Shown: piece after piece, positions 1-59,036 of the stretch
How the letters are laid out: each line of letters opens with the position of its first letter
Numbering within the stretch: the stretch's first letter is position 1
The notes under the pieces: generated by a model
The model's input: only the letters and a program-made list of their open reading frames with translations
Databases searched by the model: none
Told to the model about the DNA's origin: nothing
Assembly: GCA_022563855.1 (NCBI GenBank)
Contig: JADFMN010000014.1
Span: forward strand, 1-59,036
Reading direction: 5' to 3'
From: Armatimonadota bacterium
GTDB lineage: Bacteria > Armatimonadota > Fimbriimonadia > Fimbriimonadales > Fimbriimonadaceae
DNA: 59,036 nt
Translations under genes and position numbers: made by a program

Positions 1-464
1 AGAAGGTGCCGCCTCTCCGACATTTGATCGAAAAGGAAGCCCCGAAACATCTCCATTTGCTCCTTCTTTTTGTGGCCTTTGTGCAAGATCTCAAGGTAGT
101 CGCACATTGAAGCGACAAACACCTTGATTGGCAGCCCGTCACGCTGGGCGCGCTTGTCAAGCCTCGGCAGTATCTTCCAGTGGTCGTTGCCAAAGAACCG
201 GCGCCCTGCTTTTGCACCCCAGATTTTCTCAAGGGGGTACTTGCAGGCGGCTGTCGCGTCGGCGTAGCAGAAGTCGCAGGCGGGACTGACCCTCGTGCAG
301 CCCCACCAAGGGTTGAAAGTGTGGCCTTTGCGGACGAGCGTGCCGCTTTCGTCTGAGGAGAGATAGTCCCAAGTCCACTGAATGTTGGTGCCGTCCTCGT
401 ACATAGTGACGACGGGTCGCTTCAGCCAAGACTTGGGGACTTGAGTTTTCGCTTTGAGTTTCAT
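1..464 (-). CDS. DUF5131 (phage Gp37/Gp68) family protein, partial
   Basis: Reading the complement from the ATG at 464 gives an open frame of 154 codons that runs off the left edge, so the C-terminus is missing. It contains the hallmark of the DUF5131/Gp37-Gp68 phage family: TFNPWWGCTRVSPACDFCYA, a cysteine cluster resembling a radical-SAM-type site, followed by a WG...RR stretch, a DHWK...P segment and VFVASMCDYLE, which matches the family's F-C-A-S-M-D block. The biochemical role of the family is not established; it is common in phages and mobile elements. It lies 46 bp downstream of the next minus-strand gene and is probably co-transcribed with it. The family call is confident, the function is not. 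Confidence 0.8.
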   Translation of the reverse strand, partial: MKLKAKTQVPKSWLKRPVVTMYEDGTNIQWTWDYLSSDESGTLVRKGHTFNPWWGCTRVSPACDFCYADATAACKYPLEKIWGAKAGRRFFGNDHWKILPRLDKRAQRDGLPIKVFVASMCDYLEILHKGHKKKEQMEMFRGFLFDQMSERRHL

Positions 465-510
465 GGTAGTAAGTGGCCCGGCTTTTCACCGCGCCTTCGT
501 TGCCTTACGG

Positions 511-1011
511 TCAGACCTTCCTGAAGCGGACATTTCCTCCGTCGCCAGGGATGGTCACGGTGACGGCCAGCTTTCGAGCTGCCGCCTTCACGTCTACAAA
601 CGTAGTAGGGTTGCCCTCGTCCTTGAGGTCTTCGATCACCGCTCTTACGGCCCTCACGTCTCGGTGCTCGGCAATCGGTAGCAGGGTATGGAGGTCATAC
701 TCGCTCTCTCGAATCTCGGTGTCGAGATCTTTGAGCGTAGCCCGCACTCCGTTCTCTTGCTCGTCGGTCAGGCCTTCGCCAAGCTCTGCGCCCTTCCATG
801 TAACCGTGGGTCTTAGGCTCCCTGTCTTGTCTTCAGCACCTGGGACTGGCGCAGCGATCCGGCTGTACTCGTAGTCGCCTACGGTGACGACCTGCTCTTC
901 GCCAGCTCGGATCTTGGAAGTGTCGGGGGCAAGGATCGCCTTGCCGTCGTCGTCGTTAAGGAGAGTGGCCAGATTCCTCTTCAAGGATTCTACAAATGTT
1001 GACCTTTCCAT
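511..1011 (-). CDS. hypothetical protein, mobile-element associated
   Basis: 166 aa from the ATG at 1011 (MERSTFVESLKRNL). Upstream in-frame codons exist to 1146 but read as low-complexity Arg/Ala sequence, so the internal ATG is preferred. The protein is acidic, has no signal peptide or membrane helix, and has a helical middle with many E/D/R residues ending in a short beta-like tail (LAVTVTIPGDGG). I recognise no family. It precedes the DUF5131 gene on the same strand and is probably in its operon, which suggests a phage or plasmid origin. Confidence 0.55.
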   Translation of the reverse strand: MERSTFVESLKRNLATLLNDDDGKAILAPDTSKIRAGEEQVVTVGDYEYSRIAAPVPGAEDKTGSLRPTVTWKGAELGEGLTDEQENGVRATLKDLDTEIRESEYDLHTLLPIAEHRDVRAVRAVIEDLKDEGNPTTFVDVKAAARKLAVTVTIPGDGGNVRFRKV

Positions 1012-1091
1012 CTTGAATTTCCTGGCGAGCACTTTCGCACGCGCTCGATTCAATCTGACGGTCGGCGTGGCGGACTGCAAGAGCCCCGAAC

Positions 1092-1763
1092 ATGGAATGG
1101 GTCGCAACCTGCAATAATCCTGCAATGACTCGGACGAAACACCCAATTCCGTGGCCGTGGCCGTCAGAGCGGAAAATTCTGATCAAGCCGGAACCAGCTG
1201 ACGAGGGGAGGCTTACGCTGCTCTACTTAGCACTCGATAATCTGGGAGTCCTTCCTCAAACGGCATGGTCTTGGCCCGACATTTACAATGCAGGTCTGCT
1301 CCCCCGCGGACACGACGCGGTTCCGAAACTCAGGAAACTCGGGTACCCCACGCTAGGAAAGAAGAAAGTGCTCCTTCTGGACGAGCTCACACTGGCGCGC
1401 TTGGTCGCTGGGGAAGATCCGAACAAGTGGGATATTGACGCATCGCTGATAGCAAGATCTGATTTCATAGAGCTCAGCCTCAAATATGACTACTTGAAAC
1501 AGTTTCTGGTGCGCACTCTTCTTGAAAAGTCAGTCGGAGGGGACTTCCTTGGCGCTCTGGTCGATGGTGGCCTGGACGGAGCAAAATCGGCTGCGATCGA
1601 GGATCTCAAGGCTCGGATCGGCAGTATCGAGCTGTTCGGGTCTGGCGGCCGCAAGCTGAAGAAGATAGACGGCCAACAGACTGCACTGCCGATCAAAGAT
1701 CCCAACCAGGCCATGAAGCTAGAAGAACTTGAGGCGATCCTTGATATCCTGGAATCGCTCTAG
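1092..1763 (+). CDS. hypothetical protein
   Basis: 223 aa; the ATG at 1092 gives the longest form and the ATG at 1125 (MTRTKHPIPWPWPS) is equally possible, since neither has a clear Shine-Dalgarno. The protein is soluble with no signal peptide. The middle (KLRKLGYPTLGKKKVLLLDELTLARLVAGEDP) reads like a compact alpha/beta domain and the C-terminus is helical and acidic. It diverges from the 511-1011 gene, the two starts being about 80 bp apart. Family unknown. Confidence 0.55.
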   Translation: MEWVATCNNPAMTRTKHPIPWPWPSERKILIKPEPADEGRLTLLYLALDNLGVLPQTAWSWPDIYNAGLLPRGHDAVPKLRKLGYPTLGKKKVLLLDELTLARLVAGEDPNKWDIDASLIARSDFIELSLKYDYLKQFLVRTLLEKSVGGDFLGALVDGGLDGAKSAAIEDLKARIGSIELFGSGGRKLKKIDGQQTALPIKDPNQAMKLEELEAILDILESL

Positions 1764-1991
1764 CCGCACTGGCCGAACATCCTTGTCGATTCCTCGAATC
1801 TGCGGGAATAGCGTCCACACGGTCGATACAGAAGGAAATAGCCCTGGTCGTAATTTTCGCTGATAGAAATCATGCCCCAAGGCGATAATCGATGTGTAGT
1901 TGGACTCTTCCTCTACATAAGAGCCGATCGACACGGCGAGATGCAAGAACCGAATAAAGTTTATCCAAGACCTCACGGTCGCTTGCATCAT
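1719..1991 (-). CDS. possible small hypothetical protein
   Basis: About 90 aa from the ATGATG at 1991. A good Shine-Dalgarno (GGGAG, 5 nt before the start) supports it, and the residue composition is protein-like (VRSWINFIRFLHLAVSIGSY). Against it, its last 45 bases overlap the end of the convergent 1092-1763 gene, and no family is recognised. It may be a real small gene or a spurious frame. Confidence 0.3.
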   Translation of the reverse strand: MMQATVRSWINFIRFLHLAVSIGSYVEEESNYTSIIALGHDFYQRKLRPGLFPSVSTVWTLFPQIRGIDKDVRPVRLERFQDIKDRLKFF

Positions 1992-2035
1992 CGCCGCTCC
2001 CTTCGTCGAAATTCGGGGGCGGCTTCTTCGTTTAG

Positions 2036-2251
2036 ATGCAATTAGACCAAGATCAGACAAAGATTTTGAACGGACTGAGAGGAAAAACCATCAAGGTGGT
2101 CTTCCTGAACGGCGAATCCATGACCGGGAAGCTCCACAGTTTCAGCACCTTCGTGCTGGTGGTGGGAAACAGCCTCCTTTATAAGCACGCCATCGCCGAG
2201 ATCACCCCTGTTGGCGCAGAGTTTCGTCAGGCAAGAGAAACGGCACGCTAA
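2036..2251 (+). CDS. Hfq-like Sm/LSm RNA-binding protein
   Basis: 71 aa with both Sm signatures of Hfq. The sequence KILNGLRGKTIKVVFLNGE is followed by a GKLHSFSTFVLVV strand and the Sm2 motif YKHAI, which in Hfq lines the proximal RNA-binding face. Gln7 sits five residues before the LN pair, the position of E. coli Gln8. The loop between Sm1 and Sm2 is shorter than in E. coli Hfq, and the usual D40 position is Ser. The host chaperone pairs sRNAs with mRNAs; a mobile-element copy may serve element replication or regulation, which is inference. Its stop overlaps the start of the next gene (TAATG), so the two are translationally coupled. Confidence 0.8.
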   Translation: MQLDQDQTKILNGLRGKTIKVVFLNGESMTGKLHSFSTFVLVVGNSLLYKHAIAEITPVGAEFRQARETAR

Positions 2252-2652
2252 TGGAGACCTTTCTACAGCTCCAAAGGCACGAGCAGCGGATTCTCGCACG
2301 TCTCGGCCTCACCTTCTCACAGCACCTTGTCGCCATATACTTGCTTAGTCGTTGCATCAACAGTTCCTTTGAACTGTGGATCACAACTACGGAGATCGCG
2401 CTGGAATGTGGGCTTGGCACGAACACGGTAAGGAAGGCTCTTCAAAGGCTGGATGAAATCGGCCTGATATGTCCAATCTACACCCCTGGAAACGGTGAGA
2501 AGTTCGCTCGGATCATCGAAATAAAGAGAAAGACCTTCTTCGACACCAGGCAGGAAACATCGGATCATGTGAAGGCCATGATCCAGTTAACCAAGCATCA
2601 GTCAAACGCTCCTACTGAAGCGTATAACGCTCCCACAGAAGCGTTAGCTTGA
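2251..2652 (+). CDS. winged-helix/HTH protein, possible replication initiator or regulator
   Basis: 133 aa. Residues about 20-80 form a winged-helix domain: LVAIYLLSRC, then TTEIALECGLGTNTVRKALQRLDEIGLI (helix-turn-helix with recognition helix), then a basic wing ending EFARIIEIKRK-like. This layout is typical of small plasmid or phage replication initiators and of GntR/MarR-type regulators. The C-terminal tail contains a repeated NAPTEA peptide that is simply the translation of iteron-like DNA repeats at the end of the gene. It is coupled by TAATG to the Hfq-like gene. I infer an element-maintenance function; the exact role is open. Confidence 0.6.
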   Translation: METFLQLQRHEQRILARLGLTFSQHLVAIYLLSRCINSSFELWITTTEIALECGLGTNTVRKALQRLDEIGLICPIYTPGNGEKFARIIEIKRKTFFDTRQETSDHVKAMIQLTKHQSNAPTEAYNAPTEALA

Positions 2653-2677
2653 ACCTGAAACGCTCCCACAGGAGCAT
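2605..2677 (+). repeat. three iteron-like 19-bp repeats
   Basis: The sequence AACGCTCCYACWGRAGCRT occurs at 2605-2623, 2626-2644 and 2659-2677, the first two inside the 3' end of the winged-helix gene and the third just past its stop. Start-to-start spacings are 21 and 33 bp, close to two and three helical turns. Each unit is itself an imperfect palindrome (ACGCT...AGCGT). This is the arrangement expected of an initiator-bound origin or an autoregulatory site. Confidence 0.55.
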
Positions 2678-3167
2678 AAAAGAGATAAAGAGAGATTTGA
2701 GAGAGAGGATAACTCTTAAAGGAAGGACAATCTGGTTGAATATCTGGAACAGCGAGACCCCCAAGAGTACATGCTGGCGAAGATGGAGAGGGTCGAGCGT
2801 TCCTGTAGTAAGTCTACTGCTTTAGAACAGATAGCTATTTCCTGGGAAGAGGTAGTAATACTTGAACAGCATCCTACCAGGATCATACTTTCCCCTAACC
2901 AATACGCTATGGACCTCTGTAGCTCGTGGTTGCCAGGTGCTCCCGCCCCGGAATATACTGTTTTTGCCGCCTCAGCACCTCACTGTGGCACCTCACGACG
3001 GAGATGGCCCTCTTGTCCACAACACCGTCTCGATCGCCGTACGGTTGAGCGTTCCGGCTGTGGCTCTCGCTGGTCTCATCTGAAACCCGGAATGGAACGC
3101 GGACTACACCGTCAGCGGTGCAAGAAGAAGGGTCTACGTCGTCACCTAGGACGCTGACATTGAAGGT
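2678..3167. other. gene-poor stretch after the iteron-like repeats
   Basis: An A/G-rich run (AAAAGAGATAAAGAGAGATTTGAGAGAGAG) follows the repeats and could be a melting region. A frame from 2771 to 3157 starts plausibly (MLAKMERVERSCSKS) but continues as Arg/Cys/Pro-rich sequence, so I do not call it. No RNA gene or terminator is visible. Confidence 0.4.
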
Positions 3168-3368
3168 CTACGGGCCTGAGCAGATTCCCAATGAAGAAGC
3201 AATCCAGGCTAGGAGAACGGCGAATCCGATACAACCAAGACAAGACTGAAACGAGTTGGGTTTGCTTAGTTGAGGTCGTGGCGTTTTGATCGGGTTGCCG
3301 CAGTGAGGACAGCTTGCAGCGTTGTCGCTGACTTCCCGGCCACACTCCTTGCACTTGATAAGAGCCAT
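3168..3368 (-). CDS. zinc-ribbon membrane protein, small
   Basis: 66 aa from the ATG at 3368. It begins MALIKCKECGREVSDNAASC, a classic zinc-ribbon opening with paired CxxC motifs (CKEC and CPHC), then a Pro/Ser linker and one C-terminal hydrophobic segment (CIGFAVLLAWIASSLGI). Short zinc-ribbon plus one-helix proteins are common and mostly uncharacterised. The longer reading on this strand up to 4055 lies opposite two genuine plus-strand genes and is rejected. Confidence 0.7.
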   Translation of the reverse strand: MALIKCKECGREVSDNAASCPHCGNPIKTPRPQLSKPNSFQSCLGCIGFAVLLAWIASSLGICSGP

Positions 3369-3506
3369 GCCTGAATCTACCTGACCAGACCTGGCGCGAA
3401 GACGTACAGGAACATCAGCGCCAGGGGAACTCTCAGCGAGCAGACGAGCCAGTTCAATGCTCTCATCGATCGAGGATACCGTTCTGGATGCGGATATACT
3501 TCCGCA

Positions 3507-3923
3507 ATGGACAGTAGCGAGTTGGGAAAGGTTTCGATCAGCAGGCTGGAGATCTGGAGGCGACAGCTCAGCGACTGGATGAACAGGAACCACGGTGGCG
3601 GGACAGTGAAGTTCAACAAGCAGTATCTTGTCGTCAAGATTCAGGACGTTCCAGAAGTGTTCTGGTCCGAAACAACACCCGTCGGGATGGAAGATAGCGC
3701 GAAGATAGGAACCGTCGTCGAATCGATCCAATCCGGTGCGGTGGTCGTGACAGGAAGGCACTTGCCGGAGTTGCTGGCACGCGAGGTATTGGAAAACTTG
3801 AACGACGGATTGAAGAAGATCTCGAAGCTCAAGACACTTCGTGACGACGTGGAACTCACCGAGGACATGATCAAGGAAGCCCATGACTTTGTGACAGAGG
3901 TCTGTGTCAAGGAGGGCAAATAA
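3507..3923 (+). CDS. hypothetical protein
   Basis: 138 aa, soluble, no signal peptide. The N-terminal half is mixed alpha/beta (WRRQLSDWMNRNHGGGTVKFNKQYLVV), with VVESIQSGAVVVTGRHLPELLA in the middle and a helical C-terminus rich in charged residues. Its stop overlaps the start of the next gene (TAATG), so the two are probably translated together. No family recognised. Confidence 0.55.
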   Translation: MDSSELGKVSISRLEIWRRQLSDWMNRNHGGGTVKFNKQYLVVKIQDVPEVFWSETTPVGMEDSAKIGTVVESIQSGAVVVTGRHLPELLAREVLENLNDGLKKISKLKTLRDDVELTEDMIKEAHDFVTEVCVKEGK

Positions 3924-4246
3924 TGCCAGAGGACAAAGTACAAGCCGATATGGATCTGATGACGATCCTGGTCTATTGGCGTCAACGGGAAAAGGAGCTT
4001 CAAATGACAGCTCGTGGCAGGTTCGCCCAGATGGAGATCGACGCGGCTGTTGCACTTCACGTTGGGGAGAAGATGCAGGAACTGGGTGGAACGATTGACA
4101 AACTCACCTCCGCCCAGATCGACTCGGCATCAAAGATGGAAGCGATGACGAAGGCTTACAAGAACGCGACGGTCTGGATCGCAGTGTTCACAGGTGGGCT
4201 GGTGTTCGTCGGCATCGCTCAAATCGTGGCAAGCTTGAACATGTAG
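3923..4246 (+). CDS. small C-terminally anchored membrane protein
   Basis: 107 aa. Residues 1-75 are hydrophilic and helical, a likely coiled coil with Met/Gln/Lys heptad-like spacing. Residues about 82-105 form a single transmembrane helix (TVWIAVFTGGLVFVGIAQIVA). Such an N-in helical stalk with a C-terminal anchor is reminiscent of phage holin-accessory or spanin-like proteins, but nothing diagnostic is present. Coupled by TAATG to the preceding unknown gene. Confidence 0.55.
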   Translation: MPEDKVQADMDLMTILVYWRQREKELQMTARGRFAQMEIDAAVALHVGEKMQELGGTIDKLTSAQIDSASKMEAMTKAYKNATVWIAVFTGGLVFVGIAQIVASLNM

Positions 4247-4376
4247 CCTGCTTGACCACCGATGAACTCAGTGAAGAACCGGACGACGGGATCACGCTTC
4301 GTCGAAAGTGCCACGACATCGAGCATCACGCGCCCTAGGTCGCACCATCGACCTGGTAGCGGTGTAAGCTCGGCTG

Positions 4377-4913
4377 ATGGGACAGGAACCGATCAGCCCT
4401 GTGTACAGGGACAAGCTCATCCAGGATCTCAAGGATAAGAAACATGAGTACGACGTGATGATCCATCGAGAAAAAGACAAGGCCAAGGATATCTTGCACA
4501 TTGAACAAGATATGCGGGACATCATCAATGGGATCAAGACAGACCGGTCACTGGACGAAAGGGAAACGGCGCTCAGGGTCACAAACGATGTAATGCGCGA
4601 AGCAGACATACGTGCGAAGCAACTCGTGATCGAGATCGAAGAGACGATGGCTGAACTGTCCCGTGTCGAACTCGATCTTGCGAACGTCGAAGCACTCAAG
4701 AAGATCGCAGGGTACAACAAGGACACCAGGGACGCGATCAACCAAGGAAAGCTAACGAACAGGATCATGGTCGCGATCGCGGTGTTCATGGCGGTCATGG
4801 CTTTTTTCACCCTACTGAACTCGATCAGTATCCGTGAACAAGCAGAGAACCCCGTGGTCGAGAACATCGCAGAACAGGATCCCACCCAGGAAGAAGCTGA
4901 GTCCCAAGAGTGA
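4377..4913 (+). CDS. coiled-coil membrane protein, hypothetical
   Basis: 178 aa. Residues 10-120 are almost entirely charged helix with heptad character, followed by one membrane helix (NRIMVAIAVFMAVMAFFTLL, about 127-147) and an acidic C-terminal tail rich in Glu/Gln. Topology resembles the preceding 107-aa protein, with a stalk and an anchor, so the two may share a membrane-associated role. No recognised family. Confidence 0.5.
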   Translation: MGQEPISPVYRDKLIQDLKDKKHEYDVMIHREKDKAKDILHIEQDMRDIINGIKTDRSLDERETALRVTNDVMREADIRAKQLVIEIEETMAELSRVELDLANVEALKKIAGYNKDTRDAINQGKLTNRIMVAIAVFMAVMAFFTLLNSISIREQAENPVVENIAEQDPTQEEAESQE

Positions 4914-4958
4914 CTCGCCAGAGCGGTCGTCTTCGACTGAGCGAAGTAGAATCCAGCC

Positions 4959-5219
4959 ATGCCTGGTGAAGAAGATTATCAGAGTCTCACTCTTGAGGTT
5001 ACCGACCTGATGGAGCACGTCATGGACGATGTCGAGCCAGAAGTCAAACATGTCAAGCTAGGTGGTTTGACTGTCACGGTCAGTCACTACCTGACGGACG
5101 AACTGACGCTCCTGTGGGTCGGTCTCGGGGATGACGACGACGCGATGCTGTACTCGCTCAAGGACGCCAATGGGAACGAGATAACAGATCCCGCCATAGC
5201 CAGGAAGCTGAACAAATAG
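4959..5219 (+). CDS. small acidic hypothetical protein
   Basis: 86 aa, acidic, no membrane segment. The middle alternates short beta strands (VKLGGLTVTVSHY, LTLLWVGLGDDDDAMLYSL), suggesting a small beta sheet domain. It is the last of the run of small plus-strand genes. No family recognised. Confidence 0.45.
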   Translation: MPGEEDYQSLTLEVTDLMEHVMDDVEPEVKHVKLGGLTVTVSHYLTDELTLLWVGLGDDDDAMLYSLKDANGNEITDPAIARKLNK

Positions 5220-5523
5220 GCCCTTTCGTTTCAGTGATGTGTGCGCGGTGAACAATCGGAGAAGCAGACGCTGCTCACCGGCCCCACATATGGCCTTGAA
5301 ACCTGATTCTGGCACCGCGAGCACGATGACGTAGGCATGCCTAAAACATGAGAGACACCCTTGAATTTGGACCTTAGGTTCCAAAAGGAGTTATCTAGAG
5401 CCCAGAAAATGGCCGGTTGGGGCCAGGAAGACACCTACCCGTCGGTGCCTTTTATGGCCTAAATGGCCCTTTTTGTTATTTTTTCGGAGGCTGAAATCCT
5501 GTGTGGCCGGATGGAGTCCCCTC
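5220..5523. other. intergenic stretch, no gene seen
   Basis: No convincing coding frame on either strand. A short hairpin followed by T-rich sequence (GGCCTAAATGGCCCTTTTTGTTATTTTTTC, around 5456-5485) may terminate the upstream plus-strand genes. Confidence 0.35.
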
Positions 5524-5595
5524 AAGGCTCACATATATAGCTAGGGCGCGGTCGCCGTTCAGACCCCGGGGTACCCCCTTCAGGATATAGTCCGA
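5524..5595 (+). repeat. palindrome-rich direct repeat, left copy
   Basis: About 72 bp related to 9631-9702 in the same orientation. Both begin AAGGCT, carry a TATATA run and a G-rich GGGCGGTC block, then the almost invariant AGACCCCGGGGTACCCCC followed by CTTC, and end GTC(C)GA. The core contains two palindromes, CCCCGGGG and GGGGTACCCC. The two copies bracket the BlaR/BlaI/PD40 genes and nothing else. Between 5596 and 5783 I see no gene. Confidence 0.6.
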
Positions 5596-5783
5596 CCTGG
5601 TCAACCAGTGAAGAAGCGTACGAATTGCTATCAGATGAATACCGACTCGCGAAGTCTAGGATTTAGCTCTTCCTAATCCGCATTGTCTTCCATTCCGAGA
5701 TCACCGATGAGTGACTGTATCATCGGAGATACCGCCACTACGAGAGTCCCCTAAAACGTCCGGAATTCCATATTCCATCGATG

Positions 5784-7163
5784 TCAATCGACGACGACCC
5801 ACACAGTCTGATCAAGAATGATCAACCAAGGGTATGAAAGCACTATGCCAACTTCCTTGTAACTGACCCTTGCTTGCATGGCCAGAGTTCCGTTCTCGAT
5901 GAACCGGGACGGGTCAGTTGTGATGGTTACTTCGACGACAGAATCCGCAGTCGTCGCAATCATGAAGTCAACCTGCTCGTACGAGTTTGTGTCGTAGTTC
6001 CAAAGATCGATCCACTGACCGATATTGTTGATAGAAGCGTGGGCTTCAACTCTGAACCGAAGCACTGTTGGCGTCTCGGTCGGAGCAGTGCCGACGACGA
6101 TGAGTTGCACTTGCCGCTCAGCCTGGTTCAGTGTGATGCCAGGTCGTACGAACATCCGCAGGTTATCGCTTGAGAACAGGTCGCTGAGTCCACCAGCGAT
6201 CAGGATTCCGCGGAACAGCGAGAAGCTGTCCGGCGGAATAACCGTGCTATGTAACGTTTGGAAGGAGGGCTGACCGTCAAAGGCCGCATTGTTCGTCAGC
6301 TGTATCGCTCCTGTGCCGTCGGCGTTCATTATGTATATTTCGTGATCGCCGTCTCGGTCGGAGTTAAACGCGATCTTCGAGCCATCAGGGCTGTATACAG
6401 GATCGACATCCACAGATCCGTTGTTTGTCAACCTAGTCGCTCCCGTTCCGTCCGCATTCATGACGTAGATTTCCCAGTTGCCGTCCCGTGTTGTCAAGAA
6501 AGTTATCTTCGATCCGTCCGGGCTATATGACGGGTCGAAATCGACAGTCCCGCTGTGCGTCAAGTTCGTTTGTCCTGAGCCGTCAACGTTCATGACGTAG
6601 ATCTCATCATTGCCTTCCCGCCAAGACGCGAACACGATTTTCGATCCGTCAGGGCTGAATGCAGGGACCCAATCGGACAGTGAGCTGTTCGTCAGGCGCG
6701 TCTGATCCGTACCGTCAACGTTCATGATGTAGATTTCAAAGTCGCCATCGCGCCGGGCACCAAACGCGATTTTCGATCCGTCCGGACTGAACGCCGGGGT
6801 GTGGTCGGTAGCCACGTGGTTCGTCAGCCGCGTCTGTCCAGAGCCGTCTGCATTCATGACATAAATCTCCCAATTGCCATCGCGATCGGACGCGAACGCG
6901 ATCTTAGACCCGTCAGGGCTGAAAGCAGGGCGGCGATCATCGGCACCGTTGTTCGTCAGCCGCGTCTGCCCGGAGCCGTCGGCGTTCATGACGTATATCT
7001 CAGCATTGCCGTCTCGCTCTGATGTAAACGCGATTTTCACTGAACTCTGCGGAAACAGGATCGAGTCGTCTGAGTCACGGGATAACCCTCCCTGGGCAAG
7101 CGATTGAATTGTGAAGAGGCCCATTAGGAACGCACAGGCGAGTCTGATCCTAGAGTGTCGCAT
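5784..7163 (-). CDS. secreted PD40 (TolB-like) beta-propeller protein with shared C-terminal domain
   Basis: 459 aa with a signal peptide (residues 1-24, cleavage near LAQG). Residues about 40-300 contain six repeats of the WD40-like PD40 type, each with an [18 protein letters not shown]-like segment, TRLTN and [12 protein letters not shown], forming a six-bladed propeller as in the C-terminal part of TolB. Residues about 305-459 are a separate beta-rich domain starting [17 protein letters not shown] and ending in a W-V-V-V-D strand; it is strikingly similar to the C-terminus of the 25076-27178 protein. Exported and probably periplasmic or surface-bound. Two BlaI-type operators lie just upstream, so it is the likely output of the adjacent BlaR/BlaI pair. 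Confidence 0.85.
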
Positions 7164-7185
7164 GCTCAGAACTTAGCACTACTGC

Positions 7186-7220
7186 TGACAAATGTCAATA
7201 GAAGTGGCGACAAATGTCGC
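7186..7220 (-). promoter_or_regulatory. pair of BlaI-type operators upstream of the PD40 gene
   Basis: Two palindromes share the core GACAAATGTC: TGACAAATGTCA at 7186-7197 and GCGACAAATGTCGC at 7207-7220. Their centres are 22 bp apart, two helical turns, and the nearer one is 22 bp from the PD40 start codon. The dyad resembles the known BlaI/MecI core TACAnnTGTA with G replacing T outside, and a third copy precedes the BlaR-like gene. Confidence 0.7.
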
Positions 7221-7279
7221 TACTGCCGTCCATCCCTGGTAGAATTGCCGGCGCATTCCCCGCCCTTGGTCGATGTCGG

Positions 7280-7660
7280 TCAGGAGTCCTCTTCGATCCG
7301 CTTGAGAATCTTCTTGAGTTCCTTTTCCTCGGCCTTGGTGAGCTTAACCTTCTTTTGAAGGAAGTGGACGAGTGGGGATACAGAGCCGTCGAGAACATCA
7401 GTGACGAGCCCCTCGATCATTTCTGACTGCAGCTCCTCATATGGCTTGACAGAGCGGTAGACGAACATACCGGACTCCTTGCGCCTCTTGAGAAACTTCT
7501 TCTTCCGCAGACGTTCCAACATCTGGGTGATCGTGCTTCTGGAGTAGCCTGCCTCCGACTCGAAGTGGCCGTATATCTCCCCAACGCTCAAACCGTCTGA
7601 CTGTGCGACGTGAGCGAGCAGTGCGAACTCCGCCTTGCCGACGGTCGGCTTCTTACGCAT
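7280..7660 (-). CDS. BlaI/MecI/CopY family transcriptional repressor
   Basis: 126 aa from the ATG at 7660 (MRKKPTVGKAEFALLAHVAQ). The winged helix covers residues about 5-75 (SVGEIYGHFESEAGYSRSTI, then QMLERLRKKKFLKRR), typical of BlaI/MecI. The C-terminal dimerisation helices (VHFLQKKVKLTKAEEKELKK) match the family in length. It starts 13 bp after the BlaR-like gene on the same strand. BlaI repressors are inactivated by proteolysis triggered by their partner membrane protease; here three palindromic sites nearby are candidate operators. Confidence 0.85.
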   Translation of the reverse strand: MRKKPTVGKAEFALLAHVAQSDGLSVGEIYGHFESEAGYSRSTITQMLERLRKKKFLKRRKESGMFVYRSVKPYEELQSEMIEGLVTDVLDGSVSPLVHFLQKKVKLTKAEEKELKKILKRIEEDS

Positions 7661-7673
7661 ATCTGATCTGATC

Positions 7674-9587
7674 TTACCGGGGGAAGATAGGCTTGAGCAG
7701 GACTGCGACCTCTTCTTCGCCGTCAGTGGCATCACAAGCAATGTACATATTGTCCGAGATCCCCCGAGCAAAAGTAAGCCAAAGCCCTTCAGGCACGTCA
7801 CAAAGGTCGTTGAGATCCATCACCCGTCTGTCGGGCGTCCATATGAGCGCTGTTCGCTCTTTGGCGTCAGAGTTCCAGCCGGAGCCCACCGAATACCCCT
7901 TGCTGTTAAGTGCAAACTGCCAAGAGTTCGCGAATAGGTTTGGCTGATCGTTGAGTACGACTTGGTCCGCTCCGAACCAAGTCGTGGGTAGGTGTCGACC
8001 GTCTTTCCAAGAATTGCCGACGATGACCCCGTCGTCAGATATCTCACTGACTGACATCGAGTCAGAGCCTTCGAGCATCGGCAACATCCTGATGGTTCCG
8101 TCCGGCTCCCATATCCAGGCCAAGTTCTTACTTGCGTTGAAGTAATTGTCCGAGAAGGTGCCTATAGTTGTACCGCTTGAGTTCACTGCAGACGCGTACG
8201 TGTGCGGGAGATCGCCCAACACGCTCGCCTCAAGCAGCTCCAGTCCCGTACTGGGGTGAAATCGGAACGCGGTGGGAACGTCACCGTCGAAGCGGCCAAC
8301 AACGTGCCCCTCTTCGCTCACGTCCCACGCATGGCCGTTGAGGCCTGTTATCTCGCTATAGTCGTCGCCTCCGCCGAACACTCCGATCCGCCTGATGTTT
8401 CCGCCAACTGCCAGTCCATCGTTGTTGACTCCGTTTACTTGACTGTCGAACCGTGTCGTCTGGATCTGTTTCAAGCCCTCCTCTTCGCTCCAGATAAACG
8501 GTGAGCGCCAGTTGTAATTGAGCGCGACCTCGCCTTTCTCGTTGACGTCCCACGCTGTCGATGGCCCAAGCTCTGCATTGCGGGGCAGAACTATGACCTC
8601 AAACCTGGGAAGACCCTTTGACTTCCTGTCGAACTCTGCCGTCGTCCTACCGATGAATTCAGGCGTTACTGGCTGAAGGATGAGGGTCAACGCGATCGGG
8701 GCAGCAGCCATCCAGCCGAGCTTTCCATTATTATTGCTAAACCGCCCGATGTTCACAAGTCGTTGCTTGAGGTCGCTGACGTGCGTCCTGCCGAACGCAA
8801 GACCGGCCGTCAGCGACGTTTGGCCTGTAGCAGATCGTGCGAGCAAGCCTGCGTAGTCGGACTTCTTACCGTCAAGAACTTGTAAAGCTGTATCGTCAGC
8901 AGCTTGTTCTGTGAAGAGCCGGTAGAGCCGCACCGCCCAATACAGCACAGGGTTCCAGGGCATTGAGGCAAGAGTCAGAAGCGGTAGCACGCTCCATAGC
9001 GGGTCGCGCCGCATGACGTGTGCCAGCTCGTGTGCCAGCACCTGTTGCCTGTCACCCGTGCCCTCTTCAAGCGAGTATCTTTCTGGTAGAACGATCGCCT
9101 GTCGCCACAGCCCTACCAGCGCAGGAGAATCGACCTGGTTCGAGACGACTACCCTCGGGATGTGCCAAGCTCCAACCTTCTCGGCGATCTCAGAGCACTC
9201 GCTGAGCCCATCACCTGCGATAGGAGAGCCGCTCGTTGCGAGCCTCTTAAGAATCGAGTTGATCCGGAGGTACTGCACTAGAACGTAGGCCGGCCCGAGA
9301 ATGATTAGGGCCGCAGTGACAAGGAAGAACACTTGTCCTGACTGTACGAGTGTGGCCGTGGATTCTCCAGCCGGCACCTCAGGCGCGAGGAAGATACCGA
9401 AAACGGCGAACACGACCGCCGATACCCAGAACTTGGCGAACGCGAATCGCAAGATCCAGACTTTCGTCGATGCCTTGATGGTGCGGGCGACGACCGTCAG
9501 CAGGCAGACGAGAAGGATCCAAAGGCTCCCTTCAACAAGAAGATGGAACCAAGGCAACAGCGCCTTGACGACCGCCGGACTCTCCAT
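7674..9587 (-). CDS. BlaR1-like M56 membrane metalloprotease with HAF-type repeat sensor domain
   Basis: 637 aa from the ATG at 9587; an upstream TTG at 9608 overlaps the operator and is not preferred. Residues 1-130 contain three membrane helices, then the M56 protease core with the zinc motif HELAH (in VLAHELAHVMRRDPLW) and the distal Glu in FTEQAADDTAL. A further helix near 300 leads outside the cytoplasm. The C-terminal half is not the penicillin-binding domain of BlaR1 but about six repeats of the form (I/V)N..G...G......A..W.....(HAF-like), ending ISDNMYIACD. It therefore keeps the signalling machinery but senses something else. It is the first gene of the blaR-blaI pair. Confidence 0.8.
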   Translation of the reverse strand: MESPAVVKALLPWFHLLVEGSLWILLVCLLTVVARTIKASTKVWILRFAFAKFWVSAVVFAVFGIFLAPEVPAGESTATLVQSGQVFFLVTAALIILGPAYVLVQYLRINSILKRLATSGSPIAGDGLSECSEIAEKVGAWHIPRVVVSNQVDSPALVGLWRQAIVLPERYSLEEGTGDRQQVLAHELAHVMRRDPLWSVLPLLTLASMPWNPVLYWAVRLYRLFTEQAADDTALQVLDGKKSDYAGLLARSATGQTSLTAGLAFGRTHVSDLKQRLVNIGRFSNNNGKLGWMAAAPIALTLILQPVTPEFIGRTTAEFDRKSKGLPRFEVIVLPRNAELGPSTAWDVNEKGEVALNYNWRSPFIWSEEEGLKQIQTTRFDSQVNGVNNDGLAVGGNIRRIGVFGGGDDYSEITGLNGHAWDVSEEGHVVGRFDGDVPTAFRFHPSTGLELLEASVLGDLPHTYASAVNSSGTTIGTFSDNYFNASKNLAWIWEPDGTIRMLPMLEGSDSMSVSEISDDGVIVGNSWKDGRHLPTTWFGADQVVLNDQPNLFANSWQFALNSKGYSVGSGWNSDAKERTALIWTPDRRVMDLNDLCDVPEGLWLTFARGISDNMYIACDATDGEEEVAVLLKPIFPR

Positions 9588-9603
9588 AACGTCCGAAGTA
9601 TAC

Positions 9604-9613
9604 GACAAGTGTC
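9604..9613 (-). promoter_or_regulatory. BlaI-type operator upstream of the BlaR-like gene
   Basis: The dyad GACAAGTGTC lies 17 bp before the ATG at 9587 and shares the GACAnnTGTC consensus with the two sites before the PD40 gene. It would let BlaI repress its own operon. Confidence 0.6.
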
Positions 9614-9630
9614 AACAAGAAGTCCCTTGC

Positions 9631-9702
9631 AAGGCTTCCTATATAACGAGGGGGGCGGTCTTATTCAAGACCCCGGGGTACCCCCCTTCGGTATGGGGTC
9701 GA
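9631..9702 (+). repeat. palindrome-rich direct repeat, right copy
   Basis: Counterpart of 5524-5595 in the same orientation, with the core AGACCCCGGGGTACCCCCC. In this copy GACCCC at the core can also pair with GGGGTC 20 bp downstream. It lies between the BlaR-like gene and the divergent ArdC-like gene; the rest of 9703-9914 holds no gene. Confidence 0.6.
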
Positions 9703-9914
9703 CTCTCCGACCCCGACAGCTCAGTTCTTCAAGTCATAAGGGAGATTATCGGTCCGCTACGCAAGGGCAAAGCCCTTCAACGATAATCTGGCCTTATAAC
9801 AGAAAACTGGGCTGTCTGACTCTGGAACTCTCGGCTTGTCTGACTGCCCCCCCTGTGTTTCCCTTGCTCAGCTCTTGCTCGAATGCACGCGAGCATCGCC
9901 TCGCAAGGAAAACA

Positions 9915-10676
9915 ATGAATACGAACGTACAACATACGATCGACTCGTCACTCAAACGGCTCTCCAGCGCCCTGGCGGCAGGACGCTCAGAGACGCTCAC
10001 CGACTACCTCAGGGCCATGGCGAGGTTCCACGACTACTCGTGGTTCAACGTCATGATGATCTTCACCCAGAGGCCTGAGGCTACGCGAGTCGCAGGCTAC
10101 AACACCTGGAAGAAGGTGGGTAGATGGGTTATGAGAGGGCAGAAGGGCATAGTCATCCTGGCTCCCCTTCTCAAGAAGGACGAAGAGGGTAACAGGGACC
10201 TTTATGGCTTCAAAGCTGTGCGGGTCTATGACATCAGGCAAACTGATGGCAGAAGTCTCCCAGAGTTCGACTCTGTCCATGGAGACCCAGGCCGCTTCAC
10301 CCAGTCTCTCGCAGCCCTTGCACACGACCAGGGTATCGAGGTCGAGTACGTCGATTCTCTTGGAGGACCAGACGGTGTCTCACAAGGAGGCAAAGTCATG
10401 GTGTGCAAGGACCTACCTGAGGGTGAACAGTTCGCTGTGCTTGCACACGAGCTGGCTCACGAGCTGATGCACCGAGGTGAACGCAAGGCGTCGAAGAAGA
10501 CCAAAGAGCTGGAAGCCGAGGCTGTCGCCTTCGTCGTCTGCTCTGTCCTCGGGCTCGACACCTACTCCAGGAGCAGGGACTACATTGGTCTCTATGGCGG
10601 CAGCGCTGAAGCCCTGGCCGACTCCCTCCAGCACATCCAGCAGACCGTGAAGTTCATGTTGTCTGCTGTGATCTGA
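9915..10676 (+). CDS. ArdC-like antirestriction/ImmA-IrrE-type zinc peptidase
   Basis: 253 aa from the ATG at 9915, preceded by AAGGAAAACA as ribosome-binding site. Residues 15-120 form the ArdC N-terminal (ssDNA-binding) domain, with YSWFNVMMIFTQRP, VAGYNTWKKVGRWV and GQKGIVILAP. Residues about 170-230 carry the zinc protease motif HELAHELMHRGE followed by ELEAEAVAFVV, the third ligand. ArdC proteins of conjugative elements protect incoming DNA from restriction. It supports a plasmid/ICE origin for this region. Transcribed away from the BlaR cassette and followed at once by a hairpin terminator. Confidence 0.8.
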   Translation: MNTNVQHTIDSSLKRLSSALAAGRSETLTDYLRAMARFHDYSWFNVMMIFTQRPEATRVAGYNTWKKVGRWVMRGQKGIVILAPLLKKDEEGNRDLYGFKAVRVYDIRQTDGRSLPEFDSVHGDPGRFTQSLAALAHDQGIEVEYVDSLGGPDGVSQGGKVMVCKDLPEGEQFAVLAHELAHELMHRGERKASKKTKELEAEAVAFVVCSVLGLDTYSRSRDYIGLYGGSAEALADSLQHIQQTVKFMLSAVI

Positions 10677-10684
10677 CTCTTGAA

Positions 10685-10710
10685 TGGGGCAGTCTCAGCC
10701 GACTGCCCCA
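10685..10710 (+). terminator. hairpin after the ArdC-like gene
   Basis: A perfect 10-bp stem, TGGGGCAGTC with GACTGCCCCA, around a 6-nt loop, 9 bp after the stop codon. There is no T tract, so it is either a weak terminator or an mRNA 3'-end stabiliser. Confidence 0.5.
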
Positions 10711-10713
10711 GAT

Positions 10714-10826
10714 TCAGGCCCGGATGACACGGACTGTGGCCGCCTCATCGGAGGATCCTACGGACTCCCTCGATGCCCTCCGCTACACTGCGGGACGGCT
10801 ACAGCCCGGCCATCCGCTGGCCTGTG
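10714..10826 (+). repeat. structured element, copy 1 (candidate ncRNA or mobile repeat)
   Basis: About 113 nt, nearly repeated at 16982-17089 in the same orientation. The ends pair: CAGGCC with GGCCTG and CGGATG with CATCCG, separated by a 2-nt bulge on the 3' side. Inside, CATCGGAGG can pair with CCTCGATG around an ATCCTACGGACT loop, and a GGC-TACA-GCC hairpin follows. The long hairpin halves are identical between copies while single-stranded stretches differ. It lies just after the ArdC terminator. The 119 bases after it hold only a possible tiny ORF. Confidence 0.65.
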
Positions 10827-10945
10827 ATTAAATCTCTCTGAAAGCGCTCTGATTCAACTCTAACGCCAACGCAGATCGGTAGACTAGGCCACACCAGATC
10901 TCAAGTCTAAAAGGAGCTGTTGAAATAACACAACAAGCGTACATT

Positions 10946-11056
10946 GTGGCAGTCGAGAGGTCAAACAGGAAGGCCGCCGACCAGTTGCGAGCGAAACCAG
11001 GCTACGCCAGCATCCCTGTTTTGCCTCAACCGGTGGTTGGCGAGATGACAGCATGA
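10946..11056 (+). CDS. possible 36-aa leader or gene remnant before the ABC-3C operon
   Basis: A GTG-started frame (VAVERSNRKAADQLRAKPGY) ends in TGA that overlaps the ATG of the next gene (ATGA). The coupling matches the other junctions in the operon, which is the main support. The frame is open upstream to about 10891 without another good start, so it may be the tail of a lost gene. Confidence 0.3.
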   Translation: MAVERSNRKAADQLRAKPGYASIPVLPQPVVGEMTA

Positions 11057-11751
11057 GCGACACTTGGCGGGATCTAGCAGTTGCAGTTGCGTCACGAATC
11101 GAATTCGAGCGCAGATGCGACCGACTCGGATTTGTGGACGAATTCACTGCCGTGCGATTTAGTGCAGAGTTTCTCGATTCTCAAAGGACAGGAAAGATTA
11201 GGACTGAAGAACCTCATCCAGACATCTCCAACAAGTTCATCGACCTGGTCAGAGAAACGAAACGAGGGAAACAACTTGACCTCGGCATGGAGGCGAAGTG
11301 GCTTCGTCCAACCGGAAGCACAAGGTCGTGGCTCAAAGAGCTTGCCGTCGATCTCTTTCGACTCCAGCATTTCAGAACCGGCACGAAGCAAGGCACGCAC
11401 CGTGTTCTACTCGTCGTGGGAACACACGACATGATTAAGGATAATATCTTTGACAGGAACGTCCAGACCGGCGGAGGGTCAAAGCGTGGCTTGCCCTTCA
11501 TCCTGCCAGAGAACCTCTCGACTACGTTTACTAAATTCGAAATCCGCAATTGCAGACCAGAGGCGCGGAAGTGGCTTCGATCCTGCAGGGTAAATCTTGG
11601 AGTCAATCTCCCATCGACGTACGATGCACGGCTTGCCGCCAGGCATGTTGCTGCATCAGACAACGATGCGATTGAAGCTGTCGTGTGGGTGACTCGTCGT
11701 AAACCAAGCTGGAAGTCGTTTGACGACAATAGGGCGTGGGGTGTGATTTGA
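11053..11751 (+). CDS. possible PD-(D/E)xK nuclease, first gene of ABC-3C operon
   Basis: 232 aa from the ATG at 11053. Residues about 50-90 contain EEPHPDI, then LDLGMEAKWLRP, where D-x3-E-A-K has the form of a PD-(D/E)xK nuclease active site. A strand RVLLVVGTHD follows. The overall family is not one I recognise, so nuclease is inference from the motif. The stop codon overlaps a TTG start of the next gene (TTGA), and the gene is codirectional with the three ABC-3C genes, so it probably works with them as an extra effector or regulator. Confidence 0.6.
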   Translation: MSDTWRDLAVAVASRIEFERRCDRLGFVDEFTAVRFSAEFLDSQRTGKIRTEEPHPDISNKFIDLVRETKRGKQLDLGMEAKWLRPTGSTRSWLKELAVDLFRLQHFRTGTKQGTHRVLLVVGTHDMIKDNIFDRNVQTGGGSKRGLPFILPENLSTTFTKFEIRNCRPEARKWLRSCRVNLGVNLPSTYDARLAARHVAASDNDAIEAVVWVTRRKPSWKSFDDNRAWGVI

Positions 11752-12830
11752 GCAATACAGTGCCCATGCCAGAACCGCCAGCACCCGCAGCCGTTTCCGC
11801 AGATACGGCCATGATGGGGCCGCCAATCCTGCCCATCAAGCGGATCAAGCTGTACAGCAGCGAGCAATGGGAAGAATTAGTTCTTGAATGGGCAAATGGG
11901 GCGGCCGCGAAATATGACCGGGTTGAACGGTGTGGCGGTGCTGGTGACATGGGGCGCGATGTCATCGGGTTCCCGGAGAAAGACAATCACGATTTATGGG
12001 ACAACTACCAATGCAAGCACTATGACCATCCGTTGCACCCCTCTGACATTTGGCTAGAACTCGGGAAGCTCGTGTACTACGCTCATCGAGGCGAGTTCAC
12101 GTATCCGCGAGCATACTCGTTTGTCGCTCCACAGGGCGCTGGTACAGCACTTGCGAATCTGCTAAGAAAACCTGAAGAACTGCGCCGCGGCCTCATCACG
12201 AATTGGGACAGGAAGTGCAAGGAGGGAATCACTTCGACTGGAGAGGTCAAGCTTGAAGGAGATCTTCGTGCCTACTTGGATGGACTAGATTTTTCTATCT
12301 TCAGCTACATTCCACCTCTTCAGTTGGTAACGGAGCATCGCGAGACCTCATGGCATCTGGCGAGGTTTGGAGGAGCCCTACCGGAGCGGCAAGAGGCTCA
12401 GGATCCTCCAGCCACTCCAGAAGCTAACGAAGTCGTCTATCTTCGCAAGTTGTTCGCTGCGTACTCCGAACACCTTGAACGTGAAGTACTTGAGCATTCA
12501 GACATTGCCGATGAAGAAGGAATCGACGGTCACTATCAGGACTCTCGCATAGAGTTCTACAGTGCCGAGTCCTTGCGAAGCCTATCTAGGGACTCGTTGC
12601 CAGTGGGTGAATACGAGAAACTTCAAGATGAGGTTCACCACGGGGTGCGCGATGAGATTAGAAGAGATCACGTTGACGGATTTGAATGCGTCCGCTTAGT
12701 GGTGAAGGCTTCGAGGGAACTGCAACTGACTTCGCACGCTTTGCTTCCGCGCATGAATATCAAAGATCGTGGAGGAATCTGCCATCAGCTAGCGAATGAT
12801 CGAAACGACGTAGTGTGGGTGAAGCCATGA
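11748..12830 (+). CDS. ABC-3C system effector with restriction-endonuclease-like N-terminus
   Basis: About 360 aa. Start chosen at TTG 11748 because it forms a 4-base TTGA overlap and gives Met-Ser, as in the ATPase gene; GTG 11736 and ATG 11766 are alternatives. Residues about 40-100 are an Mrr/PD-(D/E)xK-type fold: EQWEELVLEWANG, GDMGRDVIGF, then QCKHY as the catalytic Q-x-K strand, and DIWLELGKLVYYA. The remaining helical part resembles ABC-3C C-terminal domains. In this class the effector attacks nucleic acid when the associated ATPase senses invasion. Followed by an ATGA overlap with the middle component. Confidence 0.75.
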   Translation: MSNTVPMPEPPAPAAVSADTAMMGPPILPIKRIKLYSSEQWEELVLEWANGAAAKYDRVERCGGAGDMGRDVIGFPEKDNHDLWDNYQCKHYDHPLHPSDIWLELGKLVYYAHRGEFTYPRAYSFVAPQGAGTALANLLRKPEELRRGLITNWDRKCKEGITSTGEVKLEGDLRAYLDGLDFSIFSYIPPLQLVTEHRETSWHLARFGGALPERQEAQDPPATPEANEVVYLRKLFAAYSEHLEREVLEHSDIADEEGIDGHYQDSRIEFYSAESLRSLSRDSLPVGEYEKLQDEVHHGVRDEIRRDHVDGFECVRLVVKASRELQLTSHALLPRMNIKDRGGICHQLANDRNDVVWVKP

Positions 12831-13333
12831 GGATTGCTGAGGAGCGGTTCATTGACCCCTTCAACGGGCCGGTCGAAATTGGGCTCCGCACGCTTGCAAT
12901 CCTCAACGATGCATTTCCCAATGAGTACTCATTGCAGCGATTAGTCGTCTTCGATTACTTGCTTGTACACTCTGACGACATTCCTGAAGGTCCTATAGGT
13001 CTTCACCCCAAGACGCCGCACCGGAGCGGCGAGCTTCTAGTGCGTAGGAAGTCTCTGCGTCAAGGCTTGTATCTCCTTATGAGCCGAGGCCTCGTTCAAC
13101 AGCGTTATCAACCAAAAGGAGTGTTCTTTGCCGGAACGGATCATACGGGTGCGTTCTTGGACACTTTAGGGTCGGCATATGTCATCGGACTGCGAGATCG
13201 CGCAGAGTGGGTAGTAAGCACGTTCGGCCCAATGTCCGATAGCGAACTGGATCTCCTTGTTCAAGAAAACCTAGGTGAATGGGGAGCGGAGTTTGAATTG
13301 GAATCAGTCCTTTGGTTGGAGGAAACGGTTTGA
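12827..13333 (+). CDS. ABC-three-component system middle component (MC2-like)
   Basis: 168 aa from the ATG at 12827, inside the ATGA overlap with the effector. The signature is clear: a FNGPVEIGLRTLAIL opening, QRLVVFDYLLVHSDD, then PIGLHPKTPHRSGELLVRR and KGVFFAGTDHTGAFL. This matches the ABC-3C middle component 2 family, a predicted winged-helix-like adaptor between effector and ATPase. No signal peptide. The stop overlaps the TTG of the ATPase gene. Confidence 0.8.
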   Translation: MRIAEERFIDPFNGPVEIGLRTLAILNDAFPNEYSLQRLVVFDYLLVHSDDIPEGPIGLHPKTPHRSGELLVRRKSLRQGLYLLMSRGLVQQRYQPKGVFFAGTDHTGAFLDTLGSAYVIGLRDRAEWVVSTFGPMSDSELDLLVQENLGEWGAEFELESVLWLEETV

Positions 13334-15174
13334 GCAAGTTTGGCTTCCACCTCGTCCGACTTGCACTAACGGGATCAGATGTCGAAGATGCCGAAGTCCG
13401 ATTCACGAATGGCTTGAACGTAATAACGGGCCCGTCAGACACGGGAAAGACATTTATTCTTCAGTGCATCGATTTCATGCTTGGTGCCAGTGTTACTCCT
13501 GAAGAAGTGCCTGAGGTAGCAAAATACGACACCGTTATACTAGACATTAAGAAGAATTCTGATAGTGAAGTAATTTCACTCAGCCGAAGTTTACAGGGAG
13601 GCGAATTCCGACTCCTACGTCCCGGTCAAGATGAGCTCTCGCTACGTCCAAAGCATGATCCAAAGCGTGAAGACACACTTTCTCACCTGCTGTTGGAAAT
13701 CACTGGACTATTGGGCAAAGAGGTTCGAAAGAACCAGCATGGCGTGACTCGGCAACTGAGTTTTAGGGACTTGGCACATTTGTCCATCGTCTCAGAAGAA
13801 GAGGTGATCCGCTCGACGTCTCCTGTACTTACGGGTCAGGTCGTCAACGCAACTGTGGAGAAGTCGGTGTTTCGACTACTACTATCGGGCAATGACGATT
13901 CTGCCGTCGTTGCATCTGAGGAGCCCAAGCTATCGCGTGCCCGAACTGAAGCCAAAGTCGAAGTAGTCCAGGAGCTCGTTGAACAAACACGCGAGCAAAT
14001 TGAGAAGCTGGAGACTGTCTCTGATCTCTCATCTCTTCAAAATCAGCTTGCTCAATCGGAAGCTGCATATGACGAGGCTTTGATTGAGTTGAGCTCTGCT
14101 CAGGAATCGGTTTCGGATATAGAACAAAGGCGTCGAGGTATTTGGGAGCAACTACGGGCGGACGAGTCCCGACTAGACGTCCTGACCGGACTTGCAGAAC
14201 GATTCGCGCTACTAAGACAACAGTATTTATCGGATCTCCGACGCCTGGAAGCTATTGCAGAAACAGGGAAACTCTTGGCTGAGATGACAATAGAACGCTG
14301 CCCGATATGCGGGGCACTCGCAGAGCACCATGACACAGAGCATCAGGAGGAACAGACAGACCCTGTAGTCGTTGCGGAAGCAACAGCCGCAGAAGCAAAT
14401 CGTATTCGATCGCTCATCGACGATCTAGACTCAACACGAAATGAAGTTAGTCGTGAGGGAAGTGAATTAGAAGCAAGAAGAAGGGATGTTAGGGGTGAAT
14501 TAGCAGCGGTTGGACAAGAATTTCAAGAGACTCTCAAGCCGCGAATGAAGGAAGCACTAAGTCACTTTCGACGCAATCAGGAGGAACGCGAAGGTGTCCG
14601 CCAAGCGATAAGCCTAATAGAAAGACTTGTTGAACTGGAAGAACTCGTTGAAGAGGTAGAGGCCAAACCAAAGACTGTGTCAAGCAATCTTCAAAGCGGA
14701 GAGATACGAGCAAGTGAATACGAGGGATTTTGTGCCGAAGTTGAGGTTAGATTACGAGCATGGAACTTCCCGGGCCTGACTCGGGTGACTTTTAGCGAAA
14801 GCGACTGGGACGTCGTCATATCTGGACGCAGGCGGACGAGTCATGGAAAAGGCGTCAGGGCGGTCACACACGCGGCCTTTACCTTTGCCCTGCTTCGATA
14901 CTGTGTAACCAGAGAACTGCCACATCCTGGATTCGTTGTGATCGACTCACCGCTGGTTGTGTACAGAGAGCCCGACGCAGACGAAGGCGAATTTAGCCAT
15001 GATGTACAAGCCTCGTTCTTTAGAGACCTCGCTGTTGCATTTGGCGACGAACAGCTGATCGTGCTTGAAAACGAAAGCCCTCCTCAGGATCTCGATGACA
15101 GTCCGGATGTGAATGTGATTCGTTTCACAGGTACATCAAGCGGGCGCGGCGGCTTCATTCCTTCGAATGATTAA
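13330..15174 (+). CDS. ABC-3C system ATPase (SMC/RecN-like)
   Basis: 614 aa from TTG 13330 (reads MSKFGFHLVRL). Walker A is GPSDTGKT (about residue 35). A long coiled coil (about 200-470) holds a zinc-hook-like CPICG near residue 320. The C-terminus has the Walker B strand GFVVIDSPLVVY and a final IRFTGTSSG strand. SMC-like ATPases of ABC-3C systems are thought to sense foreign DNA or DNA ends and license the effector. The start shares the TTTGAGCAA context of the effector start, so all four genes are tightly coupled. It closes the operon. Confidence 0.8.
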   Translation: MSKFGFHLVRLALTGSDVEDAEVRFTNGLNVITGPSDTGKTFILQCIDFMLGASVTPEEVPEVAKYDTVILDIKKNSDSEVISLSRSLQGGEFRLLRPGQDELSLRPKHDPKREDTLSHLLLEITGLLGKEVRKNQHGVTRQLSFRDLAHLSIVSEEEVIRSTSPVLTGQVVNATVEKSVFRLLLSGNDDSAVVASEEPKLSRARTEAKVEVVQELVEQTREQIEKLETVSDLSSLQNQLAQSEAAYDEALIELSSAQESVSDIEQRRRGIWEQLRADESRLDVLTGLAERFALLRQQYLSDLRRLEAIAETGKLLAEMTIERCPICGALAEHHDTEHQEEQTDPVVVAEATAAEANRIRSLIDDLDSTRNEVSREGSELEARRRDVRGELAAVGQEFQETLKPRMKEALSHFRRNQEEREGVRQAISLIERLVELEELVEEVEAKPKTVSSNLQSGEIRASEYEGFCAEVEVRLRAWNFPGLTRVTFSESDWDVVISGRRRTSHGKGVRAVTHAAFTFALLRYCVTRELPHPGFVVIDSPLVVYREPDADEGEFSHDVQASFFRDLAVAFGDEQLIVLENESPPQDLDDSPDVNVIRFTGTSSGRGGFIPSND

Positions 15175-15407
15175 ATGTCGGAGTGTTTTGGCCAGAAGCA
15201 GAGACAATACTCCGATCTGACAGGGTGATGCAGACATGGAGTTCTACTTAAATTGAAATCAGTCTATGGCGCGCAATCGTGACAAGGTGATGGCATTCTG
15301 AGAAGTCTATCAAAAGAGGCACGCAGCTACCAACGCCCAAGCCTTCGTGGGTAGCCTGATTGGAGTTGTCGTACTACACATGTACGTACGCGGCAGCAAG
15401 GAGACAG

Positions 15408-16952
15408 ATGAACGATTGGATCTACGCGTCTGAACTCTACAACTGGACGAACGGAGACCAGTTGCTCGACTGGCTCGACATGTTCGGCCTGGAGAGCGGC
15501 TATGCTAAGGACGAGGAGGACGAAAACTACATCGAGGAAGCAGACCTCAGCGTTTTCACTCGCAGCAAAGGAAACGAGTTTGAAGACCGAGTGCTCGATC
15601 TCATTCGTGATCGCTTCGATGTTCAGGTCGTTGATGGCGCACGTGGGAATCACGACTCTGTCTACGAGCAGACGACTCGGCTGATTCAGCAAGGTCAGGA
15701 GATAATCTACCAGGGTCTTGTCAGAGACGACGAAAGGAGGGTCTTCGGAGTTCCGGATCTTATCGTCCGAGGGGATGCGATGGATCAGCTCGTGCCGGGA
15801 TCGCTCGACGGAGATGCAGACACTTACTACGTCGTCGATATCAAGTACAAGGGTCTTGGGCTGAACAAGAAGGGTGACTTGAGTTCGAAGCACAACTGGG
15901 AGAAGGTTCAGCTCGCTTTGTACGAAGGCGCACTTGCAAAGATGCTCAATCGCGACCTCGCTCGGTCTTACATCCTTGGGCGTTCTGCAGGCAACGGTTC
16001 AGTTAGCTGTTTCGACGCTCTTGGTTGGGCGAAGCCAGGTGATCCGAGGACTCTTGTGAATGTCGAAGAGGGCCTGCAGTGGATCCGTGATCTGCGAGAA
16101 CACGGCAAGGATTGGACGCTGGATCCTCCCAGCGATCCACGACTAGCTCCAAACACGAAGAGCAAGAACAGTGGTGATTGGAAAGGTGTCTTCGAGGCGT
16201 TGACGGCGAGCGAGGATCGTGAAGTGGATGAAGTGCCTCCTGTCTCGCCAGCACACATATCCGCCAACCGTGCTGACTGGATCGAGAACTTAGGGATCGA
16301 ATTCTACGTCGACTTCGAAACCCTGAACAGTCTGAACGACGACTTCACCAAGCTACCGAACATGAACGGCAAGCCGATGATTTTCATGATCGGATGTGGC
16401 CACGAAGAGAACAGTGATTTCGTCTTCAAAGTTTGGACGATGGAAGAGGAGACCTACGAAGAAGAGAAGCGAATCATCGAGGAGTGGCTGGCATACATGG
16501 AGGAGACGAGAAAACGGCTTGCTTCGAATATCGAGCAGCCGCACATCTTCCACTGGTTCCGCCACGAGCCTGGCGAGCTTGGCAAAGCAGCCGACCGCCA
16601 CGATCAGCCTCAGTGGAAGGACGTCCCTTGGTACGACTTGCTGAAGAAATTGATGAAGGAAGAACCTGTTATGGTTCGAGGCACGCAGGGTCACAGCCTC
16701 AAACCAATAACGCGTTCGATGGAGAGCATGGGCCTAATCGAGACCGTCTGGGCTGAGAGCCAAGTCTCCGGCGGAACAGAAGCCATGACCGCAGCTTGGT
16801 GGTGCTACGAACAAGTCATGAAAACAGGTGTCCCAGTGCGAGAAGCCGCACTCGACGGCCGAGACCCGCTCATGCCAGAAGTCGAGAGCTACAACGAAGT
16901 CGATTGCAAGGCGATGTGGGAGATCTTGCACTACTTGCGTTCCAATCATTGA
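15408..16952 (+). CDS. TM0106-type RecB-like nuclease with RNase H-fold domain
   Basis: 514 aa from the ATG at 15408, which has the good ribosome-binding site AAGGAG; an earlier TTG at 15360 is rejected. The N-terminal half is a Cas4/RecB-like PD-(D/E)xK domain, with RSKGNEFEDRVLDLI, GVPDLIVRG and YYVVDIKYKGLG (D-x-K strand). The C-terminal half is RNase H-like: IEFYVDFETLN (first acidic pair), HWFRHEP, and YNEVDCKAMWEIL at the end. This two-nuclease architecture is that of TM0106 family putative nucleases. It stands 230 bp after the ABC-3C ATPase; the gap has no gene. Inferred role: DNA degradation in defence. Confidence 0.75.
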   Translation: MNDWIYASELYNWTNGDQLLDWLDMFGLESGYAKDEEDENYIEEADLSVFTRSKGNEFEDRVLDLIRDRFDVQVVDGARGNHDSVYEQTTRLIQQGQEIIYQGLVRDDERRVFGVPDLIVRGDAMDQLVPGSLDGDADTYYVVDIKYKGLGLNKKGDLSSKHNWEKVQLALYEGALAKMLNRDLARSYILGRSAGNGSVSCFDALGWAKPGDPRTLVNVEEGLQWIRDLREHGKDWTLDPPSDPRLAPNTKSKNSGDWKGVFEALTASEDREVDEVPPVSPAHISANRADWIENLGIEFYVDFETLNSLNDDFTKLPNMNGKPMIFMIGCGHEENSDFVFKVWTMEEETYEEEKRIIEEWLAYMEETRKRLASNIEQPHIFHWFRHEPGELGKAADRHDQPQWKDVPWYDLLKKLMKEEPVMVRGTQGHSLKPITRSMESMGLIETVWAESQVSGGTEAMTAAWWCYEQVMKTGVPVREAALDGRDPLMPEVESYNEVDCKAMWEILHYLRSNH

Positions 16953-16981
16953 GTTTGAATGTTAGGGTCTGGGTATTGTAG

Positions 16982-17089
16982 TCAGGCCCGGATGACACGA
17001 GCTGTGGACGCCTCATCGGAGGATCCTACGGACTCCCTCGATGCCTGCTGTTACGGGACGGCTACAGCCCGACCATCCGCAGGCCTGTG
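16982..17089 (+). repeat. structured element, copy 2
   Basis: Same orientation and same pairing scheme as 10714-10826: the CAGGCC/GGCCTG and CGGATG/CATCCG end stems and the central CATCGGAGG...CCTCGATG hairpin are all retained. Differences fall mainly in the loop between the central hairpin and the GGC-TACA-GCC hairpin (shorter here by about 6 nt) and in the bulge before GGCCTG. It lies 29 bp after the TM0106 gene. The rest of 17090-17169 holds no gene. Confidence 0.65.
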
Positions 17090-17169
17090 TCTACCTCGAA
17101 CATAACACTACGTGTAATCCTTGACTCCAACAGGAGTTGTGTGTGGCGTCTAGGTAGGCACAGAGTAAC

Positions 17170-17634
17170 ATGAACGCAAATATGGGCAGAAAAGCGAAGG
17201 ACAGCAAATCAAACGCCAACCTTGGCTTCGAGGCCAAACTCTGGCTGGCCGCAGACAAGCTCCGCAACAACATGGATGCGGCGGAGTACAAGCACGTCGT
17301 GTTAGGACTGATCTTCCTTAAGTTCATCTCTGACAGCTTCGAAGAAGAACACGCCAAGCTCATTGAAGGCAAGGGCCAATACGAAGGCGCACACCCGGAA
17401 GACCAAGACGAGTACAACGCTGAGAACGTCTTCTGGGTGCCGAAAGAGGCGCATTGGGCATTCATCCAAGATAACGCGATCCAGTTCACGATCTGCATGA
17501 CGGTCGATGACGCCATAGTCGCCATCGAGCGCGACAACCCACGGCTGAAAGGCGCCCTGCCAAAAGAGTACGCACGTCCCGCGCTGGACAAGCACCGACT
17601 AGGTGAACTCCTTAGCAGTAAAATAACACACTAA
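17170..17634 (+). pseudogene. hsdM: hsdM N-terminal remnant (type I restriction methylase)
   Basis: 154 codons matching the highly conserved HsdM N-terminal helical domain: [64 protein letters not shown] and [13 protein letters not shown] complete HsdM is about 500 aa and carries the methylase motifs (NPPF) downstream; here the frame ends abruptly after LGELL with SSKITH and a stop, and an unrelated ATPase gene begins 5 bp later. The homologous part breaks exactly at the start of the conserved L-I-D segment, so the rest was replaced by insertion or recombination. It cannot methylate. Confidence 0.8.
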
Positions 17635-17639
17635 AACAA

Positions 17640-19229
17640 ATGAGAATTTCATCAATCAAACTTAAAAACTTCAAGCGTTTCAGTGATCTTGAGATTTCTG
17701 ACATCCCTGAATCTGCCAAACTCGTAGTAGTCGTTGGCCCAAATGGTTGCGGGAAGTCATCGCTATTTGACGCCTTAATCCACTGGTATCATCGCAGTGT
17801 TGGATTTGGATACAATCAGGACTTAGCGTACTATCAAAAGAGCCAGGCGACAGCATTCGATTGGAACCAGTCAGTAAGCGTTACACTGCACGGCGACGCC
17901 CAACCGCACAAAGGGATGCTGAACATCCGGACAGCCTATCGAAACGACCCCGACTTTTCCGTTGACGGAATTAACCGCCCGGACGATCCGTCTGAGCGAC
18001 CTCGCATACAGCGCTCGATTGAAAACGATCAGACTGTATCTGACAATTATCGTCGACTCATATACGACACCATGTCGGGGGTCTATTCTGAGGAAAACAA
18101 TAACAAGACAATTCAGGAATTAAGAGGTGAGCTTATAGGTGGCATCCGGGAGTCGATGCAACGAGTTTTCGAGGACTTGATTCTGAACAACATCTCCGAT
18201 CCACTCGGAGCAGGCGCGTTTTACTTTAAAAAGGGCGAAGTGCAATCGTTTCACTATAAGAATCTATCAGGTGGAGAGAAGGCCGCTTTTGACCTGATTC
18301 TTGACCTGCACATTAAGAAGCGATATTTCTCAAATACGGTGTACTGCGTCGATGAGCTGGATACGCATCTGCACACGAGGATTCAAGGAAAGCTGCTGAA
18401 GGAGATGGTGAACATTTTGCCCGATGAGTGTCAGTTGTGGGTTACCACTCACTCCTTAGGGGTACTCCGCGCAGCGCAGGAGATGATAGTCGCAAATCCT
18501 GATTCTGTCACTTTGATTGATTTCGAAGGTGTCGATCTGGATGTTCCTCGAAAGCTGTTACCAAGCAACCTAGATCGGGTTGCCTGGGAGAAGTTCCTGT
18601 CCATCACGCTTGACGATCTATCGCAGCGAATCGCACCCAGAGTCGTGATTGTCTGCGAGGGGTCGACAGTTGGAACGCGAAGGAAGGATTACGACGCTGA
18701 GATATACAACAGAATTCTAGGCGCAAGGCATGCTGAAACAATTTTCGTCTCCGGTGGCTCGGCTGACCAGGTTCTAGCAAATGCTGTCTCTGTACGGGAG
18801 GCATTGGGACGGATTTTGCCAAACTCCCGGTTCGTTGCACTAGCTGACAGAGATGACAAGTCGCCGGCGCAAGTCATTGAGTTCGAGAACGCTGGTGGAT
18901 TCGTCCTAGGTCAACGCAATCTTGAGTCTTATCTATTCGCAGATGACGTGATAGAAGCGTTGGTGAAAGATGTCGGAAAAGAGGACAAGTTAGCTGAGGC
19001 TCTACAAATCAAACGGGACAAGCTAGCTGCTAGTACGGCAAGAGGCAATTCTGCCGACGATTTGAAGTCTGCTAGCGGAGATATATATGTTGAGCTGAAG
19101 CGACTGCTTGATCTTCAGCGTTGCGGAAATGACAAAGATGCTTTCATGAGAGACACTCTTGCGCCACTTATCGCACCGCCTATGACGACGTACTCTGATC
19201 TTGAAGCAGCGATCATCACGAGATTGTAA
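17640..19229 (+). CDS. AAA ATPase-TOPRIM/DUF4435 fusion, PARIS-like or OLD-like defence protein
   Basis: 529 aa. The N-terminal AAA_15/21-type ATPase has VVVVGPNGCGKSS (Walker A, about 28-41), an ABC-like signature LSGGEKAAFDL, Walker B VYCVDELDTHLH and the His-switch LWVTTHSLGVL. From residue 330 a TOPRIM-like part follows: VVIVCEGST (catalytic Glu), SGGSADQV, FVALADRDDKS (D-x-D) and RNLESYLF, typical of DUF4435. That combination is the fused form of AriA-AriB (PARIS, which responds to anti-restriction proteins); OLD-family nucleases are the main alternative. It directly replaces the 3' part of hsdM. G+C is visibly lower than in the core genes. Confidence 0.7.
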   Translation: MRISSIKLKNFKRFSDLEISDIPESAKLVVVVGPNGCGKSSLFDALIHWYHRSVGFGYNQDLAYYQKSQATAFDWNQSVSVTLHGDAQPHKGMLNIRTAYRNDPDFSVDGINRPDDPSERPRIQRSIENDQTVSDNYRRLIYDTMSGVYSEENNNKTIQELRGELIGGIRESMQRVFEDLILNNISDPLGAGAFYFKKGEVQSFHYKNLSGGEKAAFDLILDLHIKKRYFSNTVYCVDELDTHLHTRIQGKLLKEMVNILPDECQLWVTTHSLGVLRAAQEMIVANPDSVTLIDFEGVDLDVPRKLLPSNLDRVAWEKFLSITLDDLSQRIAPRVVIVCEGSTVGTRRKDYDAEIYNRILGARHAETIFVSGGSADQVLANAVSVREALGRILPNSRFVALADRDDKSPAQVIEFENAGGFVLGQRNLESYLFADDVIEALVKDVGKEDKLAEALQIKRDKLAASTARGNSADDLKSASGDIYVELKRLLDLQRCGNDKDAFMRDTLAPLIAPPMTTYSDLEAAIITRL

Positions 19230-19231
19230 GA

Positions 19232-19363
19232 ATGAGACTCGACGAAGCCACAGTCGATGACGCCATCAGCCATCGTGAACGCGTCGCTGACAGGGTAGAT
19301 CGTCGCATAATGATTCAATTGAGACGCTCCTTCAAACATGGAGGTGGTTCAAGTCTAAGCTAG
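19232..19363 (+). CDS. possible 43-aa ORF after the ATPase gene
   Basis: ATG 2 bp after the ATPase stop; MRLDEATVDDAISHRERVAD... rich in charged residues. The close spacing suggests a real coupled gene or the N-terminus of a truncated one. No family recognised. The remaining bases to 19495 contain nothing I can name. Confidence 0.3.
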   Translation: MRLDEATVDDAISHRERVADRVDRRIMIQLRRSFKHGGGSSLS

Positions 19364-19495
19364 GCGACCTTGACGCGTTTTTTACAGGACACACGCAGTT
19401 CGATATGCGCGGAGTTGTACCAATCACTAGGCTTTGCTCCGCAAAATACCCGTACATTCAGGACTAGACAGTCACTACCGACGAGTTAAGTCCAC

Positions 19496-20869
19496 TCAGC
19501 GGTCTGGTTTTTTGATCCGACTCCATGCAGATACAGCCAGAATAACGGCAATAATCGCGATCGATATCGCCGCAGGAAGAAGAGTCATTATTAAATTGTC
19601 AAATAGTCCATTCAGGAAGAGGTAAGCATAAACCATAGATGCAACAATCAGTCCAAAGGCACAGGCCTTGTCATTGATTCCATGTTCCCTGCCTATGGAG
19701 GCAACTATTAGCACAGGCACAAGAACGGTCGCCAAGGTCACCGCACCAAATAGGAATTGAATGATGTCGGTGATGGTGAGTGCCAGGAGTGCCAGAGCTA
19801 TCATTGTTACGACAATTACAGCACGCAACTTCCGTTCTGTTGCGGGATCGTCGGTTTTTGACTCAGGTCGGAACTGACCAACTATAGTAGAACTGAATAG
19901 AAATACCTGGGAGTCTAGAGTAGACATAATCGATGCCGCAACAAACACTCCGATCAGAGCAACAACAAAAGAGGGCATTACACCGACTGTAAAGAGAGCG
20001 AAGAACGCATCCTGTCCTTCAACTTCTGGTCCTACTGCAGTCGCCACAACCGAGGAAAATAGTACCAAACCAATCGATATTAGAACATACATAGGCATCG
20101 ACCAATGGAGTCCGGATCTTCCATCGCGTCCCGAACGCGCGGAAAAGATCAATTGCCATAGGTCGGAGGAGGAGAGGGTTACTAACAGACTTAGGCCCAC
20201 GAAGGCTACGATCACCATTGCGCCCGGACTCATGAAAGATTCTAACGATGGAATTGGCCACCCACTCGGTTGCGCTATCCAGGGTAAGAGTACTATGAGC
20301 ATAATGATAAACCACTGAAACACACCAGTCCTAACGCTCGTAGCAAATCCGCCTAACGAGAGATACAATCCAACAATCACTATCGTCAGAATCACACCAA
20401 ATACAACATGCGTTCCGAAGAGCGACGCAAACACTGAACCTGCAATGTTTACCTGAACCGCACCGTATAGAAAGGCTGTTGCAGCAATAATGATAGATGA
20501 CACACGTTCTGTCAGAGGCCCAACTCGGTCGCGGATCATCTGGTTGACGCTGAAATAGTCCTTATCTGCTGCTAATTTCCGTATCCTGGGGGCAAGCCAA
20601 CCAAGAACGAACAATCCTATACACAACCCTAGCGTTAGCCATAACGCACCGAACCCAAAATAGATTCCTAGTACTATCCACGCAGCGACGCCGGCACCAT
20701 CCCGGAGATTTCCTACTACAGATGCCATGATTGGAAACGAACTGACGTCACGTTTTCCAATTGCAAAGCTCGGAGCGTTGTGCGATCTCCAATCGCGTAC
20801 GGCTAAAAATATAATAACTGCCACGTACGCAGCCAATACAGTAAGTGTCAATCCAAAGTCAGTCATCAA
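19496..20869 (-). CDS. sodium:solute symporter family (SSS) transporter, operon with two unknowns
   Basis: 457 aa, almost entirely membrane helices (about 13). Family features: LAAYVAVIIFLAVRDWRS, then ASVVGNLRDGAGVAAWIVLG in the first core helices, FVGLSLLVTLSSSDLWQLIFSAR, and FVAASIMSTLDSQVFLFSS in the Na+-site helix region (usually A-x-x-S-T/S-D-S). SSS proteins co-transport Na+ with sugars, amino acids or acetate, and some serve as sensors. The substrate is unknown. It is the last gene of a three-gene minus-strand operon, 9 bp after the preceding stop. Base composition is AT-richer than in the core genes. Confidence 0.75.
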   Translation of the reverse strand: MMTDFGLTLTVLAAYVAVIIFLAVRDWRSHNAPSFAIGKRDVSSFPIMASVVGNLRDGAGVAAWIVLGIYFGFGALWLTLGLCIGLFVLGWLAPRIRKLAADKDYFSVNQMIRDRVGPLTERVSSIIIAATAFLYGAVQVNIAGSVFASLFGTHVVFGVILTIVIVGLYLSLGGFATSVRTGVFQWFIIMLIVLLPWIAQPSGWPIPSLESFMSPGAMVIVAFVGLSLLVTLSSSDLWQLIFSARSGRDGRSGLHWSMPMYVLISIGLVLFSSVVATAVGPEVEGQDAFFALFTVGVMPSFVVALIGVFVAASIMSTLDSQVFLFSSTIVGQFRPESKTDDPATERKLRAVIVVTMIALALLALTITDIIQFLFGAVTLATVLVPVLIVASIGREHGINDKACAFGLIVASMVYAYLFLNGLFDNLIMTLLPAAISIAIIAVILAVSAWSRIKKPDR

Positions 20870-20878
20870 CTTTCTCTG

Positions 20879-22633
20879 TCACTGATCCCGCCGGCTCGAT
20901 CTCTTGATATCTTCAATCACCAAGCCCTCCACCGATTCGAATTCGCCTGTTGAGTGAGAATAATCAGGTCCAGTAGGGAGTAATTCTACACTACCAACTT
21001 TCATAATCTGTGCAAATCGACTATCCCACTTTTGTTTCCTCGTATCATATAGTGCTTTCTGGACGGATGCCTCGATTAGTCGCCGATATGAACTGTCAGC
21101 TGACGGCACGAAATAGCCAACATCAAGAGGATGATCAAATTCAGCCGGTATGACGGTTATTGATGCCTTTTCAAGATCTCTTATGATTTTTGCTGTGATT
21201 GTGTCGACAATGACAAGAATCCGATGCTCGGACTCTGGAACATTCAAATCGTTCGCATGACGAAGTAATAAACCGAGATCCTGTACATCACTGACGGCTG
21301 TATATGGGGCTTTGAAAAGAGGTGCCCATTGAAGCACTTTCGGATCGTGTAAGTGTATCATCGCTATGACAGAAACTTCTTCTTCGGCTATAGCGGTAAG
21401 TTCTTCTTGAATCGCACTCGATGGTTGCGATATGAGCTTGAAGTTATGCCTAATGCAGAAGCGAAGAACATTGCTAATAAGTGTTGGATCCGGTTCCAAT
21501 CTAAAAGCGTTCCTCACTTCCGCGATATGTCTTTTTGGAACAATGACACTTACCTTTCTAATCACTCCAACGGTCACCATCGAGCCCCTGCGAAGGCGTT
21601 TAGCTGACGCAAAGGCGGGTTCCATTTGAATCATCTCTCCGTCGAAAACGTCATCGATCAAGGAATCGAATGAGACTAGCGGCAGGCGAGCCTCAATCAA
21701 ATTGAACCGATCAGAAATGCTCCTTGGAGATATGATGTCTTGAAGGCCGTCGACCATCGCCTGAACATAATCTTTAATGGGTTTGGGGGTATCTGGAAAC
21801 GTATGACTTCCTGAATAGTAGCCCGTGTAAATATACTTCACTGTTCCTTTACTGTCAATAATGTTTCTAACTAATGTATTTAGCTTTCGGGTTGATGAGA
21901 ATGATCGGCCAAAGTCGTCAAAGAACTTTTTGTCTTCTAGAATGAACTTTAGAGCGGCTGATGCGTAAGGCTGGGCTTCTTGTATGATTGAGCGTATATC
22001 ATCGGCTTCCTGTCGACTTAGGTGGCTAATGATTGTCTTGGCTGTACTCGTGATGGTCAGAGAATCCACACCATGCGTAAGATTCGATAGAAGTCTCAAT
22101 GCTTCTAGAGGCGCAGCGTTGCTGAGGCTGATGGCAATAATCGGTATAAATTCTGGTGTTTCGCGCGCATCGATGCGTGACCAGTCGAACTGTGAGGAGC
22201 TGTTCGCGCTTAGAGCGGCCAACGCGGCACAGCGGAGAGAGATATCATAGGATGTATTGTTTACAATGTTGGCTAAGATACTGGTGTCGCACGTGAAAGG
22301 AATGTACTCAGCCAAAAAGAGAGCGTTTTCGAGGACTGAGGCATCGGTATCCTCTTGTAGAGAACGGATGACCCGGGTTAGGGCATCTGATGCGAGCATC
22401 TTTGTCTGTTCACTAAGATTGCGGAATAGGCTAGCGGCGTTCGTTACAAGCTCTGCTGGTCTCGCAACAATCAATTCTAGGGCAGTTGGATCTTCGCCGC
22501 AAATGTCATACAGAAGGTGCTCCCAGTCGAGACCGTCGAGTGATCGAAGGTGGGCAAGCGTAGCCTCGCTGTCCTGTCGGATATCCTTAAGGCGCGACTG
22601 AGACACGCCTTTGAGATAGCTGTGATCCTTCAT
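20879..22633 (-). CDS. unknown protein with helical-repeat N-terminus
   Basis: 584 aa, no signal peptide or membrane helix. Residues about 20-260 are helical with repeat-like spacing (LRSLDGLDWEHLLYDICGED, LAEYIPFTCDTSILANIVNN, ALRLLSNLTHG), suggesting HEAT-like repeats. The C-terminal 300 residues are mixed alpha/beta (RRGSMVTVGVIRKVSVIV, RILVIVDTITAKIIRDLEKA). The start overlaps the upstream gene by ATGA, so the two are stoichiometrically linked. I recognise no family. The neighbourhood is a defence island. Confidence 0.6.
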   Translation of the reverse strand: MKDHSYLKGVSQSRLKDIRQDSEATLAHLRSLDGLDWEHLLYDICGEDPTALELIVARPAELVTNAASLFRNLSEQTKMLASDALTRVIRSLQEDTDASVLENALFLAEYIPFTCDTSILANIVNNTSYDISLRCAALAALSANSSSQFDWSRIDARETPEFIPIIAISLSNAAPLEALRLLSNLTHGVDSLTITSTAKTIISHLSRQEADDIRSIIQEAQPYASAALKFILEDKKFFDDFGRSFSSTRKLNTLVRNIIDSKGTVKYIYTGYYSGSHTFPDTPKPIKDYVQAMVDGLQDIISPRSISDRFNLIEARLPLVSFDSLIDDVFDGEMIQMEPAFASAKRLRRGSMVTVGVIRKVSVIVPKRHIAEVRNAFRLEPDPTLISNVLRFCIRHNFKLISQPSSAIQEELTAIAEEEVSVIAMIHLHDPKVLQWAPLFKAPYTAVSDVQDLGLLLRHANDLNVPESEHRILVIVDTITAKIIRDLEKASITVIPAEFDHPLDVGYFVPSADSSYRRLIEASVQKALYDTRKQKWDSRFAQIMKVGSVELLPTGPDYSHSTGEFESVEGLVIEDIKRSSRRDQ

Positions 22634-23496
22634 GGCAAAGATTTTACTGGTAAGAGAAGCGCAGAGAACGGTATAGGCTCATGGAGGGCTTCTGGATGCG
22701 AAACTGGCTGTGCCAGGACTGGCTTGCGTCTGCCTTTGGCCATGTCCTCATGCCAGGGTCGTGTACGCCCATACCAAGGGTACGTGCTTGGTGGTGGCTG
22801 AAAGTATTCATAGAGGCCTGCATCGGCGATTGTCGGACGGTATAGTTCCTTTAGATTCTCAACACGGTATTCTAGCAAAAGGATATCACCTAAACTTTGT
22901 CCATCCAGACCCATTCCAGCCCGAACCTCATCCGCAATGTTCTGAGTCAGCCATGAGAATGGACTTGAGTTAGCGACCTCATGCCAGGTCACCCAAGTGC
23001 CGAAACTGCTCATCAGGAGATTCTTAGCGTCTTCTTCCATTTTGCCGCTCACAAGGTCCGAAACGAAGAGACGGGCGTGAGCTGGTGAGGAAAAGTATTT
23101 AAAATATGGAGCGTGTTTCGCGCTTTGGCCATAAGCATTATACAACTCTACGATAAGTTTCTCCCGATTGATGGCCCGTCCGACAACAGTCGGTGATGGC
23201 AAGTCGTTTGGTGTGCGTATCAAGCCTCCCTTTAATGTCATTGTGTAGCATTTCGATTCATATGTCTCGGCCACCTCATTAACGGGCTCATTCTTTACGG
23301 TCAGGAGATGTTCTACGAGATCCCTCATCAAGCGCGGTGGAAGGAAATGCTCTCCATTTACAACATTCGACACGACGAATCGACCGATGCCGCTTGTGGC
23401 ATCGGCCAGCCAACGATTGAGCACCAAAGTGACGGCATCTCTAGTGGCCGCGTCTGGCATGAGATCTAGCGCTCCCTGAAATGACGTTCCTGCCAT
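22630..23496 (-). CDS. unknown protein, first gene of the symporter operon
   Basis: 288 aa, soluble. Conserved-looking patches include GIGRFVVSNVVNGEHFLPPR, SFGTWVTWHEVANSSPFSWL and a C-terminal Pro/Tyr/Trp-rich stretch (STYPWYGRTRPWHEDMA). The short last part is Pro-rich and may be an interaction tail. Family unknown. It starts the minus-strand operon, 75 bp from a tRNA-Glu remnant that marks the island edge, and overlaps the next gene by 4 bases. Confidence 0.6.
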   Translation of the reverse strand: MAGTSFQGALDLMPDAATRDAVTLVLNRWLADATSGIGRFVVSNVVNGEHFLPPRLMRDLVEHLLTVKNEPVNEVAETYESKCYTMTLKGGLIRTPNDLPSPTVVGRAINREKLIVELYNAYGQSAKHAPYFKYFSSPAHARLFVSDLVSGKMEEDAKNLLMSSFGTWVTWHEVANSSPFSWLTQNIADEVRAGMGLDGQSLGDILLLEYRVENLKELYRPTIADAGLYEYFQPPPSTYPWYGRTRPWHEDMAKGRRKPVLAQPVSHPEALHEPIPFSALLLPVKSLP

Positions 23497-23570
23497 TCTC
23501 AGAGTTTATCAGACGCAGACTTGAGAGAGCAAGTAAGGATTGCAGTGCCGACTGTCTTTGATCAACTTAC

Positions 23571-23620
23571 GTCGCCCTTTCACGGCGGGGATCGTGGGTT
23601 CGAATCCCGTCCGGGGTACC
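23571..23620 (+). other. tRNA-Glu(TTC) 3'-part remnant, att-like scar
   Basis: The anticodon arm TCGCC-CTTTCAC-GGCGG (anticodon TTC), variable loop, T-arm GTGGGTTCGAATCCCGT and 3' acceptor strand CCGGGGTACC are present, but no D-arm or 5' acceptor strand precedes them. A 3' tRNA fragment is the usual product of tyrosine-integrase insertion into a tRNA gene. Confidence 0.7.
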
Positions 23621-23823
23621 TAAGTCCATTGTTAGAAACGCCCACGATTTGAGCAATCAAAGCCCGCCACTGATAGATGCCGAGAAACGGCATGCGCCTA
23701 GCGTCACAGGATTAACCGTCGCTTCTAGTTGACATACTGTATGACATACTCGGTACGGCGATCTGGGGTGTTTTGTGGGGTTCTGAGGACGCAATTTGAA
23801 CCTAACGAACCATGTCCACCCAA

Positions 23824-23868
23824 TTTGCAAGCAGGGGGTCACGGGTTCGAATCCCGTAGCCTCCACCA
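23824..23868 (+). other. tRNA-Ala(TGC) 3'-half remnant, att-like scar
   Basis: It begins exactly at the anticodon loop TTTGCAA and runs GCAGGGGGTC, T-arm CGGGTTCGAATCCCG, acceptor TAGCCTCC and ACCA. The bases before it (CCCAA) cannot pair as the 5' anticodon stem. The breakpoint in the anticodon loop is the classic crossover site of tyrosine integrases. Between the Glu scar and this one no intact gene is visible; the frame on the minus strand here is a translated tRNA artefact. Confidence 0.7.
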
Positions 23869-24014
23869 TTTCTCCCTCAGGTCGCGACGCTCGCTTCGGT
23901 GACACACGTTGCTGACACGGGCTTCGCTAACACTGCGCAATCTACAAAGTGACGATCGGTGCGACAGCCTAGCGCAAGCGCGACAAGCGAGGCGCATACT
24001 GGCACCCTAGTTGA

Positions 24015-24317
24015 CCGACGTATCTGGCTCCTGGTCCAGGCTCTGCCGGCAACACTGCAGAGGAGCGGCACGCGCAGGTAAACGACGACCTGAAGATCGC
24101 GCTCCACGCGCTCGACGCGACAACCGACCGCGCACTCATCTCACTGCTTCCGCCCAGTCAAGTGTTTACCGTGCAGCTCCTTTATCGCCCTCTGACCGTG
24201 CTCGTTTGGATCAGTGCTTTCCTCGTTGCATTAGGTGGCTTTCTGGCGATGACGAGACCCGTCAAAAGGGCGAAGGACAAACTGCGAGTTTCCGAGCCGC
24301 TACGCCGCGCTCGTTAG
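24015..24317 (+). pseudogene. ccmF: ccmF 3'-terminal fragment (cytochrome c haem lyase)
   Basis: 100 codons ending in a TAG at 24315. The last 45 residues read VQLLYRPLTVLVWISAFLVA and LGGFLAMTRPVKRAKDKLRV, the conserved final membrane helix of CcmF (x-P-L-x-x-W-I-W-x-G...A-L-G-G). The helix is preceded by an ALDATTDRALISLLPPSQVF stretch like the CcmF pre-helix segment. A TGA at 24012 and the tRNA-Ala scar lie just upstream, so the rest of the gene was lost on integration or deletion. Non-functional remnant. Confidence 0.6.
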
Positions 24318-24488
24318 CGTCGTTACGTAACATCAATTCAGTGAACCCCGCACGGTTTCTCGCCTTCTCCCTGGTCGCGCCACTCGATCATGTACGCCTT
24401 TCGGACGCCGTAGATCGGCACCGGTCGCGACAATACTGGAAGGCTCGCGGCCGTTAATCGGCCTCTGCTATGGGATTGGGGCGCGGTG

Positions 24489-24806
24489 CTAGCTGGATTG
24501 TTCCTCTAGTTTCGGGAATAGTTTCTCGAAGTCCTCAACGGCGACCTGCAGATGTGGATCCACATTCAGCGTAACGTATTCGCCGTCGAGGCTCAGTTGG
24601 TAAGCGTATGTCTTGCTAGAAAGCTGGGCGGCGCGCCCGTTTTCTGCTTGAAGAAGCTGTACGACGTCGCTTACGTCGCCGCTCCCTGCGTACTGTTTGG
24701 AGTTGCCATCCAGAACCGTCAGGTGCACGACCTGCCCTTCGACTTCAACGCGAAGAGTACGAGTGCCATGACGCTCCTGGAATTCAGCGGTTTGATGATC
24801 ACCCAT
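24489..24806 (-). CDS. small hypothetical protein
   Basis: 105 aa, soluble, mostly beta strands (GTRTLRVEVEGQVVHLTVLD, YAYQLSLDGEYVTLNVD) and a C-terminal acidic helix (VEDFEKLFPKLEEQ). No signal peptide. It lies between two tRNA-Ala remnants. No family recognised. Confidence 0.5.
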   Translation of the reverse strand: MGDHQTAEFQERHGTRTLRVEVEGQVVHLTVLDGNSKQYAGSGDVSDVVQLLQAENGRAAQLSSKTYAYQLSLDGEYVTLNVDPHLQVAVEDFEKLFPKLEEQSS

Positions 24807-24926
24807 GGAATCAGTTTATCCCCACATTACGAAAACTGACCAAGAACAAGCGCGCGAAGACGAAGGCCCAGGAGTGCGACGGGCTGAGGTATCTCCACAA
24901 GGTTCAGCGCACCTGGCCGCACCGAG

Positions 24927-24970
24927 CTGGCAGGCAGGGCGTCACGGGGTCGATTCCCGTAGCCTCCACC
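24927..24970 (+). other. degenerate tRNA-Ala(GGC) 3'-half remnant
   Basis: CTGGCAG anticodon loop (GGC), 3' stem GCAGG, T-arm ACGGGGTCGATTCCCGT and acceptor AGCCTCCACC. The T-loop has GTC for the usual TTC and the 5' stem is absent, so it is decayed. The acceptor strand is identical to that of the Ala(TGC) scar. Confidence 0.6.
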
Positions 24971-25054
24971 GCTAACTCGAACCTGACTCGGCCTTCGCGA
25001 GTTGTCTTGGATCCTTCGTTGAAGAACTGTTTGACATTCTAAGCTTGGTGTGAG

Positions 25055-25075
25055 TCCTCGTGATATAATCAAGGT
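25055..25075 (+). promoter_or_regulatory. extended -10 promoter of the first lectin/PQQ gene
   Basis: TGATATAAT (TG-n-TATAAT, extended -10) at 25061-25069 lies 6 bp before an ATG at 25076, so transcription would begin at or within a base or two of that ATG. The same TCCTCGTGATATAATC stands before the paralogue. No good -35 lies at 17 bp, as expected for an extended -10 promoter. Confidence 0.65.
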
Positions 25076-27178
25076 ATGGAAAACCTAGGGCGAGGCGCGT
25101 TGAGCGTTTGTACAATGGGAAGCCGTGGTCGAGTGGGGATGAAGGGTATTGGCGGCGTTGGGGCTTTGATCGCCTGCGCGAGCCTGTTCGCGGTGCTCCC
25201 CTCCGTGGGCCAAGCGCAGGTGCAATGGTCCGGGAACGGTCACATGTATGAGTTAGTGACCACGCCGAAGACCTGGAACGACGCAAAACTCGATGCGGAG
25301 AACAGAACGTTTTTGGGCGTCAGTGGTCACTTGCTCACGATAACTTCTCAAGCGGAGCAGGACTTTATCATCAACGTTTTCGGTGAGCCGCTTAGAGAAA
25401 AGTGGACGGGTGGATTCGAAATCCAGGGCGTATGGCAATGGGTTACCGGTGAATCGTTTGGATACACGAACTGGGCGCCTGGCGAACCAAACAACAATAC
25501 CGGGGTCATTAACTTTTTTGGTGCAGCCACACTCGGCACATGGAACGACATCACCCCCAATATTTCGCTCGGTTATTTTGTCGAATACGATACCACCACG
25601 CTCATCGCTTGGCCGATGGAAGGGCAGGACAGGTACGGCACCGACAGGGCCGTGACCGGGCCGGATCCCGGAGAGCTCATGAGGCCGCGGATCGAAACCC
25701 TTTTGGGTCCCGCCGGCGGTGTCAGCCACGGCCCTTCGCTCGGCTTTGATGGTATCGGCTACTTCGGATCGTGGTCGGGCAACCTGCTTTGCAAGTGGAA
25801 CTACAACACGGGCGAGGCCCTCGGTTCGTTCGACGCCCTAAACTTCATCCAGTGCACGCCGGCAATCGGGCCGAACGGCACGGTCTTCATAACGACCGTA
25901 CAGGATTCTGGCAGCACAAGGCCAGGGAGGGTCTTCGCGATCGACCCGAACACGATGGACTGGATCTGGAGTTTCGTTACCGGATACGTCAAGGTAAACG
26001 ACTGGGAGAGTTGCTCCCCGAACATCGGCCCGGACGGCGACGTCGTTGTTGGCTCGACGATCGGAAGGGTTTGGCGGCTAAACGGCGCCACAGGTGCGGT
26101 CGTTTGGCAAGCGCCGGTCGGTGAGTGTCGTTACACGATTCCGTTCAGCCGCGACGACACGATGGTGTATGCGAGCAACGGTACCGCCATGACAGCCCTA
26201 AACTACGCGGACGGCAGCGTGGCCTGGAGCGTCAACTTCGCGTCAAGGTTGGGCGCGCCCGGCGTCGCCTCCGACGGCACGATCGTCGTCGGCTCGGTCT
26301 TCGGAACGGTTTACGGGCTCGACCCGACCGACGGATCCACTCGCTGGACTTTCACGGCCCTGGACCAAGTACTGACCGCTCCGGGATTCAGCGCCGACGG
26401 CATAGCGTACGTCACCTCTCTTGATCACCGTCTGTACGCGCTTCGGGTCAGCGACGGCGTCCGCATGTGGTCGTACACAACGTCCGTCGAGATTTGCACG
26501 GCCCCGAGCGTCGGACACGACGGCAGAATCTATGTCGGCAACATTACCGGTGACCTGTATTCCATTTTGCCGTCGGGGGAATGCATCTGGCAGGTTCACG
26601 TCTGCAACGAAGTCAGGGGCCCGCTCTCAGTCGGTCCGGACGGATCCGTTTACGTGGGCTTTACCGGTGATCCCGGCGAACCCGGCGGGCTTCTAATCGT
26701 CCACCAGGACGAAGAACTGAAGATCTTGCCAGACAGCTTCTGGCTGTTCCGCGGGGTACTGGCCGACGGCGGGCTGGGCCATCTGTTCGATAGCGACGAT
26801 TGCTGGATGACGGTCTTGCCGGGGATCACGCTGAACCAATCTGAGCGGCAGGTGCAGCTCATCGTCGTCGGAACTGCTTCGACCGAGACGCCTTCTGAGC
26901 TTCGGTTCAGAGTGGAGGCCCACGCCGAGATCAACAACATCGGACAGTGGATCGAGCTTTGGAACTACGACACGAACTCATACGAACAGGTCGACTTCAT
27001 GATTGCCACGACGGTCGATTCGATCGTCGAAATCATCATCACAGTCGATCCGCAGCGGTTCATCGAACCGGGCACGATGGAGATGAAAGCCAAGGTCAGT
27101 TACAAGGAGGCTGGCATTGTGCTCCAATTCCCGTGGCTGATCAGCTTCGACATGACCGCTTGGGTGATCGTTCCGTAG
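25076..27178 (+). CDS. secreted C-type lectin/PQQ-propeller protein with shared C-terminal domain
   Basis: 700 aa from ATG 25076, which would be leaderless; ATG 25139 (MKGIGGVGALIAC) is the alternative and gives a normal signal peptide ending GQAQ. Residues about 50-170 are a C-type-lectin-like domain: WNDAKLDAENR, GHLLTITSQAEQDFI, WQWVTGE, YTNWAPGEPNN, GTWND and GYFVEYD. Residues about 175-545 hold PQQ-like beta-propeller repeats (NTMDWIWSF, GAVVWQAPVG, GSTRWTF, VRMWSYTT). The last 150 residues are the domain shared with the 5784-7163 and 27410-29509 proteins. Exported; the lectin domain suggests glycan binding. No Ca2+ site is proven. Confidence 0.8.
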   Translation: MENLGRGALSVCTMGSRGRVGMKGIGGVGALIACASLFAVLPSVGQAQVQWSGNGHMYELVTTPKTWNDAKLDAENRTFLGVSGHLLTITSQAEQDFIINVFGEPLREKWTGGFEIQGVWQWVTGESFGYTNWAPGEPNNNTGVINFFGAATLGTWNDITPNISLGYFVEYDTTTLIAWPMEGQDRYGTDRAVTGPDPGELMRPRIETLLGPAGGVSHGPSLGFDGIGYFGSWSGNLLCKWNYNTGEALGSFDALNFIQCTPAIGPNGTVFITTVQDSGSTRPGRVFAIDPNTMDWIWSFVTGYVKVNDWESCSPNIGPDGDVVVGSTIGRVWRLNGATGAVVWQAPVGECRYTIPFSRDDTMVYASNGTAMTALNYADGSVAWSVNFASRLGAPGVASDGTIVVGSVFGTVYGLDPTDGSTRWTFTALDQVLTAPGFSADGIAYVTSLDHRLYALRVSDGVRMWSYTTSVEICTAPSVGHDGRIYVGNITGDLYSILPSGECIWQVHVCNEVRGPLSVGPDGSVYVGFTGDPGEPGGLLIVHQDEELKILPDSFWLFRGVLADGGLGHLFDSDDCWMTVLPGITLNQSERQVQLIVVGTASTETPSELRFRVEAHAEINNIGQWIELWNYDTNSYEQVDFMIATTVDSIVEIIITVDPQRFIEPGTMEMKAKVSYKEAGIVLQFPWLISFDMTAWVIVP

Positions 27179-27388
27179 ACGGCCTGCGACAACTGGCCAG
27201 CGCGAGGCGAGCCTCTTGCCTCGCCGTGTCGGTCAATATGCATCTTGTCCTTCAGCGGGCCGTCGTCGTTTCGCTTCATGCCCGTGGTATGCGCGGATTG
27301 ACTTCGTTCGTTGTCCCCCGTCCTTCCTCCGCAAGTTGTCTTCGATTTTTCTTCTATAAACTGTCGGACATTGTGAGTTGGCGGTAAA

Positions 27389-27409
27389 TCCTCGTGATAT
27401 AATCGTGGT
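27389..27409 (+). promoter_or_regulatory. extended -10 promoter of the second lectin/PQQ gene
   Basis: TGATATAAT at 27395-27403, again 6 bp before the ATG. The block from this promoter through the first 60 bases of the frame is almost identical to that of the first paralogue, whereas the coding parts beyond diverge much more. The 210 bases before it hold no gene. Confidence 0.65.
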
Positions 27410-29509
27410 ATGGAAAACCTAGGGCGAGGCGCGATGAGCGTTTGTACAATGGGAAGCCGTGGTCGAGTGGGGATGAGAGGTATTGGTGGCGCATGGGCCT
27501 TGATTGCCTGTGCGAGCCTGTTCGCGGGGTTCCCCTCCGTGAGTCAGGCGCAAACGCAATGGTCTGCAAACGGCCACGTTTATCGGTTAGAGACGACCCC
27601 TCGCACCTGGACCGACGCGAAAGTTGCTGCGGAGAGCAGTTCCTATAGGGGTGTCACGGGGCACCTGCTCACGATCACATCTCAAGCAGAGCAAGATTTC
27701 CTTATTAACACTTTTGGCGGGTTGCTGTGGGATACCTATCTCGGGGGATTCCTGGATTTAGGGGTTTGGAAATGGGTGACTGCGGAACCGTTCAATTATA
27801 CGAACTGGGCGTTCGGAGAGCCGCGTGGCAGCTCTCCGGTGATTTACTTCGACCCGGCGACTCCGCTGGGTGAGTGGAGCAACGCAACGGGCACTGTGGC
27901 TCTACCCTATTTCGTAGAATACGAACTCCCACGTCTTATCGGCTGGCCTATGGAGCTCCAGAACCGCTTTGGCAACAGCAGGGCGATTAGCGGGCCGGAT
28001 CCTGGGACCATTACGACGCCGTGGATCGACTACCGCATGAGTCCGACAGAAGTGGTCAGTCACGGACCAGCCATTGGGGCTGACGGTATCGGTTACTACG
28101 GTACTTGGATCGGCAGTGACTTGGTCAAATTCGATGTAGCAACCGGTGCTATTCTCGGCAGTTTCGACGCCTTGGGATGGATTCAATGTACGCCCGCGAT
28201 TGGGGACAACGGGCTGATTTACATTACTACTGTAAAGGCCTTTAGCCAGCATCCGCCTGGTCGTATCTTCGCCGTCGATCCGAACACGATGGACTGGGTA
28301 TGGGCTTTCCAGACCAATTACAACAAGGTCAGCGACTACGAGAGTTGCTCGCCGACCATCGGACCGGATGGCGACATCGTCGTCGGCTCAAAGATCGGTA
28401 AAGCGTGGCGCTTGGACGGTGCAACGGGTGCGATCGAATGGGAAGTCACTTTCAACGGTGCCCAATATACGATTCCGTTCAGTCGCGACGATACAAAGGT
28501 GTTCGTCAGCAACGATGAAGTCATGACCGCGATAAACTACGCTGACGGTACCATCGCTTGGAGTTACACCGCAGGTTCGTGGTTCGGCGCTCCCAGCGTC
28601 GCTCCCGACGGAACACTCGTCGTAGGATCAGCGTCCGGAACCGTGTACGGTTTCGACCCGGACACCGGCACCATTCTCTGGACATTCACAGCCCTCGGCA
28701 AGGTGCTCGCGGCCCCGGCGTTCAGCACCGATGGTGTCGCGTACGTGTGCAGCTATGATCACCGCCTATACGCGCTGAGAACCTCCGACGGGGCACGGCT
28801 CTGGTCGTTTACGGGAACCTTCGAAAACCGGTCGTCACCCAGCGTGGGTCCCGATGGGCGAATCTACTTTGGCAACCCAATCGGAAGCCTCTACAGCGTG
28901 GCCCCGGACGGAACACTCATTTGGTTCGCCCAGTCGGCTGGCAGCGTAAGAGGGCAAATCACGGTCGGATCGGACGGCACCCTTTACATGGGGCCGCTGG
29001 GAGGCGGGCTCGTAATCATTCGCCAGCATGAGACCCGCAACCTTGCCGAGTCGTATTCGATCATTCGCGGAATCCACGTGTCAGGCGATGTGGCCGACAC
29101 GTGGGAAAGCGATAATTCGTATTTCGTCGTTCGACCTGGAATCACGCTGAATCGAACTGAGGCACCAGTGGATATGGTGTTCGAAAGCACCGCGCTGAAA
29201 GACACGCCGAGCGAATTCCGGTTCACGCTAGAAGCGCATGTCTCAATCTGGGGTATGTCACAACGGATCGAGCTATTTGATTTCGTTGCTGGCAGCTGGG
29301 AAGAGGTCGACGTCAGAATGGCAACAACCACCGACTCGGTCGTTACAATTGACGTGCCAGCTAATCCTGAGCGCTTCGTTGAACCTACGACCGGGGTGAC
29401 GAGAGTGCGCGTGAGTTTTAAGCAAGCCGGGCCGATCCTTCAATTCCCGTGGTTTGCACGGATTAACTTCGCCGGGTGGCGCATGGTTCCGAAGTGGATC
29501 CCAGTCTAG
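27410..29509 (+). CDS. secreted C-type lectin/PQQ-propeller protein, paralogue
   Basis: 699 aa with the same order as its neighbour: signal region ending SQAQ, C-type-lectin-like domain (GHLLTITSQAEQDFL, WKWVTAE, YTNWAFGEP, YFVEYE), PQQ-type propeller repeats (MDWVWAFQTNYNKV, GAIEWEVTF, GTILWTFTAL) and the C-terminal beta domain (SYSIIRGIHVSGDVADTW...). The lectin acceptor segment lacks the PNN of the first copy (GEPRGSS), so ligand specificity probably differs. Tandem duplication with 231 bp between the genes. Start choice as for the first copy (27410 or 27473). Confidence 0.8.
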   Translation: MENLGRGAMSVCTMGSRGRVGMRGIGGAWALIACASLFAGFPSVSQAQTQWSANGHVYRLETTPRTWTDAKVAAESSSYRGVTGHLLTITSQAEQDFLINTFGGLLWDTYLGGFLDLGVWKWVTAEPFNYTNWAFGEPRGSSPVIYFDPATPLGEWSNATGTVALPYFVEYELPRLIGWPMELQNRFGNSRAISGPDPGTITTPWIDYRMSPTEVVSHGPAIGADGIGYYGTWIGSDLVKFDVATGAILGSFDALGWIQCTPAIGDNGLIYITTVKAFSQHPPGRIFAVDPNTMDWVWAFQTNYNKVSDYESCSPTIGPDGDIVVGSKIGKAWRLDGATGAIEWEVTFNGAQYTIPFSRDDTKVFVSNDEVMTAINYADGTIAWSYTAGSWFGAPSVAPDGTLVVGSASGTVYGFDPDTGTILWTFTALGKVLAAPAFSTDGVAYVCSYDHRLYALRTSDGARLWSFTGTFENRSSPSVGPDGRIYFGNPIGSLYSVAPDGTLIWFAQSAGSVRGQITVGSDGTLYMGPLGGGLVIIRQHETRNLAESYSIIRGIHVSGDVADTWESDNSYFVVRPGITLNRTEAPVDMVFESTALKDTPSEFRFTLEAHVSIWGMSQRIELFDFVAGSWEEVDVRMATTTDSVVTIDVPANPERFVEPTTGVTRVRVSFKQAGPILQFPWFARINFAGWRMVPKWIPV

Positions 29510-29592
29510 GCGTAGACCTGCCACTCCGTACTCTCACCGATGCAGCGAGCCCTGGCATCGGGCCAGGGCGCACCGCCAAGAAACCGACTGCG

Positions 29593-30228
29593 CTAGCGAG
29601 CGCCCGAGCCTGAAACCTCGACGAAGTTCGACCACCGAGTGATCTTCAGGTGGGCCGCGCGAGACCAGAAGCCCCAAAACTCCGCCGCCTTCAGCCGGTC
29701 GAACTCGATCATCGGCACGGTCACGCTGGAAACGTAGGTGACGCGGTAGGACAGGCGCTGCGATTCTGCTACGCCCGCGAGGACGACGAGCGACGGCACG
29801 TTCTCCGCAGACAACGAGACGTACTCTCCGTCTGCCGTGATCTTTAGAACTTTCGACCTCTTCCCACGGAAGAAGACGTCCGTCCGCCCGACAATGGCCT
29901 TGGACTCCATGTCGAGCGACGACAGAACCTCCCCGAAGCCGGAAGCTGCAGTGGGCGCTGTTGTCGAAGAAGGGTCCGCAACAACGTAGACTGACAGTAA
30001 ATAGTGAGGCTTCCAACCGACGGAGTACGCCCACCGGTCGGTGCTCCCGATCCGCGCGAGCAGCTCGTAGAACTCGTCACGGTCCTCGGTCGTGAAGTTG
30101 ACGACTACGGTGCCGTTCGCCGTCGTGAAGCTCGTCGCCTCGATCTTCGTCGGGGCTCCCGTTGCGTCCTGTTGCGCAAGCGCTGCGCTGCCTACCAATA
30201 AAAGGCTCAGCAAGGCTCCTGCCTTCAT
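29593..30228 (-). CDS. secreted hypothetical protein
   Basis: 211 aa from the ATG at 30228, preceded by AGGAG, with a signal peptide (MKAGALLSLLLVGSAALAQQ). The mature part is beta-rich, with FTTANGTVVVNFTTEDRDEF, YLLSVYVVADP, KVLKITADGEYVSLSAENV and a strand-rich end. ADGEYVSL recurs as DGEYVTL in the 24489-24806 protein. No family recognised. Divergent from the aminopeptidase gene, 89 bp apart. Confidence 0.6.
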   Translation of the reverse strand: MKAGALLSLLLVGSAALAQQDATGAPTKIEATSFTTANGTVVVNFTTEDRDEFYELLARIGSTDRWAYSVGWKPHYLLSVYVVADPSSTTAPTAASGFGEVLSSLDMESKAIVGRTDVFFRGKRSKVLKITADGEYVSLSAENVPSLVVLAGVAESQRLSYRVTYVSSVTVPMIEFDRLKAAEFWGFWSRAAHLKITRWSNFVEVSGSGAR

Positions 30229-30317
30229 CTTCTTGCTCCTGCCGTTTCGACGCAAGTCGCCGGGCTCTGGTAACACACCTCCCGAATGGCGTAGGTATCC
30301 TCGCTTGCAAGGCTCCC

Positions 30318-32030
30318 ATGAGACCGGTCGCACTTGTTACGCTCGCCCTGCTGTCCTGCTCCGTCATGGCCGACGGGTACAAGCGTCAGCCGGGGATCGA
30401 CATTACGAACTACGAGTTCCGGCTGACGTTGAGCGACGAGACGGACAGGATCGAGGGTTTGGCCGAGATCAGTCTGCGGATCGTGCAGAGCGGCGTTGAG
30501 GGAATCTGGCTCGACCTGAAGAGCAAGGTTGGCGACAAAGGGATGGTCGTTGAAGCAGTGTCCTGCTCTGCTTCTCCCGTTACGTACACACACGTCGATG
30601 ACAGGCTGCTGATCAAGTTCGCCGTTGAGCCAAGCATCAACCAGTCGATGCACGTCCTCGTGAAGTACGCCGGCGTTCCGACCGGCGGGCTGTGGATCGG
30701 CGACAACAAGCACGGCGACCGGGGGTTCTTCAGCCTGAACTGGCCGAACCGCGCTCGCGAATGGCTGCCGATGATCGACCACCCGTATGACAAGGCGACG
30801 CACGAGTTCATCGTCACCGCGCCCGCTCACTATCAGGTCGTCTCGGGCGGACTGTTGGTGGAAGAGACCGACAACGACGACGGCACGACGACGACGCACT
30901 GGAAGCAGTCGGTGCCGATTGCTTCGTGGCTGACTGCTCTCGCCGTCTCGCGATTTTCGGTTCGCAACTTCGACGACTACGAAGGCGTTCAATTATCGAC
31001 TTGGGTGTTCCCGCAGGACCGCGCGAAAGGCGTCGCGACTTTCGAGGTTCCGGTCGCACGCGCGGTTAGGTTCTTCAGCGAGAGCATCGGCGAGTTTCCG
31101 TATGAGAAGCTCGCGAACATACAGGCTGCGGGTTTCGGTGGAGGAACAGAACTCGCCAGTGCGATTTTCTACGGTCAAGACTCGGTGACCGACCGCGCGG
31201 CGACCGGCCTCGTCGTTCACGAGATCGCGCACCAGTGGTGGGGGAACTCCGTCACCGAAAATGACTGGAACGACGTCTGGCTGAGCGAGGGGTTCGCGAC
31301 GTACTTCACGCTGCTCTACATCGAGCAGTACGAGGGCCGCGAGGCGTTCGTCGAGGGACTCAAGCGCGCAAGAGACCGCGTCTATGAGATGGAAGCGGAC
31401 AACCCGAACCGCCCGGTCGTACACGCCGACCTGCAGGATATGAGCCTCGTCACCAGCGGCATACAATACCAGAAAGGCGCGTGGGTGCTGCACATGCTGC
31501 GAGAGAAGATCGGCACTGAGGTCTTCTGGCGAGGCATTCGCAAGTACTACGCGAAGTACCGCGATAAGAACGCCTCGACGGACGACTTCCGGCGAGTGAT
31601 GGAGGAGGTGTCTGGCAGTAACCTAGAACGGTTCTTCGACAAGTGGCTGACACGCGGCGTCTCGCCCGAGATCGAGATCGATTGGCACTACGATGACGAG
31701 AAACAGATCATTGTCTTGGAGGTGAAGCAAATACAAGACGGCCCCGTTCACGATCTTGACTTGAAGATTCGCTTGATGAATCGCAGTGGACAAACTAGAG
31801 ATCACTATATTTGGGCGAGCCCACGCAGGACGTACACGTTTAAACTGCCGTCGAACGGCAACGAAGAAATCGTCGCCATCGACCCGGAAACGCAAACTCT
31901 GTTGCGCTGGAAGATTGAAATACGGGACTCGTCAGCCATCGAAACGAAAAGTAACGATCGGGCTGTCGTACTGGGAATCCGGGCCCTCCCGTCGTCTCCC
32001 GCCGTTGTCGGCCATGTCGCGCCCGTTTGA
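30318..32030 (+). CDS. M1 family zinc aminopeptidase
   Basis: 570 aa from ATG 30318 with a short signal peptide (cleavage near SVMADG). Zinc site HEIAHQWW at residues 301-308 with the distal Glu in WLSEGFATY (HExxH-x18-E), as in M1 aminopeptidases. The exopeptidase motif normally G-x-M-E-N is GGTEL (about 275-279) here. The catalytic Tyr region and the C-terminal domain to about residue 540 fit M1 enzymes of 550-650 aa. The last 40 residues are encoded by DNA overlapping the end of the convergent frameshifted gene. Removes N-terminal residues from peptides, probably periplasmic. Confidence 0.85.
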   Translation: MRPVALVTLALLSCSVMADGYKRQPGIDITNYEFRLTLSDETDRIEGLAEISLRIVQSGVEGIWLDLKSKVGDKGMVVEAVSCSASPVTYTHVDDRLLIKFAVEPSINQSMHVLVKYAGVPTGGLWIGDNKHGDRGFFSLNWPNRAREWLPMIDHPYDKATHEFIVTAPAHYQVVSGGLLVEETDNDDGTTTTHWKQSVPIASWLTALAVSRFSVRNFDDYEGVQLSTWVFPQDRAKGVATFEVPVARAVRFFSESIGEFPYEKLANIQAAGFGGGTELASAIFYGQDSVTDRAATGLVVHEIAHQWWGNSVTENDWNDVWLSEGFATYFTLLYIEQYEGREAFVEGLKRARDRVYEMEADNPNRPVVHADLQDMSLVTSGIQYQKGAWVLHMLREKIGTEVFWRGIRKYYAKYRDKNASTDDFRRVMEEVSGSNLERFFDKWLTRGVSPEIEIDWHYDDEKQIIVLEVKQIQDGPVHDLDLKIRLMNRSGQTRDHYIWASPRRTYTFKLPSNGNEEIVAIDPETQTLLRWKIEIRDSSAIETKSNDRAVVLGIRALPSSPAVVGHVAPV

Positions 32031-33193
32031 ATACATCGTCAGCGAGTCCCCTGACGGCAGGTAGTGGATACGATCGCCGAACGGGTCAGCCGGATCGACT
32101 TCAGCGGTCTGCGCAGCCACTTCCAGAGTCGGCCATGCGCCGTTCGCCCGACGATACTCCATCGCTGCCAACCCGATTTTCGTCATCCGAGCCCGTACGC
32201 GAGCGGAAAGCTCTCCATAGTGCGTCGACGAGGTCATCGGCAACAGGACCGCCATCACCATGTTGGAGAGAATGGTGGCCAGATCTTCTGTGTCCTCCTC
32301 GAGCTCCGCGTCCAGCGCTTCCTCAACTTTGACGACCGCCGCATGATCGCCCCACACATCCGCATAGCCAACCATGATACGCAAGTACCTTTCGCGCATC
32401 GAGTCGTGATAATCCGCGAACGGGAGCAGCTTGTCCACACTTGTTCCCGCAGCACCCTGTCCCGAGGACTCGCCCAATACGTCGCTCAACTTCACTTCCC
32501 CGCTGGCTAGCTGGTCGATCACCGCTAGGGTCAGTGGTACCTCCCTCCTCAGTCCGGTCATGAACGGCGTCTCTTTCATCGAGGCCACGAACTCCGTGAG
32601 CAGCGCAAGCCCCTTCTCGTCGTCGGAGAAGTAGGTCGCCACCCTCACGATGGCCGCGTGGGTAGACACATCAACCGATTGCGCGACGAGCGCGCCGAGA
32701 AGACCCGGCTGGTCGGCAGCGTGACCGGCCACGGTTTGCATAGCGCGCAACGACTTCAGGACATCTTCGTACCGCCCATCTTCTGCCGCCGTCACGACTA
32801 GAAGGCGGTGCAATCCGGCGACACGCCTCATCGTGGTGACGTGACGAATCTTGAGGTCCAAGAACGGTTCCAGTCTCCGGGCTGGTAGTAGCGCGGCCTC
32901 GAAGTCACTGCCCACAGCTCGGGCATGATGTCTTCGTAGGAAGCTAGCACCTCGTCAGCGATCTTGCGGTCGCCGTTTCCCGACCAGTAGGCGTACACCT
33001 CGCGCGGCAGGAAGCGGAGATTGTGATCTACCGCGACGTAGAAACGGTGGCTGTCGTACTTCGGCGCAATCGTGTGCTGCTCGTATTCATCGATGGCGAG
33101 CAAGAACCCGTACGCACGCGCGCGCTCTTGTAGGCTTTGAGCCGACTGTGTCGCACTCATAAAGAATGCGACGATGCAAATTGCGCCCACCAT
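31932..33193 (-). pseudogene. frameshifted secreted helical protein
   Basis: Two overlapping frames appear to be one gene. The first (from ATG 33193) has a signal or anchor helix (VGAICIVAFFMSATQSAQ) and runs to PRYYQPGDW, then ends in a short unrelated tail at 32828. The second, in another frame from about 32915, resumes as LDLKIRHVTTMRRVAGLHRL and continues for about 300 helical residues with a C-terminal YRRANGAWPTL...DPFG.RI.Y segment as in pseudopilin-like linker regions. The shift lies between about 32830 and 32870. Either a true frameshift or a sequencing error; without it the protein would be about 410 aa. No family named. Confidence 0.55.
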
Positions 33194-33227
33194 GGCTCTA
33201 TTGTATCAGCAATGAACGCCTCTACGA

Positions 33228-33617
33228 TCAGACTTCGCGCGAACGGTGGAAGTGTACATGCTTCCACCCTGCTGAACTCTTCTTCCAGACGCGCGTCTCC
33301 TGGAACCGGTCCGTGACGTCTCGACCGTCCGAGTCTTTGCGCTGCACGAGCCTGACGTAGCAGACAAGCCCTGCGTCTTCGCCCAGAAGATCCACCCGCG
33401 GCTCGACCATCGTCTCCGCACGCACGGACTTGCCGTGGGTGTTCTCAAAGTAGAAACGGTGGAACTCCATTCCCTCGACGAGGTGCCCCTTCGTCTCCGG
33501 CTCGAAGCACGTCAGCGCCGGGTCGCACAGCGAGACGTAGGTCTCCCAGTCGCCGCTCGAAATGCTGTCGAGCAGCCGCTGCGTCAACTCCAAAAGCTCG
33601 TCGCGCGAATCTGCCAT
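33228..33617 (-). CDS. CaMKII-association-domain (SnoaL/NTF2-like) protein
   Basis: 129 aa. Family blocks are clear: ELTQRLLDSISSGDWETYVS, CDPALTCFEPETKGHLVEGM, FHRFYFEN, and a C-terminal ETRVWKKSSAGWKHVHFHRS. This is the NTF2-like fold found in calcium/calmodulin-dependent kinase II association domains and in bacterial stand-alone versions, where the cavity binds unknown ligands. No signal peptide. It stands 34 bp upstream of the frameshifted gene on the same strand. Confidence 0.8.
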   Translation of the reverse strand: MADSRDELLELTQRLLDSISSGDWETYVSLCDPALTCFEPETKGHLVEGMEFHRFYFENTHGKSVRAETMVEPRVDLLGEDAGLVCYVRLVQRKDSDGRDVTDRFQETRVWKKSSAGWKHVHFHRSREV

Positions 33618-33644
33618 GACGAAGCGATGTTACCTATGAAGTTG

Positions 33645-33666
33645 CTCCCCCAAGGCATTGGGGGAG
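33645..33666. terminator. hairpin between the Xaa-Pro aminopeptidase and the CaMKII-like gene
   Basis: A perfect 9-bp stem CTCCCCCAA/TTGGGGGAG around GGCA. It lies just downstream of the minus-strand aminopeptidase stop region's upstream neighbour and has no T tract. Confidence 0.35.
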
Positions 33667-33679
33667 GGTGCCGCACCCG

Positions 33680-35155
33680 TCACATTCCGTCTGCCGGATT
33701 CCGTCCGCTGATCTCCCAAACCTTGCGCTTCCAAGGGAGCCGTTGAAGCATCCCGTCCTCACGCATCAGCGCCTCGACGTCGTCCAGCTCTGTCGGCGCA
33801 AGCCCCGTAAGGTTCTCGTACCCGCCCCTGCGGATCGCGATCGTGTCCTCGATCCGGATGTAGAGGTCCTCTTCCGGCACCCATAGCTGCGGGTCGATTG
33901 CGAACACCATCCCCGGCTGCAGAACGCCCATGCGGCGGTAGCTGCCGATGTCGTGCACCGCCATCCCGACGCCGTGCGAGAACGCGCCGCCTCCGGTGTC
34001 GACCATGCGCTTCGCCGCAGCCTTGTAGATGTCCTTGCTCCAGCTCCAGCCTTCGAAGAGCGGAATGGCTTTCTCTTGTACTTCAGCCTGCAACTGCTCG
34101 ACGGTCGCACCGGGGCGCAGTACACCAAGCACGATCTTGTGGTACTCGACCACGAAGCCGTAAAGCTCGCGCATGAACGCCGGATAGGTACCGTCGACCG
34201 GCCACATGCGCCCGATGTCGCTCGTGTAGTAGCCGACGTCCGGCGCGAAGTCCATCAGCATCATGTCGTCTTTCGTGAGCCGCCGGTTGTTGCGGTAGTA
34301 GTGGCCGTTATTGATGTTCGGCCCGCTGGCAGTGATCGATCGGTAGCCGAGCCCCTGCGCCCCGCCGACGTAAAACATATACTTTGCAACGGCGTCCAGC
34401 TCCCACTCCCAGACGCCCGGCTCGGTCGTCTTGATCGCCTCGATCAACGCGAGCGCGGAGAGCCGCCCGGCCTTGCGCAGCTGATCGACTTCCATGTCGC
34501 TCTTTACAACGCGCAGCGGGTCGAGGATCGGAGAGAGGTTTCTGATCTCGACGCCCGGGATGCGCTCTTTCAATAGATTCTGCAAAAGCTGCTCACGGCT
34601 GACTCTCGCGTCCCAAGGGTCTTCGGCGATCAGCCTGTTCGAGCGGCGCAGCTCGTCGCGGCTACCGGCGGCTCCCTCGCCCGGCTCGAAAGGCGTGTAC
34701 ACGATCTTTGCGCCTTTCAAATGCTTAAGAAGCTCTTCCGGCCCGTGCAACGAGTCGATGCCGTTGATGTATTGGACTAGTTCCAAGTCCTCGGCGCTGA
34801 TGATCTTTCCTTCGGTGCGCTCGAACCGTTCGTCGCGGTGCGGCAGGAACATCCTGCTCTCGCCCGTTCGCCCGTCGATCAACAGATAGAGGCGCGGCAC
34901 CTCGATGCCGGTGAGGTAGTACATCTCGTTGGTCTGGCGGAACATTCCGAACCCGCGCACCGGCCCCGCGCCCTGGATCAGCGCGACCGCGTCTTCGCCG
35001 ATCGCCTCGATCACTTTTTCGCGCCGCTCCTTGAACTCCCACGCCGGGAAGTCGCTCTTGTAATAGATCTCGGTGGGCGGGGGAATTTCCTGCGCCTGTG
35101 TCAGTGCGGTCATTAGGACAGCGCAAAGCAAGATGAGCTTTTGTGGATGCAGCAT
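33680..35155 (-). CDS. Xaa-Pro aminopeptidase-like M24B peptidase, exported
   Basis: 491 aa with a signal peptide (LILLCAVLMTALTQAQ). N-terminal AMP_N domain (residues about 35-180: FGMFRQTNEMYYLTGIEVPR) then the pita-bread M24 domain. Metal-ligand segments: MDFAPDVGYYTSDIGR (two Asp), FSHGVGMAVHD (His), MVFAIDPQLW, and YIRIEDTIAI (Glu). The fourth ligand, normally Glu in x-x-E-P-G, is Asp in AIDPQ, a conservative but unusual change. Cleaves N-terminal residues before proline; the signal peptide suggests periplasmic action. Confidence 0.8.
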   Translation of the reverse strand: MLHPQKLILLCAVLMTALTQAQEIPPPTEIYYKSDFPAWEFKERREKVIEAIGEDAVALIQGAGPVRGFGMFRQTNEMYYLTGIEVPRLYLLIDGRTGESRMFLPHRDERFERTEGKIISAEDLELVQYINGIDSLHGPEELLKHLKGAKIVYTPFEPGEGAAGSRDELRRSNRLIAEDPWDARVSREQLLQNLLKERIPGVEIRNLSPILDPLRVVKSDMEVDQLRKAGRLSALALIEAIKTTEPGVWEWELDAVAKYMFYVGGAQGLGYRSITASGPNINNGHYYRNNRRLTKDDMMLMDFAPDVGYYTSDIGRMWPVDGTYPAFMRELYGFVVEYHKIVLGVLRPGATVEQLQAEVQEKAIPLFEGWSWSKDIYKAAAKRMVDTGGGAFSHGVGMAVHDIGSYRRMGVLQPGMVFAIDPQLWVPEEDLYIRIEDTIAIRRGGYENLTGLAPTELDDVEALMREDGMLQRLPWKRKVWEISGRNPADGM

Positions 35156-35194
35156 GGAAACGGCCTCGGCGTTCGAGGTTACCTTTCGGCTCCC

Positions 35195-35219
35195 GGAGGG
35201 TGGCGCTTCTGCGACACCG
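35195..35219 (+). repeat. 25-bp intergenic repeat, copy 1
   Basis: 25-bp repeat starting GGAGGGTGGC and ending GCGACACCG, identical to 35367-35391. Flanking bases are also partly similar (CTAGCGTTGC versus TTACGTTCG), so the ancestral unit was longer. Confidence 0.6.
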
Positions 35220-35366
35220 TGTCCTAGCGTTGCTGACTCTTTCTTAAGCGGATGAGACTGTTATTGTCGAACCCCTCACCCATCCACGTCGAACTCTCCA
35301 CCGGAGACTTCTTTGGCGGACCCTCCTCTCCCTCAGGGGGAGAGGGGACAGTCAGGACATGGCGTT

Positions 35367-35391
35367 GGAGGGTGGCGCTTCTGCGACACCG
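35367..35391 (+). repeat. 25-bp intergenic repeat, copy 2
   Basis: Identical to 35195-35219 in the same orientation, 172 bp apart, with a G/C-rich hairpin in between. Confidence 0.6.
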
Positions 35392-35593
35392 GGCTTACGT
35401 TCGATCACAGCTAGATCCCCTCCTAGCCTCCCCCAGCCACCAGCACGCGCAAGGCTCGCAGGTCCGCGGCCCTGGGGAGGGGTTTCGAGCGCGGATTCCA
35501 GCGCAATTCGCTATCGCTGATCACTTCAATTCGATAAGACGGTGCCGTCCCTGAGCGCAACCAAACACGGTTCAAGGCTGTAGAATACGGCAA

Positions 35594-37198
35594 GTGGCGA
35601 ATCGACAAACGGGGGCTGGTCAAATCTCATCGCGCCTTGCCGATGGCGCACGAACCGTCATGCTCAGGGCGACGGGATATCTCTGGATCGTCGCGGCCTA
35701 TGCCGTCTACTACGGTTACGTCAATACCGCCGAACCTGCCCAAGATTTCCTCCTTTCTGTCGTGCAGCTATGGGATCCCCCGCCCTCTTACGCCGGGATG
35801 GGAGCCTGGAGCATTCTTGCGTTTCTGTTCTCCGCGATGTACGCGTTGTGGCATTGGAGGAAGTGGCGCGGCGAGACGTGGCTTTCGCTACTGACATGGA
35901 GCTGTGTACTCGGGGCCTTTGTCGGATGGTCGACTACGGTCGAGTGGATGCCGCGCGCCACGAACTACTTCGAGTATTACGACATACACGACAAATGGTA
36001 CGCCGCGCTCGGCGGGTGGCCAGCGCAACTCCTCGACCTTGCCACTTGGATCGCCGTTTCATTGTTCATGCTCATCCTCCTGCTGCATTCGCGCAACGAC
36101 GAACGACTGCCGATCGGTGGACGATGGCGTCCGGTATGGGCGGTCGTGCTGGGCGGCTTCTTGGCGGTTCTGTTGTCCTTCTTCAACCCGATCGATACTA
36201 TCGCCATACTTTCAAGGGACTTCCCGATGGAAGTGCGCGATCCGACACTGCTGAGCTTGCTCGGCGACCTGTTCGTCGCATGGGCAACGATCGTTCTGCC
36301 TCTGGCCTGCGCGTTCGGGGTCATGGCCTGGAAGACTCGGGCGAGCCTGAGCGTCAGCGACGACAAGATGACCATCGGGCTGGGCAGAGAACTTGGTCTC
36401 TTCAGCGTCAGATGGAAGAAGGTCTTGAGCGCGACCGAAATCGTCGAAAGCGGCGAACGGCGCTCGGTCATCTTCGAGCACGGCGCGCTTCCCTGGTACC
36501 GGCTGCGGTTCGGCCTGTACCTGCGGCGCGACGGTGCAGGGGCGCTCGAACAGGTTTGGCGGTACACGCCGAACAAGAGGCGCACGGAACTGCGCCGTGG
36601 CACGAAGCTCGCAGGGTATCTGTTCCTGGCAGCCTCGGCAGTTTGCATCGCTATCATCGAGTGGACGACGCATAAGAGCTCGTATCTGATGGCAAATTCC
36701 AAAGATGAGTTCATACAGAGTTATGTAGGCGCCGACCACTTCCTGCTGTTCGGGTGGCTGACGATGGGAGTCGGCCTATTCCTCGGTCTAGGCCTCGGAA
36801 TGTTGTTCACACAGAACTACGCCCGCGTCAGCGCACTGCCGCTTTTGGGTGTCGCGCTCGCCGCAATCCACCTGCCCGACCCGGTCATCCATTGGCTCGT
36901 TTACATCGCGCTGTACGCCATCCTTGCCGCTCGTCTTGGCCCCGTCGATCCGGTCCCCCACGTCCCGTTCCCCGACCTGCGCGTCGCCGAGTTCGGCTTT
37001 TGGGCTGCGGACGCAAGGGTGTCGATCGCGGTCATTTGCTACGTGATCGGGACGATGATCGTTCTGAAGCCCTGGACGCGGTTTCTGCCGTCCTGGCCAT
37101 ATCGCCTGCAGGTCTTTGGCGATCGGTCGGAAGACGCGCCGGAACTGAGCGATCCGGACCAGTCGACGGTCGCGTCGACGCAAGAGCCCTGGCGTTAA
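35594..37198 (+). CDS. polytopic membrane protein, hypothetical
   Basis: 534 aa from GTG 35594, or 512 aa from ATG 35660. About ten membrane helices in two blocks (residues 25-260 and 335-480) separated by a charged soluble segment (SVSDDKMTIGLGRELGLFSVRWKKVLSATEIVES...) that reads like a PH-like/beta domain. The first block is unusual in ending at a helix pair YALWHWRKWRGET. No transporter or enzyme motif recognised. Confidence 0.6.
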   Translation: MANRQTGAGQISSRLADGARTVMLRATGYLWIVAAYAVYYGYVNTAEPAQDFLLSVVQLWDPPPSYAGMGAWSILAFLFSAMYALWHWRKWRGETWLSLLTWSCVLGAFVGWSTTVEWMPRATNYFEYYDIHDKWYAALGGWPAQLLDLATWIAVSLFMLILLLHSRNDERLPIGGRWRPVWAVVLGGFLAVLLSFFNPIDTIAILSRDFPMEVRDPTLLSLLGDLFVAWATIVLPLACAFGVMAWKTRASLSVSDDKMTIGLGRELGLFSVRWKKVLSATEIVESGERRSVIFEHGALPWYRLRFGLYLRRDGAGALEQVWRYTPNKRRTELRRGTKLAGYLFLAASAVCIAIIEWTTHKSSYLMANSKDEFIQSYVGADHFLLFGWLTMGVGLFLGLGLGMLFTQNYARVSALPLLGVALAAIHLPDPVIHWLVYIALYAILAARLGPVDPVPHVPFPDLRVAEFGFWAADARVSIAVICYVIGTMIVLKPWTRFLPSWPYRLQVFGDRSEDAPELSDPDQSTVASTQEPWR

Positions 37199-37222
37199 CA
37201 GAGCAACGCCCTCCAAGCGTGA

Positions 37223-38383
37223 CTACTTGGCGAAGGGATTCGAGAACTTCGGGTCGGTCAAGAACTTCTCGTCGGTCAGCGTCAGCATGAAAGCCACCAG
37301 CGCTTCGATATCCTCGTCGCTCAAATCTGGCCGCAGAGGACGGCCGCCCCTGCCACGAAGGAGGATGAGCCGCGGGTGCGCCTTGATGCCGGTGCTGTAG
37401 TGCTCGACGACTTCGCGAAGGGTCGAAAACCGACCGTCGTGCATGAACGCCGTCCGCACGGCGACGTTGCGCAGCGAAGGCGCTTTGAAAAAGCCGTTCG
37501 TTCCTGGATCGAGACTCAAGTCGGGGTCCAGGCCGTTGTTCCGCAGTCCGTCGCCAGTTTGAATCTCTGTGATGTGGCAGTTCGCGCACGTGGCAAGTCC
37601 GAGTTCCGGTCCGGTGCGGATGAATCGCTCCAAGGAGCCAGGTCTTGGCGTTCCTGTAAACAGCTTGTGGCCGCGCTGCTCCTGCTCGGTCAGCACGTCC
37701 CCGGTTGACGGAGCCGCGAGCGCACGGTCGAACTTCGACTCGTACGAGACCAGCGACCGCACGAACTGCGCAATCGCTCTTGCGATCCGGTCGCTTGTGA
37801 CCTTCTCAGTTCCGAACGCGTCCTTGAACAGCGGCCCATAGAACTCAGCTGACGAGAGTTTCGCGACCAGGCCGTCGAGCGTCATCCCCATTTCGATCGC
37901 ACTCTGGATCGGCATCAGCACCTGCTTCTCAAGCGTCGGCGCACGCTCGTCCCAGAACATCCGGCCGTTCTCGTAATACCGCACGTTGACCAGCGGGAGC
38001 GAATGCCGCTTGGTCTCTTTGCCGTCAAAGCCGACGCTCAACGGCCTCGGGTCGCTGAACCCGTGCTTCTGCAAATGGCACGATCCGCACGCGACCGTGT
38101 CGCTGGCCGACAGTCGCTTGTCATAGAACAGCACGCGCCCAAGCGTGGCCCCCGCGTTTGTCGTCGGGTTGTTCCTTGGCGTGTTGTCGATGTTGTCGTA
38201 ACTGCCGGGGTTCGCCGAAAACGCCCGAAAGTGAGGAGGGAGATCGACGTCTGAATCTGCGTACTTGTACGGCACGTCGGGCAAGGTCGGCACGTCAGCC
38301 GGATCGTCAGTGGGTAGCGAGAGCACCAGCCAAGGCACAGCCGCGATCGCGGCAGTCAGGATCAAGGGAACCCTTCGGGCCAT
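37223..38383 (-). CDS. di-haem cytochrome c peroxidase/MauG-family protein
   Basis: 386 aa from the ATG at 38383 with a signal/anchor helix (VPLILTAAIAAVPWLVLSLP). Two c-type haem sites, CGSCH at residues 99-103 and CANCH near residue 255, plus the family segments RHSLPLVNVRYYENGRMFWD and KAPSLRNVAVRTAFMHDGRF. Periplasmic di-haem proteins of this family reduce hydrogen peroxide or oxidise other substrates; which applies cannot be told. The final LSDEDIEALVAFMLTL helix is typical. Confidence 0.85.
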   Translation of the reverse strand: MARRVPLILTAAIAAVPWLVLSLPTDDPADVPTLPDVPYKYADSDVDLPPHFRAFSANPGSYDNIDNTPRNNPTTNAGATLGRVLFYDKRLSASDTVACGSCHLQKHGFSDPRPLSVGFDGKETKRHSLPLVNVRYYENGRMFWDERAPTLEKQVLMPIQSAIEMGMTLDGLVAKLSSAEFYGPLFKDAFGTEKVTSDRIARAIAQFVRSLVSYESKFDRALAAPSTGDVLTEQEQRGHKLFTGTPRPGSLERFIRTGPELGLATCANCHITEIQTGDGLRNNGLDPDLSLDPGTNGFFKAPSLRNVAVRTAFMHDGRFSTLREVVEHYSTGIKAHPRLILLRGRGGRPLRPDLSDEDIEALVAFMLTLTDEKFLTDPKFSNPFAK

Positions 38384-38532
38384 GCGCCTAGTGTATCGCA
38401 GTACCATACTCTAAGGTACGTATTGTAGTTGGCGGCTCCCGAGTTCCCATTTCTCCCGCCGCCGGAGCCAATTCCGAGCTTCGTGGCCAGATATCGCTGT
38501 AACAGGGCTCAGTTCGTCAGTCGGCGCTCAAG

Positions 38533-39132
38533 TTAGTCACGCCACATCTTCTTGACGTTGAGCCTGACCAGGTCGGTCCTCATGCGAAACTGCTCAGGCT
38601 TAGCATGATGCGATGGCCCGTGAACGCGGATAGCGATCCGCACGTTACGGCCGGGGCTCACATAGTTACCAGGGGTCTTCTTGATCTTGATCAACGTCTG
38701 TTCATTGCCTGAAGGTCTAACCCTAAAGGACTTAACGTACTCGTACTTTTTGGCCGTCCAATTGAACGCCCAGAGTATGGCTCCGGATGTGCTGCCCTCC
38801 GTCGCGTGAATCTCGACGGTGAACTCGAGTTCCGTGACGGTCGAGGCCGGCTCAGTGATCACGAAGTCGGCACGTATAGACGCGAAGTAACCGATCCCTG
38901 GAGCAAATTCACTCTCAACCTCAAAGAACTTATCATCGGAGCGTGACAAGTCAGCAAGGCCTCCAGCGAAGTGAGTTCCGGTCATATGGTCTGTCGTGTC
39001 GTCATCACGAGGGAAGCCGTTGGCCGCAATCGTGGTCACATCGTAGTTAGTACTCCCACCAGGCCCCGCAGACACCGGCGTGATTGGCACGACGGAAACA
39101 AGCACGGTCGCTACAGCGCACAAACCTATCAT
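38533..39132 (-). CDS. secreted beta-sandwich protein related to the shared C-terminal domain
   Basis: 199 aa with a signal peptide (residues 1-22, ending VSAG). The mature part begins like the C-terminal domain of the lectin/PQQ and PD40 proteins: HFAGGLADLSRSDDKFFEVE resembles [16 protein letters not shown], then TELEFTVEIHA and a WAFNWTAKKYEYV segment parallel LRFRVEAHA and [11 protein letters not shown], in the same order and spacing. It seems a stand-alone version of that domain. Homology is by eye and modest. Confidence 0.6.
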   Translation of the reverse strand: MIGLCAVATVLVSVVPITPVSAGPGGSTNYDVTTIAANGFPRDDDTTDHMTGTHFAGGLADLSRSDDKFFEVESEFAPGIGYFASIRADFVITEPASTVTELEFTVEIHATEGSTSGAILWAFNWTAKKYEYVKSFRVRPSGNEQTLIKIKKTPGNYVSPGRNVRIAIRVHGPSHHAKPEQFRMRTDLVRLNVKKMWRD

Positions 39133-39273
39133 TTCGTTGACCTTTGGTCGTCATCGTACACGATTTTCGACCTGCCGGTTGTCAGAAGAGATGCTAGCCG
39201 GTAGAGCGGGCCGATATGACGAACGTCATACCGTCTTCCGCGAATTGGCTTCAGACTCTCAGATGTTCTAGCT

Positions 39274-40692
39274 ATGACCCGTGCCTTACCACCCATCATT
39301 CAGGGCGGAATGGGTGTCGCCGTCTCTAACTGGCAGCTCGCCCGGGCCGTCTCCCTTCGCGGTCAACTGGGTGTCGTTTCAGCCACCGGGATCGACACAG
39401 TCTTGACTAGGCGGCTACAGGACGGGGACGAAGGCGGACACATGCGGCGCGCGTTCGACGCCTTCCCCTTCCCGGAGATCGCCGAGCGGGTTTGGAACCT
39501 GTACCACCGCAAGGGCGGAAAGCCGAGCGGGAAGGCGTATAAGTCGAAGCCTCTCCCCATGCTGCGGCCCTCGCGCGCATTCCTCGATCTGGCCGTTATA
39601 GCTAACTTTGCAGAGGTTTACTTGGCCAAAGAAGGGCACGACGGGCTCATCGGCCTTAACCGGCTCGAGAAGATCCAGCTGCCTACGTTAGCCTCCCTCT
39701 ACGGAGCGATGCTGGCCGGGGTTGACTATGTTCTGATGGGCGCGGGAATTCCCCGCCACATCCCAGCTGTCCTGGCATCCCTTGCCTCGCTGGCCCCGAG
39801 CACCCTCCCGATCGATGTATTTGGTGTGGCGCCTGGTCAGACCGTGTCCGCCCACTTCTCCCCGCTCGAGTTCGCAGGGCCTCCGCCGAATCCACTGACG
39901 ACACCGAAGTTCCTTGCGATCATCGCTTCAACGACACTCGCCCTCACGCTCGCCAGGAAGTGCCGACCTCCGGTTGATGGATTCGTGGTCGAAGGGCCGT
40001 TGGCTGGCGGCCACAACGCCGGTCCGCGCGGCCCGCTGACGCTGGACGAGAGCGGCCAGCCGATCTACGGCCCGAAGGACAAGCCCGACCTACAGAAGAT
40101 CGGTGCGCTCGGCCTCCCCTTTTGGCTGGCAGGATCGCACGGCGTCCGGGGCAAGCTCGAGAGCGCACAGGCGCAAGGAGCGGTCGGAATCCAGGTAGGC
40201 ACCGCGTTCGCCTTCTGCAACGAGTCCGGCCTCAAGCCCGAACTCAAGAAAGAGCTTCGGAACCAGATTGCCGAAGGCACGCTGACTGTGTTCACCGACC
40301 CCCGGCTCTCGCCCACCGGATACCCGTTCAAGACGCTGCAGGTGGCGGGATCGGTCTCAGAACCAGACGTCGTTGCCCGGAGAAAGAGGATCTGCGACCT
40401 CGGCTACTTGCGCGAACTGTATATGACTCCGAAGGGCACGGTCGGCTACCGTTGCTCAGGCGAACCGGTCGAGGACTACGTTCGCAAGGGCGGCGATATT
40501 GCGAACACCGTCGGCCGGACATGCGTCTGCAACAGCTTGATGGCGACGGTAGGTTTTGCACAAGTGAGAAAAGGCGAGGTCGAGCCCTGCCTGGTCACCG
40601 CAGGCGACGACTTGAGCCCGGTCGCGGACCTCCTCCGTCAAAATGGCGGCGCTTACTCAGCTGACGATGTGATCGACATGCTGCTGTCCTAA
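39274..40692 (+). CDS. nitronate monooxygenase (2-nitropropane dioxygenase family)
   Basis: 472 aa, FMN-binding TIM barrel. Family segments: PIIQGGMGVAVSNWQLARAV at the N-terminus, VLMGAGIPRHIP, VEGPLAGGHNAGPRGP and PFWLAGSHGVRGKLESAQ, then GIQVGTAFAFCNESGL. Such enzymes oxidise nitronates to carbonyl compounds with O2 and FMN. The length, about 120 aa more than the basic form, matches a longer subfamily with an extended C-terminal part (Cys-rich YRCSGEPVED...TCVCNS). No signal peptide, so it is cytoplasmic. Confidence 0.8.
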   Translation: MTRALPPIIQGGMGVAVSNWQLARAVSLRGQLGVVSATGIDTVLTRRLQDGDEGGHMRRAFDAFPFPEIAERVWNLYHRKGGKPSGKAYKSKPLPMLRPSRAFLDLAVIANFAEVYLAKEGHDGLIGLNRLEKIQLPTLASLYGAMLAGVDYVLMGAGIPRHIPAVLASLASLAPSTLPIDVFGVAPGQTVSAHFSPLEFAGPPPNPLTTPKFLAIIASTTLALTLARKCRPPVDGFVVEGPLAGGHNAGPRGPLTLDESGQPIYGPKDKPDLQKIGALGLPFWLAGSHGVRGKLESAQAQGAVGIQVGTAFAFCNESGLKPELKKELRNQIAEGTLTVFTDPRLSPTGYPFKTLQVAGSVSEPDVVARRKRICDLGYLRELYMTPKGTVGYRCSGEPVEDYVRKGGDIANTVGRTCVCNSLMATVGFAQVRKGEVEPCLVTAGDDLSPVADLLRQNGGAYSADDVIDMLLS

Positions 40693-40738
40693 GCTACCGG
40701 CAGTCCTGTGGGTTGAACGAAGAACAACAAGAACGGGA

Positions 40739-42115
40739 TCAATACGTCCGGCGCAGCTCGAGGTCGTTGAGCTCCTGCTTCCGGGCGTTGAGCGTCTCGA
40801 CGAGCCGTTTGTTCAGCTCGGTCAACGCCGCAACGGCTTTCAGGTTGCTCTCGCTCAGGTTCATGAGCTGCGCGACGCGGTTCTTCGACTCGTAGTACGT
40901 GAGGGCGGTCTCGAAGAGCCCGGTGTAGATCTGGGCGTTGGTGACGACGAGCCCCAGGACGGGTGAACTGTTGAAAAATCCGAGCGCGGTCGCAGCTGCC
41001 TCCAGGTATTTGCCCCTGTCGACCTTGTCCAGCCCCTCGGCGATGTTGACCAAGACACCGAGCTGTTTGAAGAAGTCCTGCTTGGTCCTGATCGTCATCA
41101 CGCTGCGCCCGTCGTCCACCCAGTTCTTCAAGATCTTCTTGACGTGTTTGGGGTGCAGCTTGTACTTGTACATGATGTCGAGCTTGAACCGTCGCAGCTC
41201 TGCGCGGGTGATTTTTTCCTGCGCGCTGTACTTCATCGAGGTCTGCGCGAGCGCGACGTCGAGCAGCGAGCGCGCGGCCTCCCACATGCCCTTTTCGCGC
41301 CGCTCCTTGTCGAGTTTCGCCCAGTCCTCGATCTCCTGCACGCTCGCGCTGACTCCCATGAGCGTTCGCAGGCCTTCGTTGTTCTGCTGGATTCTCTTGC
41401 GCTGTGCCTCAACCTCTGCACGCTTGTCGGCTATGAGCAGCTCGTGTCCGATATCGCGATCGAGCGGCGAGTACCGGTCACCAAGATCGTCAAGTCGCGA
41501 ACGGATCTGCGAGTTCAATGTCTGCGCCCAGTCATTCAGCGCTCTCCCGTCTGTTGAGAGCGCAGCGTCGAAAGCGTCGATCCGGTTGTTCCATGCGACC
41601 AGCCTTTCGTACTCAGCGTTCAGCCTTGTGTACCACGCGTTCATCATCGCCTCGTTCTGATCGGTGACGGTAGACGATTGGTAGGCAGAACTATCGCGCT
41701 CGTAAGCGTCGTTCGCCTCGTTGTATTTGAGCACGTCGGTGCCCCGGTTGAACGAGCGCATGTTGAGCGCGGCGAGGTCGGAGTACCACTGCTCGACGTC
41801 CTTTCGCTGTTCGGTCCCTTCGACCGCAGTACGGAGGGTGCGGAACGAGCCCAAGCGCGAGGCAAGCCGGCTGACCGCGTTCTTGTCACGGTGCTCGTGA
41901 TCCTGGAGCCTAGTCCAAACAGAGTCGATCAGGAACCACTCTTCGGGCATCGTGGAAGTCTCATCGACCAGTTCGGTCTCCCAGACGGTGCGGATAACGT
42001 TGCCGTTGTCGTCAACTTCATCGAGACCCGCTGAGCACGGGTCGAAGCCACCCTGCGCCGAGGCGAAGGCCGCCAGTGCGACCAGCGCGACTACCAGTCC
42101 GTTTCTCATACTCAT
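40739..42115 (-). CDS. secreted coiled-coil protein, hypothetical
   Basis: 458 aa (start ATG 42115 or 42109) with a signal peptide (residues 1-20, VALAAFASAQ). The mature chain is almost wholly helical and charged, with long heptad stretches (AEVEAQRKRIQQNNEGL; LNKRLVETLNARKQELNDLE), so it is probably a periplasmic rod or filament component. No family recognised. Confidence 0.6.
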   Translation of the reverse strand: MSMRNGLVVALVALAAFASAQGGFDPCSAGLDEVDDNGNVIRTVWETELVDETSTMPEEWFLIDSVWTRLQDHEHRDKNAVSRLASRLGSFRTLRTAVEGTEQRKDVEQWYSDLAALNMRSFNRGTDVLKYNEANDAYERDSSAYQSSTVTDQNEAMMNAWYTRLNAEYERLVAWNNRIDAFDAALSTDGRALNDWAQTLNSQIRSRLDDLGDRYSPLDRDIGHELLIADKRAEVEAQRKRIQQNNEGLRTLMGVSASVQEIEDWAKLDKERREKGMWEAARSLLDVALAQTSMKYSAQEKITRAELRRFKLDIMYKYKLHPKHVKKILKNWVDDGRSVMTIRTKQDFFKQLGVLVNIAEGLDKVDRGKYLEAAATALGFFNSSPVLGLVVTNAQIYTGLFETALTYYESKNRVAQLMNLSESNLKAVAALTELNKRLVETLNARKQELNDLELRRTY

Positions 42116-42153
42116 ATTATTGGGATGGACGGCGGAAACCTCAGGCTCCCCCG

Positions 42154-42215
42154 TGGTAGCAGCGACCGAGATCGAACTCAGGGAGAAGAATGCTCTTACC
42201 TAATGGATTCTTGAC
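42154..42215 (-). other. possible tRNA-Leu(CAA) 3'-half remnant
   Basis: On the minus strand, from a CAA anticodon the sequence gives a variable arm (AAGA-GCAT-TCTT), a T-arm CTGAGTTCGATCTCGG and an acceptor-like TCGCTGCTACCA. No 5' half is present. It resembles the tRNA scars at 23571-24970, but the match is weaker and could be chance. Confidence 0.4.
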
Positions 42216-42261
42216 GCAGCGGCGCATTTGCAAGTAGCCTCGCAAGTCTGCGGAGAAACTG

Positions 42262-42864
42262 ATGACTGACAAGCCGAAACTACAAATCACTGCGATCTTA
42301 GGTACCAGCAGACCGGGGTCTTACACAGCCATGGTGCTTGCTCTGGCCGTGGACGAACTCAGAAGCAACCCGAAGATCGAAGTGACGCTGATCGACCCCG
42401 CCAACATGAATCTCTCCTTCCCAGGAATTGAAGGCGATACGTCGGACGCTGAGGCTCTTCAGTCAGCGGTGAAAGGCGCAACGGGGATCATCATGGCAAC
42501 GCCTGAGTACCACGGATCGCTTGCCGCGATGATGAAGCTCATCATCGAAAACCTCGGGTTCCCTTCCGTGCTAGCCGGAAAGCCTGTGGCGCTTCTCGGT
42601 GCGGCGGCCGGACGAATCGGCGCGATCAAATCGCTCGAACAGCTGCGGGGGGTCTGTTCACACGTGGGCGCAATCGTCTTGCCAGGACCTGTGTCGATCG
42701 CCGGCGTACAGTCCGTGTTCGACGAAGACGGAACGTGCCTGGACGAAAGCGTCGAGGGGTTCATTCGTGGGTCGGCGCGCAGCCTCATCGACTACATCGA
42801 AGGCAGCGTCTGTCCGAGGTTCGCTCTCGAACGCATGGTGCGTGAGAAGGCGGCGAGCGCCTGA
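42262..42864 (+). CDS. NADPH-dependent FMN reductase (flavodoxin-fold)
   Basis: 200 aa. The flavodoxin-like P-loop is LGTSRPGSYTAMVLALAVDE, FMN-binding loop TPEYHGSLAAMMKLIIENL, and GKPVALLGAAAGRIGAIKS. These place it in the NADPH-dependent FMN reductase/azoreductase-like family, which reduces FMN or quinones. Cytoplasmic. Convergent with the following aspartic protease gene. Confidence 0.8.
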   Translation: MTDKPKLQITAILGTSRPGSYTAMVLALAVDELRSNPKIEVTLIDPANMNLSFPGIEGDTSDAEALQSAVKGATGIIMATPEYHGSLAAMMKLIIENLGFPSVLAGKPVALLGAAAGRIGAIKSLEQLRGVCSHVGAIVLPGPVSIAGVQSVFDEDGTCLDESVEGFIRGSARSLIDYIEGSVCPRFALERMVREKAASA

Positions 42865-42872
42865 CAGATGTT

Positions 42873-44378
42873 TCACTTCCGAACAAGCGCGAATCGGTGG
42901 TTCGGGTAGTCGGTGACCAGCACGAACGGCTCTAAGAACGTCTGGCTAAGGTTGCCGACGAGATACGGGTCTGCGAACGGTCCCGTCTTCGCCAAGCTGA
43001 ACGCGGCGCTGACGTTTTCCCAGCGGTAGCCGCCGAACTCCAGCCAGTCGAGCTTCCCCTGGCGCAGGTCGCTGGTTCCGCCGACGCCTGTTACCTGTAC
43101 GGGCCGGACGTCTCTGCCATCTAAGAGATTCAGCTGTTCGACGGCGGGAGAGTGGAACGCCACGGGTCCGACCGCGCCGGTATCGATGCGAAACCGGCCA
43201 GTGCGATCGCCTTCGTACTCGACTGTGACCGTCGGGTGGCGCCGGGCCAGCACGAGATCGAGCCATTCGCCGGAGGCAAGCTCGTACTCGCCAGGCTCTA
43301 ACAGCCGGACCGTCTGCTCCTCAACGTCCAGTTCGACGACGCACCTCATGAACAGATCGAATCCGACGATCCCGCCGAGCTCGATGCCGAACAGATCGCC
43401 GATCGGTGACAGATCGAGTTCGACGAATATGAGGTCCTCGATGGTCACGGGCCCAAGCGATAAGCTGGCCTTCCCGCGGATCGCCGCTGAATCAGTGCCG
43501 CCGACGCCGGAGACGAGAATGCGACCCATATCTGCCAGTTCGAGCTTGTCGGCGACCGCCGTATCGAGCACCATCGCGCCCGACCCGCTGTCCAGGATGA
43601 ACCACCCTGCGTCAGTTCCGTTCACAAGCGGGTGGACGAGCAGGTGTCCGCTTGGCGCTCGCCTGACCTCGATGTTCGCCGGGATTTCAGCCTCGAAAGA
43701 GGCGTCATCGGAGTAGCTCCACTGTGGCGGAGCGAAGTTCTGGCCAAGCGGATTAACCCGCCTTAGGGCGACGACATCGACCGACTCATCGATCCCGGCG
43801 TGATCGACGCCCAGCCGGAACGGATACTTAAACCCAGCAACGTCTCGCCAGTCGCCGAACTCCATCTCGATGCTCGCTATCGAGTATTCGATCCTGGCCG
43901 ACACCGGCAGCCAGGTCGATCCATCGATCACGACGATCCCCTCGAGGAGGCCGCCCTTCGGTCGGACGGCGAGCTCGACGTCTCCGCTGTCAAGGATCGA
44001 CTCTCCCAGGATCGCCAGCGGGCCGTCTTCTGCCAGCCACGCGTGGGTTCGCAAAGCGAGGACCAGCGTGACGAGATCGTGCTCTTCGAACGTCAGCGAG
44101 ATCGGAACGCCGGACCAGTCGGTCTCCCACAGATGTGTCCCGTCCAACCCGCGCAACTGGCTCAACTTCCCTTCGATTCGCTCGGAGTACGCCCCCTCCG
44201 GCTGAAACGACAGCCGGTAGCTGGCATCGCGGCCCAAGAACGTCGCCGTACCTTCGACTGAGTACGCCGCCCCGGCGGCAAACACCTCGTAGTTGATCGC
44301 ATCCCGAACTCTGTCGAGCGTCTGCGCCGTTGTTAGCTGCTGCCATCCGGCGACCGATGAAAGTAGGAGCGCAAGCAT
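42873..44378 (-). CDS. two-domain retropepsin-like aspartic protease, secreted
   Basis: 501 aa with an N-terminal signal sequence (LALLLSSVAGWQQ). Residues about 50-230 are an uncharacterised beta domain. Two retropepsin-like modules follow, each with a catalytic D-(S/T)-G: ILDSGSGAMVLDTAVADKL and IDTGAVGPVAFHSPAVEQL. Each is followed by a hydrophobic glycine-flap-like segment (VSGVGGTD, VTGVGGTS). Bacterial proteins of this kind cleave peptides or process precursors. Both aspartates are present, so a single-chain pseudo-dimer is possible. Confidence 0.75.
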   Translation of the reverse strand: MLALLLSSVAGWQQLTTAQTLDRVRDAINYEVFAAGAAYSVEGTATFLGRDASYRLSFQPEGAYSERIEGKLSQLRGLDGTHLWETDWSGVPISLTFEEHDLVTLVLALRTHAWLAEDGPLAILGESILDSGDVELAVRPKGGLLEGIVVIDGSTWLPVSARIEYSIASIEMEFGDWRDVAGFKYPFRLGVDHAGIDESVDVVALRRVNPLGQNFAPPQWSYSDDASFEAEIPANIEVRRAPSGHLLVHPLVNGTDAGWFILDSGSGAMVLDTAVADKLELADMGRILVSGVGGTDSAAIRGKASLSLGPVTIEDLIFVELDLSPIGDLFGIELGGIVGFDLFMRCVVELDVEEQTVRLLEPGEYELASGEWLDLVLARRHPTVTVEYEGDRTGRFRIDTGAVGPVAFHSPAVEQLNLLDGRDVRPVQVTGVGGTSDLRQGKLDWLEFGGYRWENVSAAFSLAKTGPFADPYLVGNLSQTFLEPFVLVTDYPNHRFALVRK

Positions 44379-44435
44379 CTCTCTTAAGGTACTCCTGAAA
44401 GCCGCTGAATTGCTTCACCAATTAGGTCAAAAGGA

Positions 44436-44464
44436 ATCGGGGCGCAACATCGTTGCGCCCCGAT
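44436..44464 (-). terminator. strong hairpin terminator after the porin gene
   Basis: A 13-bp perfect stem ATCGGGGCGCAAC/GTTGCGCCCCGAT with a 3-nt loop, followed on the minus strand by TTCCTTTT. It sits 21 bp after the stop of the porin gene. Confidence 0.7.
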
Positions 44465-44484
44465 CAACCTGTGCGCTACTCGGC

Positions 44485-45693
44485 CTATCTCTTCCAAGAG
44501 AGCTGAGCGAAGAACCAAGTCTGGTTGTCGGAGCCAGCGCCCATCTGCGTCATCGCCGTGCCCGGATCGAAGAAAGCGATGCCGAGTCCCAACTTCGTGT
44601 CGCTGCGCAACTGCCAGTTGAGGGAGATGTCGACCTCGCTACCCAGGTCGTCGCTGGCGCTGGCGCCACCTCCCGGAATGCCGTAAGGTCCAATCGTGTT
44701 TCGTCCCGAATACCAGCCGTCTGAGGAGTCGTACTTCGTGAAGTTGTAGTAGCCGAGCGATACCTCGACGTCGTTGCTCGCCGACCAGTCAAGCCCAATG
44801 CCGAACGTGTTCATGTTGCGCCAGCCCATCAGATCCATCAAGCCGTAGTGGCCGTGGTCCGAAGGATACAGGTCGTCGAACGTGTGGCTCTTCGCCCCGG
44901 CCGCGCTACCGCCGGTGGCGATGTCGTACTCGCCCCAGAACGTCATTGAGTTCGATGACTCCAATTGAGCGTAGATCGTGCCCGCCCAGGCCTCCAGGTC
45001 CCGACCACCGTCCCGACCCCACTGGTAGGCAGCTTCAACGCCGATTCCCAAGTTGTTCATCTGGCGCCAATAGAGGTGATCGAGGGTGTAGATGCTGTCG
45101 CCAAACGCCGGGTCGCTCTTGTAGATGACCGACGTTTGACCGCCGTACCCCCAGTTGTGGCTGACCATTCCGAGCCGCACGCCGCCGTTGTTGGCGCGAT
45201 CGAGAGCCAGCTGCCCGACAAAGAAGTCCCAATCACCTGTCTGAAGGCGTGCAGCGTTCCACGATCTGGCTACTTCACCCCAGTCGTTGTCGCCGAGCAG
45301 CTTGCCCGGGTACATGCTCAGCATCTGTCGACCGACCGTTAGCGTGGCGTCGCCATCCGTATGCTGAAGATAGCCCTCCACTAAGTCCTGGCGCGTTTCG
45401 GCGCGGAAAGTCGTTCCTACGGAGAAATTGTAGAAGGGATTGATGCTCACGATGCCTCCGGCAGACCCCGTATCGTCTATATTGACGTTGCTATACTGGT
45501 AGAGGACGCGGAACGTCGTGTTCTCGTCAGTCTTCAGATCGAAGCCGGCTCGACCACGATTCACCCACATCGTGCGGTCTTGAGAGAGAGAGTTGTCGAA
45601 ACTCAGATCGTTGCGCTGTTCATAGCGCGAGCGAATCTCCAGAATCGGTGTGAACTGGAAATCTGCATGCTGGAGCGGTACAAAAAATAGCAT
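44485..45693 (-). CDS. alginate-export/porin-like outer-membrane beta-barrel
   Basis: 402 aa. Alternating amphipathic strands throughout (FRVLYQYSNVNID, LEGYLQHTDGDATLTVGRQ, FGIGLDWSASNDVEVSLGYY) and a terminal aromatic strand TWFFAQLSWKR, as in alginate_exp-type porins. The N-terminus is short: only MLFFVPLQHADF precedes the first strand, too little for a signal peptide, and the start is next to a run of six T, so the true start may be hidden by an indel. It is convergent with the pilQ terminator. Confidence 0.65.
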   Translation of the reverse strand: MLFFVPLQHADFQFTPILEIRSRYEQRNDLSFDNSLSQDRTMWVNRGRAGFDLKTDENTTFRVLYQYSNVNIDDTGSAGGIVSINPFYNFSVGTTFRAETRQDLVEGYLQHTDGDATLTVGRQMLSMYPGKLLGDNDWGEVARSWNAARLQTGDWDFFVGQLALDRANNGGVRLGMVSHNWGYGGQTSVIYKSDPAFGDSIYTLDHLYWRQMNNLGIGVEAAYQWGRDGGRDLEAWAGTIYAQLESSNSMTFWGEYDIATGGSAAGAKSHTFDDLYPSDHGHYGLMDLMGWRNMNTFGIGLDWSASNDVEVSLGYYNFTKYDSSDGWYSGRNTIGPYGIPGGGASASDDLGSEVDISLNWQLRSDTKLGLGIAFFDPGTAMTQMGAGSDNQTWFFAQLSWKR

Positions 45694-45731
45694 GATTTAA
45701 TTTATACCCACAGAACAACTCTCGCGGCAAG

Positions 45732-45768
45732 AAAAAAAGCCGGACAGCCCAATGCTGTCCGGCTTTTT
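45732..45768 (-). terminator. strong bidirectional terminator after pilQ
   Basis: A 10-bp stem GCCGGACAGC/GCTGTCCGGC around CCAAT, with seven A before and five T after, so it works in both directions. It lies 17 bp from the pilQ stop and separates the pilus operon from the porin. Confidence 0.85.
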
Positions 45769-45784
45769 CGAGTGAGTCGTGCGG

Positions 45785-48454
45785 CTACTTGTCTCCTTTT
45801 CCACCGCCGCCGTTGCCGAAGTAGTCGCCCTGAGGATCAGGGGTCTTGTTCAGCGAGTTCCTTGGCGAAGCCGCGTTGGCTCGATCGTCTGCCGTAACCT
45901 CAACTGCGGTGAGGAAGAAGACGATCTCCGTCCGTACGCGGGTGTTGTCGGTTCGGCGGAACAACCAGCCTATGAATGGAAGGTCCATGAGTCCGGGAAT
46001 CCCCGAGACCTTCTTCCGGTCCGTGTCCTGAATCAGGCCACCGAGCGCGATCGTCTCGCCGCTACGCATATTCACGAACATGCTGGCCTTGCGGTCGCTC
46101 GTTTGTGGCATCTGACCTCCGCCTGGAACAGGCGTGAAGCCGTTCAGTATGCTGAAGTTCTGATCCAAGGTCATAGCGATATTTCCGCCGGCGCCGATGC
46201 GAACACCGATATCAAACGTCACGCCGACTTCGATCTCGCCGGTCTCGATCGTCGTAGTAGTTTGGTTCGTGATGATCGCCTTGATGTACCGAACCGTGTC
46301 GCCTACGAACAGGTGGGCGCTGCGGCCATCCGACACAAGCGCGTTAGGGCGCGCAATCAGATTGCGGCTGTTGGCCATCTTGTCGAGTACCGCGAGCACG
46401 TCACCTGACGACGATCCTTCAGTAACGGTAGCGCTGATCGTACCAGGTGAATTCGAGGTTGCGCCAAGGCCCTGGTTGACTCTGAGAAAGGAGAGCCGTC
46501 CGCCGGAAATGAGGCTCCAGTCGAGGCCGACCTTCAAGGCGTCTTCCCTCGTGAGTTCCATCACGCGGAGCTCGAGCGCGACCTGGCGCGGGGCGATATC
46601 GATGAGCGCAAGGTACTCCCTCGCCTCTTGAATCTGGGCAGGTGTGCCGCGCAGGATGAGCCGCATCGGCTCGAGGCCAATCTGCCGATCGAGAGTGTCG
46701 GTTTCTACGGCCGCACCGGTATCTTGCGCCCCGCCTGGTGTCGACTGCTTCTCAGTCTGGTCCTCGCCTCTTATTCCCGGCGAAACGGCGTCAGGCATGA
46801 CCGTGACGTGGAGCCCGCGAATGCGGTTCTTCAAGTCGAACTCTGCGACCAATGGCTCGATGTACATGAGCTCGACGACCGCATATACCTTCATCCGTGC
46901 CTCCGGATCGCGGTTGTTGTCGATGCCAGCGGCGTCGCAAAGATCGTCGTCCAAAGCGATGGCGAACCTCTCGAGCGTTACGAGTTCGTCCCTTGGGCCG
47001 GCCATCAGAATGACTTTCGTAGGAGCTTCAGCTTCGCTCAGTTCAGAGATGCTGGATTCGTCGATCGAGTACTCGTCCTGTCGTGGGTTCGAAGCGAGCA
47101 AGCGAAGGAGCATCGTCTTGATCCTCTCGGTCTCACCGCTGAGGATCGGAACGACGATCGTGCCGATGTTCGCGGCTCTATCGAGCGAGAACGACCGCAC
47201 GATCCTGGAGTCGAGGCTCTCGACGTAGTACTCGACCTCGTCCAGCCGATCCGGCTCGCCGACGAGAATCAGATAGAACGATCGCTGCCTGGCCGGAGGC
47301 CCGGCAATTCCTGGAGCGGCTGCGCCGCCAGTCAACGCCCCGCCAGCGCTGCCAGCGCCTTCCGGCGGGGTAGCGAGCGCACCAACTGCCTCGACAGAGT
47401 CCGACGGGACCATGATCTCGTAGAATCCGCCTTCTCCATCCTGCGGGATCGCCTTGATTGTGGCATCGCGGATCTGCTCCGCCTCGCCGCTGACCAGACT
47501 GACGACTCGCGTCGTATAGTTCTTGTCTGCGCCGGTGATTCTCGTCATCGTGGGGTTGAAGTCTGCAGATGGCGTCACGATGTAGGTGTTGCCTACTCGG
47601 CCGTATCGCAGACCGGCCAGTGACGACACGATCCGCAAGGCATCCTCCAAGGGAACGTTCGTCAGACTGATGGTGAGTTTTAGCGGGGATTCGGAAGGAC
47701 TGATATTGGGCGCGGTAGCGATGTTTACGTTAGCCTCGCTGGCCAATCCCTGTAGGATGAGCACGACGTCCGTGTCACTAAAATTCAACGTTATATTATC
47801 TGAGACGAAACCGAAGTTTACGGCGCCTGCCGGTGCGGTCGGTGTCGGCTCAAGCGCCGCCGAAGGCCTCGCAGATCCGTTTGCGGCCAAGCCAGCGCTT
47901 GTCTCAACTGCCTGCTGTGCAAGCGGCAAACCGGGCCGAACGCTCTCGATCACTTTCGCGAGCTCGGATTTCGGGCGCTCGAAGACGACCGTCCCGTCGA
48001 ATTCCGAGGCATTCAGAAGGGCGATTGCCTTCTTCATCTCGTCCGAATCGATAACTGACGGAGCCTTCGGTCGGGTCGATACGTTGAATCGGATGAAGTA
48101 GTCGCCATCCACCTCAACGAGCTCCGGCGCGAAACTCTTGTCGTGCTTGACGTGCACTCGAACCGTCGGTGGGTCGGAGCGGTACCAAACGTACTGCACG
48201 TAGTCGACGCCAGCGTGCTTGACCTTGATTCGGCCCGCCTTGCCAGCGAGATGTGCATTGAACTGCACGACGTACGAAGTGCCATTGTTCAACGAGAGCA
48301 CCTTTGGATTCTTGAGGGAGACGCCCTTGATGGCGATCTCCACACCTTGGCCGATGTTCTTCGTTGTGACTGTTTTTAGAACGGACTTATCTGCGATGGC
48401 GAAAGACGCCAGCGCAACGGCAAGCCCGACAATAATCGGTTTCATTGAATTCAC
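45785..48454 (-). CDS. pilQ: type IV pilus secretin PilQ
   Basis: 889 aa with a signal peptide (VALASFAIAD). Domains in order: AMIN domain (residues about 25-125), STN/secretin short domain (about 215-300, NITLNFSDTDVVLILQGLA), N1-type domains (about 300-520), and the secretin C-domain (about 640-870) with LELRVMELTREDALKVGLDW, NSRNLIARPNALV and the hallmark ALGGLIQDTDRKKVSGIPGL and DLPFIGWLFR. It makes the outer-membrane channel for the pilus. The long Ala/Pro linker (about 175-215) is unusual. Last gene of the operon, ending at a terminator. Confidence 0.9.
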   Translation of the reverse strand: MNSMKPIIVGLAVALASFAIADKSVLKTVTTKNIGQGVEIAIKGVSLKNPKVLSLNNGTSYVVQFNAHLAGKAGRIKVKHAGVDYVQYVWYRSDPPTVRVHVKHDKSFAPELVEVDGDYFIRFNVSTRPKAPSVIDSDEMKKAIALLNASEFDGTVVFERPKSELAKVIESVRPGLPLAQQAVETSAGLAANGSARPSAALEPTPTAPAGAVNFGFVSDNITLNFSDTDVVLILQGLASEANVNIATAPNISPSESPLKLTISLTNVPLEDALRIVSSLAGLRYGRVGNTYIVTPSADFNPTMTRITGADKNYTTRVVSLVSGEAEQIRDATIKAIPQDGEGGFYEIMVPSDSVEAVGALATPPEGAGSAGGALTGGAAAPGIAGPPARQRSFYLILVGEPDRLDEVEYYVESLDSRIVRSFSLDRAANIGTIVVPILSGETERIKTMLLRLLASNPRQDEYSIDESSISELSEAEAPTKVILMAGPRDELVTLERFAIALDDDLCDAAGIDNNRDPEARMKVYAVVELMYIEPLVAEFDLKNRIRGLHVTVMPDAVSPGIRGEDQTEKQSTPGGAQDTGAAVETDTLDRQIGLEPMRLILRGTPAQIQEAREYLALIDIAPRQVALELRVMELTREDALKVGLDWSLISGGRLSFLRVNQGLGATSNSPGTISATVTEGSSSGDVLAVLDKMANSRNLIARPNALVSDGRSAHLFVGDTVRYIKAIITNQTTTTIETGEIEVGVTFDIGVRIGAGGNIAMTLDQNFSILNGFTPVPGGGQMPQTSDRKASMFVNMRSGETIALGGLIQDTDRKKVSGIPGLMDLPFIGWLFRRTDNTRVRTEIVFFLTAVEVTADDRANAASPRNSLNKTPDPQGDYFGNGGGGKGDK

Positions 48455-48463
48455 TATTTATCC

Positions 48464-49063
48464 CTACTCGACCCTCAGGGTCTTTATTTTGTCCCGATGT
48501 CGAATCGTAACGCCATTGGCATCGATCGAGATCACTTCGGTTTCAGAATCTGAACCGAAGGTCGCTCCTACGCCAACGAGCCTTTGGTTTCCATTGCTAT
48601 CTTCGAAAACTGCGATGTTCTTGTTTGCGCCCACCAGTACTCCTTTGAGCTTGTAGGCGAACTCACCTAGCGCTGGCCCTTCGGTCAGGCCTCCAGTCAT
48701 GTCGGGAGGCCACGGCTCGGTGCCACCACTGCCAGTGATCTCAACAGGGGGACGCGGAGGCCTTTGCCCGCCCGTCGTCTGTTGGTCATCGGGATCCGGC
48801 GGCTTCACAATGATTGCCTGGGCCAAGAACGGATCGCGAGGCTCGACCTTGCCGAGAAGGCCGGTGATAATGTCCTCGGGCTTCGTGACCGGCGGAGGGT
48901 CGTTGACGGCTACCTCATCGGTTGACGTGTTCGATTCGGCGGCCTCAGGTTCCGGTGCTACAGCTACAGGACCTTTCGGCGCCAAGAACTGAAATGCGCC
49001 GATGGCTAGCATTGCCAGCCCGAGAATTCCAACGACCAATAGTTGCTTCTTGTCTTTGCTCAT
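48464..49063 (-). CDS. PilP/GspC-like pilus assembly protein
   Basis: 199 aa with an N-terminal membrane helix (LLVVGILGLAMLAIGAF), a long Pro-rich linker (VNDPPPVTKPED, GGQRPPRPPVE) and a C-terminal beta domain (YKLKGVLVGANKNIAVFEDSNG; VISIDANGVTIRHRDKIK) like the HR domain of PilP/GspC. There is no lipobox, so it is helix-anchored rather than a lipoprotein. Its start overlaps the pilO stop by ATGA. The job is to link the inner-membrane platform to the secretin. Confidence 0.75.
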   Translation of the reverse strand: MSKDKKQLLVVGILGLAMLAIGAFQFLAPKGPVAVAPEPEAAESNTSTDEVAVNDPPPVTKPEDIITGLLGKVEPRDPFLAQAIIVKPPDPDDQQTTGGQRPPRPPVEITGSGGTEPWPPDMTGGLTEGPALGEFAYKLKGVLVGANKNIAVFEDSNGNQRLVGVGATFGSDSETEVISIDANGVTIRHRDKIKTLRVE

Positions 49064-49713
49064 GAGCGATCTCCGTTAGTTCCGCCCTCGTTCGACGCGA
49101 TCGCGCCGTCTTCGTCCGCCTCTTCAATCTCGTCTGGCACTTGCGCAGCCTCGAACGGGAAAACGAACGCGGAAATGGTTATTGTCGCTTCCAGCTCCGG
49201 GTTTGCAGTGTCTCCCAGTTCGCGCTTCGGCGAGATATTGAGCTTCTTCACCGCGAGCACTTTCGGAAACTCCAGCAGATCAGCCAAGAACTTCTGAATT
49301 GCGGCGTAGTCGCCTCGACCGGTCACGTCAATCTCGATCTCGTTGTACGGGGAGTCCTTCTTGCCCTTGTCGTCGCCGAAGATCGACTCCGGAACCGGTC
49401 GCACACCGATCACCTTAATTCCGCTGCGAATTCCAACTTCCTCCAACTCCTTCATCAAGGTCGGGACGTACGCCACATCCGGAACGCTCGACTCCAAGTG
49501 TGCTAGCTTCAGCTTAAAATCTGCGAGCCGATCTTGCGTATCGGCAAGACTGCTCATCAATTCCGCCTCTGTCGGCGTTTCTCGTTGCAGCATCGTGATG
49601 CGCGCCTTCGCTACCAACATCGAGGAGAACTGCCAATACACAACGCCCGCTCCGAGTACCAGCGTGAACCCGGCGATAATCGTGAGAATCTTTGGATTTA
49701 CTGTCCTTTTCAT
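49060..49713 (-). CDS. pilO: type IV pilus assembly protein PilO
   Basis: 217 aa. One N-terminal membrane helix (ILTIIAGFTLVLGAGVVYWQ), a coiled coil (residues about 45-80: AELMSSLADTQDRLADFKLK), then a PilO-type ferredoxin-like fold with EVGIRSGIKVIGVRPVPES and a beta sheet ending VFPFEAAQVP. PilO dimerises with PilN and forms the inner-membrane alignment complex. Five bases separate it from pilN. Confidence 0.8.
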   Translation of the reverse strand: MKRTVNPKILTIIAGFTLVLGAGVVYWQFSSMLVAKARITMLQRETPTEAELMSSLADTQDRLADFKLKLAHLESSVPDVAYVPTLMKELEEVGIRSGIKVIGVRPVPESIFGDDKGKKDSPYNEIEIDVTGRGDYAAIQKFLADLLEFPKVLAVKKLNISPKRELGDTANPELEATITISAFVFPFEAAQVPDEIEEADEDGAIASNEGGTNGDRS

Positions 49714-49718
49714 GCCTG

Positions 49719-50306
49719 TCAGGCCTCCTTGACCGTCGGCGCCGGCGGTGCCGATCCAACGAGTTCGCTGGTTACTTCGAACTCGAGCGCCTTGCCGTCC
49801 TCAGTCCTTCGCTCCTGCGTAAACTTCAGTTGAGTGCCTTCAAGATCCTTGCTCAAGTTCAATCTGAGTATGAGAAAACCAACCGATTCTTGAGTCGTGC
49901 TGTACCCCTTGAGCGTGACCGTTATCGGCTTCGTTTGAACCATCCGAGTACACGTAACGCTCGTCAACCACACGCCGTTCGGCATATTGCTCCTGAGGTG
50001 GTCGAGAATCCGCGTCCACTGCTCCGTCTGATCGACTGCGTCTGAGAGAATCTGGATTTTCGGCTGCATCGAACTGATGCTGCCCTCGTTCGCATCGACC
50101 TGACTCAGGTACGGCTCGAGCTTTTCCTGAATCGCTATCAACTGCTTGCTGGCGGTATGTAGCTTTTGCGTTTCGAATGCTAGCAGCCCTGATGCTAGGA
50201 ACGAACCTCCGCCGATTACGACGCATGCGATCAGAAGCAGCCGTACGTGCCGTTCCCTTTGCGCTGCAACCAGCCGGTCTTCTTTAATTAGATTGACTAA
50301 TGGCAT
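49719..50306 (-). CDS. pilN: type IV pilus assembly protein PilN
   Basis: 195 aa. The cytoplasmic N-terminal NLIKED motif (PilM-binding: MPLVNLIKEDRLVAAQR) is followed by a membrane helix (LLLIACVVIGGGSFLASGLL), coiled coil and a ferredoxin-like domain with VWLTSVTCTRMVQTKPITVT. This is the PilN arrangement that couples cytoplasmic PilM to periplasmic PilO. Fourteen bp from pilM. Confidence 0.85.
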   Translation of the reverse strand: MPLVNLIKEDRLVAAQRERHVRLLLIACVVIGGGSFLASGLLAFETQKLHTASKQLIAIQEKLEPYLSQVDANEGSISSMQPKIQILSDAVDQTEQWTRILDHLRSNMPNGVWLTSVTCTRMVQTKPITVTLKGYSTTQESVGFLILRLNLSKDLEGTQLKFTQERRTEDGKALEFEVTSELVGSAPPAPTVKEA

Positions 50307-50320
50307 TGGTTATCTCCGAC

Positions 50321-51415
50321 CTACGCGGCCCCCGCCGCCGATCTCATCGCCAAACCTGAAGCGACGGAGAGGTGGAAGCCGTGGGCGTCATTGGAATCGA
50401 GGTTGCTTGCCGTAATCTGCTCCGTGTCGAACACTCCGATGCGAACAGTATCGATCCCGAGCTTGTGAGCGACGTATTCGTCGAGACCGGTCAGCCTTGC
50501 CCCGCCGCCCGACAGCACCAGCTTCGTTACCGGGTTCGATTCGCCGGTTTCCGCCTGCTGTGACTGGTAGTAGTTGAGAGATCGCCTGATTTCTCGAATC
50601 AAATCGTCAATGTGAGGTTGCAAGACCCTCAACGGCGGGTTTTCAACTGGACCATCAGCGTTCACCAAAACCCGCAGATCGAGCTGCGCCTTGCCTTGCT
50701 CTGCGTCTTCGTCGTTCAATTTGAAGTAGTTCTGAAGCGCTTCGGTGAGAACCCTTCCTGCTTGGGGGATCGAACGCGTCATCGCGAATACACCCTTTGA
50801 GATCACGCTGACGTTCGTCGTCGTAAACCCGATATCGACCAGCGCGATGGTGCTGTCTGCCAGCTCCGAAGCCATGTCTGACTCAATGAGAGCGCGATAC
50901 ATCGCGAACGCTTCGATATCAACGACTTCAACCTCCAGGCCGGCAGCCGCGCACGCCTCGGTCCGGCTTTTGACGATTTCGCGCGGTGCCGCGACGATCA
51001 AAACATCCATTTGATTATCCGGCGCCTCGCCGATGATCTCAAACTCAATGAAGCTGTCCTCGATCGAGGACGGCACATAACGACCTGCCTCAAACCGAAT
51101 CGACTTTCTCAGAGTCGCTTCCGGCATGACGGGAATCCGTACCGTGCGAACGATGACCGATCCGCCGGCAACGCCGATGATCGCGCTTGTTGCGCTGATC
51201 TTGCCTGCACGCAAGGCTTCCTTGATGGCGTCCGCGACCCGCACAGCATCCACAACGACGCCGTCCTTGATCGCGTCTACCGGCGTCGGGACCTCCGCGA
51301 ATCGCGAAACCCTCCACCCGTCACCGTCCGGTTCGATCTGCATCAGCTTGATCGAGCTGGTACCGAGATCTACGCCAACGTGCGCCTTCTTTCTGAAAAT
51401 GCTAAGCTGCATCAT
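50321..51415 (-). CDS. pilM: type IV pilus assembly protein PilM, actin-like ATPase
   Basis: 364 aa (start ATG 51415 or 51412). Actin/FtsA fold: VGVDLGTSSIKLMQIE (phosphate 1), IIGVAGGSVIVRTVRIP (phosphate 2), TTNVSVISKGVFAMTRSIP and the adenosine motif TKLVLSGGGARLTGLDEYV. PilM is the cytoplasmic scaffold that binds PilN. It overlaps the HTH gene by 14 bp, so expression is coupled. Confidence 0.9.
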   Translation of the reverse strand: MMQLSIFRKKAHVGVDLGTSSIKLMQIEPDGDGWRVSRFAEVPTPVDAIKDGVVVDAVRVADAIKEALRAGKISATSAIIGVAGGSVIVRTVRIPVMPEATLRKSIRFEAGRYVPSSIEDSFIEFEIIGEAPDNQMDVLIVAAPREIVKSRTEACAAAGLEVEVVDIEAFAMYRALIESDMASELADSTIALVDIGFTTTNVSVISKGVFAMTRSIPQAGRVLTEALQNYFKLNDEDAEQGKAQLDLRVLVNADGPVENPPLRVLQPHIDDLIREIRRSLNYYQSQQAETGESNPVTKLVLSGGGARLTGLDEYVAHKLGIDTVRIGVFDTEQITASNLDSNDAHGFHLSVASGLAMRSAAGAA

Positions 51416-51878
51416 CTTGCTCCTTGGTTCTGTGTAGTTGTGCCAACAGCCAATCGTCTAGGTTCAGCTTTGGGAACCGCCATCGGCCATCGATCTCAAC
51501 TCCCGGAATTTCGTCGCCTTCGACGAGCCTTTCTAGGGTCGATGGGCTGATTCGCAGGTAGGCGGCTGCCTCTCGCAGAGTGAGAACCGAATGCTGGCCG
51601 GCCATGATTGCCCTCAACATCGCGGTCATCTGCTCTCCGCTCAGGAAAAGCTCCAGGCGCACCGCGTTTCCACTCGTAACGCTAGCCGGGGGTGGTTCCG
51701 GCGCCTGCCCTCGTGGCTCCGGGTTTTCAATCTGATTTTCCATCTGTCGTGTGTCCTCGCCGCTGTGCGAGCCGTCCAGTGCGACTCCGTCCCAGCCGAA
51801 CTCGGGCCTCTCCTCCCGCTGCTCGTGCCCAGCGTATTGGCTGCGCGTGGCGTTCCTGATAGCGTCCGCTAGGTTCAA
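51402..51878 (-). CDS. excisionase/MerR-type HTH DNA-binding protein in the pilus operon
   Basis: 158 aa. The C-terminal half contains a helix-turn-helix-17 motif LTLREAAAYLRISPSTLERL followed by GVEIDGRWRFPKLNLDDWL, the usual recognition-domain and wing of excisionase-like (HTH_17) proteins. The N-terminal half is Pro/Glu-rich and disordered. It overlaps the ATPase stop by ATGA and the pilM start by 14 bp, so it sits in the same transcript. It may regulate the operon; that is inference. Confidence 0.75.
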   Translation of the reverse strand: MNLADAIRNATRSQYAGHEQREERPEFGWDGVALDGSHSGEDTRQMENQIENPEPRGQAPEPPPASVTSGNAVRLELFLSGEQMTAMLRAIMAGQHSVLTLREAAAYLRISPSTLERLVEGDEIPGVEIDGRWRFPKLNLDDWLLAQLHRTKEQDDAA

Positions 51879-52693
51879 GCCGCCATGCCTCCGAAGTACT
51901 CTTCTGCCACGTGGTGAGTAAGAAAACCGTCGATCATCGGCTCCTTGCGCGCCATAGCCATCAGCATCGCGTTGTCGGCAAGTTGTAGGATTACGCGCGG
52001 CACCCCGCCAGAAATCTTGTATATCTCATGGATTGCGTCGGGAGTGAAAGGCGACTGTTTGCGCGTGTATCCGGCAACGCGCAACCGATGCGTAATCAGC
52101 TCCCCGGTATCAAACTCGTCCAGTACCTTCAGTTCGTATCGAACTGCCAGACGCTGCTCCAGCGCCGGGACAGTCGCAAGTTTTTCCCGCAGCTCAGGCT
52201 GTCCGACGAGGATCAGACTGATGAGGAACTGATCGTTCATTTGACAGTTGAGCAGCAAGCGAATCTCTTCGAACGCTGCATCGCTCTTGATCAGATGCGC
52301 CTCGTCTATCATCAGAATCACGCGCTGACCTCGGTCGTAGTTCTCCAGCAGCGAGAGGTGCAGAGTCTGAATGAGGGCTTGCCGATTGCGCGACTTCGTC
52401 TCGATATCCAACTGCGAGAGAATCTCTTGCAACATCTGCAGCGGAGTCAGGAGGGGATTGACGATCATTACGAGCTTGTAGCGGACAGGATCGAGCGTCT
52501 CTAGCAGCTTCCTCGTTATGGTCGTCTTGCCCAACCCAATTTTGCCAGCCAGCATCGCCGCGCCCTTGTTGCGTGTGATGGCGTAGTGCATCATCATCAA
52601 CGCATCCTCGTGATCCCTGCTCATGTAGAGGAACCGGGGATCCGGAGTCAGGGTGAACGGCGCTTCCCTTAGACCCCAATAGGTTTCGTACAT
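51875..52693 (-). CDS. ExeA-like AAA ATPase
   Basis: 272 aa from the ATG at 52693 (MYETYWGLREAPFTLTPDPR, the usual ExeA start). Walker A GKIGLGKTT, Walker B VILMIDEAHLI, and sensor-like LISLILVGQPELREKL; the C-terminal helical lid ends AEEYFGG. The ExeA/TniB-type ATPase couples ATP hydrolysis to assembly of secretin-associated machinery. It heads the pilus operon. An upstream TTG/ATG at 52792 is rejected because the added sequence is not family-like. Confidence 0.8.
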   Translation of the reverse strand: MYETYWGLREAPFTLTPDPRFLYMSRDHEDALMMMHYAITRNKGAAMLAGKIGLGKTTITRKLLETLDPVRYKLVMIVNPLLTPLQMLQEILSQLDIETKSRNRQALIQTLHLSLLENYDRGQRVILMIDEAHLIKSDAAFEEIRLLLNCQMNDQFLISLILVGQPELREKLATVPALEQRLAVRYELKVLDEFDTGELITHRLRVAGYTRKQSPFTPDAIHEIYKISGGVPRVILQLADNAMLMAMARKEPMIDGFLTHHVAEEYFGGMAA

Positions 52694-52904
52694 TCGAAAG
52701 TCTCCATGATTCGGCTGACTGGTATTTTTATCGGCTCCAAATTGCGGAAACCTTAGGGACCGCTTCAGCTTTCGTGTAGGTCGGGTGAGCATGATCCGTC
52801 AGGCTCATGCCGCCTTTGCCCCCGCGCCATACCGGCAAGAACATCGAGATTGAGTCGAAATCTGGCAACTCTGCTGTGAAGATGCCATCCGAAAGTCGCC
52901 TACC

Positions 52905-54188
52905 GTGCCGGAAATCGCTCCCGACAGCTACAATCTGTGTCCCTTGCTACCTGGTGCGCGCTCCCTTCGAATACGAGAGTTCAAATGGCTGTGGATCGGC
53001 CAGACCGTGTCGCAACTTGGCGACGCGGTGTACTTTCTCGTGTTTCTGTTCCTGGCCCAGAAAGTCAGCGGCAACCCGGCAGTGGTTGGAACGGTCATGG
53101 CGCTGGCGGCGCTGCCGTTCGTCGTTCTTGGACCCATAGCCGGCGTTGCGGCAGACAAGGTGGATCGCCGAAAACTGATGGCCGGAGCCGATTTCGCCAG
53201 CGCGCTCATCTTGGCTGGGTTCGCTGCGTACGCCTATTTCGAACCTCTGCCGCCTATCTGGCTTATCGGCGTGATGGCCTTTAGCCTCTCTTGCGTCAAC
53301 GCGTTCTTCATGCCGGCGCGAACGGCGGCGATACCGGCTCTGGTGCCGCGCGAATTGCTCATGGATGCCAACGCCCTGGCCATCGCGAGTCAGCAGCTGA
53401 TGGGCATGATCGGGTTGGCCTTGTCGGCGTCCGTTTTGGGCTTGATCTTCCAAGTCGCCCCGGCCTACTTTCTGCTCGCCTCGGCAGCGCTCAACGCCCT
53501 CACGTTCGCAATCTCCGGTGCGTTCATCTTGAAGCTGCCGGCGCTCAAACCTGAAACCGGCTCCGGTGCGCCCAGCGGCAAACTGCTAAAGGACATCAAG
53601 GCTGGACTCAAGGTTGTACGCGCCGACATCGTGCTGCGGCTGGCCCTGCCGATCACGATAGTCTCCAACCTGTTCATAGCAGGATTCATGGTGATGTACG
53701 CGGCCATCAACGACGACTGGTACGGAGGCAGGTTCAGCACCCTGGCGTGGCTCGAGTTCGGATTCGCAGCAGCCATGGTCGTCACTACGCTCGCCATCAG
53801 CCGAATCACGATCCGCCGACCTGGAACCACCTACGCGGTGGCCACCCTCGTCGTGGGTCTGCTCGTCGCCGGCATGTGCTGGGGCAGAGGCTACTGGCAG
53901 TTCATGACGCTCAACGTGCTCTGTGGTGTCGCTGTACCGTTCGCATGGCTATCGATGAACGTTTACATTCAAACCGCGTTCAAAGACGAGTTCCGCGGTC
54001 GCATCGCCAGCGTGTGGACTGCAGCGAGCGTTGGCATGCACCCAGTTGGGCTAGCTGTAATCGGACCTCTCGCAGCCTGGCTCGGCCTGGCAAACGTGTT
54101 CCTCGTCATGGGGTTCGGCATGTGCGCCGCGACGCTGATCGGCCTGCTGAATCGGTCGTTCATGCGCGCGGAAATGCCCGGATTTTAA
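52905..54188 (+). CDS. MFS exporter (EntS/MFS_3-like)
   Basis: 427 aa from GTG 52905. Twelve membrane helices; the family A-loop motif GVAADKVDRRKLM (MFS G-x-x-x-D-x-x-D-R-R-R form) follows helix 2, and the ARTAAIPALVPRELLMDANA segment is typical of multidrug and siderophore exporters. Function is inferred as export of a small molecule; substrate unknown. It ends convergent with, and overlapping by 4 bases, the next gene. Confidence 0.8.
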   Translation: MPEIAPDSYNLCPLLPGARSLRIREFKWLWIGQTVSQLGDAVYFLVFLFLAQKVSGNPAVVGTVMALAALPFVVLGPIAGVAADKVDRRKLMAGADFASALILAGFAAYAYFEPLPPIWLIGVMAFSLSCVNAFFMPARTAAIPALVPRELLMDANALAIASQQLMGMIGLALSASVLGLIFQVAPAYFLLASAALNALTFAISGAFILKLPALKPETGSGAPSGKLLKDIKAGLKVVRADIVLRLALPITIVSNLFIAGFMVMYAAINDDWYGGRFSTLAWLEFGFAAAMVVTTLAISRITIRRPGTTYAVATLVVGLLVAGMCWGRGYWQFMTLNVLCGVAVPFAWLSMNVYIQTAFKDEFRGRIASVWTAASVGMHPVGLAVIGPLAAWLGLANVFLVMGFGMCAATLIGLLNRSFMRAEMPGF

Positions 54189-54706
54189 GCCACGCTGAGT
54201 GGAATGCTGACGCGAACGTCTGCGAGCGCTACGGATAAAGGCACGAACTGTTCGCTAAGCCGCTTGAACACAGGTGCGGCGTCACTGTGCGGAGGGTAAT
54301 CGAACGTGCTCACGAGGTAGTAGCTCTCCTTGGCACGGTGGGTGTAATCGCACAGGAGATCTAGGCCTCCATCGAGCCTGAGCCGGTTGAGAAAGTCCGG
54401 GTAGATTCCGCTCCAGAACAGGATGTAGTCCCCGATGTGCCGGTGTACGCGTCTCTCTTGCTCAAATGAGTCTGCCTTAAGCCGAATGTCGCCCTCAGCC
54501 GCCATTTCGATCACAGAGCTGATCCGACGGCCGTCCTCGCTGCGGAGCGCGAACAGGCCGTCTGTCCGCAGGAATCGGCACAGAAGGTCCACGACGTACT
54601 CTTCCAAGTCGTCGTTCCCTGCGCCGATGCGGTTCAGCACGGCAACATGGACATGCTCTTCGAACGCCGCGAAGAGCGGATGCTTCGGCTTTGAGGTCCC
54701 GCTCAT
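54185..54706 (-). CDS. hypothetical protein
   Basis: 173 aa, soluble. Residues 20-170 read as one conserved-looking domain with FLRTDGLFALRSEDGRRISS, YILFWSGIYPDFLNRL and SFDYPPHSDAAPVFKRLSEQF. No signal peptide and no family recognised, although the composition looks like a conserved lineage protein. Confidence 0.55.
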   Translation of the reverse strand: MSGTSKPKHPLFAAFEEHVHVAVLNRIGAGNDDLEEYVVDLLCRFLRTDGLFALRSEDGRRISSVIEMAAEGDIRLKADSFEQERRVHRHIGDYILFWSGIYPDFLNRLRLDGGLDLLCDYTHRAKESYYLVSTFDYPPHSDAAPVFKRLSEQFVPLSVALADVRVSIPLSVA

Positions 54707-54853
54707 GAGTCACCTTCGATACGTCCAGCCGTCTTAATAGTCGGTACGTCTTAACCTTCATTGACGCCGCTGGGTTCAAAAACCGGCAAAAACGCGATGA
54801 AATTGGCCAATAATGGGGATGTGCCGCCGCATAGAGGCAAGGAGCCAGAGAAC

Positions 54854-55879
54854 ATGCAACAGTACCCAAGCCACGATCCGTACCGAGCACAAGCAAGAAA
54901 GGCGACGATTTGGCTCGTCGTCGGCGTTGTCGCGCTGTTCGGAATGGGTAGCTACGCCGTCGGCGCCGGCATGCTGGAGGGGCTCCAGAGCCGACCGCTC
55001 GACAAGGACGCCCTGATGGCGGCCAGGAACGATTTGAACTCGGCTGAAATCACGTCTGCATACGGACAGCAGGCCCCGCCCGTGACCATGTTCACTCCAT
55101 CGACGCCCGACATGCTGTCCCAACTCAGCGACGAACCTCCGCCGCTGATGGCCCAGCTCAACGAGCAGCCTACGCCGTTCATGGATCAGCGCATCAAAGA
55201 CGAGCCTTCGATCCTCCAACAGTTCGCGCCCCCGACTTCGGCTGTCACAGAGTACCGAGACACCGGGCCGTCCATGCCCGCCGACGTCAAGGCTTGGCTT
55301 CTGCACCTAGAGCGAATCGAGGAGTACCGGATGAGCATGACCAAAGAGCAGCTCAGCCAAGCGATCGGGCAGATGATGGGCAGCGGCATGGCCGGGAACC
55401 TGCAAGACGCTGTCGACGAGGCTCTGTTCGGTGAGTCACCAAATGGTGGGCAGAACTACGACCCGAGCCAGCGAGCGAAAGTCCAGCATTCGACCGCAGA
55501 GTTGCGTCAGGCTTGGCGAGAATTGAACGTGTACTTCAACTCGAAACAGCCTCCGGCGGAGTGCGTTCCACTGAAGAACACGTACGAGACGACTCTCGGT
55601 GAAACCAGCACGATGATGATGGACATCATGGACGCGATGGAGTACTCACAGCGCGACCCGAACGGCGCGATCAGCAAGCTGATGCAGATGATGGGCACGA
55701 GCGAGCCTCGAATCGACGAGTCCGCGAGAGCGTCGGAACGACTGTTAGCCGGCATCTGCCGCAGGTACGAAACGCGCAAGTGGTTCAAGATCACGCCTGA
55801 CGTCGGAGGCGGGCTGATGGGCGGCATGGGCGGGCTCGGCGACATAAGCCAGTTGCTCGACGGACTCGGCGGAGGCTAG
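54854..55879 (+). CDS. membrane-anchored hypothetical protein
   Basis: 341 aa from ATG 54854, which has an AAGGAG site 9 nt upstream; an ATG at 54797 and one at 54761 lie further up. One N-terminal membrane helix (ATIWLVVGVVALFGMGSYAV) and an otherwise extracytoplasmic helical/disordered chain with many Met/Gln/Pro residues (QLSDEPPPLMAQLNEQPTPF). The Met-rich C-terminus (MMGSGMAGN, LMQMMGTSEP, GGLMGGMGGLG) is notable. No family recognised. Confidence 0.5.
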   Translation: MQQYPSHDPYRAQARKATIWLVVGVVALFGMGSYAVGAGMLEGLQSRPLDKDALMAARNDLNSAEITSAYGQQAPPVTMFTPSTPDMLSQLSDEPPPLMAQLNEQPTPFMDQRIKDEPSILQQFAPPTSAVTEYRDTGPSMPADVKAWLLHLERIEEYRMSMTKEQLSQAIGQMMGSGMAGNLQDAVDEALFGESPNGGQNYDPSQRAKVQHSTAELRQAWRELNVYFNSKQPPAECVPLKNTYETTLGETSTMMMDIMDAMEYSQRDPNGAISKLMQMMGTSEPRIDESARASERLLAGICRRYETRKWFKITPDVGGGLMGGMGGLGDISQLLDGLGGG

Positions 55880-57123
55880 CTTCGAGCTGCCTCGACGATC
55901 GCTTCGGCGCACCGTCGACTTGCGCCGAGGTTTCGCTCGACCAGTTCACGCGCCGCACCCCCTCTTTCACTGCGCTCCTTCTCATCACCCAACAATCGAT
56001 TCAGCGATCGCGTTAATTCGGTCGCCGAATCAACTGCGATCGAGGCTCCGACTCGCACAGAAGATGCGGCGACGTCTTTGAAGTTCTCCATGTGCAGTCC
56101 GTGGATCACGGGCTTGCCGTGCGCCAGCGGCTGAATGATGTTCTGCCCGCCAAGTCTGTCGAACCCACCGCCGACTACCACGACGTCAGCGATCGAGTAG
56201 ATCTCACCCAGTTCCCCGTAGCTGTCCAGAACCAGGTACCGGCTCCGGTCGCCGGATGATCGTAAGGCGACCTCACCAAATTTGGACTTGTACTCGGCAG
56301 CCAGCTTCGGCGCCCGCTCTACGTGCCTCGGCGCGTGGACGACGTACGCATCCACGCCCTGCAGCGCATCGAGAATTAGGTTCTCCTCGAGTTCGCTTCT
56401 GGTCGAGCCGATGACGACGACGCTGGCCTCAGCTGGGATTCCGAGCTCAGTTCTCCAATCCCTCCCCGCTCTTGCCTCGTCGATAGCACCGTCGAACTTA
56501 GTATTGCCGACCACCACGGGGGTTTTGAACCCAAGCTCCCTGAACCGATCGGCGTCCGTCTCAGACTGCGCCAGAACCTGATGCAGGTTCGCGAACATCG
56601 CCTTGTAGTACGGCCGAATTCGCATTGACCGCGGGTAGCTCCGATCGCTGATTCGGCCGTTCATCAAGATGGTCGTCGCGCCCATCTGGTTCGCGGTCCA
56701 GAGAAAGTTCATCCAAAGCTCGCTCTCCATAATCGCGAGCGCCTTGGGCCGCACCCGGGACATAGCGGCAACGACGAAGCGCGGTACATCGATGGGGAAG
56801 TAAACCAAATGGTCGTACAGTCCTTCCGCCCGCTCCTCGGCTGCGGCCTGGCCGCTGCTGGTCGTGGTGCTGAGCACGATCTGCAGGCCCGGATCTAGCT
56901 TGCGAACTTCCCTGAGAATCGGTAACACCGCCATCACCTCACCGACCGAAACGGCGTGAATCCAGACCCGGCGGACGCCCTTTCTCGGCGGATCGATCGG
57001 CAGATCTCCCGTCCGCTGCTTCCAATTCGGCTTCTCATCGCGCTTGGCAGCCCGCCAAAGCATCCACGGCACCCAGAACGGGGCTAGAAAGATCAGGAGA
57101 ATGTTGTAAATCCAGAAGATCAT
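55876..57123 (-). CDS. waaA: 3-deoxy-D-manno-octulosonic acid transferase
   Basis: 415 aa. N-terminal membrane anchor (WIYNILLIFLAPFWVPWMLW), then the KdtA/WaaA glycosyltransferase with VWIHAVSVGEVMAVLP, VLSTTTSSGQAAAE, AIMESELWMNFL and, in the C-domain, VVIGSTRSELEENL and VVVVGGGFDRLGGQNIIQPL. It adds Kdo to lipid A precursor, so the cell has LPS. Its start lies in an ATGA overlap with the purC stop, which suggests an operon. Confidence 0.9.
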   Translation of the reverse strand: MIFWIYNILLIFLAPFWVPWMLWRAAKRDEKPNWKQRTGDLPIDPPRKGVRRVWIHAVSVGEVMAVLPILREVRKLDPGLQIVLSTTTSSGQAAAEERAEGLYDHLVYFPIDVPRFVVAAMSRVRPKALAIMESELWMNFLWTANQMGATTILMNGRISDRSYPRSMRIRPYYKAMFANLHQVLAQSETDADRFRELGFKTPVVVGNTKFDGAIDEARAGRDWRTELGIPAEASVVVIGSTRSELEENLILDALQGVDAYVVHAPRHVERAPKLAAEYKSKFGEVALRSSGDRSRYLVLDSYGELGEIYSIADVVVVGGGFDRLGGQNIIQPLAHGKPVIHGLHMENFKDVAASSVRVGASIAVDSATELTRSLNRLLGDEKERSERGGAARELVERNLGASRRCAEAIVEAARS

Positions 57124-58016
57124 TGAAGTTCGATCTCTCGGCCGACCAAGCGTCGATACGCCTCGAGGTACCGCTTCAACGTGCCCTCAACGACCTCTGG
57201 CGGCAGCGGCGGCGCGGGGTGCTTCTTGTCCCAATCGACGGTCTCCAGAAAGTCGCGCACGTACTGCTTGTCGAAACTGGCCTGCGGCCCGCCCGGATTC
57301 CAAAGCGAGGCCTCCCAGAACCTGGACGAGTCAGGCGAGAACGCCTCGTCGATCCAGATGATGCCGTCATCGGTCAGCCCGAACTCGAACTTCGTGTCTG
57401 CGAGGATCAGCCCGCAGGCTTCAGCGTGCTCCGCAGCCCGGCGAAACAGCTCCAGCGTCCAATCTCTGAGCTGAGTCGCAACCTCAATGCCGACTAGGTC
57501 AACCGCCTGGCTGAACGAGATGTTCTCGTCGTGGCCGACTTGGGCCTTGGTCGCGGGCGAAAAGATCACCTCCGGGAGCTTGGAGCCGTCCAGCAGCCCT
57601 TCTGGAAGCTCGAACCCGTGGATCCGCCCTCCGTCCGCTCGATACTCCTTGAACAGAGATCCAGCCAGGTACCCCCGCGCAACGCACTCGATCTGCAGCG
57701 GCTCGGCGCTCTTCGCGATCGTGCACCGACCCTTCAGCGAGGGGTCGTCCGTCCCAATCCGGCTGGCTACGTCCGAGTCAGAGGTTGAAATCACGTGATG
57801 AGGACACACGTCGGCGAGGAACTCGAACCAGAAAGCCGAGATCTGGTTCAGAATCACGCCCTTGCCCGGCACGCCGTTGGGCATCACGACGTCGAACGCG
57901 CTGATCCGGTCGGTCGAGACGATCAGCAGCTCGTCGCCGAGGTCGTACACCTCCCGCACCTTGCCGCATTTCGGAGCAGGAAGGCCCGGGATCGCCGTTT
58001 GCATCACCGGCTCCAT
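57120..58016 (-). CDS. purC: phosphoribosylaminoimidazole-succinocarboxamide synthase
   Basis: 298 aa from ATG 58016 (MEPVMQTAIPGLPAPKCGKV); the upstream extension to 58133 lacks similarity to the family and is rejected. Signatures: GKVREVYDLGDELLIVSTDR, SAFDVVMPN, VARGYLAGSLFKEY, and the C-terminal FGLTDDGIIWIDEAFSPDSS. It makes SAICAR from CAIR and Asp in purine synthesis. The length matches the fungal/bacterial long form. It follows a small gene by 8 bp and overlaps waaA. Confidence 0.9.
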   Translation of the reverse strand: MEPVMQTAIPGLPAPKCGKVREVYDLGDELLIVSTDRISAFDVVMPNGVPGKGVILNQISAFWFEFLADVCPHHVISTSDSDVASRIGTDDPSLKGRCTIAKSAEPLQIECVARGYLAGSLFKEYRADGGRIHGFELPEGLLDGSKLPEVIFSPATKAQVGHDENISFSQAVDLVGIEVATQLRDWTLELFRRAAEHAEACGLILADTKFEFGLTDDGIIWIDEAFSPDSSRFWEASLWNPGGPQASFDKQYVRDFLETVDWDKKHPAPPLPPEVVEGTLKRYLEAYRRLVGREIELQ

Positions 58017-58024
58017 CGGCTTGA

Positions 58025-58282
58025 TTATGGCCGCGAGCCGTCTCCTGAGCCCATGACCGACTCCAGCACGAACTTTCGTATCGCCTCGGTGTACTCGCTC
58101 GGCTGCTTGAACCGGGCCTCGCCATGCCCGCAATTTTCAAACCGCACGATCACGGTGTCCGAGCCGGCCGCCTCCGCGTTTCGCTCGTCGTCTGGATACT
58201 CCTCCGCTTTCTCCCGACGCCAATCTCCCGAGTACTCGGCCTGATCGGCCAAGTCCCCAATCAACTCACTTGTATCTGTCAT
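58025..58282 (-). CDS. small hypothetical protein upstream of purC
   Basis: 85 aa, acidic, no signal peptide. The middle contains SGDWRREKAEEYPDD and TVIVRFENCGHGEARFK, short beta-rich. It ends 8 bp before the purC start, so it is in the same operon. No family recognised. Confidence 0.5.
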   Translation of the reverse strand: MTDTSELIGDLADQAEYSGDWRREKAEEYPDDERNAEAAGSDTVIVRFENCGHGEARFKQPSEYTEAIRKFVLESVMGSGDGSRP

Positions 58283-58674
58283 TGTAGGTCCTATCAGTCA
58301 GGCGCAGACGCTCTCTTGGCGCGTTGCGCGCACCCATGTTTGAGGCATTGCCCCGATTTAAGTGTCCCGCAGATGCATGGGTTATGGTCCGACTGAACGG
58401 ACAGGGTGTTTTGGCGGCTACGGGACGCGGCATCATAACATCATCCGCGCATATGTCACACGGCTCTTTACGGGCCGGGATTGCCGGATCGGCCAGGCTG
58501 GGGGCTCAATCCCCAAAATCCCGGTCGATAGAGCGCCGCACAGGGCAATCCCTCGGGGTGGCCGGTACGTCAGGGCCCCGGGAATCGTGTAACAATGTCA
58601 CCTTGGAGTGGCCGTCGCCGGTCGGGCGGCGTGGCAACTGCAATCCTTCTCTGGTGATGATGAAAGGTGAAACG
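58283..58674. other. intergenic stretch, no gene seen
   Basis: Frames crossing this stretch are short and Arg-rich and none has a plausible start before the DUF1488 gene. No promoter or RNA is obvious. Confidence 0.4.
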
Positions 58675-58959
58675 ATGATCCATTATGGCACCAACGAAAC
58701 CTGGGCATGGCACCCGGATACTGAGGAGGTCCGGTTCACGGTTTGGGACGATGACAGCAACAGAGAGATCGAATGCCGTGTGACCCGCGAATGCATCGCG
58801 GATCACTGCGGCAACCCCTCTGGCCCCGATGCCTGCTTCACGGCGGCGAAAGAACACTTCGACGCCATTACAGATCAGGTTGGGTACTATATCGGGCTCG
58901 GCCGATTTGAGCCGGATGGAAGTATTTTGCTGCGCACAAACGATTGGCGGCCAACGTAA
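58675..58959 (+). CDS. DUF1488-like small protein
   Basis: 94 aa from ATG 58675 with AAAGGTG upstream (an in-frame start 15 nt earlier is possible). It reads VRFTVWDDDSNREIECRVTR and then HFDAITDQVGYYIG, the layout of the DUF1488 family (a small alpha/beta protein most often seen in alphaproteobacteria). Function unknown. Codon use and gene style differ from the preceding core, so horizontal origin or an assembly junction is possible. Confidence 0.65.
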   Translation: MIHYGTNETWAWHPDTEEVRFTVWDDDSNREIECRVTRECIADHCGNPSGPDACFTAAKEHFDAITDQVGYYIGLGRFEPDGSILLRTNDWRPT

Positions 58960-58964
58960 TCTCC

Positions 58965-58991
58965 AAAAAAAGCCCCGCCTCTCGACGGGGC
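58965..58991 (+). terminator. hairpin after the DUF1488-like gene
   Basis: GCCCCG/CGGGGC stem around an 8-nt loop, preceded by six or more A and followed by CAAGTTT. Rho-independent-like, more convincing on the minus strand, where T's follow. Confidence 0.55.
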
Positions 58992-59036
58992 CAAGTTTGC
59001 GGTGCCTTCTGTTCAGACGGCCACGGCGTAATCTTC

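Follow-up and report, generated by a model that had tools for sequence, protein, structure and literature searches.

Organization of the locus

The operon p1-p2-p3 was examined within a window of 59,036 nucleotides, the whole stretch of DNA that was analysed (Table 1). As the earlier note had described, and as was seen in both the ORFs and the sequence, its three genes lie on one strand. The end of p1, the first gene, and the start of p2 share the bases ATGA (a 4-base overlap), and 9 bases separate the p2 stop from the first possible start of p3, a TTG at 20869. The next codon is an ATG (20866), which is preceded by a Shine-Dalgarno-like stretch (GAGAAAG) and appears to be the more plausible start. 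No promoter-like site for the operon rose above background.

Table 1. Features of the operon, the tRNA scars and the neighbouring genes (positions in the window)
Feature	Position	Strand	Size or remark	Basis
Lamassu LmuA with CTD6	11736-12830	plus		PADLOC/Pfam profile match
Lamassu LmuC / MC2 middle component	12815-13333	plus		profile match
Lamassu LmuB	13312-15174	plus		PADLOC/Pfam profile match
HsdM, N-terminal domain only	17170-17634	plus	154 aa	HsdM_N, 2.6e-23
AAA ATPase, SMC/OLD/PtuA type	17640-19229	plus	529 aa	AAA_15/AAA_21/SMC_N matches
p3	19496-20866 (ATG) or 19496-20869 (TTG)	minus	456 aa (ATG) or 457 aa (TTG)	SSF match
p2	20879-22633	minus	584 aa	ORF list
p1	22630-23496	minus	288 aa; first gene of the operon	ORF list
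tRNA-Glu(TTC) 3' half, attachment-site scar	23573-23620	plus	48 bases	95.8% identical to intact tRNA-Glu, contig C9
Second tRNA 3'-end scar	23844-23867	plus	acceptor end ...AGCCTCCACC	
Near copy of second scar	24947-24970	plus	right edge of low-GC region	

The claim that the operon is AT-richer than the core was borne out, GC contents ranging from 0.47 to 0.51 in the three genes against 0.55-0.63 in genes lying beyond 33 kb. Compared with the same genes, the difference was also apparent at third codon positions (GC3 of 0.50, 0.46 and 0.45 in p1, p2 and p3, respectively, versus 0.66-0.82) and in codon adaptation to the core (0.41-0.47 versus 0.58-0.75). In all three, GC1 was the highest of the codon positions, which is the composition of real genes. 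Thus, p1, p2 and p3 are real genes with a foreign composition.

The tRNA scars mentioned in the earlier note were recovered as well: the 3' half of a tRNA-Glu(TTC), located upstream of p1 at a distance of 77 bases, and another scar type that occurs in two copies. Composition turned to the core value close to the right-hand copy of the latter, and the first 25 kb of the window form a lower-GC variable region. Since the window begins at base 1 of its contig (C14), the left border of the island lies outside the view. No intact tRNA was detected in the window by ARAGORN, no integrase was identified within it, and the assembly yielded no intact tRNA that could be the parent of the second scar. These surroundings look like those of a hot spot for tRNA-linked integration, because integrases targeting tRNA genes are known to behave in this manner. 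A minus-strand ORF at 23657-23905, which contains MVEATGFEPVTPCLQ, looks like a spurious translation across a tRNA remnant rather than a gene.

The island had been regarded as a defence island, and a complete Lamassu (ABC-3C) operon indeed spans positions 11736-15174. The best PADLOC models of its LmuA and LmuB were the same as those of an E. coli plasmid locus situated beside a retron. Closer to p3 comes an HsdM fragment, identified by its domain content as a truncated type I methylase, which stops 6 bases before the ATPase gene. The latter is encoded on the plus strand and is therefore convergent with the operon, of which it is no member. It had been announced as an AAA-TOPRIM gene: the ATPase part was supported by profile matches, while the C-terminal half matched no family but, on inspection of the sequence, reads like a Toprim domain (VVIVCEG). 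Three further loci were observed in this region, namely a BlaI/BlaR1-type repressor and M56 metalloprotease pair (7280-9608, minus), a gene whose product begins with an anti-restriction domain (ArdC N-terminal) and weakly matches an M78 metallopeptidase (9543-10676, plus) and, directly downstream of Lamassu, a gene for a protein of 530 aa whose RNase_H_2 match stayed below threshold (15360-16952, plus).

Proteins encoded by the operon

Proteins p1 and p2 had been described as soluble and of no recognised family. Both parts of this description held: neither displayed hydrophobic segments in a hydropathy scan, and neither matched a family in Pfam, NCBIfam, PADLOC or PHROGs, or a PDB entry above noise. 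A match of p2 to PRK13679 (E 0.029) was ignored, being far below the cut-off of that model. Profile searches revealed no kinase, receiver, STAC or HTH domain in either protein, nor did p1 or p2 resemble any enzyme or regulator that would suit a metabolic operon. As judged from their sequences, they are two protein families described in no library searched.

Structure prediction, which the earlier note had put forward, gave a weak signal for one part of p2. In single-sequence AF2 models, residues 31 to 210 (approximately) formed a helical-repeat-like region with block pLDDT values of 50-78, whereas the remainder of p2 stayed below 50, with a mixed alpha/beta C-terminal part of very low confidence. 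The p1 model was largely helical, likewise of very low confidence (pLDDT 36.9). Structure searches with p2 returned generic ARM/HEAT solenoids, of which even the best Z, 8.5, lay within noise for helical repeats, and ARM/HEAT-like repeats are thus only weakly predicted for its N-terminal part. These models were too poor for naming a fold for p1 or for the C-terminal half of p2.

Protein p3 was more readily classified, as the earlier note had anticipated in calling it an SSS symporter. It matched the Pfam SSF profile (PF00474) with 52.7 bits (E 4.2e-14; cut-off 22.8), and a simple hydropathy scan revealed about 12 hydrophobic segments along its 457 aa, in keeping with an SSS core of at least 10 transmembrane helices. 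The Met-Ser-Thr (MST) motif of the sodium site is kept, its Ser-Thr pair (S316-T317) being invariant when p3 is aligned with one protein annotated as PutP and a further member of the SSS family; in PutP this pair binds sodium. As a lone query p3 matched no solved SSS structure, while a profile built from p3 and two SSS relatives matched SGLT, NIS, CHT1 and other solved structures of the family. The profile match and the MST motif are shared with the SSS family (SLC5, including PutP, SGLT and NIS). Yet p3 differs from it in its low identity to the nearest fetched sequences (only 24-31%), in ending soon after the core and in sitting behind two orphan soluble genes. These features identify p3 as a divergent SSS-family sodium/solute symporter, which still looks capable of transport and shows no sign of having become a channel.

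Distribution in other genomes

At E 0.001, no relative was found outside the genome of origin for p2 among 291 genomes of the phylum, nor for p1 among 201 of them. A relaxed search with both proteins (E 1, 291 genomes) yielded matches that looked like chance, and none of the fetched p2-match loci carried p1 above noise. The two strongest candidates for p1 were inspected and rejected. One, in genome G073 (E 4.9e-5, a per-genome value), was a reading frame on the strand opposite a thioredoxin-like gene. The other covered 59 residues of a SpoIIM-family membrane protein of genome G001 (E 0.001), whereas p1 has no membrane segments; the match is also unremarkable since this E value is per genome and 291 genomes were searched.

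Neither p1 nor p2 had a relative among 72,556 plasmids (E 1e-5) or 50,697 phage records. A similarity between p2 and the LmuB proteins of two E. coli plasmids, one of them with a retron beside it, was attributed to chance (E 1 and 4): the alignment covered 96 residues at 28% identity, and p1 displayed no similarity to the partners of LmuB. Pattern scans of viral contigs brought up no close relative of either p1 or p2, and those of 84,980 species genomes none of p2, distant relatives being able to escape such scans. Degenerate-pattern scans with hand-altered versions of p3, or of the three joined proteins, confirmed no relative either; the altered copies served only to widen the search patterns.

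Matches to p3 occurred in 16 of the 201 genomes, including its own, and all others were remote; the neighbourhoods of four such relatives in other genomes lacked p1 and p2. From these observations, together with the lack of p1 and p2 relatives, the operon appears to be rare, and, as no relatives of p1 or p2 were found, the evidence for a three-gene unit comes from a single genome. The right-flank gene was considered as a marker of empty sites in related genomes but belongs to a paralogue-rich family unfit for synteny.

Possible functions of the operon

Our tentative preference, held at somewhat less than an even chance, is that the operon is a horizontally acquired three-gene transcription unit, the end cargo of a tRNA-linked island, in which p1 and p2 partner a sodium-coupled importer. 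The overlap and close spacing of the genes, their common low GC3 and codon adaptation, and the tRNA scars all favour an acquired unit. Because its sodium-site Ser-Thr pair is kept, p3 would probably be a sodium-coupled importer of a small solute. Proteins p1 and p2 may be cytosolic partners working on or with it, p2 perhaps as an ARM/HEAT-type scaffold, and might either control p3 or handle its substrate. The slight lean to solute uptake comes from the kept sodium site and from the usual role of SSS proteins as importers of nutrients or osmolytes. Against this reading count the single known instance of the unit and the lack of a promoter-like site above background, and also that orphan, narrowly spread proteins in a defence-rich island also have the look of a conflict system, which two proteins of narrow distribution without an enzyme or regulator fold would fit equally well. 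For the present, the operon illustrates the kind of orphan cargo found throughout tRNA-linked islands.

The operon may instead act against phages, given the genes around it. The operon adjoins Lamassu, the SMC/OLD/PtuA-type ATPase and the type I methylase fragment, its composition is foreign, and the families of p1 and p2 are absent from every library searched. Such a new anti-phage system, in which p1 and p2 would detect infection and then force the SSS protein open or block it, the flux of sodium or solute harming the infected cell, nevertheless seems rather unlikely. In the version of the earlier note, p3 might depolarise the membrane. The argument is in essence one of location: none of the three proteins had a PADLOC-DB 2.0.0 match up to E 0.01, no collection searched contained a second instance, and no paper linking symporters with defence islands was found in a mainly non-subscription literature. 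Moreover, p3 appears competent for transport and not converted to a channel. Like Lamassu and other ABC-three-component systems, p1-p2-p3 is a compact three-gene operon, and it shares the island with one; yet it has no SMC-type ATPase, LmuA/LmuC or ABC-3C domain, and Lamassu forms a separate operon. Membrane-effector abortive infection systems (CBASS, retron, Pycsar and RexAB types) likewise combine soluble genes with a multi-pass membrane protein, but p1-p2-p3 has no nucleotide cyclase, reverse transcriptase or known sensor, and p3 is a secondary transporter instead of a small pore former. We know of no precedent for a secondary transporter as an immune effector. That an SSS symporter serves as a killing or starving effector, gated by two soluble proteins not described before, is an improbable proposal; if true, it would tie membrane energetics to immunity.

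SSS domains also act as sensors in sensor kinases such as CbrA, and by analogy p3 could be the receptor of a solute-sensing module formed with p1 and p2. This established role and the compact operon with its soluble partners speak for such a module, which we consider very unlikely given that p1 and p2 lack the kinase, receiver, STAC or HTH domains named above. Finally, the locus might comprise two unrelated cargo items side by side, a translationally coupled p1-p2 pair and a symporter gene. The p1-p2 overlap is tight where p2 and p3 are merely separated by a short gap, and no second instance of all three travelling together was encountered. We nonetheless regard this arrangement as improbable, since the gap measures only 9-12 bases and the three genes share one strand and a similar composition.
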